DNA of 64,000 nucleotides from Diprion similis (taxonomy: Eukaryota > Arthropoda > Insecta > Hymenoptera > Diprionidae): assembly GCF_021155765.1 (NCBI RefSeq), contig NC_060115.1, forward strand, positions 13,806,493 to 13,870,492, read 5' to 3'. Of the stretch, positions 1 to 64,000 are shown one piece after another. The notes under the pieces were generated by a model, which saw only the letters and a program-made list of their open reading frames with translations, made no database searches and was not told the DNA's origin. The number at the start of each line of letters is the position of its first letter. Within the stretch, counting starts at the first letter, position 1. Both the position numbers and the translations under genes were made by a program.

Positions 1-58
1 TATTTTTGTCGTCCAACTTCACAAATCAGAGGATCACGTTAGACTCGGTAGCAAAAAA

Positions 59-1301
59 ATGTTCAGCCATATAATAGATCAGTTCATCGACCTTGAAGTA
101 AATGGTATTTCTATAAGTATTGATGGTGAAACAATCAAGGTCCATTTCGTTTTAACGTTAGTAATTGGTGATAATCTAGGATTGAACACTGTTTTCGGTT
201 TCACACCAAGTTTTAATGCAACCCATTCATGTAAAATATGTTTGGCGGATAAAAATGTATCTCACACACAGTTGTGACAAGATGCTAGTATGCTGCGAAA
301 TATGCCCAACTACAATGAAGATGTCCAAAATAGTTCTCATGGCGTTAAAGAGGAATGTATATTCAATGTTTTGCCAAATTTTCACGTTACGGAAAATCTC
401 AGTCAAGATATTTCACATGATTTTGATGAAGGAATTTTGCGATATGACATACCAAAAATTTTGAATAAATTGATAATGCAAGAAAAATTATTTTCCCTTG
501 ATATTCTGAATTACAGAATAAAATTTTTCGATTCTCATATTTCAACTGGAGTAAATGTTCCTCCGTTAGTATCTGAAAATGCTCTTAGAAAAGGAATGTT
601 ATTACTTACAGCTTGCTTGAACTACTTGCAACTTTGATATCGGAACATCATCAATTATATTTACAACTATTCGATGAAAACTTAAAACCGAAGCTCCACT
701 TTTAGTACGCTACCCTCACGTGATGCAAAAGATTGGTCCTATCAAAAATATCTCTTGCATTCGTTTTGAAGCAAAACATAAAGAGCTCAAAGATACCGCA
801 AAAGTTGTGACTTCCCGCGTTAACCCATCACATACACTTGCATTGAAGCATCAATTAAACATATGTTATAGGCTTCTTTGCAATCGCGGATTCTCAAATC
901 GCTTAACTTCGGGTGTTAGATATGATGTAAAGATAAGCATGATGAAAGATTATAACAGAATCAAAAGTGTACTTCCTGAACATTTTAGTGATGACATAAC
1001 TTCAGTATCATGGGTGAATGTAAATAGCACAGTTTACAAACCAAATATGATTGTAACTTTAGATGTAGATGATATTTTTCTTTCATTTGGAAAAATTCAA
1101 CAGATATTTATCGATAGCACAAATGAGGTGCATTTTTTATTTTTACGAATGGAAACATTGTTATTCATGCGCCACTTACATGCATTCCACATTAAAAACA
1201 CGGCAGCCTGCGGATTTGTGTCACAAAAAAAATTATTGCATTATATACCTCGCCACTTTCACATTATGTCGGATGGCAAAACTTACGTAGTATGTGATTG
1301 A
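59..1301 (+). pseudogene. Decayed transposon-type ORF (three open pieces)
   Basis: Open pieces at 59-277 and 290-637 share a frame and are separated by a TGA; a third piece at 720-1301 lies in another frame, so one protein has been broken by a stop and a frameshift. The first piece contains GDNLGLN followed by a C-x2-C pair (CKIC). The third piece contains a block around IRFEAKHKELK and a Leu/His-rich C-terminus. I recognise this combination from high-copy uncharacterised insect proteins that behave like transposon products, but I cannot name the superfamily. The 5' part probably lies left of the window. There is no intact start or catalytic motif to define. Confidence 0.5.
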
Positions 1302-1632
1302 AGTCTGATACGTTTAATTTGATATAACTTGTTTGAAATATGTGATATTGTACGCAATCACGTAGACCACTCATTTTGACAGCAAGAATTATTTCATTTC
1401 TTGATCAGAGTTATTTTTTGTTTTATTGAATTATTTAAAAGATTTAAGATGTTTAAAATTGAACTCATATGCTTATCTATTCTTGACTGACCAAAGACCG
1501 TGACAAATGTTTAGTCATAAGGATATTTATTAATCATTTATGCCTGTTGAAATACCATTCTATTTGTACTGTGCAATATAGATATTTTGTAGATTTAGTG
1601 TGTCTAATATAATAACCAATCTGTTTCATATA
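1302..1632. other. AT-rich spacer, nothing recognised
   Basis: About 330 bases of AT-rich sequence with no long frame, repeat or RNA signal that I can see. It may be the 3' flank of the decayed transposon ORF. Confidence 0.4.
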
Positions 1633-2709
1633 TATGGGTCATTCCATCCCAAATCGACCACTTTTGAACCCGACCCCTTTCGATTTCGCTGAAATTTTCT
1701 GATCATTTTCCACCTCATGAAAGAAATCTCTCAGAATTTTTCCAAATTTTTTTACCCAACCAAAAAAAAATCGTAAATTTTTAAAAAAAGAATGATTTTT
1801 TTTTTTTGAATCGCCGTAACTTTTTTTAAAATTGACGTATCGGGACTTTTTTTTTTTAATTTTCGTATTTTAATGTATTTTTTAGAAAAAAATAGATGAG
1901 AATGATCAACATCCATCTTCGATGTTTATTTTTAGATTTTCGGAAAAAATCGCGACTTTTTTCACGATTGTCACTATTAATTTTTTTCATTCAATTTTTA
2001 TAAAAAACTGTATCATTTTTCATTGATTCTCAAATTTTTTCTGAGTGGGATTCTTTCATTTTCTATTTTTTTTTCATTATTTGAAAAAAAAAATTTTCTT
2101 TCAAATTTGGCTCATTTCACATAATCCTACCCTGACATTTTTTATGAATGTTTATGATATTTCAAAAGTTGAAAAAAAAATTTTTGCTCAAAAATTTAAA
2201 GTGATAATCCAAAAATGTCGGACAAAAAATAAAAAACAATTTTTACAATTTTTCTGTATTATTTTTCATAAAATACGTTCAAAAACGAAGAAATACAGAA
2301 AAAAAAATTTACATTAACTTCATTTTTGACTGAACAGAAAATTTAAAGTAGTTATTGCGGAATGAAATTCATCAAGAAAATTTTTTTTTCAATGTTTTTT
2401 TTTTTGCTTTCACACCAGAAACGAAAACATTCATTTATCAACAATCTTACTGACAGTAGCTATAATTATCATATCATTTTATTTTTTTTCTGACATTTTT
2501 GGAAAAAATCGAAATTTTTTCGATGATTATCACTTTAAATTTTTGAGCAAAAATTTTTTTTCTAACTTTTGAGATCTCATAAACATGCATAAAAAATTTC
2601 AGGGTGGGATTATGTGAAATGAGCTAAATTTGAAAAAAAAATTTTTTTTTTCAAATAATAAAAAAAATATAAAATGAAAGAATCCCACTCCGAAAAAATT
2701 TGAGGATCA
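1633..2709 (+). repeat. Foldback element, left arm and loop
   Basis: The outer end (GGGTCATTCCATCCCAAATC) and the following block are inverted at 8519-8907, whose end reads GGAATGACCC. Inside the arm a second inverted pair, about 2045-2205 against 2535-2697, carries the shared block CATTTCACATAATCC in opposite orientation. Restored across the later LTR insertion the element is about 1.47 kb and almost wholly self-complementary, with T- and A-rich runs. No protein is encoded; short frames here are shadows of low-complexity sequence. It looks like a non-autonomous foldback/MITE-type DNA element. The TSD is not clear. Confidence 0.7.
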
Positions 2710-3151
2710 TGTTACGGTACAGGGGGACGGCAGTCCATGTACCCATCCGATGGTGTTGGTTCGGGTGCTATTTTTGTAGGTTCGTAGTCGTCGCCGTTTT
2801 CGTTCAGGGAACGGAAGGGAAAGAACCGTAATTAGAGAATGATTATAACTTTTATTTTGATTTGGAAATTGAGTGAAGTCGATGAGGAGTAGTTGAGACA
2901 ATGGTTTTGGGGAACGGGAGTTGAAGTTGAATGTAAGAGGTAAGAGCGTTGGAATGAGAGTGAGTCTCTTGCATGAGAAAATGAGCGAGGATACAGGATA
3001 GAGGGGGATCGAAATGGCAAGGTAAGGGCGATAGCGAGTGGTGTAAGCCAAGATGGAAATAGGATGACAAGATATGGAGTGTGGGAACGGTAGGTAAAGA
3101 CAAGCGTCGAGGAAGGTTGGAAAGACGTGAGGCGGGACGTCGGACGTAACA
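2710..3151 (-). repeat. 3' LTR of errantivirus-like element
   Basis: 442 bp, direct repeat of 8077-8518, bounded by TGTTAC/GTAACA inverted ends. Differences from the other copy include T/C at the ACCCAYCCG site and AGTGTGGG versus ATTGTGGG. Open frames across it are repeated in both LTR copies and are not genes. Confidence 0.92.
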
Positions 3152-3166
3152 CGCCCCCCCTTCGGG
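3152..3166 (-). promoter_or_regulatory. Polypurine tract
   Basis: On the element strand a GAAGGGGGGG run lies immediately before the 3' LTR. That is the usual position of the plus-strand primer of a Ty3/Gypsy element. Confidence 0.7.
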
Positions 3167-3409
3167 AAGAACATTCGGTGAGGGTACAGAGCCGAATGTT
3201 CGAAGGAAAACCGAATTTTTGGGTAATGTATCGACTCACTTACGAAAGATTACAATATAGTTTTCCTTAAAGAGTATAGCGCCTAGGGTTAATGCGCGTT
3301 TAAGCGAGTTAGTATACATTTTTAGCAGAAATGTTTTTTTTTTTTTTTCTTTCTTGTAACAATAAGTATGTTCTTATAGTTTAAGTGTGTAGTAGTTACA
3401 TATTATAAA

Positions 3410-3680
3410 TATACAATTATAATTAAATTATAATTTTCAAGGTTTTGATTGTAGAGAGTATAGATACAATCAAAGTTAAATGACAATGTCAGGGGTATAA
3501 TTGTAGATAGTATAGATACGATTATAGTTAAATTATAATTTTTAGGGTTTTGATTGTAGATATTGTAGATACAAGTCAAAGTTAAATGACAATGTCAGGG
3601 GTATAATTGTAGATAGTATATATACGATTATAGTTAAATTATAATTTTTAGGGTTTTGATTGTAGATATTGTATACGGTT
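3410..3680. repeat. Tandem repeat, period about 106 bp
   Basis: About two and a half copies of an AT-rich unit starting GGTTTTGATTGTAGA and containing TGACAATGTCAGGGG. It lies between the end of env and the 3' LTR, a non-coding part of the element. Confidence 0.7.
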
Positions 3681-3767
3681 ATTATAATAGCGTAATTTGA
3701 GACATTTTTATTGAATGATATTTGGGCATAACAATGGATATGTTCTTATAAATATGTAGTAGAGGGC

Positions 3768-5789
3768 TTAGTCTGTCCAGATGAAGAGGGAGTCGGAACT
3801 AGCGTCAAGGCTCTGATCGCGGGGCAGTTTACGTGGGTGTTGTCGTAGCTTGGACATTTCCATCATTTCAATTTCTGAATGAGCTCGGGGCAGCGACGAA
3901 GTGCGAGGAGACAGGTCCTTAGGGAATGACCTATTTTCTAGGTGAGGGTGGGAAATGGCATGGTGGGAAAGGATTTGGGGTCTTGGATGACGTGAGTCGA
4001 GGTTGTGGCGTATTCGCCTGGATTTACAGCAAGAGTATACTTTTGAGATTCTTCTAAATAATGAGAGTTTGTAGCAAAAGAAAACTGCTGAGAGGGACGC
4101 GAAGGCGATTCCGCCATAGCTGAGGTTGGTGGTGAGGCGATGCATGTTACTTTGAGTACGATAGTGTGTGCTTAGATCGGCTGAGCGTTTGAGCACGTCA
4201 TTCAGGGCAACGCCAGCGATGGCAAGGTCATTGGAGTTAATGTGTGAAGGTTCACGCAAGGGGAGGATGGCGACGAGGGATAAGTCAGTGGAAATATTCA
4301 AATCAAGACTAACGGATATTTCGCTTAAATCTAGGGTAACCTTGGGAACGTAGGAGAGTGTCTCGGTAGATTGGGAACGTTTTGAGGTTTTGAGGGTTAC
4401 TTCAGAGGTACTAGCCGTACATAAGTCATTCAGGGAGATAATTCCTGAGCCGGAGATCGTCACACGGGAGGTGTGGTCATTTGAGCAGAGAATATGTAGA
4501 GTTTCAGGAGTGGAAGACGAGAAAATCCAAGAATTGGATGTAGATAGTTCTGTCCAGTAGGTACCATCGAATGCGGTCAGTCTGATATCGTATTCTTTTG
4601 CAATTCTCTCAGAGGGGTTTAGAAAAAGACCAACCTCACAGAGTCGGTGAGTTGAGGGGTGAAACAGTGGTTGTGTCAGTTCGCATATGAATTTACCCAA
4701 AGACAAAATGCATCCAGTGAATTTAGATTCTGAAATTTGGAAGTATGACGCTCGGTTAAGTGCTATAGCTACGTAATCACTGCCAGGTTGAATGTAGGCG
4801 AATTTGTTATTTGTTGAGTCGTACGTCTGTCTTACAGGGACGGGGAGCAGTCTGTATAGGTTATAGGCGTCGGGGTTGAGCAGTGGGATAGATATTACGT
4901 AAAGGAGCCTGGGCTTGGAATACGCTATGTCGATTTGTGATATGCGAATTAATCCTTCGGCGTAGTTTGGGTCTAGTGGAATAGGGAATTCTATTTGCGG
5001 TCTAAGTGACTGGATATGCTTAAGGCTAGAAATAATTTGGTTCGGTGATAGAATTTTGGGGTGGACAATACCTTTTTGTGCGAAAAGAATGGCGTCTGAT
5101 AGGCTGTACAGGTCAAGTTCGTATTCGTTCAAGTGTCGGTCCAAGTCCATTAGTCGGTTGAGTAAGGTTGTTCTAAAGGTATTGTCAGCAATTAAGGCTT
5201 TTGAGATAGCTGCATCATTCGAGAGAATCGTAAGTAACGTATCGCGTTCGTGGTTGTGGCTTATAATGCTGTCGAGTTCTTTTTTGTAGGCGCCTAGTGT
5301 TAACTGGACGATATTAGTCTGTTTATTAAGGAGAGATGCTAAGTGTCTGCTGTCATTGTAAAGGTTGTCGATTTGTTGATTGTAATATTCTCCGTCTTCT
5401 ACGTCTAGGGTACCGAATAGAGATTTTGATATGCTACCAATGAAGTTAATCGCGCCTCGTGTTTTGCGATGGTGGGCTAGCTTTGCAAGTTCAGAGTGAG
5501 TCGATTTGCCTGTGCGATGGCCGACTAGGTATTCGATTCTTTTTTGACATGTTTTTATGGTTTTTATTCTGTTAGCCAACATTGGGATGTGATTACCGGT
5601 CTGGCAATTGCTCTTGGCCAAAGAGCACTTTTTCTCTATTATATTCAAGAAATCTGATGCTTGGTCAAGTCGGTCGAATAGGTTTTGGAGGTCCACGTAG
5701 TTTAGCAGGGTCCATTCTTCGTTATATGTACGCAAGTCTTGCAGTTGTTCGAAGAAGATGCCCGGGTTCTGTTTCAGTTGTTTAATCAT
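3768..5789 (-). CDS. env: Errantivirus/baculovirus F-like envelope protein
   Basis: 673 codons, uninterrupted. Around residues 108-111 there is a basic RKTR site followed directly by GAINFIGSISKSLFGTLD, the layout of a furin-cleaved F-type fusion protein with its fusion peptide. A hydrophobic segment near 555-578 should be the membrane anchor, followed by a cytoplasmic tail of about 95 residues rich in Arg and His. No signal peptide follows the first Met. The frame stays open upstream to a CATTGCAG/G acceptor at about 5833, so Env probably comes from a spliced mRNA whose 5' exon supplies the start, as in other errantiviruses; that exon may be in the deleted part. This is the only intact gene of the element. 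Function as an envelope is inferred from family resemblance. Confidence 0.85.
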   Translation of the reverse strand: MIKQLKQNPGIFFEQLQDLRTYNEEWTLLNYVDLQNLFDRLDQASDFLNIIEKKCSLAKSNCQTGNHIPMLANRIKTIKTCQKRIEYLVGHRTGKSTHSELAKLAHHRKTRGAINFIGSISKSLFGTLDVEDGEYYNQQIDNLYNDSRHLASLLNKQTNIVQLTLGAYKKELDSIISHNHERDTLLTILSNDAAISKALIADNTFRTTLLNRLMDLDRHLNEYELDLYSLSDAILFAQKGIVHPKILSPNQIISSLKHIQSLRPQIEFPIPLDPNYAEGLIRISQIDIAYSKPRLLYVISIPLLNPDAYNLYRLLPVPVRQTYDSTNNKFAYIQPGSDYVAIALNRASYFQISESKFTGCILSLGKFICELTQPLFHPSTHRLCEVGLFLNPSERIAKEYDIRLTAFDGTYWTELSTSNSWIFSSSTPETLHILCSNDHTSRVTISGSGIISLNDLCTASTSEVTLKTSKRSQSTETLSYVPKVTLDLSEISVSLDLNISTDLSLVAILPLREPSHINSNDLAIAGVALNDVLKRSADLSTHYRTQSNMHRLTTNLSYGGIAFASLSAVFFCYKLSLFRRISKVYSCCKSRRIRHNLDSRHPRPQILSHHAISHPHLENRSFPKDLSPRTSSLPRAHSEIEMMEMSKLRQHPRKLPRDQSLDASSDSLFIWTD

Positions 5790-5919
5790 GACAGTGGATG
5801 ATTCGTCTGTCTCGCTGTTGAGGGCGTTGCACCTGCAATGATATTCGAGGGCATGAGGCGGAATATGATGCAGTTACGGGTAGATTGATAATATACGGCT
5901 GTTGACTTCTAAAGGTGGT

Positions 5920-7455
5920 TTAATTTGAATCACTTCTTTCCTGTGCTAATTTGAGTTTATTCAGATGGACAATTTTGGTCTTATGGGGGGTGATGAAAAT
6001 TTTTTGATATCGTCAATTATGCGCTTGATCGTATATGCTCCTTTATAGTGGTCGTCAAATTTAGATCGGGTTTCGTTTAGTAGATAGACCTTTTGGCCTG
6101 CTTCGAAATTTTGGTTATTGGTACGACGGTCGTAGTACGTCTTGGAACGGTGCTTTGCTAAAATGAGGTTAGCCGCGGCGTTTTTTCGTATGGTGGATAG
6201 GTTGGAGATTAAATCTAGAAGGAACGAATCGTAGGAACGGGTGTAAGCGCTGGCAGGGTTCGCGTCTGTCGGAAGTCTGGCATGGGAACCGAAAATTAGC
6301 TGATGGGGAGTGAAGTTAGTGCCTTCGTGCTTCGCGGTGTTATAACAGAAAATAGCAAAGCGGATGTATTCATCCCAGTCTTTACCAGCATTCGTGTAAT
6401 GCTTGACGTGTTCGGTGAGAACAAGGTGACTGCATTCTAGCGATCCGATAGATTGTGGGCGGTAAGCTGTAGTTCGAATTTGTTTTATTTTAAGAGTTTA
6501 CAAAGTTGCTTAATGACTGTGCTCATGAGATTTTGTCGTTGGTCTGTAAGTATTGCTCGAGGGGCACCGTAACGTGTAATATATTCTTTCGCGAATGCTG
6601 CACCTATTGTTTTGGCAGTGGCGTCAGGTGAAGGGATGGCGTCCAGAAATTTCGTCAAGTTGCATTGTATCGTCAAAAGGTATTTGTTGTTTGATTTAGT
6701 AAGGGGGAGAGGTCCAACGATGTCTAGTGCTACTTTGTCGAATGCATCGGCAGGAGTATCTGTTATCACCATCGGCAACCTGGTTTTTACTCTTACTAGT
6801 TTCTTCCTTTGGCAACTCTCACAAGTTTTTATGAAGTCTTGGATTTGTTCTTTCATGTGCGGCCAAAAATATTTTTGTCTAATGCGGTTGTATATTTTTG
6901 TGACGCCTTGATGACCGCCAATTAATGATTCGTGGCATTCTTTAATTATTTCTTTACGTAAACATTCGTCTGGGGTAACAGTCGTGTTGCGGCAAAGCGT
7001 GATTTGAATTTGTAAGTCTGCGAAAAGGTAAGATAAGAGTTTTCGGATAACACGAGGATCGAGTCCACCTAAACTATCGTCCGTTATTGGGAAAGCAAGG
7101 GATTTCGGAATTGAATCGGTCAAGACTGTTTTCAGTTTAGACAAGAGTTGAAAAATGTCATATAGGTTGCTTTTATCTGATTCTTTTGATTTTAGTACTA
7201 GAGTAAAGATCCGTCGGTTGTTGTGCTTGGATTCGATAATATCAAATTTCTGTGGACGGGGCCTCATAACTATATCTGGGTCAACGATATTATCGTGGGC
7301 AAGTTGTGATGATATGCCTTTAGTCCAAGAGCAGTCTGTTGATATAAAGTGTGCATAATTGGTTTTGAGCATCAAAAGACCATCATTGGTGTCTTTGACA
7401 TTGTCAGCTACCGGTATGTCGTCCAAGTTGTCAACAAAGTTCGTGAAATGTGGGA
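5920..7455 (-). pseudogene. pol: Integrase part of errantivirus-like pol, frameshifted
   Basis: The first piece (6485-7455) has the N-terminal zinc-binding module (H-x-H around GGHQG and C-x2-C in CESCQRK), then the catalytic core with Asp in VALDIVGPL and Asp in ILTDQRQ. The frame breaks at about 6490 in an A-rich run. The next frame carries the third acidic residue (GSLECSH) and the C-terminal part, and a second shift near 6000 leads to a tail ending HLNKLKLAQERSDSN and a stop at 5920. All three acidic catalytic residues survive but in different frames. The 5' side joins a proline-rich linker in yet another frame. Confidence 0.85.
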
Positions 7456-7463
7456 GGTATCGG

Positions 7464-7906
7464 TCAAATCGTCGTCAACATTGGGATCAATGTCATGGTC
7501 AGAGTGTGTGGTTTCCATATCGGAGTCGGATTGTCGGGCGCATGTATGGTATTCGGTATCCGTGAGCGATTTGAAGCTGTGTCGTTATCAGAGGCCAGTG
7601 TGGGTACTGAGGGAGGAGGTGGAGGGGGGTGAGTAGTAGAGTTCGCTGGCCTGGGGACAGTGGTTGGGCGTCTTTTAGCACGACGCGGGGGTCCTACAGG
7701 CGGGGGCATGACGACGTTCGTGGCTGGGAGGGGAGGTGGGGTCGCGAGAGGTGCGACTGATTTGGTCGGAGGTTGCGGTTTCTTATGCGGCGGACGAAGA
7801 GAGGGAGCAAGGTTACCAGATGTGGAAGGGATGGGGTCAGGTGAGGCGTTATCAACGGACACTGTTGTGTCGTCGTGGTGTGTGGGGGTTGAAAGCGGAG
7901 GGTCAA
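7464..7906 (-). pseudogene. Proline-rich linker of pol
   Basis: In frame with the macro-domain piece upstream there is a stretch of about 145 residues dominated by Pro, Thr and Ser with PPPPPP and PPPVGPPRRAKRRP. It looks like a disordered linker between the macro-type domain and integrase. The frame is lost before the integrase starts. Overlapping plus-strand Gly-rich frames are its shadow. Confidence 0.5.
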
Positions 7907-8045
7907 GGCGACAAACGGTGATGTTCATTTTTGAATCTTTGAAAATATAGTGGATCATTTTGCGCACCGTGCTCCATTCTAGTTTGTCGAGTCCGCAGCC
8001 TATTAACGGGATTGAGACAGATCTTACACCAGTCTCTTCGGAGGC
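7907..8045 (-). pseudogene. C-terminal fragment of a macro domain (OARD1-like) in pol
   Basis: The minus strand reads VSIPLIGCGLDKLEWSTVRK, then MIHYIFKDSKMNITVCRL. The IGCGLDxLEW block and the following helix-strand end match the C-terminus of macro domains of the OARD1/TARG1 type, which remove ADP-ribose adducts. Comparable domains occur in pol of insect errantivirus-like elements between RNase H and integrase (established only by my recollection). Only about the last 40 residues remain; the rest was deleted at the junction with the tRNA copy. Confidence 0.65.
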
Positions 8046-8073
8046 GTGGGTTCGTATCCCACCGCTGCCACCA
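8029..8073 (+). other. Primer-binding site extended to a 45-nt tRNA-Leu copy
   Basis: On the plus strand this reads as the 3' part of a class II tRNA-Leu (AAG type): anticodon-stem end, long variable arm (CTTCGGAG), T arm, acceptor strand CGCTGCC, discriminator A and a CCA tail. CCA is not genome-encoded in eukaryotic tRNA genes, so the copy came from mature tRNA. By my alignment 44 of 45 bases match; the mismatch is T at 8055, exactly tRNA position 58. A normal primer site is about 18 nt. It lies three bases from the 5' LTR. Confidence 0.85.
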
Positions 8074-8076
8074 GAA

Positions 8077-8518
8077 TGTTACGGTACAGGGGGACGGCAG
8101 TCCATGTACCCACCCGATGGTGTTGGTTCGGGTGCTATTTTTGTAGGTTCGTAGTCGTCGCCGTTTTCGTTCAGGGAACGGAAGGGAAAGAACCGTAATT
8201 AGAGAATGATTATAACTTTTATTTTGATTTGGAAATTGAGTGAAGTCGATGAGGAGTAGTTGAGACAATGGTTTTGGGGAACGGGAGTTGAAGTTGAATG
8301 TAAGAGGTAAGAGCGTTGGAATGAGAGTGAGTCTTTTGCATGAGAAAATGAGCGAGGATACAGGGTAGAGGGGGATCGAAATGGCAAGGTAAGAGCGATG
8401 GCGAGTGGTGTAAGCCAAGATGGAAATAGGATGACAAGATATGGATTGTGGGAACGGTAGGTAAAGACAAGCGTCGAGGAAGGTGGGAGAGACGTGAGGC
8501 GGGACGTCGGACGTAACA
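8077..8518 (-). repeat. 5' LTR of errantivirus-like element
   Basis: 442 bp, near-identical to 2710-3151, same TGTTAC/GTAACA ends. ATCA directly follows at 8519-8522 as the TSD. Confidence 0.92.
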
Positions 8519-8907
8519 ATCAATAAAAAATGAAAGTTTTTTATAAAAAGTAAAAAAATTAAAAGTGACAATCATCAAAAAATTCGCGATTTCTTCCGAA
8601 AATCTAATAATAAACATCGAAGATGGATGTTGATCATTCTCATCAATTTTTTTCTGAGAAGTATATTAAAATACGAACATTTAAAAAAAAAGAACGTCCC
8701 AATACGTCAATTTTTAAAAAAGTTATGGTGATTTAAAAAAAAAACCATTCTTTTTTCGAAAAGTCATGATTTTTTTTGGTCGAGTAAAAAAATTTGAAAA
8801 AATTTTGAGAGACGTCTTTTATGAGGTAGAAAATGATAAAAAATTTCCAGCGAAATCGAAAGGGGTCGGGTTCAAAATTGGTCGATTTGGCATGGAATGA
8901 CCCATAT
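8519..8907 (-). repeat. Foldback element, right arm
   Basis: Inverted copy of about 1633-2040, ending at CCATAT. Separated from its loop only by the LTR element. The match to the left arm is somewhat diverged with small indels in the A/T runs. Confidence 0.7.
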
Positions 8908-9008
8908 GTTCTTTTGATCTCCACACACGAGACATGTTCCTGAATTCGGATACAGACTTGAGCACGAACGTGAATAAGGCAGGCCGAGACTCCACGTAAA
9001 TATATCTG

Positions 9009-11707
9009 TATACCGGGACCATCTCTAGAAACTAAACAGGAACTGCGCATGCGCCAAATGATTCAATTTCATTGGCCAGCGAAATTGCCCCGCGGAGTAA
9101 TTTTCGTCAGCTAACCAAAGCGACCAACGTACACGAAATGTGACAAGGCTCTGAATATCTCGCGCGTAAAGTAGCGTATTGAGGTTAGGTTGTTATTTAT
9201 TCCTACTTATCGTGAATTTTCTAAGAAAAGTGTCATTCAGCAATACCGTAGTTGATATTAGCAGATATTTAATCGACACAATAAAGGCGTCAATGGAGAA
9301 ACAAATATCAAAAGCTACAGAAATTGGATCAGTTATTTATTGAAAGAAGAAAACTGAAATTAAATGTGGAACGTCATCAACGAGTGGGAGTCTAGACAAA
9401 CTGAGGCAGGTAAGTAAAAATATTGTTTATTTCAAACAGATTCTTTATTTACATAAAATTAAAAATAAATGGATTGTTGAAACCCAGTAGAGGGTTGCTC
9501 CAGAGTAAATTTGTTACAGTGCAGTGCTCCGGAAGCCAGTAATCAGTGCCAATGAACATGAAATATTAAAATAAAATCAGTAACAAGGAATAAAAGAAAT
9601 AGTGTATCTTGAAACACAAAGCTTAGGAGTACAAAAAGTAGCAATTCGTTTTTCTGTCGCAATTTATTGAAAATTAGTGGTATTCAAAACAATTAGAAGC
9701 TCTTGTCTGATGATAATATCTTTTAATATTTTCATGTGGGAAACAAACATCATCGAAGCGAGACTAAAGTTGTCAGGCGTTGAAGCGTGTAAGTAAATTT
9801 CTGATACTATGATATTTGCATATTACAATATTTTCACATGTATTCAATGATAAAATTCGTTTGTTCTGACAGACTTGAAGTTTCAAGTTTGGATAATAGG
9901 ATGAAAATCATACCTTACCTGATGGTCAAAACGTTTTGGTGGCTAGGACCCTAGTTTCTCGATTGGTGCCACCGTTCCAACCATCGAACCTGGTTGTTCC
10001 GTTGTTCCATTAGACAACAGGTATCCGAAGGAATTTCTTCTGGTCATCGCCACCTTCTGAACATCAGTCGTGGCAAAATTGAAGAGCACGACACACTACA
10101 GATCATGGTGTTTGAATATTCCATCATTTTAGATCTATCGAGCCAATAGTAATAAGTTTGTTATTCAACAATTGCTGCTAACTAATTTTACAGAGCAATC
10201 ATTCCGTGCACCATTGTAATCCAAGCAGTATTATTGGCCCGCATTATTCTTCAAATTTTATTTTCGGCAGTTTTGATATTTTATTTTTCACTCTCTTGGT
10301 ATTCAATTCAGATGAATAGTGTTTCAAGTGTTAAATCATATTCCAAGGATGAATTTTGATGTGTAAACTGAACCAATCTCAATCTAAAAATGTTGGATAA
10401 CTTCAGTTGAAAATGTCTTTAAAATCAATATTAATCGACAGTATCATCTGACTAGCTAGTTGCAGCTATCATCCGTGCTTGAGCCTCGTTCAACCCCAGC
10501 AAGGTCTAAGGAATGCATTCACTTACTAGTACACGTTACAAATGATCACTTTGTCTACAATAGGACTTACTTGCTGGCTAACTTTTTTATGATGAATCTT
10601 TATCAGGGAGTCATCCGGTAACTTATTGAAAGCTTGAAACCAGATTCAATTTTATACTCTTACAATGGTCCTTCATTGAAACTGAGAGTTTGTGAATCTC
10701 CATTTATTACAATTAATTCTGCATCCCATGTTAACACTGTTCGAAACAAAAAATCTCATCCTAAGATTGGAAATGGAATCTGCAATGCAAAAGTTATCTA
10801 GTGGCACAAGTTAAAAACAAAGAACCTTATAACGGTTTCTGCGACAGAGGGATTCCTTCCGGATATTCATGTTACTGGATGATGTTCGGAGCACTATGAA
10901 CAAGATATTGTATTGGATTTAGGTTTAAGTAAATATTTTCATGAACTTCAGTGAAAATTAGATATTCATTTGTTTCAAAGGAACAAGGGGTACAATGTTG
11001 AATCCGATAAGTCAATATTTTCATATGAATGTTCTGAACATTACTCTAAAACATGATTATCCTTAAAGTTAATTACTGAGGCACATTTTGAAAATGTTGA
11101 TTTTTAACTTGTGTCACAGAATGTTTCTGAGTTTTACTCTTCGGATTAGATTTCTTTAGATTAGATTTGAAATTGAAAGAAACCGTAAGATCTACAACTT
11201 CCTTTTCCAACCAACAAAAGTGGCCGATGATCTCTGCATGTGTCACGAATTGAATGGGAAGAGAAGACATCAGCTAACAGCAGAGATGCTATTATTTTGG
11301 CTGTATTTTCTGTTGAAAGAAAAAAATTTCATTGTTATTCTTAATGTATGAAGTAATGAAAATGATTGAATAAATTGTCCCCACCTACCTGCTTCGTTTC
11401 TTCCAAGCACCCAACATTTGAACAGATTTCTTGTTTCAATCGAATAGGACGAATTTTCAAAGAGCATCAGCATTAAATTCCGACCGTTCTTTGAACAATC
11501 AATTTTCAATAACAAATGCTTCCCAAGCCTTTCCGAGTGACTATCTCAATGACTTGAGATTCTAACCTCAAAAATGCATGTGAACTACATCGCCGACAGA
11601 AACAGAGTTTGACAGCAGGGTCTCGGGGTGGCCAGACTGCACGGACGGCGGATTTATATTCGCGCATGCGCAGTTCCTGTTTAGTTTCTAGAGATGGTCC
11701 CGGTATA
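9009..11707. mobile_element. TIR-bounded DNA transposon relic, family unknown
   Basis: The ends are inverted repeats of about 46 bp: TATACCGGGACCATCTCTAG continuing through AACTGCGCATGCGC at the left and its complement at 11662-11707. No intact ORF is inside. The two largest minus-strand frames (11073-11270 and 11270-11515) resemble nothing I know and may be fortuitous. AT-rich internal sequence gives no transposase motif. It could be non-autonomous or fully decayed. I could not settle the TSD because both flanks are TA-rich. Confidence 0.6.
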
Positions 11708-13292
11708 TGAATATATGAATTTTAGATATAAATGAGTTATATCTAATACAACTACTTGGAGTCATGCTTGGGGACATACTCAATTTTTCTTGTATATAGA
11801 AGTTCGTAATCTGATAATCGCTGAATTAAAAAAACGAGTGTTGAAACAGTTACTTCATTCAGTAAGCAACGGTCAACAGGATGATCAACTTCAAAGACAA
11901 GCGTGGAGTTGCCAATAGCTGAAACCTTGAATATGATAACCCCAAGGGATGGATTCAGTCCGAGTGGTCTCGAGGAGGAACGGGGTATGAAGGCAGTAGC
12001 TGGGGCTAAAGCAACCCTATAGCATTCAGTATCTTTTTCGAAATTCTTAACCAAACATCCAATCGATCTAATTGCAAATTACGATTTTTCAAATATGCAT
12101 CATATTCAGGAAATTAATTCATTTTTTTGCAGCAATTCAGTATTTTCTCGTTTATAGCATACAAACTATTAAATGAATAGTAGAGTTCGTAGAAATTGGA
12201 ATGTTGAATCGCATCAACATATTACTTTCTTCATTCAATGGTATCGTTATTAAAATCAAACCGGCATTCGAAGCAATTCACAAAATCATAGCAACATCCT
12301 TGCTTCGAAACAACAAATATTCAATCAATTTAAAACGTTATCTTGTTAGAATAATCGTACGTTTCTTCCAATAAACGATCTCGAACCTTGGTGCAACTAA
12401 GTGTCATTGTTCAACAGGATAAATTTTCTTTTTCACAAAATAATAATGTTTCTCTCGATAGAAATATTTCTTCGGATTAAAGATCATTTTTCTTCATATC
12501 AGGAAATACCTCGTTGTGTTCTGAAAATGTACAATTTCATTTAAAACATGTAGTTTCACGTTGATGGCATATATTTTTTTTTTTTTTTTTATTAAATATG
12601 GTCCTCGTAGACATAAGTAACATATTTCATTGTTATAAGAATAAGCGATCGCTTCATGTGAATTCATTTCATTACATACAATGCCATAATCAAGAAAATA
12701 TCGCGTTAAACATTGTAAATATTATTTGAGTGAACAAACAGTTTATTTGACATAAATCATGTAGCGCTTGGATAAAAATATCAAACGAGAAGAGCAACTC
12801 AGTGAAGTATCTAGCCTAACCTTTATCTAATTCATTTGAATTATTTTTTATTTGTCTTAAATACAGAATTGTTTGATTAAAAATTACATAAATTGTCGCT
12901 TCGAATAAATGTGCTCTCAGTACCATCCAAACGCATAAATTATTTAGATCAATTAACATTTACTAAATCCAATAACTTTTTTTTCTCAGTGTATGTGCAC
13001 ACGCACATACCCTTTCTGGGAAAAGCTAAAATAGTCTAAATCGGTTAGGAATGCGCGATTATGCACACCGAACGAAAAGAGGTTCCTTTTCGTGTTTCAT
13101 ATTCAAAATGGCGTTTGCGCCAATTTTCGTTATGATATTCGTGATAAGGAGGTCTGAATACATTATTATACCAAGTTTCAGATCGATCAGCGGTATGCGC
13201 TTTTCGGAAGTACACCCCAAAACCAAATTATCAGAATATACACACTAACCAAATGGCAGGCAAATATAGACATAAAAAGACAAAGTATTACC
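11708..13292. other. Non-coding AT-rich stretch
   Basis: No convincing gene. A 100-residue minus-strand frame at 11752-12054 has no recognisable motif. A T(18)-type run lies near 12570. The last part, from about 12980, may already be upstream sequence of the gypsy relic. Confidence 0.35.
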
Positions 13293-14768
13293 TTGTTAGA
13301 CGAAGAATTCGGTTTCAGTTTCGCGGAAAAAAATCCTAGCTTGAGGTTCAATTGTAGACGAAACATTCAGGTGTCATGGGTAGAGACGGATCAGATTGAG
13401 GTGGACAACAACCAGAATGAACCAATTTCGAAAGGAATTACTTATGATGAAATCAATAACAAGATCTCGGAATGTGACGCTTGAAAGGATGAAGAAGTTA
13501 CAGATTTCAGAGAATGGTTAGAAGAGTACGAAGATGTTTTTAGTAAGAAACCCGGGAAAGTAAGGGTTTATGAACACAAAACAAATATTTATAACGACCG
13601 CCCATTTGTCAAAAGGTCTTACCCAGTGCCCGTCGCACATAGAGATCGAGTTAGAATCGAAGTCGAGAAAATGCTAAAGAATGACATCATAGAAAGATCT
13701 TGCAGTAAATATATAAATCCAATAGTAGTTGTACCAAAGAAATCAGGAGACATCCGACTTGTACTAGATGCACTTTTTATAAACGAGCTGATCGTTCCAG
13801 ATCGAGATTGTGCACAGTCTACCAAAGTATTATTCCAGAAATGTAGTAATTCTAAGGGAATGTCCAGTCTTGACCTCACAGCAAGTTTTTGGCAGGTACC
13901 ATTACACAAAGATTCCCGAAAGTACACGGCGTTTATGTACGAAGGAAAGACATATCAATTTAAAGTTACACCATACGGGCTGAGCACCAGTTTATCTAGC
14001 TTGGTCAGAGCGTTAGAATTCACAGTAAATTTTGTCGACGACATTTTGTGCGTATCAAATACAGTTAATTACCATTTGGGTCACTTGAGGTTATTGTTCC
14101 AAACTTCGAGAGAGCTTAACCTAACTATAAATTTTCAAAAATTGGAGTTCTTCAGGGAAGAAATAGAATTTCTGGGGCATAAAATTGCTAAAGAAGGAAT
14201 CAAACCCCAACCTGATAAAATCGAAGCAATCCATAATTTCCCCAGACCGATAAACCAGAAGCAATTGAAAGGATTTTTAGGATCGACAAACTATTATTGT
14301 AAAGTCACTGATAAATATGCAGGTGCAACGTACTCGCTATTGCAATTAATTAAAAAAGGTACGAAGTGGAAGTGGACGGAAGAGTTAGACCGACAATTTG
14401 AGGAAGTAATGCGTTTGTTTTGCGAAAGCATGATAATTCACCACCCTCATCCAAAAGAGAGATACTATTTGCAATGCGATGCTAGTGATTATGCGGTAGG
14501 CGCAGTGTTGTTCCAAATTGATAAAAACGATGAGCAAGCGGTAATACGTTTCGCAAGCAGAACCATTGAAGCTGCTTCCAACGGAGAAAGAGTTGTTGGC
14601 GATAATCTATGCACTGGAAAAGTTTAGAACGTTCATAATAGGAGCAGCGTTAACAATACGGACGGACCACAAAGCACTAACGTTTGTGCTATCATGTGAA
14701 TTATACAGCTCGAGATTATCAAGATGGGTTTTGTTCATTCAGACATATGACTTCGAAATCGAATATAT

Positions 14769-15057
14769 TGTTACAAAGGGCAAATCACCCGTTTCACCCC
14801 CGTTTCTAATGATCTAGTAGTCGGCATGTGACGCAAGAAAACCAAGTCTTCTTATGTCATAAAATGAATAGGGTTGCTGCGTCAACCGCTATTATTGTAA
14901 AAATAGTCCTGTTTTAGACTTTAAACCAGAAACACGTATTGCCATTAAAGCATTTTTCCTCCAAATATTTTACATAACGCCTTTTATTGATTCCGTTAAA
15001 CAAGCTCACGAACCCACATTTTATTTGAAACGTGAGTCCGATAGGGTTGCAAAACAT
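14769..15057 (+). repeat. Diverged solo LTR in gypsy RNase H
   Basis: Starts TGTTACAAAGGG and follows the 33591-33874 LTR closely for about 190 bases (TAATGATCTAGTAGTCGGCA, GTTGCTGCGTCAACCGCTAT), then diverges. The right end is uncertain. Same LTR family as the younger element at 33591, from an older insertion. It replaced the end of RNase H coding sequence. Confidence 0.65.
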
Positions 15058-15500
15058 AGTCGCTGACATTTCAAGTTGAAATCCACCTGGATAAGGAAAT
15101 TAGGAACATTGGCGAGATAAGGGTCATAGCGGAATTAGCAAAACAGATGAGCAGAGTTGCAAAACGAACTAAGGGAATTGAGCAAATTGCAAAAACAGGA
15201 TCTAAGAATAGCTGATTTAATGGAAAGGGGCGTTATAAAAGAAGGAAATCGATTTACCTTGAGCAACGACGTTCTTTATTTGAAGGTGCCAGGGGGGGAA
15301 GTGAAGGCGTTCCTACCTGAAAAAATAATAAAAACGTTAATTCGAGAATGCCATAAGATGTATGGACATACAGGGGCTAACAAAAGCTATCACTTGCTAT
15401 AAGAAAGCCTTTACTATCCAAAGCTAGCGAAATTAATCAGACGGTAAGTGAGCCGATGCAACCGTTGCCAGCGTTGTAAAGTTCCGAATTATAATGGTAA

Positions 15501-15506
15501 TGCTAA
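15501..15506 (+). repeat. Polinton target-site duplication, left
   Basis: TGCTAA, repeated exactly at 37547-37552 on the other side of the element. Six bases is the usual Polinton/Maverick duplication. Confidence 0.9.
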
Positions 15507-16422
15507 AGTAGTATGGGGGCACTTTGGGGCGTCACAACAAACCCCCCTCCCACTTCTCTCTGGCGCCAGCCCCTCGCCTAGGAGCAGATTTTGGGACGCA
15601 TACCCCTTCCCCCGCCGCCCCTCGCCGAGGAGTGGATTTTGGGACGCATACCCCTTCCCCCGCCGCCCCTCGCCAAGGAGCGGATTTTAGGACGCGTACC
15701 CCTCCCACCCGCCACCCCCTTACCAAGGAGCGGATTTTGGGACATCATTCCTGTTCCCCGTCACCCCTTGCCTACGAGCGATTTTCGTCTAAAGGCTTCT
15801 ATGGCCCGTCAACCCTTTCCCCGCTACCCCCTTGACCAGAAGCGATTTTCGGGTGTTGTTCCCCTACCCCGCGACCCCTGACCAGCAAAACTGATTCCGG
15901 ACTCTATGCGAAGGCTGCTGAGTGTGTACCCTTTACCCCGGATCCCCTATCCGCGAGACGGACTCCTTCCTCTCACCTCGTACCCCTGGCCACGAGACAG
16001 ACTTTGGGCTATGAACCCCTCTACCCGCTACCTCTGACCACGAAGCGAACTCTGTGCCATGGGCGTCTACGACTGCAGTCACTTCCTCCTCCTCCTCCTT
16101 CTCCTTCACCCAAATGATGACCCAGACTCTCTGCCTACGTCACGAACGGGACTCGTTCTTCCTTCAACCCTGTTCTTTGCGGCGGTTGCTCGTGTCACTG
16201 ACCTTTCCCCGCCAGTATTTACCCTAAGGCTTACTTATACTTGAAAAATGTAGACATACTTTTCTAATGTTAAACTATAGTCGTACTTAGAGATATATAT
16301 ATATACATATACTTATACGAGGATGCGGATGGATAAGAAAATGGAAACAAAGACGATGCGACGGCGTATACAAATTAAACTTATTACAGATTTATTCAGA
16401 CATTACGGATACAAATAAATGC
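15507..16422 (+). repeat. Polinton left terminal inverted repeat with minisatellite
   Basis: About 916 bp. The outer part holds three to four copies of a unit of about 55 bp (AGGAGCGGATTTTGGGACGC plus CCCCTTCCCCCGCCGCCCCT); the inner part ends at ATACAAATAAATGC. It is the inverse of 33465-33590 joined to 36879-37546. Compared with the right copy it has about 300 extra bases (roughly 15905-16212) and fewer minisatellite units. Open frames here are repeat shadows. Confidence 0.9.
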
Positions 16423-16582
16423 GAAGGTAGAGCGGGTATGAATACGTAACAAATCAATGACAATTGCAATGTTCTCATTCCTATACACACACACACACAC
16501 AAGATATGGTAGCAGGGTTCTTTTTTTTTTTTATTTACCAGTTTTATACGATAGCGGCATTACAATTCTTAGAGGTACAACA

Positions 16583-17083
16583 TTAAAGACACCTTACAGG
16601 ATAAACGTTATTCGAATTAATACTGAAGCTTTTACGCTTCGAGACATAGGCTAGTCGGATGTGGAATAATTCTGCGATACGATCGTTTCTTTTGAGGTCA
16701 GAAGTAAATATATTGAGAAACTGCCGCAGAGAAAAACCAGCAACCATAAAGTGCATAAACATAATACAAAATTGTCCACATACATCAGAAGAGAGGCTTT
16801 GAAGCTGTCTGTCGTTTCAGGCGTATCGTCTGCAATTTCTTCGTGAAGTCCGATTATGGTGAGGGATGAATGGCGGTGATCTGAAGCTGTCAAAGTATGT
16901 TCCGTGTCCCGAGGAACTGACGAAAAATGCCACCCAGTGGCTACCGGGTCGCGTGTGGTCATCGGTGTTTGATACAATGGCTGTCGGGCATGTCCAGATG
17001 AGGGGTATCTGATCCGCTGAAAAAACCCCGGTCCTCCCGTTCGGAATCGTCGGCATCGCGCTCCATATCTGTAGACTGTCCAT
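16583..17083 (-). pseudogene. PRO: Polinton adenain-like cysteine protease, one nonsense codon
   Basis: Starts at ATG 17083 and would be 166 codons ending at 16583. The N-terminal half has the catalytic His in GSHWVAFFV followed by FDSF. After an in-frame TGA at 16817-16819 the same frame continues with VCGQFC, which holds the catalytic Cys, then an FLNIFTSDLKRND tail. This is the Ulp1/adenovirus-type maturation protease of Polintons, thought to process capsid precursors. Apart from the TGA it looks conserved. Its first 125 bases overlap the end of the upstream gene in another frame. Confidence 0.85.
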
Positions 17084-17888
17084 TTTGCGCGTCGTCGTCT
17101 TTTTCTTCTTCTTCTTCCTCGTCCTCGTTATCGGAGATAATCATACCACGCGCGGAAGATTGTAAGGGGGTATTCGAGCCGCTCGTAGTAGTAGTACGCA
17201 GATCGTAGGGAGCGGCAATTACGCTATCGGACGTAGGTCTGGGTGAATCAGGAGAGATTTCCGATGAAGCGTCTGGTTCTGGTATGACAGCTCCTAGCGA
17301 TGAATTTCTCTGTAGTGGTTGAGGGGCCTGATGACTGGACGAAAACTTCTCTCCGGTGATGCTGTGCTCACTGACTGACGCAGCTTCTGTATACTCGTAT
17401 TTAGTTAAAATGTCGTTGCTGATGACCCATTTTTTGAGTTTGAGTGCGTTGTTCGTCGCGCAGGCAAAAAATTCCTCCTTCTTCACACCATGGAAGAAGC
17501 ACCATTCCGAAGAACGTTCCAGCTTGCCGAATGCTGGGCATTCGAGGTCCTCCAAGTTCAATACTTGTCGCGCAGTAACATTTCCAATATACTTCGATTT
17601 CTCGCGTCCGCGGGCAACAATACGATGAGCGTTACGTGCGATTTCTCGTAGATTAACGGCTAGTTGAAGCAGAACGATGTCACCTTCGAACCACTCGATG
17701 CCGTGATGGTAACAGGTAACGTAATTATTTACGGCACGTTCTTTAAGTGGCAGATCCGCGAAGGGATATGGTGGTTCTACTAGCCAATGTGCCGAGTAGC
17801 GGTGATCGAGGGTGACGACTGCCACTTCTTTCGGTATGAATTTGCCGTAGACATCTCGAAACCCTTGGATATCTATCACGTACTCCAT
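16959..17888 (-). CDS. Conserved Polinton-associated protein of unknown function
   Basis: 309 codons. It opens MEYVIDIQGFRDVYGKF, has a folded N-terminal half of about 165 residues with conserved-looking Trp, His and Cys (YHHGIEWFEGD, EWCFFHG, FFACATNNALKLKKW), then a low-complexity Ser/Pro region and an acidic run EDEEEEEEKDDD near the C-terminus. I have seen the N-terminal domain in mobile-element proteins of insects beside the Polinton protease, but its activity is unknown to me. The early Asp could suggest a DEDD-type nuclease fold; this is speculation. The C-terminus overlaps the protease start. Confidence 0.7.
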   Translation of the reverse strand: MEYVIDIQGFRDVYGKFIPKEVAVVTLDHRYSAHWLVEPPYPFADLPLKERAVNNYVTCYHHGIEWFEGDIVLLQLAVNLREIARNAHRIVARGREKSKYIGNVTARQVLNLEDLECPAFGKLERSSEWCFFHGVKKEEFFACATNNALKLKKWVISNDILTKYEYTEAASVSEHSITGEKFSSSHQAPQPLQRNSSLGAVIPEPDASSEISPDSPRPTSDSVIAAPYDLRTTTTSGSNTPLQSSARGMIISDNEDEEEEEEKDDDAQNGQSTDMERDADDSEREDRGFFSGSDTPHLDMPDSHCIKHR

Positions 17889-18143
17889 ACTTGAGCTTCA
17901 ACGAACGTACTCGAGTGAACAAAGATTGCAAGAGCGATGCTGTCGCGGTGTAGTTTGAATGCTGACTGACTCGGCATTGCAGTTGCGTTAGGCGTTTTAT
18001 ATGCAGCCGTGTTTATCCGATGTCTTCAACTGGCCTGTTGCTCTCCTTGCAGACGTTGGAGTGGAGAAGTGAGCGCGTCCCCTCTAGCGGAAGTCACCAC
18101 CTGCTGTGTCGCGACAGCGCCCGAGCTGGGAGAGGAGTAACTC

Positions 18144-19475
18144 TTACCCCGAAAAATCTGTAATGACCTGACGTGCAGCATCCACTTCAACCAGATTATC
18201 GAATTCAGCGTACACCAGGCAATTCACAGTTTCTTTGAGGGCTTCGTCAAAGCGCACTTCGACCCTGAGAGTTCCGTGTTTGATGAGCGACCAGTGAGAC
18301 GGGCAGTTGGCGGAGAGATCGGGAGGTAGATCAAATGCCATTAGACAATTTCCTTTGGCGAACTGTTGTCGATTGATACCATTTCCGTCGTTCAGAAAAT
18401 GAATCCCCGTACCGGAGAAGAGGGTGTGATAGGCGTCCACGTAGAGATCATCTTTGCCAAAGTTCATCTGTAGCGGTTTCGATGGAACTTGCACTCCGTC
18501 GACGTACAGCGAGAGAAAATTCAGAGAGTAGTTTTGAAAATTGAATGGATTGCGTTGTCTGTCTCCGTTAAAGGCTTTATTGCTGACAAATCCGATTATC
18601 ACTCGTTTCGGTAGCTGACCGAGTATCACATTGTCCAGCGTTGCTGCTTGTACTCCTGCATGTATAGTGAAGGATTTCACCTCGACTCTGGTCACGGGGT
18701 ATTTTGCTGTACCTTTGGCTAATGTTCGTGCATGCGCCAACAAGATTCCGGGGCTGATCTTCACCCGACGAACGAGCAGCGAAGTTTCCAGGATGTGTAG
18801 CTTGTGGCGATTTTCGGCTTCCATGATGCAAAAGCTATCTCTCGATCTCACGAGGAGAAGACGCAGTTCCACACCGTTGAGTAAAAATTTGTCTTGATTG
18901 AATACGTCGCAGTGTAGATGACCAATGAGATCAACGGTACGGGCATTGCTTATGATCCGTTTGCGTTCGATGAATCCGCGATCCGCAGCGTCGGCGTCGT
19001 ATACATCTGATACTCTTTCTTCGCTGTCGTACCATAGTGCCGATGAAAGATGAGATTTCTTGGCGTGAGGTGCGTAATTCAGTAGGGTCTCTATGTACGC
19101 TCGATAGGCATAAGAGTTGTTGGCTGGGGAGACTAGTTTTTGATTAAAGAATATATCGACTTGATTGAACATTGAGTGGAGCAGATTGTTTACCGGAGTG
19201 GCGTGCGGAGCGGGTGCGTTGCCTTCTCCTGCTGGGGTGACCGGAGCCGATGGCTGTAACTTCACTCGTACGCTAAGCATAGTGTGTGCCAAGTCGATGT
19301 ACTCATCGCCGTTTCCAGGTACAACAAATTCAATCGGGGAATCATCGGTTAGAGATGATACGGGCTTGTAGTGTACCGCTTGACCAGCCTCAATAGACGT
19401 CTGCGTTGGTGGTAGAGAAAATAATTCCAGTTCCGACTTCATACACTCACCCGAATGCGCGTGCAGGAAAGCCAT
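18144..19475 (-). CDS. MCP: Polinton major capsid protein
   Basis: 443 codons, intact, ATG at 19475. The start (GECMKSELELFSLPPTQTSI) and the VVPGNGDEYIDLAHT, FNQVDIFFNQKLV and NYSLNFLSLYVDGVQVPS blocks are those of the double jelly-roll capsid protein of Polintons, often annotated in animal genomes as an F54H12.2-like protein. It is predicted to form the icosahedral shell. No stops or shifts were seen, in contrast to the enzymes of this copy. Confidence 0.9.
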   Translation of the reverse strand: MAFLHAHSGECMKSELELFSLPPTQTSIEAGQAVHYKPVSSLTDDSPIEFVVPGNGDEYIDLAHTMLSVRVKLQPSAPVTPAGEGNAPAPHATPVNNLLHSMFNQVDIFFNQKLVSPANNSYAYRAYIETLLNYAPHAKKSHLSSALWYDSEERVSDVYDADAADRGFIERKRIISNARTVDLIGHLHCDVFNQDKFLLNGVELRLLLVRSRDSFCIMEAENRHKLHILETSLLVRRVKISPGILLAHARTLAKGTAKYPVTRVEVKSFTIHAGVQAATLDNVILGQLPKRVIIGFVSNKAFNGDRQRNPFNFQNYSLNFLSLYVDGVQVPSKPLQMNFGKDDLYVDAYHTLFSGTGIHFLNDGNGINRQQFAKGNCLMAFDLPPDLSANCPSHWSLIKHGTLRVEVRFDEALKETVNCLVYAEFDNLVEVDAARQVITDFSG

Positions 19476-19512
19476 TGCTGATGTTTACGTTGTAGGCGTG
19501 CGGCGCGTGGAT

Positions 19513-19731
19513 TTACCGGGGTCCAAATATGTCTGTAAGGGCCCGTTTTTTACAACACTTTTTCCGTTTTGTTTTCTTGGTGGTTCCGGCCCGCTTGGGT
19601 GTCTTTGCCGTTGTTTTCTTCTTCGACCTTCTCCGACCAATTTTTCCCGTTGTACCAGCTGTTCGTCGCGCGTCGACAAGTCTGTTTACGCTGGCGATGT
19701 TTGACTGACGCGCTAATCCTACGAGCCTCGC
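19513..19731 (-). CDS. Short, very basic peptide between MCP and PX
   Basis: A frame without ATG runs from just below 19731 to a TAA at 19513. It reads NIASVNRLVDARRTAG followed by a Lys/Arg-rich tail (GRRRSKKKTTAKTPKR and KKTKRKKCCKK) and ends TDIFGPR. About 40 percent of the tail is basic, like a DNA-condensing core peptide. A TATAAAAGG lies at 19731-19739 on this strand, overlapping the end of PX. The start could be non-ATG or supplied by splicing. Function is inferred only from composition and place. Confidence 0.45.
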   Translation of the reverse strand, partial: ARLVGLARQSNIASVNRLVDARRTAGTTGKIGRRRSKKKTTAKTPKRAGTTKKTKRKKCCKKRALTDIFGPR

Positions 19732-20051
19732 CTTTTATAGCCGGACCCCTTCATGAGTTTATCAATCTTTTCTTCAGCAGCTCTCTTCAAATTATGTCCC
19801 GATTCTGCGATTCGCCTCTTGACTGACTGTTTGAACGGTGTGTCGTTGTTTATATCAGACATAACGTTCATCCCTGCACGCAGTGCCTCTTTTCCGACCG
19901 TTCTGGCACCACTGGTCAGCAACGGAAATATTCGACGAAACAGGCCTCCCAAGACGCTCCCGATTCCGTGTCCTCGCTGATGTGGTGCACCTCGGTCAAC
20001 CGTTTCTATGCCTCCACCGCCAAGTTGAGCTTCGTGCGCGTAATGGGTCAT
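19719..20051 (-). CDS. PX: PX-like Polinton core protein
   Basis: 110 codons, ATG at 20051. The Gly-rich start, a GSVLGGLFRRIFPLLTSGAR hydrophobic-basic segment, and a C-terminus with repeated Lys/Arg ending GSGYKRRGS resemble the small basic PX proteins of Polintons that are compared with adenovirus core proteins. Intact. It sits between the minor capsid gene and MCP, the usual virion-gene block. Confidence 0.75.
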   Translation of the reverse strand: MTHYAHEAQLGGGGIETVDRGAPHQRGHGIGSVLGGLFRRIFPLLTSGARTVGKEALRAGMNVMSDINNDTPFKQSVKRRIAESGHNLKRAAEEKIDKLMKGSGYKRRGS

Positions 20052-20128
20052 GTTGTACCTGGTGTTCTTTCTCTTTTTATTTCTGGCGCGTAACTCCTTA
20101 CCCCCCGTTTCAACGTGATTTCATCCAA

Positions 20129-20698
20129 TTACTGAACTCGTCTGAAGTGCAGCGTAACCGTCAAAGTCCCGCGCGCGAATGGCGCTGGTCTTCCGAATTG
20201 ATCTCTTATATCGATTTCGATGGTATGAAAGTTGGTCAGCATCAGTGGCACGTAGTACAGCGGTGATAAGGTTTTCATCTCTGATTCGCCTCGTGAGGTG
20301 CTGTCTTTACCACATGTTTGAATGACTCGTAACAGCGGTGCGTAAACGTCTCCAACGATGCGTGGTTCCACTAGGTCGCAATAAATCAACATCTGACAGC
20401 CAGGGATCTTTGATGATTTGTTGGTTTCGGATACCTTGCACTCCGAAGTCACAACTGCACTATCTTCAGCTGAACCGCAATATGTTACGCAGGGAGCCGT
20501 TTCATCTTTCGGTGGCACGTACCCTGGTGGGTGTTCAAACGTAAGCGGATAGTGGATCTCGGCCAGCCCGACTTCCCATTCACCCGTTAATTGGATCTGA
20601 CGCGGTAACTGTGTAATGTAACTGCACGCCCGATTCTCCGGAAAAAACTGCATCGAGCTGTTGCTCGGTAAAGTTAGGTAAAACTGATCCCGGGCCAT
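20129..20698 (-). CDS. mCP: Polinton minor capsid (penton-like) protein
   Basis: 189 codons from ATG 20698; the frame is open a little further upstream but without ATG. It begins MARDQFYLTLPSNSSMQFFP and continues with PRQIQLTGEWEVGLAEIHYP, the signature of the single jelly-roll minor capsid protein of Polintons, which is modelled as the penton at capsid vertices. The C-terminus ends in a beta-rich TLTVTLHFRRV. No lesions seen. Confidence 0.85.
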   Translation of the reverse strand: MARDQFYLTLPSNSSMQFFPENRACSYITQLPRQIQLTGEWEVGLAEIHYPLTFEHPPGYVPPKDETAPCVTYCGSAEDSAVVTSECKVSETNKSSKIPGCQMLIYCDLVEPRIVGDVYAPLLRVIQTCGKDSTSRGESEMKTLSPLYYVPLMLTNFHTIEIDIRDQFGRPAPFARGTLTVTLHFRRVQ

Positions 20699-20780
20699 TT
20701 TCGTTTCCTTTGCTGCACGAGATCGACGATGAACCAACAGAGACTGAGGGTTATACCGCGGTAGTGCGCAATTTTATCAA

Positions 20781-21722
20781 CTACGTGTTTTCCCCCTCCA
20801 CGCGCTGAAGTTCAGGCTCGTAGAACAAACCGTCGATCACCTCACCGTTGAGATCTTCCAAGACGTATACTATCGGCGAACGCGCAAGCACTCGCCGGAT
20901 CTTGAATAATTCTTCGCTCCAGTTTGCCACGTAGCCTTTCTCGAACGTACCCTTGGTTTTACTAATTCGTACAAAGTCATTCTTGCCAAACCTCGGCTTG
21001 CCGTTTGGACGGGGTGAATAACGCTTTTGCATGTGGGCACGTGCCTTTGCAGCGTTACGAAGCGTCACTTCCGACGGTGCCATCCCAATGCTCGAGTGAA
21101 CCGTGTTGTTGTAGGCTTGCACGACTTGCGGCAAAACATCAACGTAGCGTCGCGTCTGTTTGTGCGTAAATTAGCGCCACAGACGTTCCTTGAGCGTACG
21201 ATTGAATCGCTCCACCATAACTGCTTTCACGTCAGGATTACGTGTAACACGATATCGTATTTCATTGTCGCGAAGTATCTTCTGAAAAGCGCTCCCGACA
21301 AATTCTTTACCCTTGTCCGTTTGCAGCAGGTCGGGTCTGCGCGGCGTAGTGCGTAACACTTGCTCAAAACCTTCAGCAACGGTTGCGGCTGTCTTTCGTT
21401 TTAGCGGGACCACCCATGCGTACTTACTCAATACGTCGATGACCACCAGGAGATAACAAAAACCATTGTTGCGAGCTTTCATGGAACTCAGATCAACTAG
21501 ATCAACTTCCCACACGTCGTCTATGTTGGAAACGCTGTACCTTGCTCTCGGAAATTTTCTGTGCACGGGTTTGTGTAACGTGTAGGCATCCTGTGCCGCC
21601 AGCCATTTTCTCACCGATTCGAGAGAGTTGATTTTGCGTGCAAGGCGTTCCAGAATTCGTGCCCCAGCGTAACCGGCGGTATGCGAGGGATCGTAATACG
21701 CTTCTTCAAGCAGAGTCGTCAT
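20781..21722 (-). pseudogene. INT: Polinton retroviral-type integrase, one nonsense codon
   Basis: ATG at 21722; a TAA at 21171-21173 interrupts the frame, which then continues unchanged to 20781. The core has Asp in WEVDLVDLS, Asp in LLQTDKGKEFV and Glu in VMVERFNRTLKERLW, the DDE triad. The C-terminal half (YNNTVHSSIGMAPSEV, then KNDFVRISKTKGTFEKGY and WSEELFKI) is the chromodomain/SH3-like tail typical of these enzymes. It would join element ends to target DNA and make the 6-bp duplication. The start ATG overlaps the stop of the upstream gene (ATGA). Confidence 0.9.
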
Positions 21723-22562
21723 TTTTCTTCTTCAGCTGAAGTGTTTTCCAGCTCGATTTTGTCCCGGTGGCGCGTTTGCGTAGGGCGTATCCTACGCCGT
21801 GAGATCGGCTGGACACGGGCGTAACGTTTGCCCCGCTTCGCTGGCGAGCTACCGGTGCGTGTCAACGGTTGTTGCGGAGTGCCCTTCGATAGACCCGGCG
21901 CATCGAATGTGCGTATGTCTGTCCAAAGCAACGTATTCTCGGGGCACGTTGAGCGTGTGAAGAAACCGTGCAAACTGACCAGCCCCTGCGGGAGTAAAAG
22001 TCTTCCCGGAGCGCATGGTATGATTGACCAGGTCGACGATGTTTGTCCCGGGAACTGTAACGCCGTCTATCGTGACGGTTCCTGTGGCATCCCAGGTAAA
22101 TCGCTCCGGTACGCCACCGAGATCACGCATCAGCATTTCGGCCTTTGTGCGGTACTTTTTCGGTACTGCTGACACGACTTTCTTTGACTGTGTTTGAACA
22201 TTCTCAGGGCTCGCAGCTGTACCGGGTGATACCACTGATTCTTCAGCTGCGTTCCCGTCTTCCTCCTCCTCATCCTCCTCCTTCTCCTCGAGAACATCTA
22301 ATGTCATGGGCTTGCGTGCGTCGTTGGCAAAAAACAAATATCGTTGAAGTACCTGCTGATATAGTTTCCACTTTTCTGCATCGTCTTTCGACGGCTGGTT
22401 CAAGATGTCCTTCATCTCGCTGTCGAGCCTTGAAGCGGGATCGGTGCGAGTGGTAGATGTATTTCCAGGCGAAAGCGTAGCGGCTATACCTTCGCTGACA
22501 CGTTGTTGAAATCTCTCCTTACTTTCCATCGGAATTAAAACCCTCTTCTTTGTACGCTCCAT
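21719..22562 (-). pseudogene. Conserved Polinton protein of unknown function, C-terminal frameshift
   Basis: The main frame (ATG 22562) encodes a charged coiled-coil-like N-terminus, KWKLYQQVLQRYLFF, an acidic EEKEEDEEEEDG run, and the block FTWDATGTVTIDGVTVPGTN followed by IVDLVNHTMR. The last residues at 21849-21900 look out of frame, whereas the next frame offers a basic tail (SSPAKRGKRYARVQPISRRR) ending exactly at the integrase ATG. A shift near 21890-21930 is therefore likely. Proteins with this WD-G-V-GTNIVDLVN block recur in Polintons; role unknown. Confidence 0.65.
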
Positions 22563-22653
22563 CTTGTTACTTGGAGAAGAGACTGGAGGCTAGAGTACCG
22601 AGTATCGGTGCGAGTAAGAGGGTGAGGACACCGTTCCCACGTTGAACAAGAAA

Positions 22654-22938
22654 TCACTTTTTCGACTTCCAGGTACCTTGGTTGCTGGCCAATCTTCGTA
22701 ATGTCCGTTTATGACGCCCCAGACGATTTTTCTGCGCTCTGGACAGTGCTACGTTACCCTCCAAGGTGTTCAATGCACACTCACAAATGGTCTTCACCAA
22801 CGAATCATCTGCTGTGCGTAGCAATGCTGATCTCTGCGTCGGGTTCAATTTCTGCAAGGAGTGCAGCGCTGCGGTGTTTGCTTCGGTGAAACCAGCACGA
22901 GCTCTGCGTCCGGGCGCGGTACGGCGTATTCGAGGCAT
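22654..22938 (-). CDS. Small conserved Polinton protein
   Basis: 94 codons from ATG 22938 (MPRIRRTAPGRR). The core SLVKTICECALNTLEGNVAL followed by SRAQKNRLGRHKRTLRRLA is a pattern I have seen in many Polinton small proteins; function unknown, probably DNA- or capsid-associated given its charge. Its ATG overlaps the ATPase stop in TGATG. The frame is open upstream, but that part is a shadow of the ATPase. Confidence 0.75.
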   Translation of the reverse strand: MPRIRRTAPGRRARAGFTEANTAALHSLQKLNPTQRSALLRTADDSLVKTICECALNTLEGNVALSRAQKNRLGRHKRTLRRLASNQGTWKSKK

Positions 22939-23611
22939 CACAACTGAACGACTGGAACACGATGCGCGTTTCTGACCTTTATATCCTTTCGCGGAACGTA
23001 GACGTAGTGATTTTCGTCCGAAGGAAAGATATTTGACCGGAAACGGCAATTCTCTGGAGTGGATTGCTCAAGGTCAAGAAGTAGATATCCGTGCGGCGCT
23101 GCGGTAGCGTCGTGATAGGCCTCTTGAACAAACCTCGGATCCTCGGGATATACCTGCCTGGCGAGATGCTGAATCTGGGCGCGATCCCGTGGATTTTTGA
23201 AGAAGACTATGTAGTTTGCGTTGAGGGAAATATCTCGTTGACCGTGTCCCTTGTGAAACAGATTCTGCGTTATGTAGAAGACGCTGAGATTCTTATAATG
23301 GCAGACCTTGGTGAAAAGATCCACGACAACATTGTTTAAAGCCTCTCGCATGAGATCGTCGATTATCAAGAGTTTCGGATTTTTATCGCCGTCGCAATCG
23401 GCGTGTTGAGGCAACCCTTCGCGGTACTCTATACCCTTATTCCCGACGTACAACGGTTGCCATTGGTCAAAGTACCATATCACACGACTAAATTTTGTGT
23501 CGCACATCGACGAACCATGACGCAGAAAATTCTTGACGAAATTCGATTTGCCGCATCCTGATGGCCGGCGATGATGGCCAAAAACGGATGCTTGCAGCGT
23601 GTGTCCGTCAT
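22938..23611 (-). pseudogene. ATP: Polinton genome-packaging ATPase, frameshift before the P-loop
   Basis: The 22938-23507 frame has Walker B in PKLLIIDDLM, a sensor-like YITQNLFHKG, then DISLNANYIVFFKNPRDRAQ and AYHDATAAPHGYLLLDLE, diagnostic of the FtsK/HerA-type packaging ATPase of Polintons. The N-terminus starts at ATG 23611 (MTDTRCKHPFLAIIAG). One base appears to be missing at about 23563-23570, because the P-loop residues (SGCGKS) lie in the next frame. The enzyme would drive DNA into capsids. Only this one lesion was seen. Confidence 0.85.
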
Positions 23612-24264
23612 CGATGAGCGGGATTATTGAGCGAAGTAAGAAGGAGAAGAAGAAGAATCCAGAGATGTTGCGAGGTCTATAAAAATTTAATCAGTTGAAG
23701 ACACGTTCTTCTACTATGCAAGCCTGCTCGCGGCGGCGGCGGCGGTGGCGGCGGCGGTACCCCTTCGTGCTCTGACCATGAGCATATTCAAGCGCACGCG
23801 GGCCGCGCAGGTACGAGCTTATCGGCGCGGTCATAAACGTACTAGCTGATTGAGCGTGAGACGCGTACGCCATGAGCTCGCTCGTACGCGTGCGCGCTGT
23901 GATATCAGCTTGAAAGCAGCGCGCCCCGCCGCGGTTGAAGGGCTAGATTTTTTACGTGCAATCTGAGATTTTTGTTTTTTTACAATTTTTCATGCTGTAT
24001 TAGGATTTACGTGTGGTACTAACCTTTATACAGCTGGGTGGGGCGCATACAAGCGGGTTTCTCCTAGGGTGTCCGGGCACGAGAGTCTCGCCGGTTCGAA
24101 TGACAGCTGGATGGGGGTAAGAAGCCCTTCCGTGGTCTCTGTCTGTTTGTTTGTCTGTCGGTCGAGCGTGCGCGTGGCCTGTAAACTTCCGTCCGGGTGT
24201 TTGTACCGCAGGGGTGAGAAGACGGTAGCGGGAGCGTGAAACTGTTTGGAGGCTGGGTTGATCA
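23612..24264. other. Intergenic region with GC-rich triplet repeat
   Basis: A CGG/CGGTGG triplet run lies at about 23730-23757, followed by CG-rich sequence and an A/T tract at 23945-24000. Short minus-strand frames here have no recognisable motif. This separates the ATPase from the polymerase. Confidence 0.4.
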
Positions 24265-27200
24265 TCACCCAGCGCGGTAACCGTAGGGCAGCGTGTCGAA
24301 ACTGTCGACGCAGCAACGCCTTTTCGCGAATACTGGCTTGCACGTTTTGCACTCGGTGCGAGTCACCACTGCGTGCAGTTCCGTACGGCGAACAGCACGA
24401 TACTCCAAATTGATGGGTGCAGCGGCTTCTACCACCGTCCCTTTGATGGCCTCGAAGTTAATTTTTGAGCTCGCCGTGTGTTTCAGCGTTATACCTTTTA
24501 CCTTGCAAATTTCAACCTCTTCACCATTCGGACGTTTGACGATGAAAGCGTAGAACTTTGGTCCCCCAGAGACAAAAGCCCGTATAAAGCTCCCACGGCC
24601 GTAAGGCTCCAACTCGTCCGTTAGATCGCCAAGGAAGTTACCCGTAGGAGGTTCATACGCGTTTGGTCGGTGGTGGTTCCGGGTATAAATCACTGAATCG
24701 GTATCGTAGTAGAGAACGCGCCGATCGAGCTTCTCGAGGTACGAGTAGAGCTTCAGCCGAGCCTGAGCAGTGGTGTACGCGGCAATCATGACGTTCGCCA
24801 GTGCTGACGGTTTAACGCTGTGTTGCGCGTGCGACCAACGCACGTACAGTACATCGTCGTTTACAGGCAGCAAACCGGGCACCTCGACTTCAGGGTTGGT
24901 CAAAAGCTCGAGCAGCTGCTGTCGCGTCTTGACAACCTCCGTTTTTACTAGGTTCTCACGTTGCCCAAACTTACCCCAAAATGAGTTTAGACATAATTTA
25001 GAGACCGATCGCATACCGGGATTCTTTGCAATACGGTCGCGATCTAGCCGTATACCCTCGACACGTTCGTACTTGTCGAGGTACCGCATTTGAGCCGACT
25101 CGTCCTCGCATTCAGCAGGCCAGCCGCTTGCTTCTTGCTTAATTTTGAGGAAGGTGTCGATGTAGTCGGCGAAATGCCCACCTTGACAAGTAGTCGGATT
25201 AAAAGATGTTACCGTATACTGCCAGATTTCGCGAATGCTCTTGATCTTATAGCCCATCTCCACGGCTTTTTTCAATTCAACGGACACCCACGTGCCCTCG
25301 AATTCTCGCGCGGCCTCGTCATCATGTTTACACTCGCCCTGACGCAAACTCTGACAACATGAGCGGCACAAAGCAAACATGAGTTTGTCATGCATGCGCA
25401 CCGGCAAAACAGGGTGATAAAGATTGCGCGGCGGTAAAACTCGACATTTGATCAACCCCTCGACTCGCGTGATGACGCAACCGCTCGCCTTTGTCAGGAG
25501 CTTACACTCCTCCCTCTCCAACGTAGACCGTCGGGTGGCCAACCGGGAACCATCCATTCTTTCAGATGAACGGATACAACGAACAAACATCAACGTATCG
25601 TATTTCCTCGCACGCGTTGCCCGCTGCATCCGTTTTCACCTCGTAGTATCGGGAAGTGTTCCCCGTTCGACCGCCGTAGAACGCATCACGCGGGTTGAGC
25701 GCTCCGCTCGTGGCAGTGGCAGCGGTCAGCGGGTGTGTCGCCACGTACTTCCTCATCTCCTCGTTCTCCCTCAAGCCTCGATCAAAGATGCATTCCCACT
25801 GCTCTGTCACGCGGTAACCCAGTTCACGCATACGGTCGGTCTTCGCACGAGTTTCTTCGTAACGCTTGTCCAATGACTCACCATTAACGTTAAGTCTGTC
25901 GCGGTTGATCCGCAAACATTCGCGACAGCCGTGCCAAAGCACCCGTGGAACTCGAAGACGTGCCGCGTGCCGTCGCCCGCGACATGGTATCCGTCCACCT
26001 TGCGACCAGTCTCCGGAATCCGAAACTCACGCCCGTTTCCGGCATGCCTGATGTAAATGCCCAGCTCACGCTCCTTTAGGACTAGCCATTCCAGAGCCTT
26101 GCGAGACTGGGCGTCGGCAAGTCGATAGCTGCCCGGTGGCAGGATACCTATTCGCTCTGGTTTTAAGAAATTCTTACGGAACACCGCCGAGCAAGCCGAG
26201 GCAATTGTCATGCTCTCGGTAAAGGGACACACTCTGCCGCATTCCAGAAATACGTCCCTGAATGCTACGCACGCGCGCCGCAATATATCGACGTCCGACC
26301 GGCAGTACGACAGCAATTTCGCATCAAAGTCAAACACTTGATCGTTCGTTACAGCCTCGTTGTACCACAAGTAAAACTCTGCTCGCGCACCGCTACTCAT
26401 GGTATCCGGAGAGTAAAACTTTGCTGCGGGAAGCGGTCCCACGTAACCAAAGTTTTCAGGGGTATTGAAAAGGTGAGGGAATACACCTTTCACGGAAGCA
26501 GCCGGTAGACCAAATGACTTCGGTAGCGCCGATAATGCCATAGGCATATACGCTAGAGAATCTAGAAAACGGGTGTGCCCCGTTTCTAGCATAATGATCT
26601 TGCTACCGCTTAAGATGACCTGCGGCGGATTTCCAGCCTGCTCAACCATATGCCGCAGTATGAATTGCGCGTCAAAACCTTTTGCATTGTGTGCAATGCA
26701 TACGATACGTGCAAAGTCGTGAACGGGCCGAGTAGCAAAGTCTACCAGCTCCTTCACCGGATCCCTCCTAAAAACGAACTCACGTACGAGCCCGCAAGCG
26801 GAACAGCCGTTCGATATGTCGTGATCGTGGATACATTGCGTACACACTTGGTGCGCTACGCACAGGTTCGGCACATGTATGTTCGTCGTCGCATCACCGT
26901 CCACCGTCTCGCATTGCTGCGTTTCAAAATAATAGAAAATAAAGATGTAACGTTTCGGCCTGGTCGCGTCTTTTAGTGGCGTCATGTAGCAGCAGTGATT
27001 GTATGGTCTGTTGCATCGGCACGTGACGCAAAAACGAGTTTCACAAATGTGATTCCGTCTCGAAAGATTTACGAATCGCCCGCAATCCAGGCATAAATGC
27101 AGTGTTGTACATACGGAGCGACGCGGACTGAAGGAGCCGATCCTGCGGTGATACTCCAGGCAGCCGTTACCGCGAAACACGCGCCTGCAATCGGGACACT

Positions 27201-28587
27201 GGATCTCGCGAGACTCGCTGTTGCACGGTGGCGATGCGAGGCACTGTGGGCACTTTTCAGAGCATCGGTGTTCGTACCCGTTGTTAAATTTTCTATTGCA
27301 GGGTCGACAAAAGAAGGCCCCTGCTGCCGCCGCGGTTAAATTGACAATCGGACAATAATGCTGTTCGTCTGGATAGTACAGCAGATTCAAACGGTGCCTG
27401 ACATCGCCTGTTTCGGTTGCTCTCACCACGGCAGTTCCGTCGTAAAATGCCGCTTCGCCGGTACCTAGCCTCCCCAACTCGTACACTGTGATGAGCAATC
27501 CCTCGCGTGCCAAACAGTTCTGGAACTGTGCGATTTCATACAGCGTGCACCCTGTTGGCGGAATCTCTACACCAGCGCTCGCAACAAGATTACGAGCCTC
27601 TGCACGCTGGATGCTTGACCTAGCAAATCTCACCATCTCGTAATGCTCGTGCAGGGCGCCGCTGCGGGCCGGGCCCCTCTCGGCGTGAGCCTTGACTACA
27701 ACGAGGGCGCAAGGTAAGCACAGTCCGTCGCTGTTGATAATCTGCACGACGGATTTTTTAAATACCCCCGCATGCGTGATCGGCTTCGGCTTTCCGCGGC
27801 CCGTCGGTACACCAATGCTGTGTACCGTCACGGTAAAGACACTGTCAACGCCAAACTCTGATGCGCTCTGGGCTACGCTAAAAACTAGCTTCCAAAGGTC
27901 AGTGTACCGCGAGTCCCTCACCGGACGGAACGATAACCACGCAGGGCCTTGACTGAAGCTATCAGCGCTAAACGTGAAACCTATGTAGTCGTTACGACGG
28001 CACGTTGCTACGGCATACGCATGCAGGTCTCTGAACGCGTCCTCCAGCCACCCCACTAGATTAACACCCGATTCAGGGGCCGCGATCTTTATTCGTAATT
28101 CGCGCCCGGTGACAGCGAATTTACGAATAAATTTCGACGATTCACCGATAACCGTAAAACGGTTACCCAGTGAACTAGCCCCGTCCTCGGATGTCTGACT
28201 TGACTCAGACTCACTCGCAGCTTCACTCTCCCGTTCCGTTTCCCTGCCCGTGCTTCCAGAGTTAGCTGTCTCTAGCACGTCGTCGTCGTCATCGTCGTCG
28301 TTCGTCTCGTATGTCACGTCTGAAGCTGTCTCTGCCTCGTCGTCGTCGTCATCGTCGTCGTTCGTCTCGTATGTTACGTCTGAAGCTGTCTCTGCCTCGT
28401 CGTCGTCGTCTTCGTCATCGTCATCGTCGGACTCTAATGTCGCGTCAGAATCGTTATCGCGATTCATCCTGACTCTACCCCCACCGGTCTGTAAACCGGA
28501 GGTACTGGCACCCTCGTTAATGCTATATGGGCCAGCATCTCGTCTGACAATGGGTATCCCTGTTGTACATACAAAAACAAAATTCAT
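24265..28587 (-). pseudogene. PolB: Polinton protein-primed DNA polymerase B, several breaks
   Basis: ATG at 28587. The N-terminus is acidic with a tandemly repeated DDDDDD/EAETASDVTYETN unit, then Cys/His clusters. Exo II (HNAKGFDAQFIL) and Exo III (YCRSDVDIL) are present, but Exo I reads FYYFET near residue 550, with Tyr where the catalytic Asp is expected. A shift near 25935 leads to the palm motif A piece (DVCSLYPFI, 25562-25942), followed at once by an in-frame TGA at 25562. Another shift near 25510 enters the last piece with motif B (KLCLNSFWGKFGQR) and motif C (YYDTDSV). The enzyme would replicate the element with a terminal protein. At least three breaks make it non-functional. Confidence 0.92.
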
Positions 28588-28695
28588 CCTAAATCCTGTA
28601 GTAACGAACCGTCAATCCAATAGGTATTGTCAAATCTCGTAGATTTTACTAGAAACGCACACTGTCGAGTACCCGCGTGTTTACTACCCCACAGT

Positions 28696-30027
28696 TTAAA
28701 AATCATCCTCATCTTCCGGAGGCGGTGTGAATGTCAGTTGTGTGAACACTCCACTCTCGGGAGACAGCTGCCACGAGAATATCGCAGCCTCATCCATCGG
28801 CGATATTTCATAACCGGCCCCTTCTTCATCTTCTTCTTCTACCCCTGCTTCTTCTGGCTCGCGAATAACGTCCGGCTCTAATTATCCGCCCGAAAAGAAA
28901 TTGTGCGTGAGATCATATCAGAATACCCTAGTTACTTCCCGTTTTAAAACTTTTCCTATACCTTGAATATCCAACGCTTCTATTGGTCTCGGGCGCGACA
29001 ACACTAGGGTCGACGCCTGTGATAAATCGATTTCTGCAACAGACGCAATAACTTCTATCAGTATACGCGATAAAGAAGACTTTTTTTTCCAACCTCTTGA
29101 AAGACAGCTCGCATACACACGACGTATTTACACACAGGTACTCCGCGGTGCGGTATATCGAACATACAAATTATCTGGACTTACCGTCCCGTTCGGCAGA
29201 ATTCACCCTCTCTACGGACCCAACTGCTTGTTGATTGCATGCAGGCGCTGCCTGCTTCTCGCAAGTCGCACATGCTTCCTGTAGAGATGCTTCGGTTTTT
29301 GGCGTTCCGTTTAGCAATGATAAGAAATCTAACGGATAGAAAACTTGATATACCGTTCACGCACAATATATTTACACACGGATACTCCATGCGGTGTCAT
29401 ATCGAACAGACAAATCATCTGGGGTTACCATCGCGAACCGGTTGCGCAGCCTCCTCCTCAGCCATCGCCTCGTCCACCCCGCGTTGCATATCAATCTCCT
29501 CGCATCTCGCACAGACCGCGCTGAGGGCAGCCTCGTTCTCCGCTGTATCCATCAGCATCGATCTTAATTCTACCGGATGAAAAACTCGATGTAATTCTTT
29601 CCACATTGTATTTTTCTTCATTCTCTACCCCATATCGGATATCCGGTTATTTAAATTCCACAATGATTAAAACCTACACCACTCGTAGCACAAACACCGT
29701 TTCAAACTTACCTGTGCGCTCCTCAAACTCGGCCATCAACCCACGAATAATCGCGAAACGGGAGGCACCCCGCCTACGGATCACCCGCACGGCCGCACTG
29801 AGACACTCAAAATTATTTAATGCTCCGCTGGCATGAAGGAGAGCCAGCGCCCGTGCCCCGCAGACCGCCAGGAGGTGCCGCAATTGCCGAAGCAATTCCG
29901 CCGGTGTCATCCGGAACAACACCTCTCGACGGAAAACGGGACGCCCGCACCGAAGAACACCGTTGCTCTTGCGGGCTAAACTAGCCGCCTTTACCACAGC
30001 GTACCGTAGTTCGGAGATTTTACACAT
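28696..30027 (-). CDS. Probable spliced Polinton accessory gene, unknown function
   Basis: The first exon starts at ATG 30027 (MCKISELRYAVVK) and runs to an ACAG/GTAAGT donor at about 29712. Further short exon-like frames with donors GTAACC near 29434 and GTAAGT near 29193 look like duplicates of one another, since the 29375-29435 and 29130-29200 blocks are similar. A last exon after a TTAG acceptor near 28878 ends with acidic FTPPPEDEDDF and TAA at 28696. The exon chain is a model, not proven. No domain recognised. It lies just upstream of the polymerase on the same strand. Confidence 0.4.
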
Positions 30028-30489
30028 TTCGAACTATAGGGTTCTATTCTTCAGCAAAGCGATTTTCAAACTGCGAAGATCTCCGAGCGCACAACTATTT
30101 ATAAGTTCAGTAGGTCGCGCTTTGTTCAGACCAAATGCTAATACAATACGCTAACCCACCGCTCTTTAAGTGTATGAAATTTTACTATGACCCAAAATGA
30201 AATAAACCAAAGCCACGTCGACCAAGATATCAGTCCTCTACCCAATACAGACTACATGTCAGCGTCGGAGGATCCATCGCTAGACCACAAAATCAGAATA
30301 TGTCACACAAATACAGGACGTACAGCACAAGCGCTAGCATCCAAACCTTCGTAGTATCATCTACCTGCGATTTTTGGTTGCAAGAGAGAGTACGTTAATT
30401 TTACGGGAACGTTGACAAACACGCAATAAGATTCCCTCAGTATCCTTTCGCTGCCCCGCAGTTATATCAAACGCTGACCCTTTCAGGTG

Positions 30490-30513
30490 TAGGGGGGGGG
30501 GGGGGGGGGGGGG
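30490..30513 (+). repeat. Poly-G run
   Basis: About 24 G with the preceding TAG. Length in the assembly may be unreliable. Confidence 0.6.
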
Positions 30514-30544
30514 TGAAGCGAGAACCGGCCTATTCACTGTAACA

Positions 30545-31810
30545 TCCTATGAATGATACGATATCGAAATGGGTCAACCGGTGAGATCCCTTCGCTGTTC
30601 TCTAAGGCATAACAATCAGCATACCGTAAGGGTGTACCACGGAAAGTGGGGTCCAGCCTGTCCTCCGGCGCAAGGCCCAAACATTACTCACATAACATGA
30701 ACCATACTGTATACACCCGCAACCCTTCTCATCATCTTTCTTCTCTTGTAACGGCTACATATACTTCCCTCGACAGACGGTAACTACCTGCACCACCCTC
30801 CGTAACGGACACGAGATATAAACCTATTGCAGCTTTGTCCGTTGAAGATCGTAGAATCATCTTGCGACATTGAAATGAGACAGCCGGTGAAATCCCTTCG
30901 CTGTTCTCTAAGTCAAAACAATCAGCATACCGCAAGAGTGTACCGCGGAAAAGCGGGGACCAGTCTGCCCTCCGTCACAAGGCCCAAACATTACTTACAT
31001 AATATGAACCATACTGTATACACCCGCAACCCTTTTCATTATTTTTCTTCTCTTGTAACGGCTACATATACTTCCCTCGATAGACGGCAACTACCTACGC
31101 CACCCTCCGTAACGGACACGAGATATAAACTTATTGCAGCTTTGTCCGTTGAAGTTCGTAAACTCATCTCGCGACATCGAAATGAGACAGCCGGTGAAAC
31201 ACCTTCGCTGTTCTCTAAGTCATAACAATTAACATACCGTAAGGATGTACCACGGAATAGCGGGGACCAACCTGCCCTCCGTCGCAAGGCCCAAACATTA
31301 CTCACATAACATGAACCATACTGTATACACCCGCAACCCTTTTCATTATTTTTCTTCTCTTGTAACGGCTACATATACTTCCCTCGATAGACGGCAACTA
31401 CTCACGCCATCCCCCGTAACGGACACGAGATATAAACCTATTGCAGCTTTGTCCGTTGAAGATCGTAAACTCATCTCGCGACATCGAGATGAGACAGCCG
31501 GTGAAATTCCTTCGCTGTTCTCTAAGTCATAACAATCAACATACCGTAAGGGTGTACCACGGAATAGCGGGGACCAGTCTGCCCTCCGTCACAAGGCCCA
31601 AACATTACTCACATAACATGAACCATACTGTATACACCCGCAACCCTTCTCATCATCTTTCTTCTCTTGTAATGACTACATATACTTCCCTCGATAGACG
31701 ACAATTATTTGCACCGCCCCTCCGTAACGGACACGAGATATAAACCTATTTCAGCTTTGACCGCTGGAGATCGTAGACTCATCTTGCGACATCGAGATGA
31801 GACCCCGGAG
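30545..31810 (+). repeat. Tandem repeat, period about 307 bp, four-plus copies
   Basis: Blocks beginning GTGAAATCCCTTCGCTGTTC recur near 30580, 30885, 31192 and 31499, with a decayed fifth near 31790. Each unit contains CCCAAACATTACTCACATAA, GTATACACCCGCAACCCTT and ACGAGATATAAAC. A similar ACGAGATATAAAC occurs again at 31985, before the plus-strand gene. Open frames across the array are repeated copies of one another and not genes. It separates the minus- and plus-strand gene blocks of the Polinton and could hold regulatory sites. Confidence 0.85.
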
Positions 31811-32188
31811 AGATCACTTTTAGCATACCGTAAGGGCGTGTGGCCACACTATACACACTGACAGACCTCTTCGCCATCTTGCTTTCTTATAATATCTATG
31901 TATATCACCTCGGTCACTTATAATGTCTGCGTATTCCACCTCTTGATAAACTGCATCTGTTTTACTCCCCTCGTGAAAACGGAAACGAGATATAAACAAT
32001 GGCAGGTGTTTAATACAGTCTGGTGGGGATCCCCTGCATGATCCGAGACATTAGATTCCTGTTAACTCTTTTCAGTTGCGTTACCAAGAGCGTTTAGCAG
32101 GGGCGGGGGAATCACACCCTTTATAATCAACCCAGACGCGAGGGTGTGTCAGTCTTGCGACAACTACGAAAGAATCCTCACGTGAACT

Positions 32189-33064
32189 ATGGCTACATCA
32201 AAATCTTCTGCACCAATGGGAAACGCGAATAAAATTTATAAAACCTTCACGAGGGCTTTAAAGAAGTCTGAAAAAAATCTTGTGCTGTCGACAACTTACG
32301 GCCTGAATAGTTCCTTTACGAAGAAAATAGTCATCGGACTCGAGTTACGGTTCGACGATCAGTTTGAGCCGGTCATCAAACTAGTCAACAACTCATCTGG
32401 GGATGTGGGATTGTCACCTTCGTCCTGGTCGAGGCTGGCGGATGAGCTGGACAACATTACTGAATACCTCGACATAGAAGGATACACCGATGCACAATGG
32501 TACTTTAATCGAATTGAGCTTGGTAACTGCCATATCGAATTGTCAACGGCACATGGCGAGCGAGCCATCAGATTCAAAGTACCTACTGATGCCGAAGTGA
32601 CTGATCCAGAGGAAAAGGAAACATTCACCACAGGCACCGGAACCCAGGACGAGAACTTCCAGTCACCCGCGAAACGCCAGAAACCGTATCAACCCACCAT
32701 AGTTATACAGAAATCCACCTTCAACGGTTTGAAAGCTATATTTGTGTGTGTCGACGAACGGTTGCAGAGGCTTCAACGTTTATGCCATTCGGTGAACGTG
32801 TGTAAGAAATCATACGTCGCGTACATAGCAGAGAAAGTGAATTTGACGCCCTATAAGGAACCGAGTCTTCATCGTATTAGGCAAATAGCGGAGAAGGAGT
32901 ACGGCGCTGCTCTGGAACACATCAGATCATCAGTGAGCACTGCCTTTGCGGAGAATTACCTCTGCATTGTCCTCCTTGAAATAACGCGTCTGTTTCCATC
33001 ATACCTCGCTGTTGAAATCAAGAAAGCCATCGAAACCGAGGACAAAGTCTTGGCCAACCTTTAA
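32189..33064 (+). CDS. Polinton plus-strand protein of unknown function
   Basis: 291 codons, ATG at 32189, uninterrupted. An N-terminal beta-rich half (FTKKIVIGLELRFDD, then VIKLVNNSS) includes a Trp-rich WSRLADELDNI block; the linker at about 140-165 is acidic with a KRQK basic patch; the C-terminal half is helical with several Cys. I do not recognise it as a known family. It is transcribed opposite to the core genes and preceded by TATAAT-like sequence at about 32120. Being intact in a copy with many dead genes makes it worth noting. Confidence 0.65.
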   Translation: MATSKSSAPMGNANKIYKTFTRALKKSEKNLVLSTTYGLNSSFTKKIVIGLELRFDDQFEPVIKLVNNSSGDVGLSPSSWSRLADELDNITEYLDIEGYTDAQWYFNRIELGNCHIELSTAHGERAIRFKVPTDAEVTDPEEKETFTTGTGTQDENFQSPAKRQKPYQPTIVIQKSTFNGLKAIFVCVDERLQRLQRLCHSVNVCKKSYVAYIAEKVNLTPYKEPSLHRIRQIAEKEYGAALEHIRSSVSTAFAENYLCIVLLEITRLFPSYLAVEIKKAIETEDKVLANL

Positions 33065-33122
33065 TCAAATTATTTCGTCGCTACCAACAAACATCGGGAT
33101 AACCCCGTGGAGACTTTTTCCA

Positions 33123-33419
33123 ATGACGACCGAGGGCAGCGTACAACTCACAATAAATCGGGAAGAAATGGCAAGCAATGTCAGTGTTACCCTAAGAATT
33201 TTTTCGTACGAAGAGGCGCAGATCAACGCTGTTACCCACCGCCAAGCGTACGCTGATGTTGTAGCTGAGTCATTGTACGCGTCCGAAGAACAACCTTATC
33301 CGTGGCTGATACTGACATTACTGGTGACTGCTATAATTATTATAGGTATAGTGGTAATGTGGGGCGCCATAACCATGACGAATAAAAATATCTTGCTCCA
33401 GCAACAAGCAAACGTTTAG
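33123..33419 (+). CDS. Single-span membrane protein of Polinton
   Basis: 98 codons from ATG 33123; the frame is open to 33012 but lacks a better start. The N-terminal 60 residues are polar (VQLTINREEMASNVSVTLRI), and a strong membrane span follows (WLILTLLVTAIIIIGIVVMW) with a short tail. It starts 58 bases after the previous gene on the same strand, so the two may be co-transcribed. Function unknown; a virion-membrane or host-membrane role is speculation. Confidence 0.55.
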   Translation: MTTEGSVQLTINREEMASNVSVTLRIFSYEEAQINAVTHRQAYADVVAESLYASEEQPYPWLILTLLVTAIIIIGIVVMWGAITMTNKNILLQQQANV

Positions 33420-33464
33420 TGATAACTCTTATATTATTTGTATATGTATCACCTGAATAAACCT

Positions 33465-33590
33465 GCATTTATTTGTATCCGTAATGTCTGAATAAATCTG
33501 TAATAAGTTTAATTTGTATACGCCGTCGTGTCGTCTTTGTTTCCATTTTCTTATCCATCCGCATCCTCGTATAAGTATATATATATATAT
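33465..33590 (-). repeat. Polinton right terminal inverted repeat, inner part
   Basis: Inverse of 16288-16422: TGTCTGAATAAATCTGTAAT and TTATCCATCCGCATCCTCGT are shared. It ends in an AT dinucleotide run where the LTR element inserted. Confidence 0.9.
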
Positions 33591-33874
33591 TGTTACAAAG
33601 GGTAAAATCACCCGCTTTACCCCCTTTTCTAATGATCTAGTAGTCGGCATGTGACGCAAGAAAACTAAGTCTTCTTATGTCATCAAATGAATAAGGTTGC
33701 TGCGTCAACCGCTATTATTGTAAAAACAGATCTGTTTCAGACTTTGAGCTGATAACACGTTCTTTACCCCAAATACATTTTACTCAAAGCATATTTCTCA
33801 TTTAGCGCCTTTTAATTGCTCACCTAACTAAGCTTCTTACCCTCGTTTTATTCGTTACACCAAAAAGTGTAACA
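33591..33874 (+). repeat. 5' LTR
   Basis: 284 bp, identical by eye to 36595-36878. Confidence 0.92.
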
Positions 33875-33875
33875 C

Positions 33876-33894
33876 TGGTGTCAGAAGTGGGATT
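33876..33894 (+). promoter_or_regulatory. tRNA-Leu primer-binding site
   Basis: TGGTGTCAGAAGTGGGATT is complementary to the 3' end of a second tRNA-Leu isoacceptor plus CCA. The match stops after about 19 bases, the normal length. Confidence 0.8.
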
Positions 33895-33938
33895 TAAAGC
33901 TTTTCTTTCGTGAGTCAATTCAGTGCGCGAATTTGAAG

Positions 33939-35180
33939 ATGAGTGTCAGTCGTTCGATCCGCTCACGCCGCCGGGAAAGTTGTGGAGATAGCCCCTCACT
34001 GAGAGGAGACCTACAAATTCCCGAGCCAATTTTTGCGGCTCCAGAAGCTGCACCGACGGTGACCCCTGTTACAACACCTTCAACGCCCACCGTCACCGCT
34101 TTAGACCTTCTGAAGGTTCTTCAGGCTCAACAGGAAGCCACAGAGAAACAACGTGAAGCAGCTGAACGTCATCAGCAGCATCTGATGGATCTTCTACAGG
34201 AACAACAAGAACAGCGTCGACTGGATCGCGAGGCCCAGACACGCTCAGAAACACAAATCATCGAGCTATTCCAATCCACAGTGTCGGCTCTTCAAGCTAA
34301 AAATCAAGCTCAGGAGTCTGGAGAACCGGTCGCTACTCCCAGAGTTTCCCCGGTACCCACTCCCAGGATGGTTCCTATCCCGATACCCCGGACTTCTCCT
34401 CGCCAGATCTTTTCGGATCAGGCTCCCCAGGATTCAAGGTCTGTCCCTTTTATTAGAGAACTTGACTGTTCTCCGATTTCGAGACCTAGAATAATAACCG
34501 AGACCTACTTTCCCGAGCCACCATCAAATGCTCAACCTCATTTCCCACAATCAAATCAAATAGATAATCAGAGAGTATTCCAAGTCCCCTCTCAAACATG
34601 TGAAAAACCTATCTGTGCGTTAAAACCGCCTATTTTTGACGGAAAAATTCCGTGGGCAGAATATGAAAGACAATTTAATACAATTGCTAGACATAATCAA
34701 TGGGACTCCGCCATGAAAGCTCATAGCCTTGCCTCTTGTCTTAGAACGCCAGCTTTGAATGTATTGACAGCTTTGTCAGAAGAAGAAATTTCTGACTTCG
34801 AAAAGCTCAGCTCCGCGTTGAAATTAAGATACGGTAATGATCATTTGACAAAATTATATACTGCTCAATTACAAACTAGGAGACAAGGACGAGACGAAGA
34901 CCTTGCCTCTCTCGGACAAGACATAGAGCGACTGTCGCGAATAGCTTTGCCAGACCACGAACCGTCACGTAATATTTTAGCGACACAAGCTTTTTTAAAC
35001 GCTATTAACGACCCGGAAGTTAAAATGGCCGTTGGAACGTCGGGTTTAACTTCCTTACGAGAGGCAATGGCCAAAGCTCTCGAGGTGGAGGCCATGCGAA
35101 AACAATATTTTGGAGCGAGCAGACTCCGCCAAGTACAGGTGGATAATAACAAAACAAGGGGCTTTATTGAATTTTATTAA
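33939..35180 (+). CDS. gag: Ty3/Gypsy Gag, C-terminally truncated
   Basis: 413 codons from ATG 33939. Residues 60-130 form a Gln/Glu-rich coiled coil, 140-230 are Pro-rich, and the capsid-like domain follows (PPIFDGKIPWAEYERQFNTI, then LASCLRTPALNVL and LSSALKLRYG). It stops after KTRGFIEFY without the zinc knuckle. This should assemble particles with a helper element. Intact up to the truncation. Confidence 0.85.
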   Translation: MSVSRSIRSRRRESCGDSPSLRGDLQIPEPIFAAPEAAPTVTPVTTPSTPTVTALDLLKVLQAQQEATEKQREAAERHQQHLMDLLQEQQEQRRLDREAQTRSETQIIELFQSTVSALQAKNQAQESGEPVATPRVSPVPTPRMVPIPIPRTSPRQIFSDQAPQDSRSVPFIRELDCSPISRPRIITETYFPEPPSNAQPHFPQSNQIDNQRVFQVPSQTCEKPICALKPPIFDGKIPWAEYERQFNTIARHNQWDSAMKAHSLASCLRTPALNVLTALSEEEISDFEKLSSALKLRYGNDHLTKLYTAQLQTRRQGRDEDLASLGQDIERLSRIALPDHEPSRNILATQAFLNAINDPEVKMAVGTSGLTSLREAMAKALEVEAMRKQYFGASRLRQVQVDNNKTRGFIEFY

Positions 35181-36594
35181 ATACCGTAAAAAAGATAACT
35201 GATTTCGAAAATTTTAATTAAAGCAGTTTTTACCGCTTGACATTGGTTACAGCCGGAAGTAGATTTAATAATATTACAAAGAGAGAAATGGCATCGGCTG
35301 CATTCCGCTCCTACACCCCTATGTGTGACGTGTAGGATCACTTCCTTAGCGGGAACTCCTCTAAAAAAAAAAAAAAAATTATTAAATAAATATATAAATA
35401 TATAAAAAAAAAAAAAGGGGGGAAGAAACTCACGTCCGACAACCCCCGCAGACGAATCCTGCTTTGCCTTCTTCTTTAAACGCATGCAAATTGCCACATG
35501 ACATTTTGATCCACTCTTTATTGAAGAATTCTTCCACTTTTAACTCAGTTAATTTATTCAGTCCCTCAAAATTGATTGACCCGGCCAAAACTCCGGCATT
35601 GATGTTGTTGTGATTTGTTGACATGTCCATGATGTTTGAAAGGTTTCATAGATCTGGGTTGTTTGATTTGAACTAATTGTTACATTAACTCTTTTGTTTT
35701 TCTTGTCGATTTTGTTTCCTTCTAGAAGCTTTTCTTCACCAATCGAACTTTGAGACGAATAGGCTTCGCTTTATTAAAAACATGAACAGAGCCGCGATTG
35801 TTATTTTTCATGGTCGATAAGCGATTATTTGATTTTCACATTTTTCTAACCCATGTGTCAGTTTTTGTCAGCACTTTTTCAGGTTGTTTTATGACGTAAC
35901 CTGATTTTCCTTTACCTTCTCCTGGTATTTGAGGATGACTGAAGGCCCCGATTTTAAAGAAACACTCAACGATAATCCAGATAAGATCGTTTATTTTCTC
36001 TTTTAAAAATAATAAAATTTATACGATCCGTGCTTTTCTCAAATTCGCTTAGCGAATTCGGATTGGTCTGCCTTCACTCACGTTTGTCCTCCCAATCTAG
36101 GGTGTGCAGTTTCCGAAAGAATTCGGGACCGGCTCGCCTCCTTTCCTCTCCCTCGTTCCCGAAGGTTGAGAAGAAGCCCTAAAAACCTCCTAAGGCCACC
36201 GTCGATTTAGACTTCTGTTGGAACCTCTCCTGTTTCCGTGGTCCTTTTCCCGGATCATTTTGACCAAATTTGGATTTTCCTGATTTCCGGAATTTGGAAA
36301 CTGGCCGCTCCTTTGGATTTTACACGAAGCTATACACTACACACTTTTTACACTGACCTTTGTGAAAACACGGCACATAAAATTTTGAAAATTCAGTTCA
36401 ATGCTTGACTATCTGCTCAAGGTTTTCTGTGGTTTACCTTGAGACTGTGGGCAAATGCCAGATAGCAGAAAGGGAGTCTTTGAATTTTTAGAGCCACAGC
36501 TCCGACTCACCTTCAAGCGTCGTATGCTAGATCAAGATCGTTATTGTTTTAATTTGTTCGAGTCGGGACGACTCTTTTCCTCAGGGGGGAGTAG
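35181..36594 (-). other. Filler of the LTR element, with antisense coding-like pieces
   Basis: No gypsy pol is present. On the minus strand a frame at 35430-35630 (MDMSTNHNNINAGVLAGSIN onward) ends with a GTGAGT donor, and a pyrimidine tract plus TTTTAG acceptor near 35364 leads to a Cys-rich piece (ECSRCHFSLC, GCNQC). Further upstream the minus strand reads SKFRKSGKSKFGQNDPGKGP and HPQIPGEGKGKSGYVIKQPE, with stops between. These may be fragments of a captured transcript or of another element. A/T homopolymers lie at 35362-35416. Confidence 0.35.
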
Positions 36595-36874
36595 TGTTAC
36601 AAAGGGTAAAATCACCCGCTTTACCCCCTTTTCTAATGATCTAGTAGTCGGCATGTGACGCAAGAAAACTAAGTCTTCTTATGTCATCAAATGAATAAGG
36701 TTGCTGCGTCAACCGCTATTATTGTAAAAACAGATCTGTTTCAGACTTTGAGCTGATAACACGTTCTTTACCCCAAATACATTTTACTCAAAGCATATTT
36801 CTCATTTAGCGCCTTTTAATTGCTCACCTAACTAAGCTTCTTACCCTCGTTTTATTCGTTACACCAAAAAGTGT

Positions 36875-36878
<4 letters not shown>
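36595..36878 (+). repeat. 3' LTR
   Basis: 284 bp, identical to 33591-33874, preceded by the polypurine tract at 36581-36594. Confidence 0.92.
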
Positions 36879-36918
<40 letters not shown>

Positions 36919-37546
36919 AAGTACGACCATAGTTTAACATTAGAAAAGCATGTCTACATTTTCCAAGTATAAGCAAGCCTTAAGGTAAATACTGACAGCC
37001 TTCGCATAGAGTCCGGAATCAGTTTTGCTGGTCAGGGGTCGCGGGGTAGGGGAACAACACCCGAAAATCGCTTCTGGTCAAGGGGGTAGCGGGGAAAGGG
37101 TTGACGGGCCATAGAAGCCTCTAGGCGAAAATCGCTCGTAGGCAAGGGGTGACGGGGAACAGGAATGATGTCCCAAAATCCACTCCTTGGTAACGGGGTG
37201 GCGTGGGGAAGGGGTATGCGCCCCAAAGTCACTCCTAGGCGAGGGGCGACGGGCGAAGGGGTACGCGTCCCAAAATCCGCTCCTAGGTGAGGGGCGGCGG
37301 GGGAAGGGGTATGCGTCCCAAAATCCACTCCTAGGCGAGGGGCGGCGGGGGAAGGGGTATGCGTCCCAAAATCCGCTCCTATGCGAGGGGCGACGGGGAA
37401 GGGGAACGCGTCCCAAAGTCACTCCTAGGCGAGGGGTGGCGGGGGAAGGGGAACGCGCCCCAAAGTCACTCCTAGGCGAGGGGCTGGGGCCAGAGAGGGG
37501 TGGGAGGGGGGTTTGTTGTGACGCCCCAAAGTGCCCCCATACTACT
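36879..37546 (-). repeat. Polinton right terminal inverted repeat, outer part
   Basis: Inverse of the outer left TIR; it holds about six units of the 55-bp minisatellite, more than the left copy, and an (AT)n tract at its inner end. It ends GTGCCCCCATACTACT, followed by TGCTAA. Confidence 0.9.
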
Positions 37547-38240
37547 TGCTAATATGCAGACAATAGTACCGGAGGGAGTCGGAGACCTAGTATGGATTGA
37601 TTTTTTCGGACCGTTACCGGCCAGTCAAGGCAATTACCGTGGTTGATTGGTTACAATAGATGCTTTTAGTGAATATGTTGAACTATACCCGATGCGTATC
37701 GCCAATGCGCAGTCCACCATCCGATGCATTTTTGAAAAGTATATTCCTGAATTAGGGAAAACACAGCAAGTTACAGTTTGATCACGAGACGCAGTTCACT
37801 TAGACACTGGTTGAATAAGTTAAAACAGGAAGGGATAATTCCCGTATTTTCGTCGATAAGACACCCGCAAGAGAACATTGTAAAAAGAGTAAATAGAGAA
37901 ATCGGTAGATTTTTCAGAATATTTTTAACAAACAAGCACACTGATTGGATCAAATGGCTAGGGGTAATAGAAACGTGCATGAATGAAATTAAGCACAATA
38001 CCACAGAATACGCACCTTGCGAGCTGCAACTAAATCAAAAACCTACTAGAATCAAGGAAAATTGGCTAATGATAAAAAAGGAAAATATTCCACTAAATTC
38101 AAAGTTAGAGATTGCGAAAAGAAATATAAACGGAAAAGGAAAAAGGAGAGCCGTTTGATATGACGCAGCACGCCAGATGTCACATTTCGACATAGGCCAT
38201 CTAGTGTTAGTAAAAGCTCTCAACGCATCAGATTACACAG
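37547..38240 (+). pseudogene. pol: Ty3/Gypsy integrase, core and C-terminal part
   Basis: This continues the gene cut at 15506. It reads GVGDLVWIDFFGPLPASQG (first Asp), a stop within the next line, then a block around 37790-38158 with HPQENIVKRVNREIGRFFR, which holds the catalytic Glu. The last part (HFDIGHLVLVKALNASDYTD) is the C-terminal DNA-binding region. Several stops and shifts are present. A small DNA element interrupts it at 38241, and the tail resumes at 38911. Confidence 0.8.
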
Positions 38241-38910
38241 ACGAATCTGAAGTCAAAAATCTGGGGTCAAACTGCAAAAACGGAGAAAAATAAAAAAACC
38301 GATAAAATCCATGATCTAGAAGTGTTTTCAGTATGTTATGATGAAATTGCAGTTTCTGCTTTGTTTCTCTCTGTAGTATCCATCAGTGATTGGCAAATAT
38401 GATTACTTGCCAGTTATTGTGTCGTTGAAGTCTTTTATCGAAGTGTGTACCAAATTTTTACGTAACACCAAGGATGCTGATTACGAAAATATTGTGGCCA
38501 ATATGATCGCAAACCTTCAGCGTTCAGGTTGCCTGATGAATTTAAAACTTCACTTTCTTGATTCGCATCTCAACCACTTTTCAGAGAACAACAGAGACTT
38601 TAGTGAAGAGCAAGGAGAGAGATTTCATCAAGATCTCAAAGAATTTGAACGGCGATTTCAGGGGCAGTGGGGAGTAATATGTTTGCAGATCACTGCTGGA
38701 TGCTACAAAGAGAAACTGAACAGAGAGGAAAAAAGCATAGCAGAAATCCGTTGCACAGGTCATTTGAAGAGAAAAGTGCCAGCAAACGACGGAAATTATA
38801 AGATTGTAATTATCATGTGGAAAAAAATTATTAGATCGGAGATTTTATCGGTTTCTTTGATTTTTCTCCGTTTTTTGCAGTTTGACCCCCAATTTTGACT
38901 TCAGATTCGT
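38241..38910 (+). mobile_element. Small TIR element with transposon-type ORF
   Basis: Inverted ends of about 70 bp (ACGAATCTGAAGTCAAAA and GGTCAAACTGCAAAAACGG, repeated inverted at 38845-38910). Inside, 38386-38898 is open and reads LKLHFLDSHLNHFSENNRDF followed by SEEQGERFHQDLKEFERRFQG, a pattern frequent in insect repeat-derived proteins whose parent transposon I cannot name. The open frame runs into the right TIR, so the protein is truncated. A CAG trinucleotide flanks both sides with a small gap and may be the TSD. Confidence 0.6.
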
Positions 38911-39141
38911 ATTCAGCGGTAAACATACGTCGGAAAATTTTTGTCGAACACCCAGCACAGACCACTTTTTTTTGTGGACCTGTGTTATCAAAATAAGAAA
39001 ATAGGGAAGTTTTTTGCCCTCTACGAAGGTCCCTATCGAATAAAGAAAGAATAGCACAAGCTTCACTTGTCTTAGAGAATCCTGTGACTGGCGTAGAGCA
39101 CGGAAAATTTCATGTAAATATGTTTGAAATGTATAAAACTT
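38911..39141 (+). pseudogene. pol: Ty3/Gypsy integrase tail
   Basis: After the small element the integrase C-terminus continues in broken frames (readable as a KFFALYEGPYRI-like strand and HGKFHVNM...FEMYKT before a stop at about 39141). No env or LTR could be identified between here and the mariner at 39484. Confidence 0.55.
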
Positions 39142-39483
39142 AGATATTGCAAACGTCCTACGCTTCCAATTCAGAAAAACACTTTCAAGTGCAAATGGAA
39201 AAATTTCAAATCAAGCCATAGCAAAAGAACTGGGCGGTTAGATTTTGCGAAGGATAGAAAAACAATAAACAACAGTAGGGTTATCTCGTGGTCGCGAGTT
39301 CAAACATCAAAACATCACTTTGGCAACGCGGGAACATTGGGAACCAGAGATGATCACAACCGAGGTTATATAAAGGGTTGACCTGTGAAGAAAAGTCAAT
39401 TGTCAAACATTCAAACAGGTGACAGTGAGAAATGGAGAAAGCGAAATGTTATAGTGTGCTAAAGAATATAATGATGGATTATA

Positions 39484-41471
39484 CAGGGTGGTCCATTTAA
39501 CTCTGGCATCCCGAATAACTTGGTTATTACCGATTGTACAGAAAATTACTCAATAAATAAGTGGTTGCATTTGAAGGGGGAAAATGAGTTTTGGAGGTGA
39601 ATGTCATCTGAAGGTAATTTCTTCTGAGTTTCAGTGGTCGCGATGTTTTTTCAAACGGGATTACATATTTTCTTGCTCAGTGTGAGAAAGCTGACATTAA
39701 AACGCGTCCAACCATGTGCAACGACATGACCTTCAAATGATCTTCGGCCCCAAAATTCATGATTGAATGATGGAAATGGGAATTCAAGGAGAATGAATTG
39801 TATGGGGTCGTTTAATATTTCTTTCGCGTAGTTTATTTTATTAAATGCTCAAAATGCTCAAAAAAGGGCCTGATCAAACAACCGTAGTGATCGAATACTT
39901 TACTACTCAGTAATGTTTACAAACATCGTAGGTTGTATGAGACTAGGTTCTGACATTTTTGATCATGGATGATGTTCGTTTGATTTATCCAGTCCAATTC
40001 GGAATGCTTGAGAGTACTTACTGTGAAACCCTCTACATACATTGTAGACTTATTTGTAAAAAATTTCACGCAATTAGAAAAAATTGATATGGTGTTCTGT
40101 TATGGCGAAGCGGGGTAAAGTTCAGTACAAGCATGTACGCTCTATGCAGCAAAGTATCCAGACAGAGTACTCCCGGTTCGTAGTACTATGGACAACGTAA
40201 TCAAATTATTTCGCGAAACAGGTAGTGTTCAAACAGCTGAAAGAAATGGCGTTAAAACTCTAAACTCACGAAGGAGCAGAAATCGCTGTTTTGGCAGCCG
40301 TAAGAGTGGATCCACATGTAAGTTCGCGACAAATTGCCAGATATCCTGGTATTTCCAAATCTAGTATTCTACGAATACTAAAACGTCATAAGTTCCACCC
40401 ATACCACATTTCAATGCATCAGGACCTTGAAGAACAGGATTTTCAAAATCGAATCAATTTTTGTCGTTGGGCACAAGGGCAATTACAGGCCGATGAACGT
40501 TTCTTCGAAAACGTTTTATTTAGTGATGAGTCAACTTTCACAAACCATGGCGAGGTAAATACGCACAATATGCATTATTGGTCGGAACAAAATCCGAGAT
40601 GGCTTCGAACAGTCGTTCATCAGCGTCCATGAAGTGTAAATGTGTGGTGTGGCATATGGAACGATCGAATTATCGGTCCATTTTTCATTGACGGGAATCT
40701 GAATGGACAAAAATACGCTGACATGTTAACTGACCAGTTACCGGAATTATTAGAGGATATCCCATTAGAAGATCGTCAACTGATGTGGTATCAACACGAT
40801 GGTTGCCCAGCACATTTTGCACACATATCACGTGCTGTACTAAACCGAAAATTTCCCGGAAAATGGATTGGTCGAGGAGCACGAGTTTGTTGGCCCGCCC
40901 GTTCTCCTGACTTGACACCTCTCGATTTCTTTCTCTGGGGAATGATCGAGGACATTGTGTACCGAGACGACGTCCCAACAACACGGATAAAGGAACGTAT
41001 CATCAATGTGTGTGCAAGTATTACTCCGGTAATGATAAGTAGAGCTAGGCAATCCTTCATTATGCGTATTGACAAGTGTATTCAGGTCAATGGACAACAT
41101 TTTGAGCATTTGATAAAATAAACTATGCGAAAGAAATATTAAACGACCCCATACAATTCATTCTCCTTGAATTTCCATTTCCATCATTCAATCATGAATT
41201 TTGGGGCCGAAGGTCATTTGAAGGTCATGTTGTTGCACATGGTTGGACGCGTTTTAACGTCAGCTTTCTCACAGTGAGCAAGAAAATATGTAATCCCATT
41301 TGAACAAACATCGCGACCACCGAAATCTTAGAAGATATGACCTTCAGATGACATTCACCTCCAAAACTCATTTTCCCCCTTCAAATGCAACAACTTACCT
41401 ACTGAGTAATTTTCTGTACAATCGGTAATAACCAAGTTATTCGGGATGCCAGAGTTAAATGGACCACCCTG
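39484..41471 (+). mobile_element. Mariner-like element with long TIRs (DD41D)
   Basis: CAGGGTGGTCCATTTAACTC and its inverse bound the element, with TA on each side (39482-39483 and 41472-41473). The TIRs are about 360 bp long and only slightly diverged. It encodes one transposase relic. Length 1988 bp. The spacing of the catalytic residues (41 residues between the second and third Asp) places it in the rosa-like DD41D branch of the IS630/Tc1/mariner superfamily. Confidence 0.88.
40107..41121 (+). pseudogene. DD41D mariner-like transposase
   Basis: The N-terminal helix-turn-helix part is in broken frames from about 40107 to 40290. The frame 40291-40632 holds DPHVSSRQIARYPGISKSSI (second HTH) and the first Asp in NVLFSDESTF, then a TGA at 40633. 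The same frame continues at 40642-41121 with the second Asp in WYQHDGCPAHF and the third in RSPDLTPLDFFLWG. Counting gives 41 residues between the last two Asp. At least two shifts and one stop make it inactive. Confidence 0.88.
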
Positions 41472-41473
41472 TA

Positions 41474-42764
41474 TAGAAGATAATTGATCAATTTGCTTGC
41501 TCAATGTTTAGGTGCAGTACAAGAGCGTTTCATAATATAATATTTGATATATTTTATCGAAGTACAAAGATAATTCATTCTAGACCATGATTATATTTCG
41601 TCTCCCAAAAATAATGTAGATGTTTTGATTTTGATAGTTTAATAATAGTTCATTCATCATTATTTTCCTAGGTTGCCTTTTGATTGCTTGGCCCTACAGA
41701 ATCATCCCGTGAGTGAGTTTACCTTCGGTGGTTTTGTTATTGCGTTACTGATACACTCTTCAGGTGGCGTTCTGTACGGTTCTGCAATAGAGGTCTACGT
41801 TACCTCCAAGGTTTGGGCGCTTGCCTACAATACGGCGCTTCGAAAGGGATTCTCTAAATCATGTTGGATAATTTGTATTTACGTTGTTGGAGGTTTCACA
41901 GTCCTTGGCCTCTATAGGTTATTAGAGTAATGCTGTTGATTTGATATTACATGCTTATGTCTTTTGCATTACAGTCTTATCTATCTCCTGAGATGTAAGG
42001 TGTAGCGTAGATTGCCTATAATGTGGCGCTAAACTCCCTGTTTGCAGCTACGTGTTGTATAGTATTTGGATATAATAGTATCAGTAAATTGTAATTATAA
42101 AATAATAATATCATAGTCTCCTGTAATGTGAGGATTCTGTCATACGGTTTGTAGACTCTTGTTCAATGATATTTGTTGTTATACTTGATCTAGGGATATT
42201 TAAATGGTTAGGCAGTTTTCTTGAATGATTTAGTTACAGAATTCTCACATTTGGAGTTTGGTTAGTTGGTATTAATGTCAGGGAATAGTTATAAGCAAAA
42301 AAACATACGGAGATTCCGGTCCCATGTTACAATGGTCTCTAGGGAATATACGGTATTACATATTGGCATCAACAGCATAATGTTACATCGATGAGGTTTG
42401 GATGGTAAGCAGTCCCCTGGCACTCCTATGAATTCTTATAAGAGAGCTGTGTCCCCTTATAGTCGCTAAATTTAGTTCGTATTGCGTGACGTTAGCGTGT
42501 TTCCGCGCTCCGCTCTCTCTCGCCCCCCAACACTCCGCACTAGCGAAGCCAGCCCACGAAAAAAAACATCGGATGACGCAAACGTCGTAACGCGTTGTAC
42601 TTACGCCACTTACGCTTCGATTATTTTTTACAAGAAACATTATTATTATCTTATAATATTAATCGTAATTGTGTCGAGTGCGTGTTTGAAGCGAAATATA
42701 ACGAAATATATCTATTGTGGGAAAGATATATGTGATATATGTGATGTGATAATTATTTAGCAAC
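41474..42764. other. Spacer before the P-type element
   Basis: No recognised gene. A frame at 41673-41930 encodes 85 residues with two hydrophobic stretches and no known motif. The bases from about 42480 on are GC-richer (CGCTCTCTCTCGCCCCCCAA) and probably form the 5' end or promoter of the THAP/P-type transposon. Confidence 0.35.
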
Positions 42765-44263
42765 GTGCCTACGTGTATTATAATCGGGTGTACATCAGGA
42801 TACCGTCCAAACCGGGAAAAATGTCATCTTTTCACGCTTCCAAGGAATTCAGAATCCAAAAGCTTTGGAGAATAGTCATTAAGCCTTCGTGCACTGACAT
42901 AAAGGCAAGGCAATCGGTATGCGAAAAAAATTTTCTTCCCAAGGAAATATTGTGGCAGCGGAAGCACGTGGCTCCCGATGGGTTTGTGCTCGGTGTCGTA
43001 GGTCAAATATCTTTAATAATTATTTATGAAATCTCTATTCTTGTTAATTATAATTATTTTCATTTTTATTTTATTGATAATTCGTAATTATATGTAATAC
43101 ATAAGTCTCAACTTAATTTAAGATTATATTATTTGTTCTTACAGACACAATACAAAGTTCCTCGGCTACAAAAAGGTTCTGTACCATCTATATTTCCTTG
43201 GATGGAACTAATTGTTCCTGAGGTCGAGATGTTGACCCATAGCAATGCAGGTGCTGAAAGCTGTGCTGTGTCGTCGGAGATGGTACCTGAAAAAATATAT
43301 CTTGTAAAAAGTATTGTGGAATCCAGAAAAATTATCGATGCTGTGTCGCAAAATGTGGATCTTGAAAATTTGGTTGGGCCGAAACCTCCAATAACACTTC
43401 AAGAATTGATTATGTCGGATATATCAATGCCCCCTGGGTGGAATAAGCAAACCTTAACTCACGAGGGTACGACATTTGTAGTATATTCTATGACCAAATT
43501 CACCAAGATCGGAGACCGACTGATAAAGTTTGTACTTAAAGAGGTGATAGTTAATAGTGACATGACGATACAAATAAATGTTTTGGGAAAACCAGCGGAA
43601 GAAAAAGATCTCAAGGTTGATCTGACTCTTACACATTCGGCTCGAGGATTGGAAGATTTATTAGTCTTTGTAAGTGGTTTCAACATTCGTCCCGGCCCAA
43701 AGCTTTCTGATCAACAGAATCGGAATGCTGGTAGTGCAGTATATCAAGAGTCGAGTAGAACGTGGCGGCATGTCAAATAATCACTGCTCTGGTCTACATC
43801 AGTTTGCCCAGCTTTTCAAACAGCACGGAAATCGACAATTGCAAGGTCTCGACGAATTGATAAGCGTAGTGGAGTCACAAAAAAAATCTGTTCAAATGTA
43901 TCCCCCGAGCATACGAGGCTTCTAACAAAGCTGCAGAAAAAGTATTATGCTACCAGAAAAACTGCATTGCGCGCAAAAACCAAGATTTCAAATCTTAAAT
44001 CGACCATCGATGAGTGCCAAAAAGAGGTAGCAGAAAGTGCAAAATCTTTGGATCAGTACTTAGAATCACGAAAAGTACCTGAAAATCAAATGCACGCTCT
44101 ACGAGAAATTGTCACTGCCGCGAAATGTGAAGATTCAAGAGGGAGGCGATATTCATAAGAATGGATCTTACTCTGCATGCTCTTGCACATGCGATCGCCC
44201 ACAAGCTACAACTTTTTGCGCAAGAACGAGATTTTGCCACTACCCGATGTCCGAACAGTCCGA
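42765..44263 (+). pseudogene. P-element-type transposase, THAP domain and coiled-coil exons
   Basis: The THAP finger starts at 42765 with GTG in place of ATG. It has C-x4-C (CIIIGC), a frameshift near 42850, then SVCEKNFLPKEI, where the last zinc ligand His is Asn. An intron with GTAGGT at 42998 and TACAG at 43144 follows, and the finger ends with PRLQKGSVPSIFPW. Downstream are a His/Gln-rich frame and a coiled coil at 43967-44158 (KISNLKSTIDECQKEVAESA). The layout matches THAP9/P-element transposases. Stops and shifts recur. Confidence 0.8.
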
Positions 44264-44305
44264 AGGTACCTGAAATAAAAATAATCGAATTCGTTTTTTA
44301 TATAC

Positions 44306-46128
44306 TGTAACGTGGCATTTTTTTTGATGCTCGTTACAAGTGGCTCCCCGAACCTTAGGCGGGACTCTAACAAGGGATTATCTAATTCGTAAAGAGCGCG
44401 AGGACAAGGGTCACGCATCCGAAACCCTGAGAGGGGACCCTTTACAGGCTAGCGAATGGAGTATTACAGGGTCTTATTGTTTGATTTTGTTTTGAGTATT
44501 TGCGACACCAACCAGGGAAATAGACGACGAATTCGAGAGTGTAGAACCGGCCGTAAGGAGAGACCTCAACGGAGGATACACCTCGAGCGAAGGGTCTCAC
44601 ACGAGGCTACGGAGGGAGCGCCAACGCCGAGCTCTGCCGCGAGGGAAACCAAGGCGGACGAGATTCCCGCTGTTGGCCAGCGAACCGTAGCTTGCCTTCC
44701 TCGCGATACACCGTCATGCCAACGATCGTGCTGCCTCTACGCCACTGACGAGGACTGAACACCGGAGAGTCCAACGACCAATCTGCGAGCCGCGACAGCG
44801 GAAACCGACGTTAGCAATAAGCTAGAATTTAAGAGTCGCGTAATTCGATACCCAATAAGATACGTCAAATTTCGGAAACGACAACGCCGCGGTTTGAATT
44901 TTGGCTCGGCGTGACGGAGCAGGGCACTTGCGTCCTGATGCTGAATCTAGCGAAGGCGGCGAAAATTTTGTAAAGATAGTTTTTTGGGTTCTTGAGAGAG
45001 TTGAGCGATTGGTGTTAAAATTTTGGGATTCGCGGAAGACGGGACTATTGTCCAATTATCGTGACGGAGATTTTTCTGGTCTGGATTCATTGCGGTAAGC
45101 GCTATTGCTTCTTTGCGGACAAATTTCGAGAACGGTTTAGGTCGGCGCACCGGGTAACGGTTGGCCATGTTGAACTGCGTCAAACGATACTCGAAATTCG
45201 TTTGCCGATTTCCTTGGTTGGTGGCCGGAGCTTGATTTTTTTTCTGCGATAACGTATCGAGTCAATTTTGGCTATTGTACATGTTGAGTAGAGTCATTCG
45301 TTTCGTTATTTGCGAGCAGCCCAAATTCCGCTGCACAGGGTCAAGTCGCGTTCGCGTGTTCAGAAAGTGTCACCTCTCGTGTAGGTCGCGTATCGCTAAG
45401 TGTGACCGGTCCGTTTGGCTGGGTTATTATTTCTAGTTTCCTTGTTTGATTTATTTCGGAAGATAGTGAAGTTTCGGATGCGTCGCGATTAATCGCTTCG
45501 ATTTAAGTTGTTCAGTAAGAATTACTGTCGAGTTACTTATAGGGTATGTTTTGCGATTAGCGCGATAATTCCGTTTGGGTTTGGCGAATAGCGCCGATAT
45601 TTATAATTAAGGAAAGGACGATCATGAGTAGCGTGTTCGTATCGTTGTCGATTTTCTGTATTTTGATTTTTGTTTTGTTGATCTCGTTGAGACGAGGAAC
45701 GCGACTAGCGCACGTAGATTTAAGGTCTAGTTAAGATTTGATTTTCTTTCTATTTTGTTTGTGGAATCGCGGGAGGCGAATTGAGTATCGGTTTCTTTCT
45801 CTTTTTGTTTTGTATCTCTTCGATTTTTTGAATATATTATTTTATTTTATTTTGTTAAATTCTGTATCGTATCGAGTATCCGTTCTCTCTCTCCGCAAAA
45901 CTATCCACCCCCTCTCCGCGGTACTGAGCTACCTGGCATAGAGAAGGACAGCCGAGGAATTACGAAGGTAAAGATTCGAGGCGTGTTTATCACGCCAGGC
46001 GCCCAACAAAATTTCGCGATAGCTTTTGTAAGCTGCAGATTGCATCGCGGGTTGCCGAATCATTGTGCACCAGGTTAACTCTTGGGAACTTCTCCGGGTG
46101 AACAAGAGCGGCGAAAAATCTCGTCACA
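44306..46128 (+). mobile_element. Probable long solo LTR in a P-element intron
   Basis: The piece begins TGTAACG, ends TCGTCACA and is flanked by ATAC at 44302-44305 and 46129-46132, a clean 4-bp duplication. No coding sequence is recognisable in its 1.8 kb; T-rich and GC-mixed blocks alternate. A second TTACA/AGTGGCTCCCCGAACC near 44331 resembles an LTR end with a primer site, so a short LTR plus leader is an alternative to one long LTR. Confidence 0.6.
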
Positions 46129-46387
46129 ATACATATTAAAAAATGAATATTTACAATTATATTTTTTCAATTTTATAAACAATTTCACAACAAATAGATA
46201 CAATAATATATTTAAAACAGTGTACTCACGATTCTACAATTTCATTGTGTATCTACAATTAATGGTTTATAGTTCAACATAGAAAATTATTCAGTAAGCA
46301 TCTAAAAAATACTATAAATAAACTTACCTGCGCATGACATTGGTTATCGAAGTTACAGACACTGTATAAATACTTATCGTTTTGCAG

Positions 46388-48358
46388 ATACCTTTCCAAC
46401 ATTGACACGACATGCGGTTTCGACCCTCGATTCTTTGAGGTTCTGAAATCATCTCTTGCAAAAACGATGACATTAAATAACACGGAATTTTGCTAATCGA
46501 CGAAATTGCAACAAGGGAAAGTGTCAATGTTAACACAAAAACTCTCTCGTATAAAGGATTGATTGATTATGGCGAAGATGGCGAACAGGCTTCTAATTTC
46601 AACGAGAAGGCTAATCACGGTTTAGTAATAATGTTCCATCCATTGGTCGATGAATACTCGCAGCCGATAGCTGTATTTGCCTCGCGAGGATCTGTCAAGG
46701 GTGATGTTCTGGCTAAACTAATCGTGAAGGCGATCGTGTTATTTGAAAACGTGGGCGCCAAAGTGCACGGAGTTGTGACTGACGGAGCGCTCACTACTCG
46801 GAAATTTTGGAGTGAGATGGGCGTCAGCGAACGGAGAAAGGGTTTACGCAATTACTTTAAACACCCCACGATTGAAGGCCGTCGAGTTTTTGTATTCTCC
46901 GATACTCCGCACCTAATGAAAACGATTCGCAATCGGCTGTACAGCAACAAGGTTTTACAGGTTTGTACAACTTATCTTTGCTGGAGATTTTATTCGTTTC
47001 AGATTTCTCATTGAGAAAGTTCCGGTATTTTCGTGCTAAGGTACTTAATCATGTGTAAAAGTTTAAAAATGGCATGTAGAAACAATGTCCGGATGTGTGT
47101 GTCGGTGTGTGTCATAAGAAGCAATATGTGTGTGTCGGTGTGTTTCATAAAGAAACAATATGCAAGTATCTCCTGCGCACAATTTTGCACGATGTATTCG
47201 ATTCTGTTTATTCGATTGTGATTTTTTTTCCTGTGATATAGACGAGTCCGACAGAAACTCCCATCCAATGGAACGATATCGAGATTCTGCATAAAAAGGA
47301 TAGAGAATTCTCCGGCCCTGATCAGGTTCTTATGTGCCCTAAGTTGACCTCGGACCACATCGTGCTTAACAATTCGTTAAAAATGAGGGTACGATTGGCT
47401 GTTCAGGTATATTAATCAGGTTCATTTCCAATTTGTGATTATCAACGGACATTTATTTATCGATGAATGCATCTAAATAATCACGCCATTCACGTAGGTT
47501 TTCAGCAACACTGTCGCATACGGACTCCGATTCTTTAAAGGATACGTTCCAGAATTAAAAAATTGCGAAGAAACTGCATCTTTCTGTGAGTGGATGAATA
47601 GAATGTTCGACGCGCTCAATCGCAAACGGTCTATCGAAGGACTGCAGCCGGGCAATATCGATTTCAAGGTCATACACATAGCTGGAATTACTTTGTGTGG
47701 TATTTTGTTTGACATGGTGCATATAAAGTTAATAATTATTTTACAGATTTGGGAAGAGTCTCTTGAGAAACTAGATGCGTGGGAAAAAAATGTTGAAAAC
47801 GATTTGCTGTCGAAAGATTTGTTTTTGACTTCGCAGACTGCAGAAGGTTTGAGAGTCACTCTGCAGTCGACTATCGATATCGTAACGTATCTCACGAATA
47901 ATTGCAATTTTCCTCACGTCTTGACTGGTCGAATAAACCAGGATCCGCTCAAGGTTAGATCGGTTTGAAGCAACCGAACGTAAAATAGTGTTACTTGTAA
48001 TGTAAAGAAGTTTTAAATGACTAATTTCAATTGGTGTTCCCATGCGTCTCAATTGCTGTTCCATGCTTCTCTTCTCGATGCTTCTACAATATTTTGTCAA
48101 ATATGAACATCTTCTTCATAATTTTTCTCCCGTGATACGTACATCAGATCATGATTTCCCGAATTCTTCGTCATTTTCAGATTCTTTTGTCGAATCTGTG
48201 CAATCGTGATTTCATCCATTAATATATTTCTATGTTCATTTTCGATCTGCCCGCTTTAGAAATACTTCGGTACATTTCGTCAAGCTGGAGGTTGTAATGA
48301 TAACCCATCCAGTCACACTTTTCTCCAGATTCATAAAATTCTCTCAACGTTTAGCGTC
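46388..48358 (+). pseudogene. P-element-type transposase, catalytic-region exons
   Basis: Exons by GT-AG signals: 46388-46960, 47242-47406, 47498-47668, 47747-47953 and 48260-48358. They read YLSNIDTTCGFDPRFFEVL, HGILLIDEIATRESV (after a one-base shift), GLIDYGEDGEQ, VHGVVTDGALTTRKFW and FVFSDTPHLMKTIRNRLYSN; later exons carry GLRVTLQSTIDIV, VLTGRINQDPLK and YFGTFRQAGG. These are the RNase H-like and GTP-binding insertion regions of P-type transposases. The last exon is cut by the Mutator-like element. Confidence 0.88.
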
Positions 48359-48829
48359 ATGTGCGTGAACTTAGCTGAGCAATGTTTAAATTGTTTAAAA
48401 AGGATTACTGTGCTGAGTTGTGCTATGCGTGTGCTGCCTTGTGCCGTAAATCAATGGTCAATATCTCAAAAAACCAACGAGATATCGTCAAAAAATGTTT
48501 TTTCGACTAGCTGAGCCATTAACGACAAGTTTAAATATAATGATTGTGCTGAGTAGATAAACGTGCACTGATTGTTGTGCCGCCAGAAAATTTTCTGTAA
48601 GTGCAGAGAATTTTGATATATTCGAATTTGAAAAAATGGCATCAGCTTCGCCTTGTGAAAATTGTTTAAAACAAATGATGGTGCCAGGTTGAGCTCTGTT
48701 TCTAGGACTTTGTGCCGAAAACCAGGGGTCGATAACTCGAACCGCCTTCAAAAAATTAACAAAAACAGTTTTGTGGCACTTCGTTAATAAGAAAATTGAA
48801 AAATTTAGAAAAGTCTAACTTTCACAACT

Positions 48830-49335
48830 GTGCAGGATTGTGCTGGCAACGCTGAGCAACTTTGTCTTCTAAACATTTTTTGTCAGAACCCCTTTTTCCA
48901 AAATACAAGAAAGTCAAAAATTATAAAATTTCTCGGAACGCAAAAAGTTTAAATTGAACGATTGTGCTCGATTGTGCCGGTGATGCTGAGCTACTTTGCT
49001 TGCGGAACATTTTCTGTCGGAACCACGCTTTCCAAAATACAAGAAAGTCAAAAATTATAAAATTTCTCGAAACGTAACAAGTTCAGTTTCAACTATTGTG
49101 CTCGATTTTGCCGGCGATGTTAAGCAACTTTACTTGCGGAACGTTTTCTGTCGCAGCCACGCTTTCCAAAATACAAGAAAGTAAAAAATTATAAAATTTC
49201 TCGAAAGGCAAAAAGTTTGAATTATTCGATTGTGCTCAATTGTGCCGGTGATGCTGAGCTACTTTGCTTCCAGAAGATTTTCTGTCGGAACCACGCTTTC
49301 CAAAATACAAGATAGTAAAAAATTATAAAATGTTT
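48830..49335 (+). repeat. Subterminal 133-bp tandem array, left
   Basis: About four copies of a unit containing CACGCTTTCCAAAATACAAG, AATTATAAAATTTCTCG and TGTGCTCGATTGTGCCGG. The same unit occurs inverted at the right end with about five copies. Confidence 0.8.
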
Positions 49336-49779
49336 ATTTTGAACTTTAGAGCTCAAAAGGAAATGAACAAACTTATAGGGAAGCAAATTTTTGTCAATTA
49401 TGGTCTTTAAATAGAAATTCATCATATAATTAATTTAATGAGTACTAACTTAGTAATATTTAATCAATTCTTTTTTAATGACCAAAACTGTCGGAAATTC
49501 ATTTTCCTACACTTCATTCATGCCCTGGAGTTAAAAATAAACAAGATAATGCAATAGTTTTACTTCGTCGCTTTTTTCAGGTTCAATTTGAAGAATACTG
49601 ATCTTTTAAAAAAAAAATAGTGAAGACCAAAGTTGTAGAAAATCGACTTTTCAACAAGTATTGTCTATAGGATTTTCGCTACAATTGGAAATGGCTGAGT
49701 TATTCAAGAAAAAACGTAAATTCAAAATAGCGGACATAAGCATAAGCTAGATTTGGTTGCCATTCGAAATTGAGACGGT

Positions 49780-49802
49780 CCCCCCCCCCCCCCCCCCCCC
49801 CC
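49780..49802 (+). repeat. Poly-C run
   Basis: About 23 C inside the Mutator-like element, between left TIR and ORF. Length may be unreliable. Confidence 0.6.
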
Positions 49803-50659
49803 GCAACAGTAAAAACAAGAAAGAACGACGATGGAATTAGTGTTATATCAGGGCGATTTTTTAGACATAATGTAGTATGGGCTCTTATTCCATTACATTG
49901 TGTAGTCAGTAGAATTTACTCTATTCATGTGTATACATTTTTACATGAGTCGTAGGCTACTCGGTATGTCGAGTAAACTATGTAGTATCAGCTCCAACTT
50001 CCAGGTTAAATGTACTTTTTTCAAACCTATATCCTTGCGTATCTGATTGCACAGATATCAGATAATGATAATGGTCGGATTAATCGCGTGTCGATAATAC
50101 AACGTTCGATGGCGTATTGATCAATACAAATTCAGAGAACATCCCATCATTCAAATTCAATTTAAAACTCTTATTTGAGTTTAATTGTAGTAAAAAAAAA
50201 GCGGATTATTGAGGATGATAAAAATAAAAAATAAATGTCCACTATAGAAATTTATAGATTTTGATTGAAGCGTTCCACGTTTCGTTCAACGGGATTGATC
50301 TTTTTTTTCAATTCCTGTAGTCTAAATTGGATAAAATAATCACATCTTATTATAAATACAAAATTCCAGTATTAATAATATTCAAAGGTTAGAACACGAT
50401 ATTATTGTTTTACGAGAATTATCAACAGTGCTTCCTCCATCCTCCCCGCTGTGCAAAGCGTTGCTCGGATATAGCAAAAAACATTTTTTCGGCCTGTGGT
50501 GGGGATGCGTTCCCTCGATAGGTAGTCGTAGTGGGAGAGCGGTCGTAGTGGGGGGACTCATCGAGGTAGCGCGTCTCGTGAGCGACACTGGTCTCTCATG
50601 AAATAGACAGATATCATACGACACATTTCCTTCGCGAGCGTTGCCAAAACAGCAGTATT

Positions 50660-51229
50660 ATGGTCCCGAAAAGTTCACACAAACCACCGACTCCACCTGA
50701 TCCACCAAAAATCGCTTACCTAAAGATCCTTTTACAGCTCCCGGAATTCCGAGATGTAATAACATCTGATGGAAAGGTTGTTATTCCGACAACAAAAATC
50801 TTTGATCAAATTTCAGAGGCGATTGGTCCTGATCCTGTCCTCAAAATGACACCCAAAAATATATATACGGTACTGAAATTAAATCGCTACAGTATCTATG
50901 CGGACCTACTACGCGAGCGCAACATAGATGTAGAGCTGAATGCTTCTCTGGCGAACTGCAGCGCTGATGATTCTGTCAATAATGCTACCAAGACCGAATT
51001 TACTATTGACGTGGCTGACGTGTGGGACAAGATGGCTCCCGAAGAAGTGCACTACAGATTGAAAGATCGTCGACAGCGCATAGTATATAAATTAAAACGA
51101 CGTTCTTGGACGAATCTCTTATACGCCGCAATATATAAAAAAACTGAAATACCGTGTGCGTTAGCTTTCAAAGTCAGTCAACATGACAGTCAGCGGTTTC
51201 TTTGCTACAGTATCCGCTGGATGTTCTGA
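50660..51229 (+). CDS. N-terminal part of MULE-like protein
   Basis: 189 codons from ATG 50660. Pro-rich start (PPTPPDPPK), then a basic helical region (EVHYRLKDRRQRIVYKLKRR) likely to bind DNA. It overlaps the next frame by 47 bases and its last about 10 residues look like out-of-frame reading. A +1 shift, by lesion or by programmed slippage, would join it to the downstream frame. No known domain name. Confidence 0.65.
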   Translation: MVPKSSHKPPTPPDPPKIAYLKILLQLPEFRDVITSDGKVVIPTTKIFDQISEAIGPDPVLKMTPKNIYTVLKLNRYSIYADLLRERNIDVELNASLANCSADDSVNNATKTEFTIDVADVWDKMAPEEVHYRLKDRRQRIVYKLKRRSWTNLLYAAIYKKTEIPCALAFKVSQHDSQRFLCYSIRWMF

Positions 51230-53969
51230 ATGCGGTTGTACATTTGAAGGGAAGATTGTTCACGCTCCGATAGAAAGTGGAAAGATAATCATGGAGTGCA
51301 TGGTTTATAATTTCGATCTGGACGTACGACATACCAAAAAACGACAATTGAACGGCGAGTTGAGAGAAGAAGTTGGAAAAGAAATAGTCGAAGGGAATAT
51401 GCAAGCATGCATGTGGCGGCGTAAAAGAGCCAACGAACTAATAAAAAACGTAGGAGATCCCGAACCTGCACATTTACCCCGTAATAATACGATAAAGAAG
51501 TTGAAGCAGCAACAGATGGACAAAGAACTTGGTCTTCCTACAAACGATATATTCATGAATCTTAGAGCTATGAAGTATGATTCTAAGTTCGAAGGTGCTA
51601 TCCGATCGATTGGGTTGGACCCCATCTTTGTTCACTACTGGACCACAGACCAGATGGCAATTTTTGACAAATTTTCAGATATTTTATACATAGACGCAAC
51701 TGGATCTGTCATCAAGAAGATTGAGTTACCGAATGGGAAATTATGCCCTCATTTATATTTATATCTAGCCGTTGGGCAAGTTGGCAATAAGACGGTGCCC
51801 CTGTTCCAAGGCCTATCCTCTGTTCAAAACTCGAACGTGATATTATTTTTGATTGATGAGTTTCTGCGCCAGGGAGCATTACACAGACCTTCATTTCCAG
51901 GTCCCAAAGAAGTAGTCACCGACTTTGATAAGGCTTTGCTCGGCGCGGTTAGTAGGGCCTGTGCTTTGCAACCGTCATTGAAAATGTATTTAAATACATG
52001 TTGGGACCTTGTATGCGGAAAAAATACCACTATTCCGCGTTGTCTACTACGGCTGGATATTTGCCATTTTATGAATATCGTTGCGAGATGGAAATGCTTC
52101 ACTGGTAAGCCGTCGAGAGTGAGAAAAATGTTCCTGCGTTCGGTCGGAATGTTACGAAGGCAGAATACTTTCAATGAATTTGAAAAAATTGCTAAGGCAA
52201 TCCTGACGCTGTCCTTGAGTCAAAATCAAGGCTGTGGGACCTTAGCGGATATAGCGAGGTCCGAGTTAACAGACTGCATCACGGGTAAAAATGTTTCGGA
52301 CCAGGTTGATATACCGGAGACTTCAGCGTCCGAGGAAGAAGTACCACCTGAAAGAAGTATGGACGACGATTACTTGACTGCAACAAATATCTGGAAATGG
52401 GCTGATCAATTATATAAGAACTGCCTTTCGGAATTGCAAAATGAAACCGAGTCTCACGACGTAAATGGTTTTCATTGTCCCGGGTTTGCTAAAAAACTGA
52501 AGAATTTGCTACCTTACTTCCCGTTGTTCAGTGAAGTGATGCCTGATATTTTTGGATACGGATCTACAAATGCGACCTCAGCGGCTGTTGAATCCGAATT
52601 CAATGATTTAAAAAATCGCGTATTTCGTAACATTGGGCTGCCATTAAGGGTCGATAAGTTTGTTGCACGGCACTTGGCATCTATTCCGGGAAATCTAAAA
52701 CTGGCAATGGCAGGCCAATATGAGCAAATCAATCTTGATGCGTTGTCTGCTCCGAAAGATGACGTACCACACGGTGAGCCCACGGATGAACTGTACCCTG
52801 TCCCTTTAACGCACGCTGCTCAGCGAAAAGCGTCAAATGTATCAAACGATGATGACATTCAGATGGACGCGATAAATGAACTTAACGAGGAACAAAATTG
52901 GCGGAACAAAAATGACAAACCGCACAAAATATTAAAAGACACCGACCCTGACCCTCATAATTCAGAGGACCCTTCGCGTACTGTAGAACAAAATCTGATG
53001 GAACAGACATGTGACGATGTGACTGTAACGTATGCAGTATCAGACGTAGAAACTAAACAGCCTGGCATGAAAAAAAATAAAAAATCAAACAAAAGGGTCC
53101 CATACACTGAGCCGTTTTCTGGATTTGTATCCTCCCACGCAAAGTACACAAAGTTACCACTCATGGCAAATGGTAATCTTTGCCCGTACGTACGCGATGA
53201 TTTGAACACAACAGTTATTGTGATAAACACCTGCGGTTTCAACAGTTTGTGTCAAATCTTTGCTAAGGCGTCGGTGGATAACGTCATTTATCGTGACGCC
53301 ATGACAAACATGCAGTCTGGGATATTTTCATGCGTGAACATATTAATATCGAACGGATTGTGTGTTAAACTCTGTAAAGAACGTGCAAGGGTGTTAAGGG
53401 GTTTATCTCAGCTCAAACATACAACGGGCCGCAATGGCGTAATTAAAGTAAACGCTGACTCGACTCTCTACAATTTAGCCACTTACCTACTTGAAAATGA
53501 CCCAAGTTGTGTGCAACGTACGAAGTGTTTAATTTGTGGTACAAAAAACGAACGTAAGTATCCCGTGCAAACCACGAACTTCGACATCTTATGCAATGAA
53601 GGGGTCAGTCACTTATCGCAGGCTATAGACGAGAGTCGAAATGCTCCTCAATCGTGCTGCGGAAAAGGTCCGAGCATTGAAGTCACTTATGGTCCACATA
53701 TTGTATGCGAGGTAGACTGTGGTAAATTAACAAAAACTGCCCTAGCTGAGTTTCCCAATCAGATTACACCTGCTAAAGCACGCACGTATCGCCTCGCTGG
53801 CGTGATTGCATACACAGGATCAAGAAGAGTTACATCAACAGGGCACTATATTGCATATCTCAAAACCGAAGATAATTGGTTGATTTATAACGACAACGTA
53901 AAGCACTCGGAGATAGTGGATTATGATACACAAGTAGATGCCCACATTTGTGTATACGTCATAACCTAG
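51183..53969 (+). CDS. MULE-type transposase fused to a ubiquitin-specific-protease-like domain
   Basis: 928 codons, no internal stop. Residues about 10-30 hold Cys pairs (CSECGC). The transposase core shows Asp in ILYIDATGSV (about 170), Asp in EVVTDFDKALLGAV (about 247), a C-x2-H-like RLDICHFMNIVARW (about 293) and Glu in AAVESEFNDLKNRVF (about 468). An acidic linker (about 540-640) leads to a C-terminal domain with a Cys box, NTCGFNSLCQIF (about 680), zinc-like C-x2-C pairs (CLICG) and a His box, TGHYIAYLKTEDNWLIYND (about 886). These are the C19 peptidase (USP) catalytic blocks. Role of the protease in transposition is unknown. It looks translatable. Confidence 0.8.
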   Translation: MTVSGFFATVSAGCSECGCTFEGKIVHAPIESGKIIMECMVYNFDLDVRHTKKRQLNGELREEVGKEIVEGNMQACMWRRKRANELIKNVGDPEPAHLPRNNTIKKLKQQQMDKELGLPTNDIFMNLRAMKYDSKFEGAIRSIGLDPIFVHYWTTDQMAIFDKFSDILYIDATGSVIKKIELPNGKLCPHLYLYLAVGQVGNKTVPLFQGLSSVQNSNVILFLIDEFLRQGALHRPSFPGPKEVVTDFDKALLGAVSRACALQPSLKMYLNTCWDLVCGKNTTIPRCLLRLDICHFMNIVARWKCFTGKPSRVRKMFLRSVGMLRRQNTFNEFEKIAKAILTLSLSQNQGCGTLADIARSELTDCITGKNVSDQVDIPETSASEEEVPPERSMDDDYLTATNIWKWADQLYKNCLSELQNETESHDVNGFHCPGFAKKLKNLLPYFPLFSEVMPDIFGYGSTNATSAAVESEFNDLKNRVFRNIGLPLRVDKFVARHLASIPGNLKLAMAGQYEQINLDALSAPKDDVPHGEPTDELYPVPLTHAAQRKASNVSNDDDIQMDAINELNEEQNWRNKNDKPHKILKDTDPDPHNSEDPSRTVEQNLMEQTCDDVTVTYAVSDVETKQPGMKKNKKSNKRVPYTEPFSGFVSSHAKYTKLPLMANGNLCPYVRDDLNTTVIVINTCGFNSLCQIFAKASVDNVIYRDAMTNMQSGIFSCVNILISNGLCVKLCKERARVLRGLSQLKHTTGRNGVIKVNADSTLYNLATYLLENDPSCVQRTKCLICGTKNERKYPVQTTNFDILCNEGVSHLSQAIDESRNAPQSCCGKGPSIEVTYGPHIVCEVDCGKLTKTALAEFPNQITPAKARTYRLAGVIAYTGSRRVTSTGHYIAYLKTEDNWLIYNDNVKHSEIVDYDTQVDAHICVYVIT

Positions 53970-55228
53970 AGTATGGAGGCACGGGCATATATGTATATGA
54001 CCTGTGGTCAAGTATCCAGACATTTATTGAAAACTGAGCAATATTAAAAAAAAAAAGTGAAAAAAGAGAAAGAAAGGTTAGAATGATGTAGCTTTACTCG
54101 TGGAATTCTTCCACAGCATAATGATATAATTATATATGTATATCTAATAACCACGACAAATATACAACTTGTATTGATTACCTAAATGTTGAGAAATATT
54201 GAACCGAAAAAAAATGAAAATAATTGGAAGAAACGTCAAAATAATGTAGCTCTACTCGTAGAATTCTCCCACAGCAAAATAATACAAATATAAAACTTTC
54301 ATTAATTATATAAATATGCCACAGTACGTGTTGAAATATTGAAAAATAATCAACCGAAAAAAAGTAAAAAAAATTCAAAATATAAATAAATAAAGTACGT
54401 TTAAAATAATGTAGCTCTACTCGTAAAATATAAAATATAGAACTTGAATTGATTATACGTATATCACAGCATGTGTTAAAGTGTTTACAAAATGACCAAA
54501 AAATAAAAAAAACTAAAAAAAAAAAAAAAAGAAAAAACCTCTACGATAGCCATCACCTTGTCGCTGGTGTGGAGGCTTAAGCTCGGTTGATTCCAGTGAA
54601 CTAAGCATGGTTAACAATATTCATTATTATTCATTACACCGACAAATATTCTAACAGGTTTTATTTGATAGTCAGCAGTTAGTTAGTTAGTTTATATTTG
54701 GTATCAATTCGCAAGTATTTTACGTGCGTGACTTTTCTTTAAGATTTCTCTCGGATTTTGAAATGAAGCTCTGTACGCTACAAAGATATCCAGCAACGTT
54801 GTGGAAAACATTGTTCCTTTTTGTTAGTTGTTGTATGACCATTTTCACGTGGTTATGAAATGATAGTATCAAGCAGCATAGCTTTAACGAAAATAACAAT
54901 AATAGGTAAATCCAAATATGATAAGGATGATCAATCCCATAGTGGAAATTATTTTCAACGTTAAATTTTGATTGATATACCATTATAGATACCAGTGTGA
55001 TACGCTCGAAGCAGAAAATATTGCAAAGTATTGTACTGATTATCGAAGTCTCTACGACGTGTAGATAGACGATAACTATATGACGATGAGTAAACTTAAA
55101 TGACTGTGGAGGCTTCCAACAATAGGTTATGTATTATACCTGAAATAATCAGTCTGGAAAAGAATCATCATTTGTAATTGCAATTGACAATACATATTCA
55201 AAAATTTCAAGGTTTGGGGATTTTTGGA
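53970..55228. other. Non-coding interior of Mutator-like element
   Basis: AT-rich sequence with three loosely similar blocks sharing AATGTAGCTCTACTCGT near 54085, 54243 and 54408, and A-runs. No gene found. Confidence 0.45.
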
Positions 55229-56000
55229 ATTTTATGATTTTAGGACTCTGTTGTATTTTGAAGAGCGTGGATTTGACAGAAGATGTTCAAGAGGTAAAGT
55301 TGCTCAGCATCGCCGGCACAATCGAGCACAATCAGATAATTCAAACTTTTAGCGTTTCGAGAAATTTTATAATTTTTGACTTTCTTGTATTTTGGAAAGC
55401 GTGGTTCCGACAGAAAATGTTCCGGAAGCAAAGTAGCTCAGCATCGCCGGCACAATCGAGCACAATCGTTCAATTTGAACTTTTTGCGTTTCGAGAAATT
55501 TTATAATTTTTGACTTTCTTGTATTTTGGAAAGCGTGGTTCCGACAGAAAACGTTCCGGAAGTAAAGTTGCTTAACATCGCCAGTTTAATCGAGCACAAT
55601 CGTTAAAACTAAACTTGTTACGTTTCGAGAAATTTTATAATTTTTGACTTTCTTGTATTTTGGAAAGCGTGGTTCCGACAGAAAATGTTCCGGAAGCAAA
55701 GTAGCTCAGCATCGCCGGCACAATCGAGCACAATCGTTCAATTTAAACTTTTTGCGTTTCGAGAAATTTCATAATTTTTGACTTCCTTGTATTTTGGAAA
55801 GCGTGGTTCCGACAGAAAATGTTCCGCAAGCAAAGTAGCTCAGCATCGCCGGCACAATCGAGCACAATCGTTCAATTCAAACTTTTTGCGTTCCGAGAAA
55901 TTTTATAATTTTTGACTTTCTTGTATTTTGGAAAACGGGGTTCTGACAAAAAATGTTCAGAAGACAAAGTTGCTCAGCGTTGCCAGCACAATTCTGCACA
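55229..56000 (-). repeat. Subterminal 133-bp tandem array, right
   Basis: About five copies of the unit, inverted relative to 48830-49335; GTGGTTCCGACAG recurs at intervals of 133-134 bp. Confidence 0.85.
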
Positions 56001-56470
56001 GTTGTGAAAGTTAGACTTTCCTAAATTTTTCAATTTTCTTATTGACGAAGTGCCACAAAACTGTTTTTGTTAATTTTTTGAAGGCGGTTCGAGTTATCGA
56101 CCCCTGGTTTTCGGCACAAAGTCCTAGAAACGGAGCTTAACCTGGCACAATCATCTGTTTTAAACAAATTTCACAAGGCGAAGCTGATGCCATTTTTTCA
56201 AATTCGAATATATCAAAATTCTCTGCACTTACAGAAAATTTTCTGGCGGCACAACAATCAGTGCACGTTCATCTACTCAGCACAATCATAATATTTAAAC
56301 TTGTCGTTAATGGCTCAGCTAGTCGAAAAAACATTTTTTGACGATATCTCGTTGGTTTTTTGAGATATTGACCATTGATTTACGGCACAAGGCAGCACAC
56401 GCATAGCACAACTCAGCACAGTAATCCTTTTTAAACAATTTAAACATTGCTCAGCTAAGTTCACGCACAT

Positions 56471-57049
56471 TTTAGCGTCTCGAAGCCACCGGAAACCGGG
56501 AATTGCTCTGTTTCCGAAGATAAACCTCATCAACCAGTTGTTACATTGGCTGAGCTGAAAACTATTTACGACAATCCGAGAGAGTCAAATTTATCACGAT
56601 CGATTTAAGAGAGATTGTCGCACGCTACGAAGCACGATAATTGGGATTTTGAAGAGATAATCGAACATTATTACAGTAAACCCGAAGTTTCGGACTGTAT
56701 TATGTATTACATTACTGCTAACGTGACGAGACAAATTATAAATACGGTGAAATGCGTGGAATGTAAACAGGCTTCATTGAGTTCGGAAAGTAGAGCCCAT
56801 CTGCCTCAATCTGCCATAACAGATTGGCTTGCGCGCGGCCCATTAATTCACCCGAATACTAATTTGTACCGATTTGTCCTTTTTCTCGAACAACGATTTT
56901 TAGTTCATTGTAATGCGGCTCATGTTTTTGAATCGATTTTGGAAGATATATTTGCGTACGAAAAGCATTCCTTCCCGTGTGTTAATCACGCTGGTGAAAT
57001 TTTATTGCACATCATTAAATATTGTGTAACAACGCGCATGCAGCAGTAA
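56471..57049 (+). pseudogene. P-element-type transposase, C-terminal exon
   Basis: Continues the exon cut at 48358; the junction reads HKILSTFSVSKPPETG across one copy of the TSD. A TAA at 56606 is in frame. Then follows YYSKPEVSDCIMYYITANVT, VKCVECKQASL and a Leu-rich end, the conserved C-terminal domain of THAP9/P-type transposases, ending at a stop at about 57049. Confidence 0.8.
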
Positions 57050-57460
57050 TGCGCATGCAGCAGTATTGCTCATGGCTTAACTCAGAGCAACAGAAACAAA
57101 ATCAATTTGGAAAAAAGGCATCGAAATTTTGCAAAACCTAAATACACTTTTGGAAATTGTAATGCAATTCAAACTGAAATATACTTTTGGTAATATAAAA
57201 TATCCTAGCGTTTTCATCATTCCCAACGTTCCCAATTCTCAACTTTCCTCTGAATTTATACACATTTTGTTATAAAAATAAATAAATTGACAGTTTTGCG
57301 TTGCTTGCGGGAGTGGGGTTAGGCGGTGATAGTCGGTCGTAGCGGCAGCAGCGCGGAATACAGCCAGCGCCACGTTGCGGCTGGTGACGTTAAGTGGACA
57401 AGATTTTGGGCTCAGTGCTAGGGGGTGATGGTAAGTAAATATTTACTACAAAAAACCATA
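57050..57460. other. 3' flank of P-type relic
   Basis: No coding sequence. A GC-richer block at 57300-57400 (GGCGGTGATAGTCGGTCGTA) and TGACGTTA near 57387, also present near 42486, could be part of the element ends, but I could not establish a TIR. Confidence 0.3.
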
Positions 57461-59198
57461 TAGACCGGGAGATAGTGCACGTAGGGAGCATCTCATTGTT
57501 TGCAAGTATGGCACCCCTTGAGGGGTTGAATTACATAATTAATGAAAGCAAAATGATGGTCATAGCGCTGGTCGTCGGGGCGTTATCGCATAACGAATAA
57601 TCGAACATGTCGGATAAATTGGGGTTTTGGAATGATTTTCTACACAAAAAATCTTGCATTTTCCGATAGTTGATGAAAAAAAAATCCGGCGGAAGTAATA
57701 TGCCATACTCATGCGGCGGGGCTTAAAGTCCGCCATACTGATCGAAACAGGCAAGTTTTTTTTTTCCTTTTAAACGATTTTTTACAGGTTCTTTTTTTTC
57801 AACTTGTTATTTTCAAACTGACATTCACGAAAATCGCCACGCCATACCGTTTTGACTGGTCTAAATAGTCACCATACTGCCGTGAAGGAGAAGGTTTTTT
57901 TAAAGTTGTTAAACGATTTTTCACAGTATGGCATTTGGATTGTTGAATGTTCATGATACAATATTACCGTAAATATACAAGCCATACTTCACGTCGAGTG
58001 CAAAAGTAGTGCCATACTTACAAAACTGTGTTTTCGAAACATTATTTAAAAAACGATTGGGTAAGACGTAAAATTATTTATTACAGTATGGCATCATTGT
58101 TTTCAGTTGATTTCGATATGACACTATCGAACAAAAAATACCCCATACTGTGACAATGGGGTTGAAGACTACCGCATTGTCGTTAGGATGTGGAAAAAAA
58201 AAATTCGAAACGTATTTTTACAATATGGCATTTCGATTTTTCGAAAGTTGATATAAAACTACATCTCAGAAAAATTGTGCCATACTTATGGCGAAGTGCA
58301 AAAGTGGTGCCATACTCGATAAACTGATTTTCCGAAACGTCTGAAAGGTACAAGCGGTTAAAAAAAACGTACAATTACTCATTGCTAAACAAATATTTTA
58401 TTATTAATTTTGCGTCCTTATAGAGGAATCTTTAGCATGCGGGTGAAGCAGTACGACGCCTTCATTTACTGTAACCCGTAGAATATTAACTGGGATCTGT
58501 TATAAATCACAATTGCCAATACATATCAGTTCGCAAATTTATATTTAAGGTTTTCACACGTTCAACTTTCAGGAAAAATTTATGCCATACTGTAAAAAAT
58601 CATTTAAATTCCGCATAAAATGTTACAATTTTATAATAATATTATACGTATTTGGCCCTTCCCACGAGTATGGTGTTATCAGATTTCTGTTTCTAGTCAT
58701 TAAAATAACTGGTAAAAAAATTTTTAGGCTGTAAAAAATCGTTCAACAACTTTAAAAAAACCTTCTCCTTTACGGCAGTATGGCGACTATTTAGACCCGA
58801 CAAAACGGTATGGCGTGGCGATTTTTGTGAATGTCAGTTTGAAAATAACAAGTTGAAAAAAAAGAACCTGTAAGAAATCGTTTATAAAAAAAAAAAAAAA
58901 CTCATCTGTTTCGATCAGTATGGCGGACTTTAAGCCCCGCCGCATGAGTATGGCATATAGCTTCCACCGGATTTTTTTTTCGCACAACTACCGGAAAATG
59001 CAAGATTTTTTGTGTAAAAAATTATTCAAAAACCCCAATTTATCCGACATGTTCGATTGATCGTCATGCGATAACGCCCCGACGACCAGCGCTATGACCA
59101 TCATTTTCCTTTCATTAATTATGTAATTCGACCCCTCAAGGGATGCCATACTTGTAGAAAATGAGATGCTCCCTACGGGCACCATCCTCCCGGTCTAA
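57461..59198. mobile_element. Foldback element rich in AGTATGGC motifs
   Basis: Ends TAGACCGGGA and TCCCGGTCTA; arms of about 450 bp are inverted (57461-57930 against 58735-59198). No ORF. The octamer AGTATGGC or its complement GCCATACT occurs at least fifteen times, in both directions, including in the unpaired central part. It looks like a non-autonomous DNA element. Confidence 0.75.
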
Positions 59199-60090
59199 TA
59201 TTATAAAAATCGTACTCAAAATCATCAAAGCGTACTTAAATATCTCCAAACGTACAAAGAAATCTGAACGCGTACCAGCGTACCAAAAAGGTTAAAACGT
59301 ACCAGAGAAGTATGATCGTACCAGCAATGGTAAGACTGCGTATCACTGTATAAATCAGTCGGCCTGGTGCCGGGGGTACTCCTGCGAATAACGCGCTACC
59401 TTTATAACGGAAGATGGCGCGCAGCGGCGCGACCGCTGAATTCTGCTAGACTTGTGCTAGTCTGTGCCGGAAATCCCGATTGCCCAACTTGTACGATTTT
59501 CCGGAAAATTGAGAAAAACGAAAATTGGACCAACCCAGCACTTCAGAGTAGTGATGGGACATCGCATCGAAATATCGAGAATATCGATATTTTCATTATG
59601 ATATATCGATATTTCACATCTATGTCGTTCAACCGATATATCGATGCCTCACAACGATTTAAACTTTCGATGTCGATATTTTGCACTCGCTCACAACTTC
59701 ATGCTGTTCATGGTCTTCATACTGTTAAAGTTATTCAGGCTTGTGGAAAGGATTATGTAACTTTTCACATTTCACATTTTCACATATCCCAACATCCAAG
59801 CATTCCGATTGGTTTGCAAAGTTTAGTTAACCTATCAGAATGCTTGGATGCTAGGAAATGTGAAAATGTGAAATGTGAAAAGTTACATAATCGACCTGTA
59901 TATTCACGGATGATACGTCGCATCAGCCATAACCGATAGTACAACAAGCAGGATAATTTAGGAACACCCATGACTATAGATTTGAATTCGTCGATGGAAA
60001 TTATCAACAATATTTGTGGCGCCAAATAGACTTTTTATATGTAATTGATTTATATTTACAGACGAACTTGATAGGGGTAACATGGGTTGA
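59199..60090. other. hAT 5' region and small hairpin
   Basis: CGTAC-rich sequence at 59215-59330. TAGTGATGGGAC at 59549 resembles a hAT terminal repeat, with CTTCAGAG before it as possible 8-bp TSD, but no partner was found. ATCGATAT-rich sequence follows. At 59757-59887 is a palindrome with arms containing CACATTTCACATTTTCACAT. The open frame across 59367-59939 is not convincing. Confidence 0.4.
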
Positions 60091-61689
60091 CTAAAAAGCA
60101 TCATCTGGAAGCATTTCCGAAAAGTGAATGGTGATACTGCTGCATGTAAATATTCTGATAAAGTGATAAAAACTTCAGGAAACACCTCAAACATGAGAGG
60201 ACATCTGTCAGTAGCACATGCCTCGATATTGACTGACATTACTGATACAGAAAATGAAGATGAAAATTTGTCAAATAAACGTGGCCATGTACAAGGGTCC
60301 TTGTACTCAAGCACGAAAAAATTCAAGATAGAAGCAGGATCAAGTGCATCAACGTCCAAACAATCTTCTGTTAATGTTCTGGGTCAGGAAACAACTGCTG
60401 GATCAACCTGCTCAACTTCTATTCCTGGTGTTAGCAGTTCAACAAGTAGATCCAAAATTACAAAAAACATAAAGGATGTTTTCGTCAATATCAAATCATT
60501 TCAAGAAGGGGACGTCAAGCATACGAAGCTGACAGACAAAATTCTTTTCGTGATATGCAAAGATTCTCAACCCTTGACAACTGTTGAGAGAGAAGGCTTT
60601 CGAGAACTCATTGCATATGTAGCTCCAAATTATAAATTGCCATGCAGAAAAATCTTCGCACGTCATCTTGATCAGAAGTACGAAAAACTTTCTGGTGATT
60701 ACGAGGATATTTTCAAAACAGTTAAAAACATAACTCTAACGACAGACCTTTGGACTGATACTTTAAATACTCGCAGCTTCCTAAGAGTTACGGCTCATTT
60801 TTGGAAGGGATCAGAAATCGCCAGCGTCATCTTAGGTGTCTATGAATTTATAACATCGCACACAGCTGCTAATCTTCAAGAAAAGCTACGTAATGTGTGC
60901 CAAGAATGGGGAATCACGATAGATAAGATAAGTGCAGTAGTTACTGACAATGCTGCGAATATTGTAAAAGCTGTCGAAGATTTTATTGGAAAAAAGTACC
61001 ATTTGAGATGCTGTGCACATAAAATCAATTTCGTCGCTGAAAAATCAATTAAAGGTGTTGCAGGATTGCCAGATTTAATACAAAAAGTGAAGAGCATCGT
61101 TACATGGTTCAAGCAATCTAACAAAGCAAGCGACGAACTCAGAGCTGCTTACGAACTCAAACTGAAACAAGATGTGAACACAAAATGGAACTCTACTTTT
61201 TATATGCTTCAAAGATTCATCCAAATTCGTCGTGTTGTTCACGATATTCTTTACAATTACCCATCAGCACCTCCTATGGTTACTCCACAAGAGTTAGAAA
61301 AATTAACTGAAGTTTGCGATGTTTTAAAGCCATTAGAAAAAATAACACGTGAGTGGTCTGCCGAAAAATATGTAACTCTCAGTAAGGTCATTCCCATGAT
61401 CCATGGATTAGTAGATCAACTCCAGACCGTGGATGCAAACAATGGTATGGCAGAGGAACTAAAAAGGGAAATGCTGGGTGAGATCAAACAAAGATTTGAT
61501 CAAGTCGAAAAAGTTCCTATGTTTGCCATTGCAACGCTTCTGGACCCAAGCTTAAAGAAAATTGATTTTCAAGATCCTGTAGCTTGTTCACGAGCTGTCC
61601 ACCTTGTGAAGAACATGTTACAGCAACAACGTCCACAATACTCTAACCCAGATATTACAGAAACTGAAGAGATTGCTTCAAGTAAGTAA
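60091..61689 (+). pseudogene. BED-finger hAT transposase, truncated
   Basis: The BED finger begins with IIWKHFRK at about 60091; the reported frame from 60124 starts with GTG. The first zinc pair reads CKYS instead of C-x2-C, while the H-x4-H end (HLSVAH) is kept. The RNase H-like core has TLTTDLWTD (first Asp) and AVVTDNAANIVKAV (second Asp), CAHKINFV and KWNSTFYMLQR. The frame ends just after ASSK at a perfect GTAAGT donor (61682), so the C-terminal hATC dimerisation exon with the last Glu is missing, probably displaced by the next element. Confidence 0.85.
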
Positions 61690-61692
61690 TAT

Positions 61693-63167
61693 CTAGGCAA
61701 AAACATCTGAAATGTAAAAAAATCCGCCAAGTTACCCAAACCAAATCACAATAAAAATTCAAGAACAACTTAGATATGGCCAGTCTCTGTCGTGAAATCA
61801 GGAAAGAACCGCAAGCCCTACGATCTCTCAGCAAGTAGGTATACTTCGTCAAGTCGGACCTCGCTGTTTCGTGTAGTGATATCGAAACATCATTCCAAGC
61901 GCTACGTACTTGGTGGGCACATTGGCTTGATATTTTTTGTATCGAAACGGTCCCACTTGTTCGTGAAGTGTGTGATCCCGTCCAATAATTCCGTCTCCAA
62001 AACTATCTATTACCATCAATAAATGGACTGAATTTTTTTTTTTAAGGTATTGTGCATCGAAATAACTGGTTGATGACAGATTGTTTAATATTACTAACGT
62101 ATCGGATTTGTTACTTTTTTTTTCACCTCCAGTTTAATTGCATATTTTATAAAATCGAGGACTTCACGCAATTCAGTGTATTGATCCATTAGCTTTGAAC
62201 AGTATCATTATCGTACATTTTCAATTTTGACTGCACATGTGCGTTTCATTCATTTATTTAAAAGCATTTGTTGTTGATTGCAGTCCGAAAATAGTTGCGT
62301 AGTTGTACGGGAGTGCTGGAGTGCAGGCGCCTACGGGAAAAGTGTATAGTTATTGTAACGAAGTTATGTTCTCACTCCTTATACATCTTCGCACGGCTGA
62401 TGTCGATCAATGTTAATCCGTCAAATGTTTAATCATTTGTCTACAAATAAACGAGGTCGCCGCGTCATGGCGTCAGCGAATATTATTATAATAATAGTCA
62501 ATCTCTAGACTCTAACAGAAGCTCTTCGATTCCAAATATATCCGCTTCTTTCACACATATTCTTCCTGTGAGATTTCTTCGACTCGACGTGTACTCATTA
62601 CGCACAGAAAATCTATTAATTCCTTTCGATGCAGTTCTTAGATTGCTTTTTATCATGTTATTATAAGCATCTTCGAGCATAGCTAATGAAAATTAATTTT
62701 TTTTTTAGCTAGCAAGCAAGAATAAGATATTGGCAGGTAAATTGTACATATCGAAGGTTTGGTCGCTTGTGCCACGTAATGTATTTAAGCAAACTGTTTC
62801 CATACAGCATCGAGACGCATCGAGTTTTTATTATGTACAATTTATATTCTCACGTAATTATTCCGCGAAACAATGCAATGGATTCAGTTCCATGATTACT
62901 CTGTCGGTATATAATTCGTAATTGATTTTCAACAAAAATGTGCCCGCCAAGTACGTAGCGCTTGGAATGATGTTTCGATATCACTACACGAAACAGCGAG
63001 GTCCGACTTGACGAAGTAGACCTACTTGCTGAGAGATCGTAGGGCTTGCGGTTCTTTCCTGATTTCACGACAGAGACTGGCCATATCTAAGTTGTTCTTG
63101 AATTTTTATTGTGATTTGGTTTGGGTAACTTGGCGGATTTTTTTACATTTCAGATGTTTTTGCCTAG
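61693..63167. mobile_element. Long-TIR element of unknown family
   Basis: Arms of about 230 bp starting CTAGGCAAAAACATCTGAAATG (61693-61924) are inverted at 62938-63167. Homologous inverted frames (KSGKNRKPYDLSASR) are shadows of the arms. No transposase is inside. It lies where the hAT 3' intron is expected. TSD not clear. Confidence 0.65.
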
Positions 63168-64000
63168 ATTTCATGACTTTTTGTAAGTATGCGGCAATGA
63201 TACTGCTGTACCGTATTAACCAATGAACTAATGCTAAGCGAACTACAACTCCTTATACCTGTTGTGATATGTAGCATTCGTAGTTGATAACTGTATGACT
63301 TATCTGTCATGAGAAACCAAACTAGTAATGCGGCTGATCCAATTTGCGCATGATTACGTGAATAATAATAATAACCACCACCAATACCCGGTAAGGTGTG
63401 TCCCCAAAACGTCTTCCGGAGACTTGTACGAGGCAAGCGAGCGAATTGTTCAACGACCATCATTATGCGTTTGCAGTCCGTTCGAAGATGTTTAATAAAA
63501 ACACCCGTATTCGCACTAGGAACAAGGGAATTACAGGAATCCTTGCCTAGCTGTTGACAGACCGAGTCCTCAACCTCAACTCGCCGACTCAGCACCCGAA
63601 CGACATAATCTGTGACAATATACGTCTACCTCGATTTGCTAATAAGTAGTGAATACACTGCGAAGTGAAAACGATAGATGACAATTTTTTTTTTGTAATT
63701 TCATGTTTTCAATCGCCTAACACAGCAAGTAAAGCTAAAATTTTTCAGTCTCAGTGCATGATTCTATTTTATACAGTTTTAAATTCTTAACACTAATTTA
63801 CCAATTAACAATACATGTCGCTGCAGCATATGTTTTTTCATGAATTTACATTTAGAAATTAATCTGATGAAGCAACAACAAATCGTAGTAAAGGTTGTCA
63901 TCTTTATGTTAGAACACTACGGTGAATCGTCATGATAGTGTATGTCTAAAGTACAACACCACAAGTGTTGAAATAACTTTACAAGTAACACAGTACCTAA
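63168..64000. other. Unassigned 3' end of window
   Basis: The 143-residue minus-strand frame at 63164-63595 has no motif I recognise. The hATC exon of the transposase was looked for here and not found. AT-rich from 63660 on. Confidence 0.3.

Follow-up and report, generated by a model that had tools for sequence, protein, structure and literature searches.

A tRNA-Leu copy at a deletion junction in an errantivirus-like element of Diprion similis, the probable product of an aberrant plus-strand transfer

We analyzed a stretch of 64,000 nucleotides of the genome of Diprion similis (assembly GCF_021155765.1, contig NC_060115.1, positions 13,806,493 to 13,870,492), which is called the window in this report. 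On its minus strand lies an LTR-flanked element in which a copy of tRNA-Leu(AAG), extending well past the ordinary primer site, is joined directly to pol. We consider it very probable that this element arose when the second (plus-strand) transfer of reverse transcription went astray, that is, that m1A58 of the primer tRNA was over-read with a misincorporation, that synthesis was arrested before m1G37, and that the over-long strand was annealed in pol.

The LTRs of the element are located at 8077-8518 (5' LTR, TGTTACG...CGTAACA) and 2710-3151 (3' LTR). Each is 442 nt long, and the comparison of the pair gave 8 differences. When the flanks were compared, a target-site duplication of 4 bp, ATCA, was found at 8519-8522 and 2706-2709. 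The tRNA copy adjoins the 5' LTR and occupies 8027-8073 (47 nt). Aligned with the mature tRNA-Leu(AAG) from C38 to CCA, it matched at 46 of 47 bases. The first 13 nt on the LTR side (8061-8073, TGGTGGCAGCGGT) are the ordinary tRNA-Leu primer site common to the relatives of the element, and the over-read part, 8027-8060, is continuous with this site and runs beyond position 59 of the tRNA as far as C38. The only mismatch is at 8055, which corresponds to tRNA position 58 (T in the tRNA sense, A in the element sense). The base of the tRNA following the end of the match would be G37. Because the last 5 nt, TGGTG (8027-8031), are common to the tRNA and pol, the true end of copying lies somewhere among positions 38-43. 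The first-pass annotation had described 45 nt with CCA at 8029-8073 and an end of copying at about position 40, short of G37. The match to tRNA-Leu and an end short of G37 agree with our alignment, but the length was too short by two bases and the 5 nt shared with pol must be allowed for. Its remark that the single mismatch is T for A at position 58 was correct.

We then compared the copy with the tRNA genes of the host. The 28-base core of the copy occurs at four places in the 269-Mb genome, namely the window and three host genes (L039, L040 and L041), all of which carry A58 and are called tRNA-Leu(aag) by ARAGORN. With up to 3 mismatches the search gave seven places, that is, the same three genes, the window, and three other loci (L044, L045 and L050) that carry the window's base at 58. 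Another pattern gave 17 places, including a tRNA-Leu(tag) gene (L055) with A58. A tRNA-Leu gene with T58, which the earlier annotation had named as a refutation, was not found in the genome with up to 3 mismatches; a variant host gene was thus rejected as the template. No tRNA gene was recognized in the window (0 genes), which speaks against the view that the copy is itself a tRNA gene or pseudogene.

The presence of CCA alone is not proof of a mature-tRNA template, because the primer site of the element already supplies these bases. What argues for such a template is which base stands at 58 and where the copy stops. This matters for one alternative, in which a break after insertion was repaired with filler from a tRNA-Leu gene, beginning within the bases that gene and primer site have in common and closing on pol through microhomology. 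Filler repair would explain CCA because the element supplies it, and the gene and the site share TGGCAGCGGT. However, it leaves the repeated base at 58 unexplained: all three genes found have A58, a later mutation exactly at 58 has a chance of about 1% as estimated from the 8 differences in 442 nt of LTR, and L050, which is described below, would require the same accident at 58. It also gives no reason for an end at position 38. We regard such a repair as highly improbable.

In order to clarify the ordinary form of the primer region, we examined the relatives of the element. Among the 60 matches listed with up to 3 mismatches, 42 were exactly ACATTCTGGTGGCAGCGGTTTT, which is the ordinary end of the LTR followed by the 13-nt site and TTT; these 42 exact places include some sister subfamilies (L077, L098). 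The others were one GGTTTG variant, the window itself, and 16 places in other elements. In a second comparison, in which 40 of 172 candidates were scored, all of the 39 other places matched only from the 13-nt site outwards. Since 42 of 60 sites were exact and 39 of 39 matched from the site outwards, the tRNA match retained in the ordinary form is 13 nt long. The native site is therefore not the 18-nt one that had been assumed at first, and the usual 18-nt tRNA copy is not inherited in the family of the window either. Ty3 is described as inheriting its primer site strictly (PMC7472051), and our result agrees with this. The 47-nt tRNA segment was present in no member of the window's family among the matches listed. 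A long primer site shared by the whole family was rejected, as the ordinary members among the matches listed (up to 3 mismatches; 40 of 172 scored) lack the copy.

On its other side the tRNA copy is joined directly to what remains of a TARG1/OARD1-like macro domain in pol, namely the last 42 or so residues (7905-8031). The whole domain can be seen in the relative L006, where it matched OARD1/C6orf130 structures with an E value of 1e-20, and this confirms the earlier assignment of the junction to the end of a macro domain; the domain had no Pfam listing at E 0.01. In L006 the RNase H precedes the integrase in pol, and in the family of the window the macro domain is positioned between the two. 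In the window copy, no gag-PR-RT-RNase H frame separates the 5' LTR from what is left of the macro domain, as had been noted before. The size of the loss was obtained from eight pairs of macro-domain and LTR matches by subtracting their coordinates: the spacing was 4,982-5,060 nt in five pairs and 4,952, 4,939 and 3,669 nt in the other three. The same spacing is 21 nt in the window, meaning that approximately 5.0 kb is missing.

At the junction itself, all seven pol relatives compared (L002-L008) have GAAGAAGATGGTGTAAG where the window reads GAAGAGACTGGTGTAAG. The window and the pol relatives have an identical TGGTG, and over the last 18 bases they agree at 13. Microhomology had thus been rightly expected at this place, but its exact part is TGGTG within an imperfect match of 13/18, and not GAAGAGACTGG. 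Among the internal pieces compared, which left about 2 kb of the deleted stretch, where a better site may lie, outside the site comparison, the junction is the best 3'-anchored match (13/18 with 5 anchored bases). The next best sites reached 9-10/18 in the 3.1-kb pol pieces and 10 and 11/18 in L011 and L018, which are 5' pieces including LTR. The chance of an equal 3'-anchored match is 5.5e-6 per site, so that about 0.03 would be expected in 5 kb.

One independent parallel case was found. L050, which belongs to another subfamily than the window, contains a tRNA copy that has A at 58, ends at C38, and is joined at TTGGTG. In its sibling L097 (91% identity across 559 of 680 query bases), an ordinary leader follows the 13-nt site. 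A stretch of leader present in L097 is replaced in L050 by the tRNA complement, which joins the leader at TTGGTG. The LTR pair of L050 is 97% alike over 257 nt. L050 itself seems to be internally deleted, and neither an LTR start nor a target duplication could be fixed for it. Of the 20 pieces that we compared, five (L097-L101) contain the primer site and leader, L107 contains only the end of the 3' LTR of L050, and the remaining 14 had no usable primer site.

L044 and L045 have A at 58, and L048 has the templated T; these three loci are candidates for further over-read copies. Few or no relatives were found for L044 and L045, and these loci are therefore unproved as events of LTR elements; the families of L044, L045 and L048 are too sparse for the state before the event to be seen. 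In L048 (C7:9242572), what comes after the tRNA-Leu copy resembles a portion of the locus's own LTR end, as though the plus strand had gone back to the LTR.

The A at 58 shared by four copies might be taken to mean that an ancestor already possessed a 47-nt complement with this base, which reached the copies by descent or recombination, and that the deletion occurred later. The leaders of the L097 group, which resemble the tRNA complement as far as the same TGGTG, would also fit such an ancestor. Nevertheless, the copy is absent from L097 and from the window-family matches listed, and the other changes of L044, L045 and L050 are all absent from the window copy. Furthermore, the alignment of L044 and L045 to the window is confined to the tRNA segment, and where the L050 LTRs can be aligned with those of the window, the likeness is about 79%. 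An inherited long site is very unlikely in our opinion.

When the five copies were pooled, with the copy ends set by eye and one of the five (L048) carrying the templated base, position 58 was changed, and to the same base, in 4 of 5 copies compared with 14 of 220 other sites (Fisher P 1.4e-4). For sites outside the primer site, the figures were 4/5 at 58 and 12/155 elsewhere (P 3.2e-4). The lengths of the copies were 42, 44, 46, 47 and 47 nt; they end at positions 38-43, and none goes further. Among 20 distinct primer-site sequences, the tRNA match was 25 nt or less in 15 and 42-47 nt in 5; the pattern that gave 17 places demanded a match up to 25 nt and left the copy length beyond it unlimited. 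Four loci with G at 58 (L049, L051, L056 and L057) were not included among the over-read copies, because their extensions are short (21-25 nt). Searches with patterns for the tRNA-Ser and tRNA-Lys ends, which may not fit this species, revealed no further case: the tRNA-Ser end gave one match, without the CCA complement, and the tRNA-Lys end gave none.

These values bear on a further possibility, namely that the primer tRNA was merely unmethylated at 58 and that the base there is an ordinary later mutation. Plus-strand synthesis passes this position when m1A58 is absent (PMC13191261), the LTRs of the window element did gather changes, and L048 has the templated base. But the same change at 58 in 4 of 5 copies, against 14 of 220 elsewhere, speaks against mutation of the ordinary kind, and we think this possibility has little likelihood.

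An over-reading of the methylated primer would proceed as follows. We take m1A58 and m1G37 to be present in the primer tRNA-Leu of the window element, as in eukaryotes in general. The plus-strand strong-stop DNA would run through the LTR and on into the attached tRNA-Leu(AAG); m1A58 would be passed by the insertion of A opposite it, and synthesis would continue until it was arrested before m1G37. At the 13-nt primer site, the 3' end of this over-long strand would not pair properly, and no extension could start from it. Instead, its last bases (TGGTG-3') may have paired with the pol part of the minus strand, at a well-matching place, and been extended, by which about 5.0 kb between the primer site and pol would be dropped. 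The shortened DNA would then integrate with the 4-bp target duplication. According to PMC4787781, reverse transcriptase that passes m1A misincorporates; in the m1A-A context, which is the one present here, C is infrequent among the mismatches and T and G remain, and the strong preference for dATP is reported for m1A-U, so that T is not the sole base expected before A. For HIV-1, PMC13191261 states that stops at m1A58 dominate and that a minor in vitro plus-strand product stops at modified position 37. Judged from sequence comparison, read-through of 58 with misincorporation, a stop before 37 and re-annealing in pol, which had been offered as a simple explanation at the outset, appear to be supported: L050 repeats both the base and the end at C38, and neither a full-length relative with the same segment nor a host gene with T58 was encountered within the searches described.

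The leaders of L077 and L097-L101 resemble the tRNA-Leu complement in register to position 38, at the same TGGTG. In dinucleotide shuffles kept in register, an equal likeness over 36 nt, a length selected after L050 had been seen, occurred 0-1 times in 3000, and over 34 nt P was 0.004-0.02; the six leaders are kin and do not amount to independent tests. An unconstrained local test gave P of about 0.009. The leader of the window's own family showed no significant likeness to the tRNA in dinucleotide shuffles (P 0.22-0.35). The L097-type leaders may be acceptors kept by selection, or over-read copies that have decayed. In lentiviruses and spumaviruses, the primer over-extension sequence is likewise viral, lies beside the primer site and accepts an over-extended plus strand, but it serves the stop at 55 (PMC13191261), whereas the L097-type leader resembles the tRNA complement to C38. 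We put forward only tentatively, as a view with rather less than an even chance, that these LTR elements record the modification state of their primer tRNA, with recurrent over-reading to m1G37 and a fixed error at m1A58. The leaders of L077 and L097-L101 would then be decayed over-read copies, or else selected acceptors ending at TGGTG, which would let plus strands arrested at position 37 finish the transfer and renew the leader, as in L050.

Large deletions in retroviral vectors were reportedly traced to errors of strand transfer by Pulsinelli and Temin in 1991. As in those vectors, the transferring strand here would have annealed at a wrong place and given a deletion; unlike them, the present case is a natural genomic element, in which the base at position 58 and the boundary short of 37 are both preserved. 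The individual steps are known biochemistry. In the in vitro product P5 of HIV-1, A58 is passed and synthesis stops at the modification at 37, as appears to be the case here. P5 is however among the minor products, and PMC13191261 names P2-P4 alone as those that serve, whereas here a descendant was integrated, apparently by means of microhomology at the 3' end. We found no paper on such a fossil in an integrated element in a search by title and start of abstract. If our interpretation is correct, the element would be a natural-genome case of this in vitro event, that is, an overrun of m1A58 with a stop at 37, rescued by microhomology and integrated. Fossils of primer over-reading could then be gathered across genomes, and might inform on past tRNA modification and on how frequently the stop at m1A58 fails.

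Errantiviruses are insect Ty3/gypsy elements with an env like the baculovirus F protein. The window element has an env-like open frame of the Baculo_F family at 3771-5873 (E 4.8e-54), and an integrase region at 5964-7474 that is broken into two frames (Integrase_H2C2; rve was below the cut-off). It thus shares with errantiviruses the LTR pair, the 4-bp duplication ATCA, the integrase and the Baculo_F env, but differs from them in that its family has the TARG1-like macro domain between RNase H and integrase and in that the stretch as far as RNase H is gone from this copy. No paper combining an errantivirus with a macro domain was found in the literature search. A possible second, diverged macro-like segment lies at 6983-7378, and 39 residues of it are 33% identical with the end of the first; a PDB search with this segment gave no macro match. 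Tandem repeats of about 53 or 105 nt are present at 3411-3682, inside the element and close to the 3' LTR. The element is flanked on both sides by inverted copies of another repeat (1632-2028 and 8518-8907, 87.5%). Inverted repeats of 49-55 nt are also found at 9000-9057 and 11659-11716; they are 94.5-98% alike and 2.7 kb apart, and are perhaps the ends of a DNA transposon adjoining the element.
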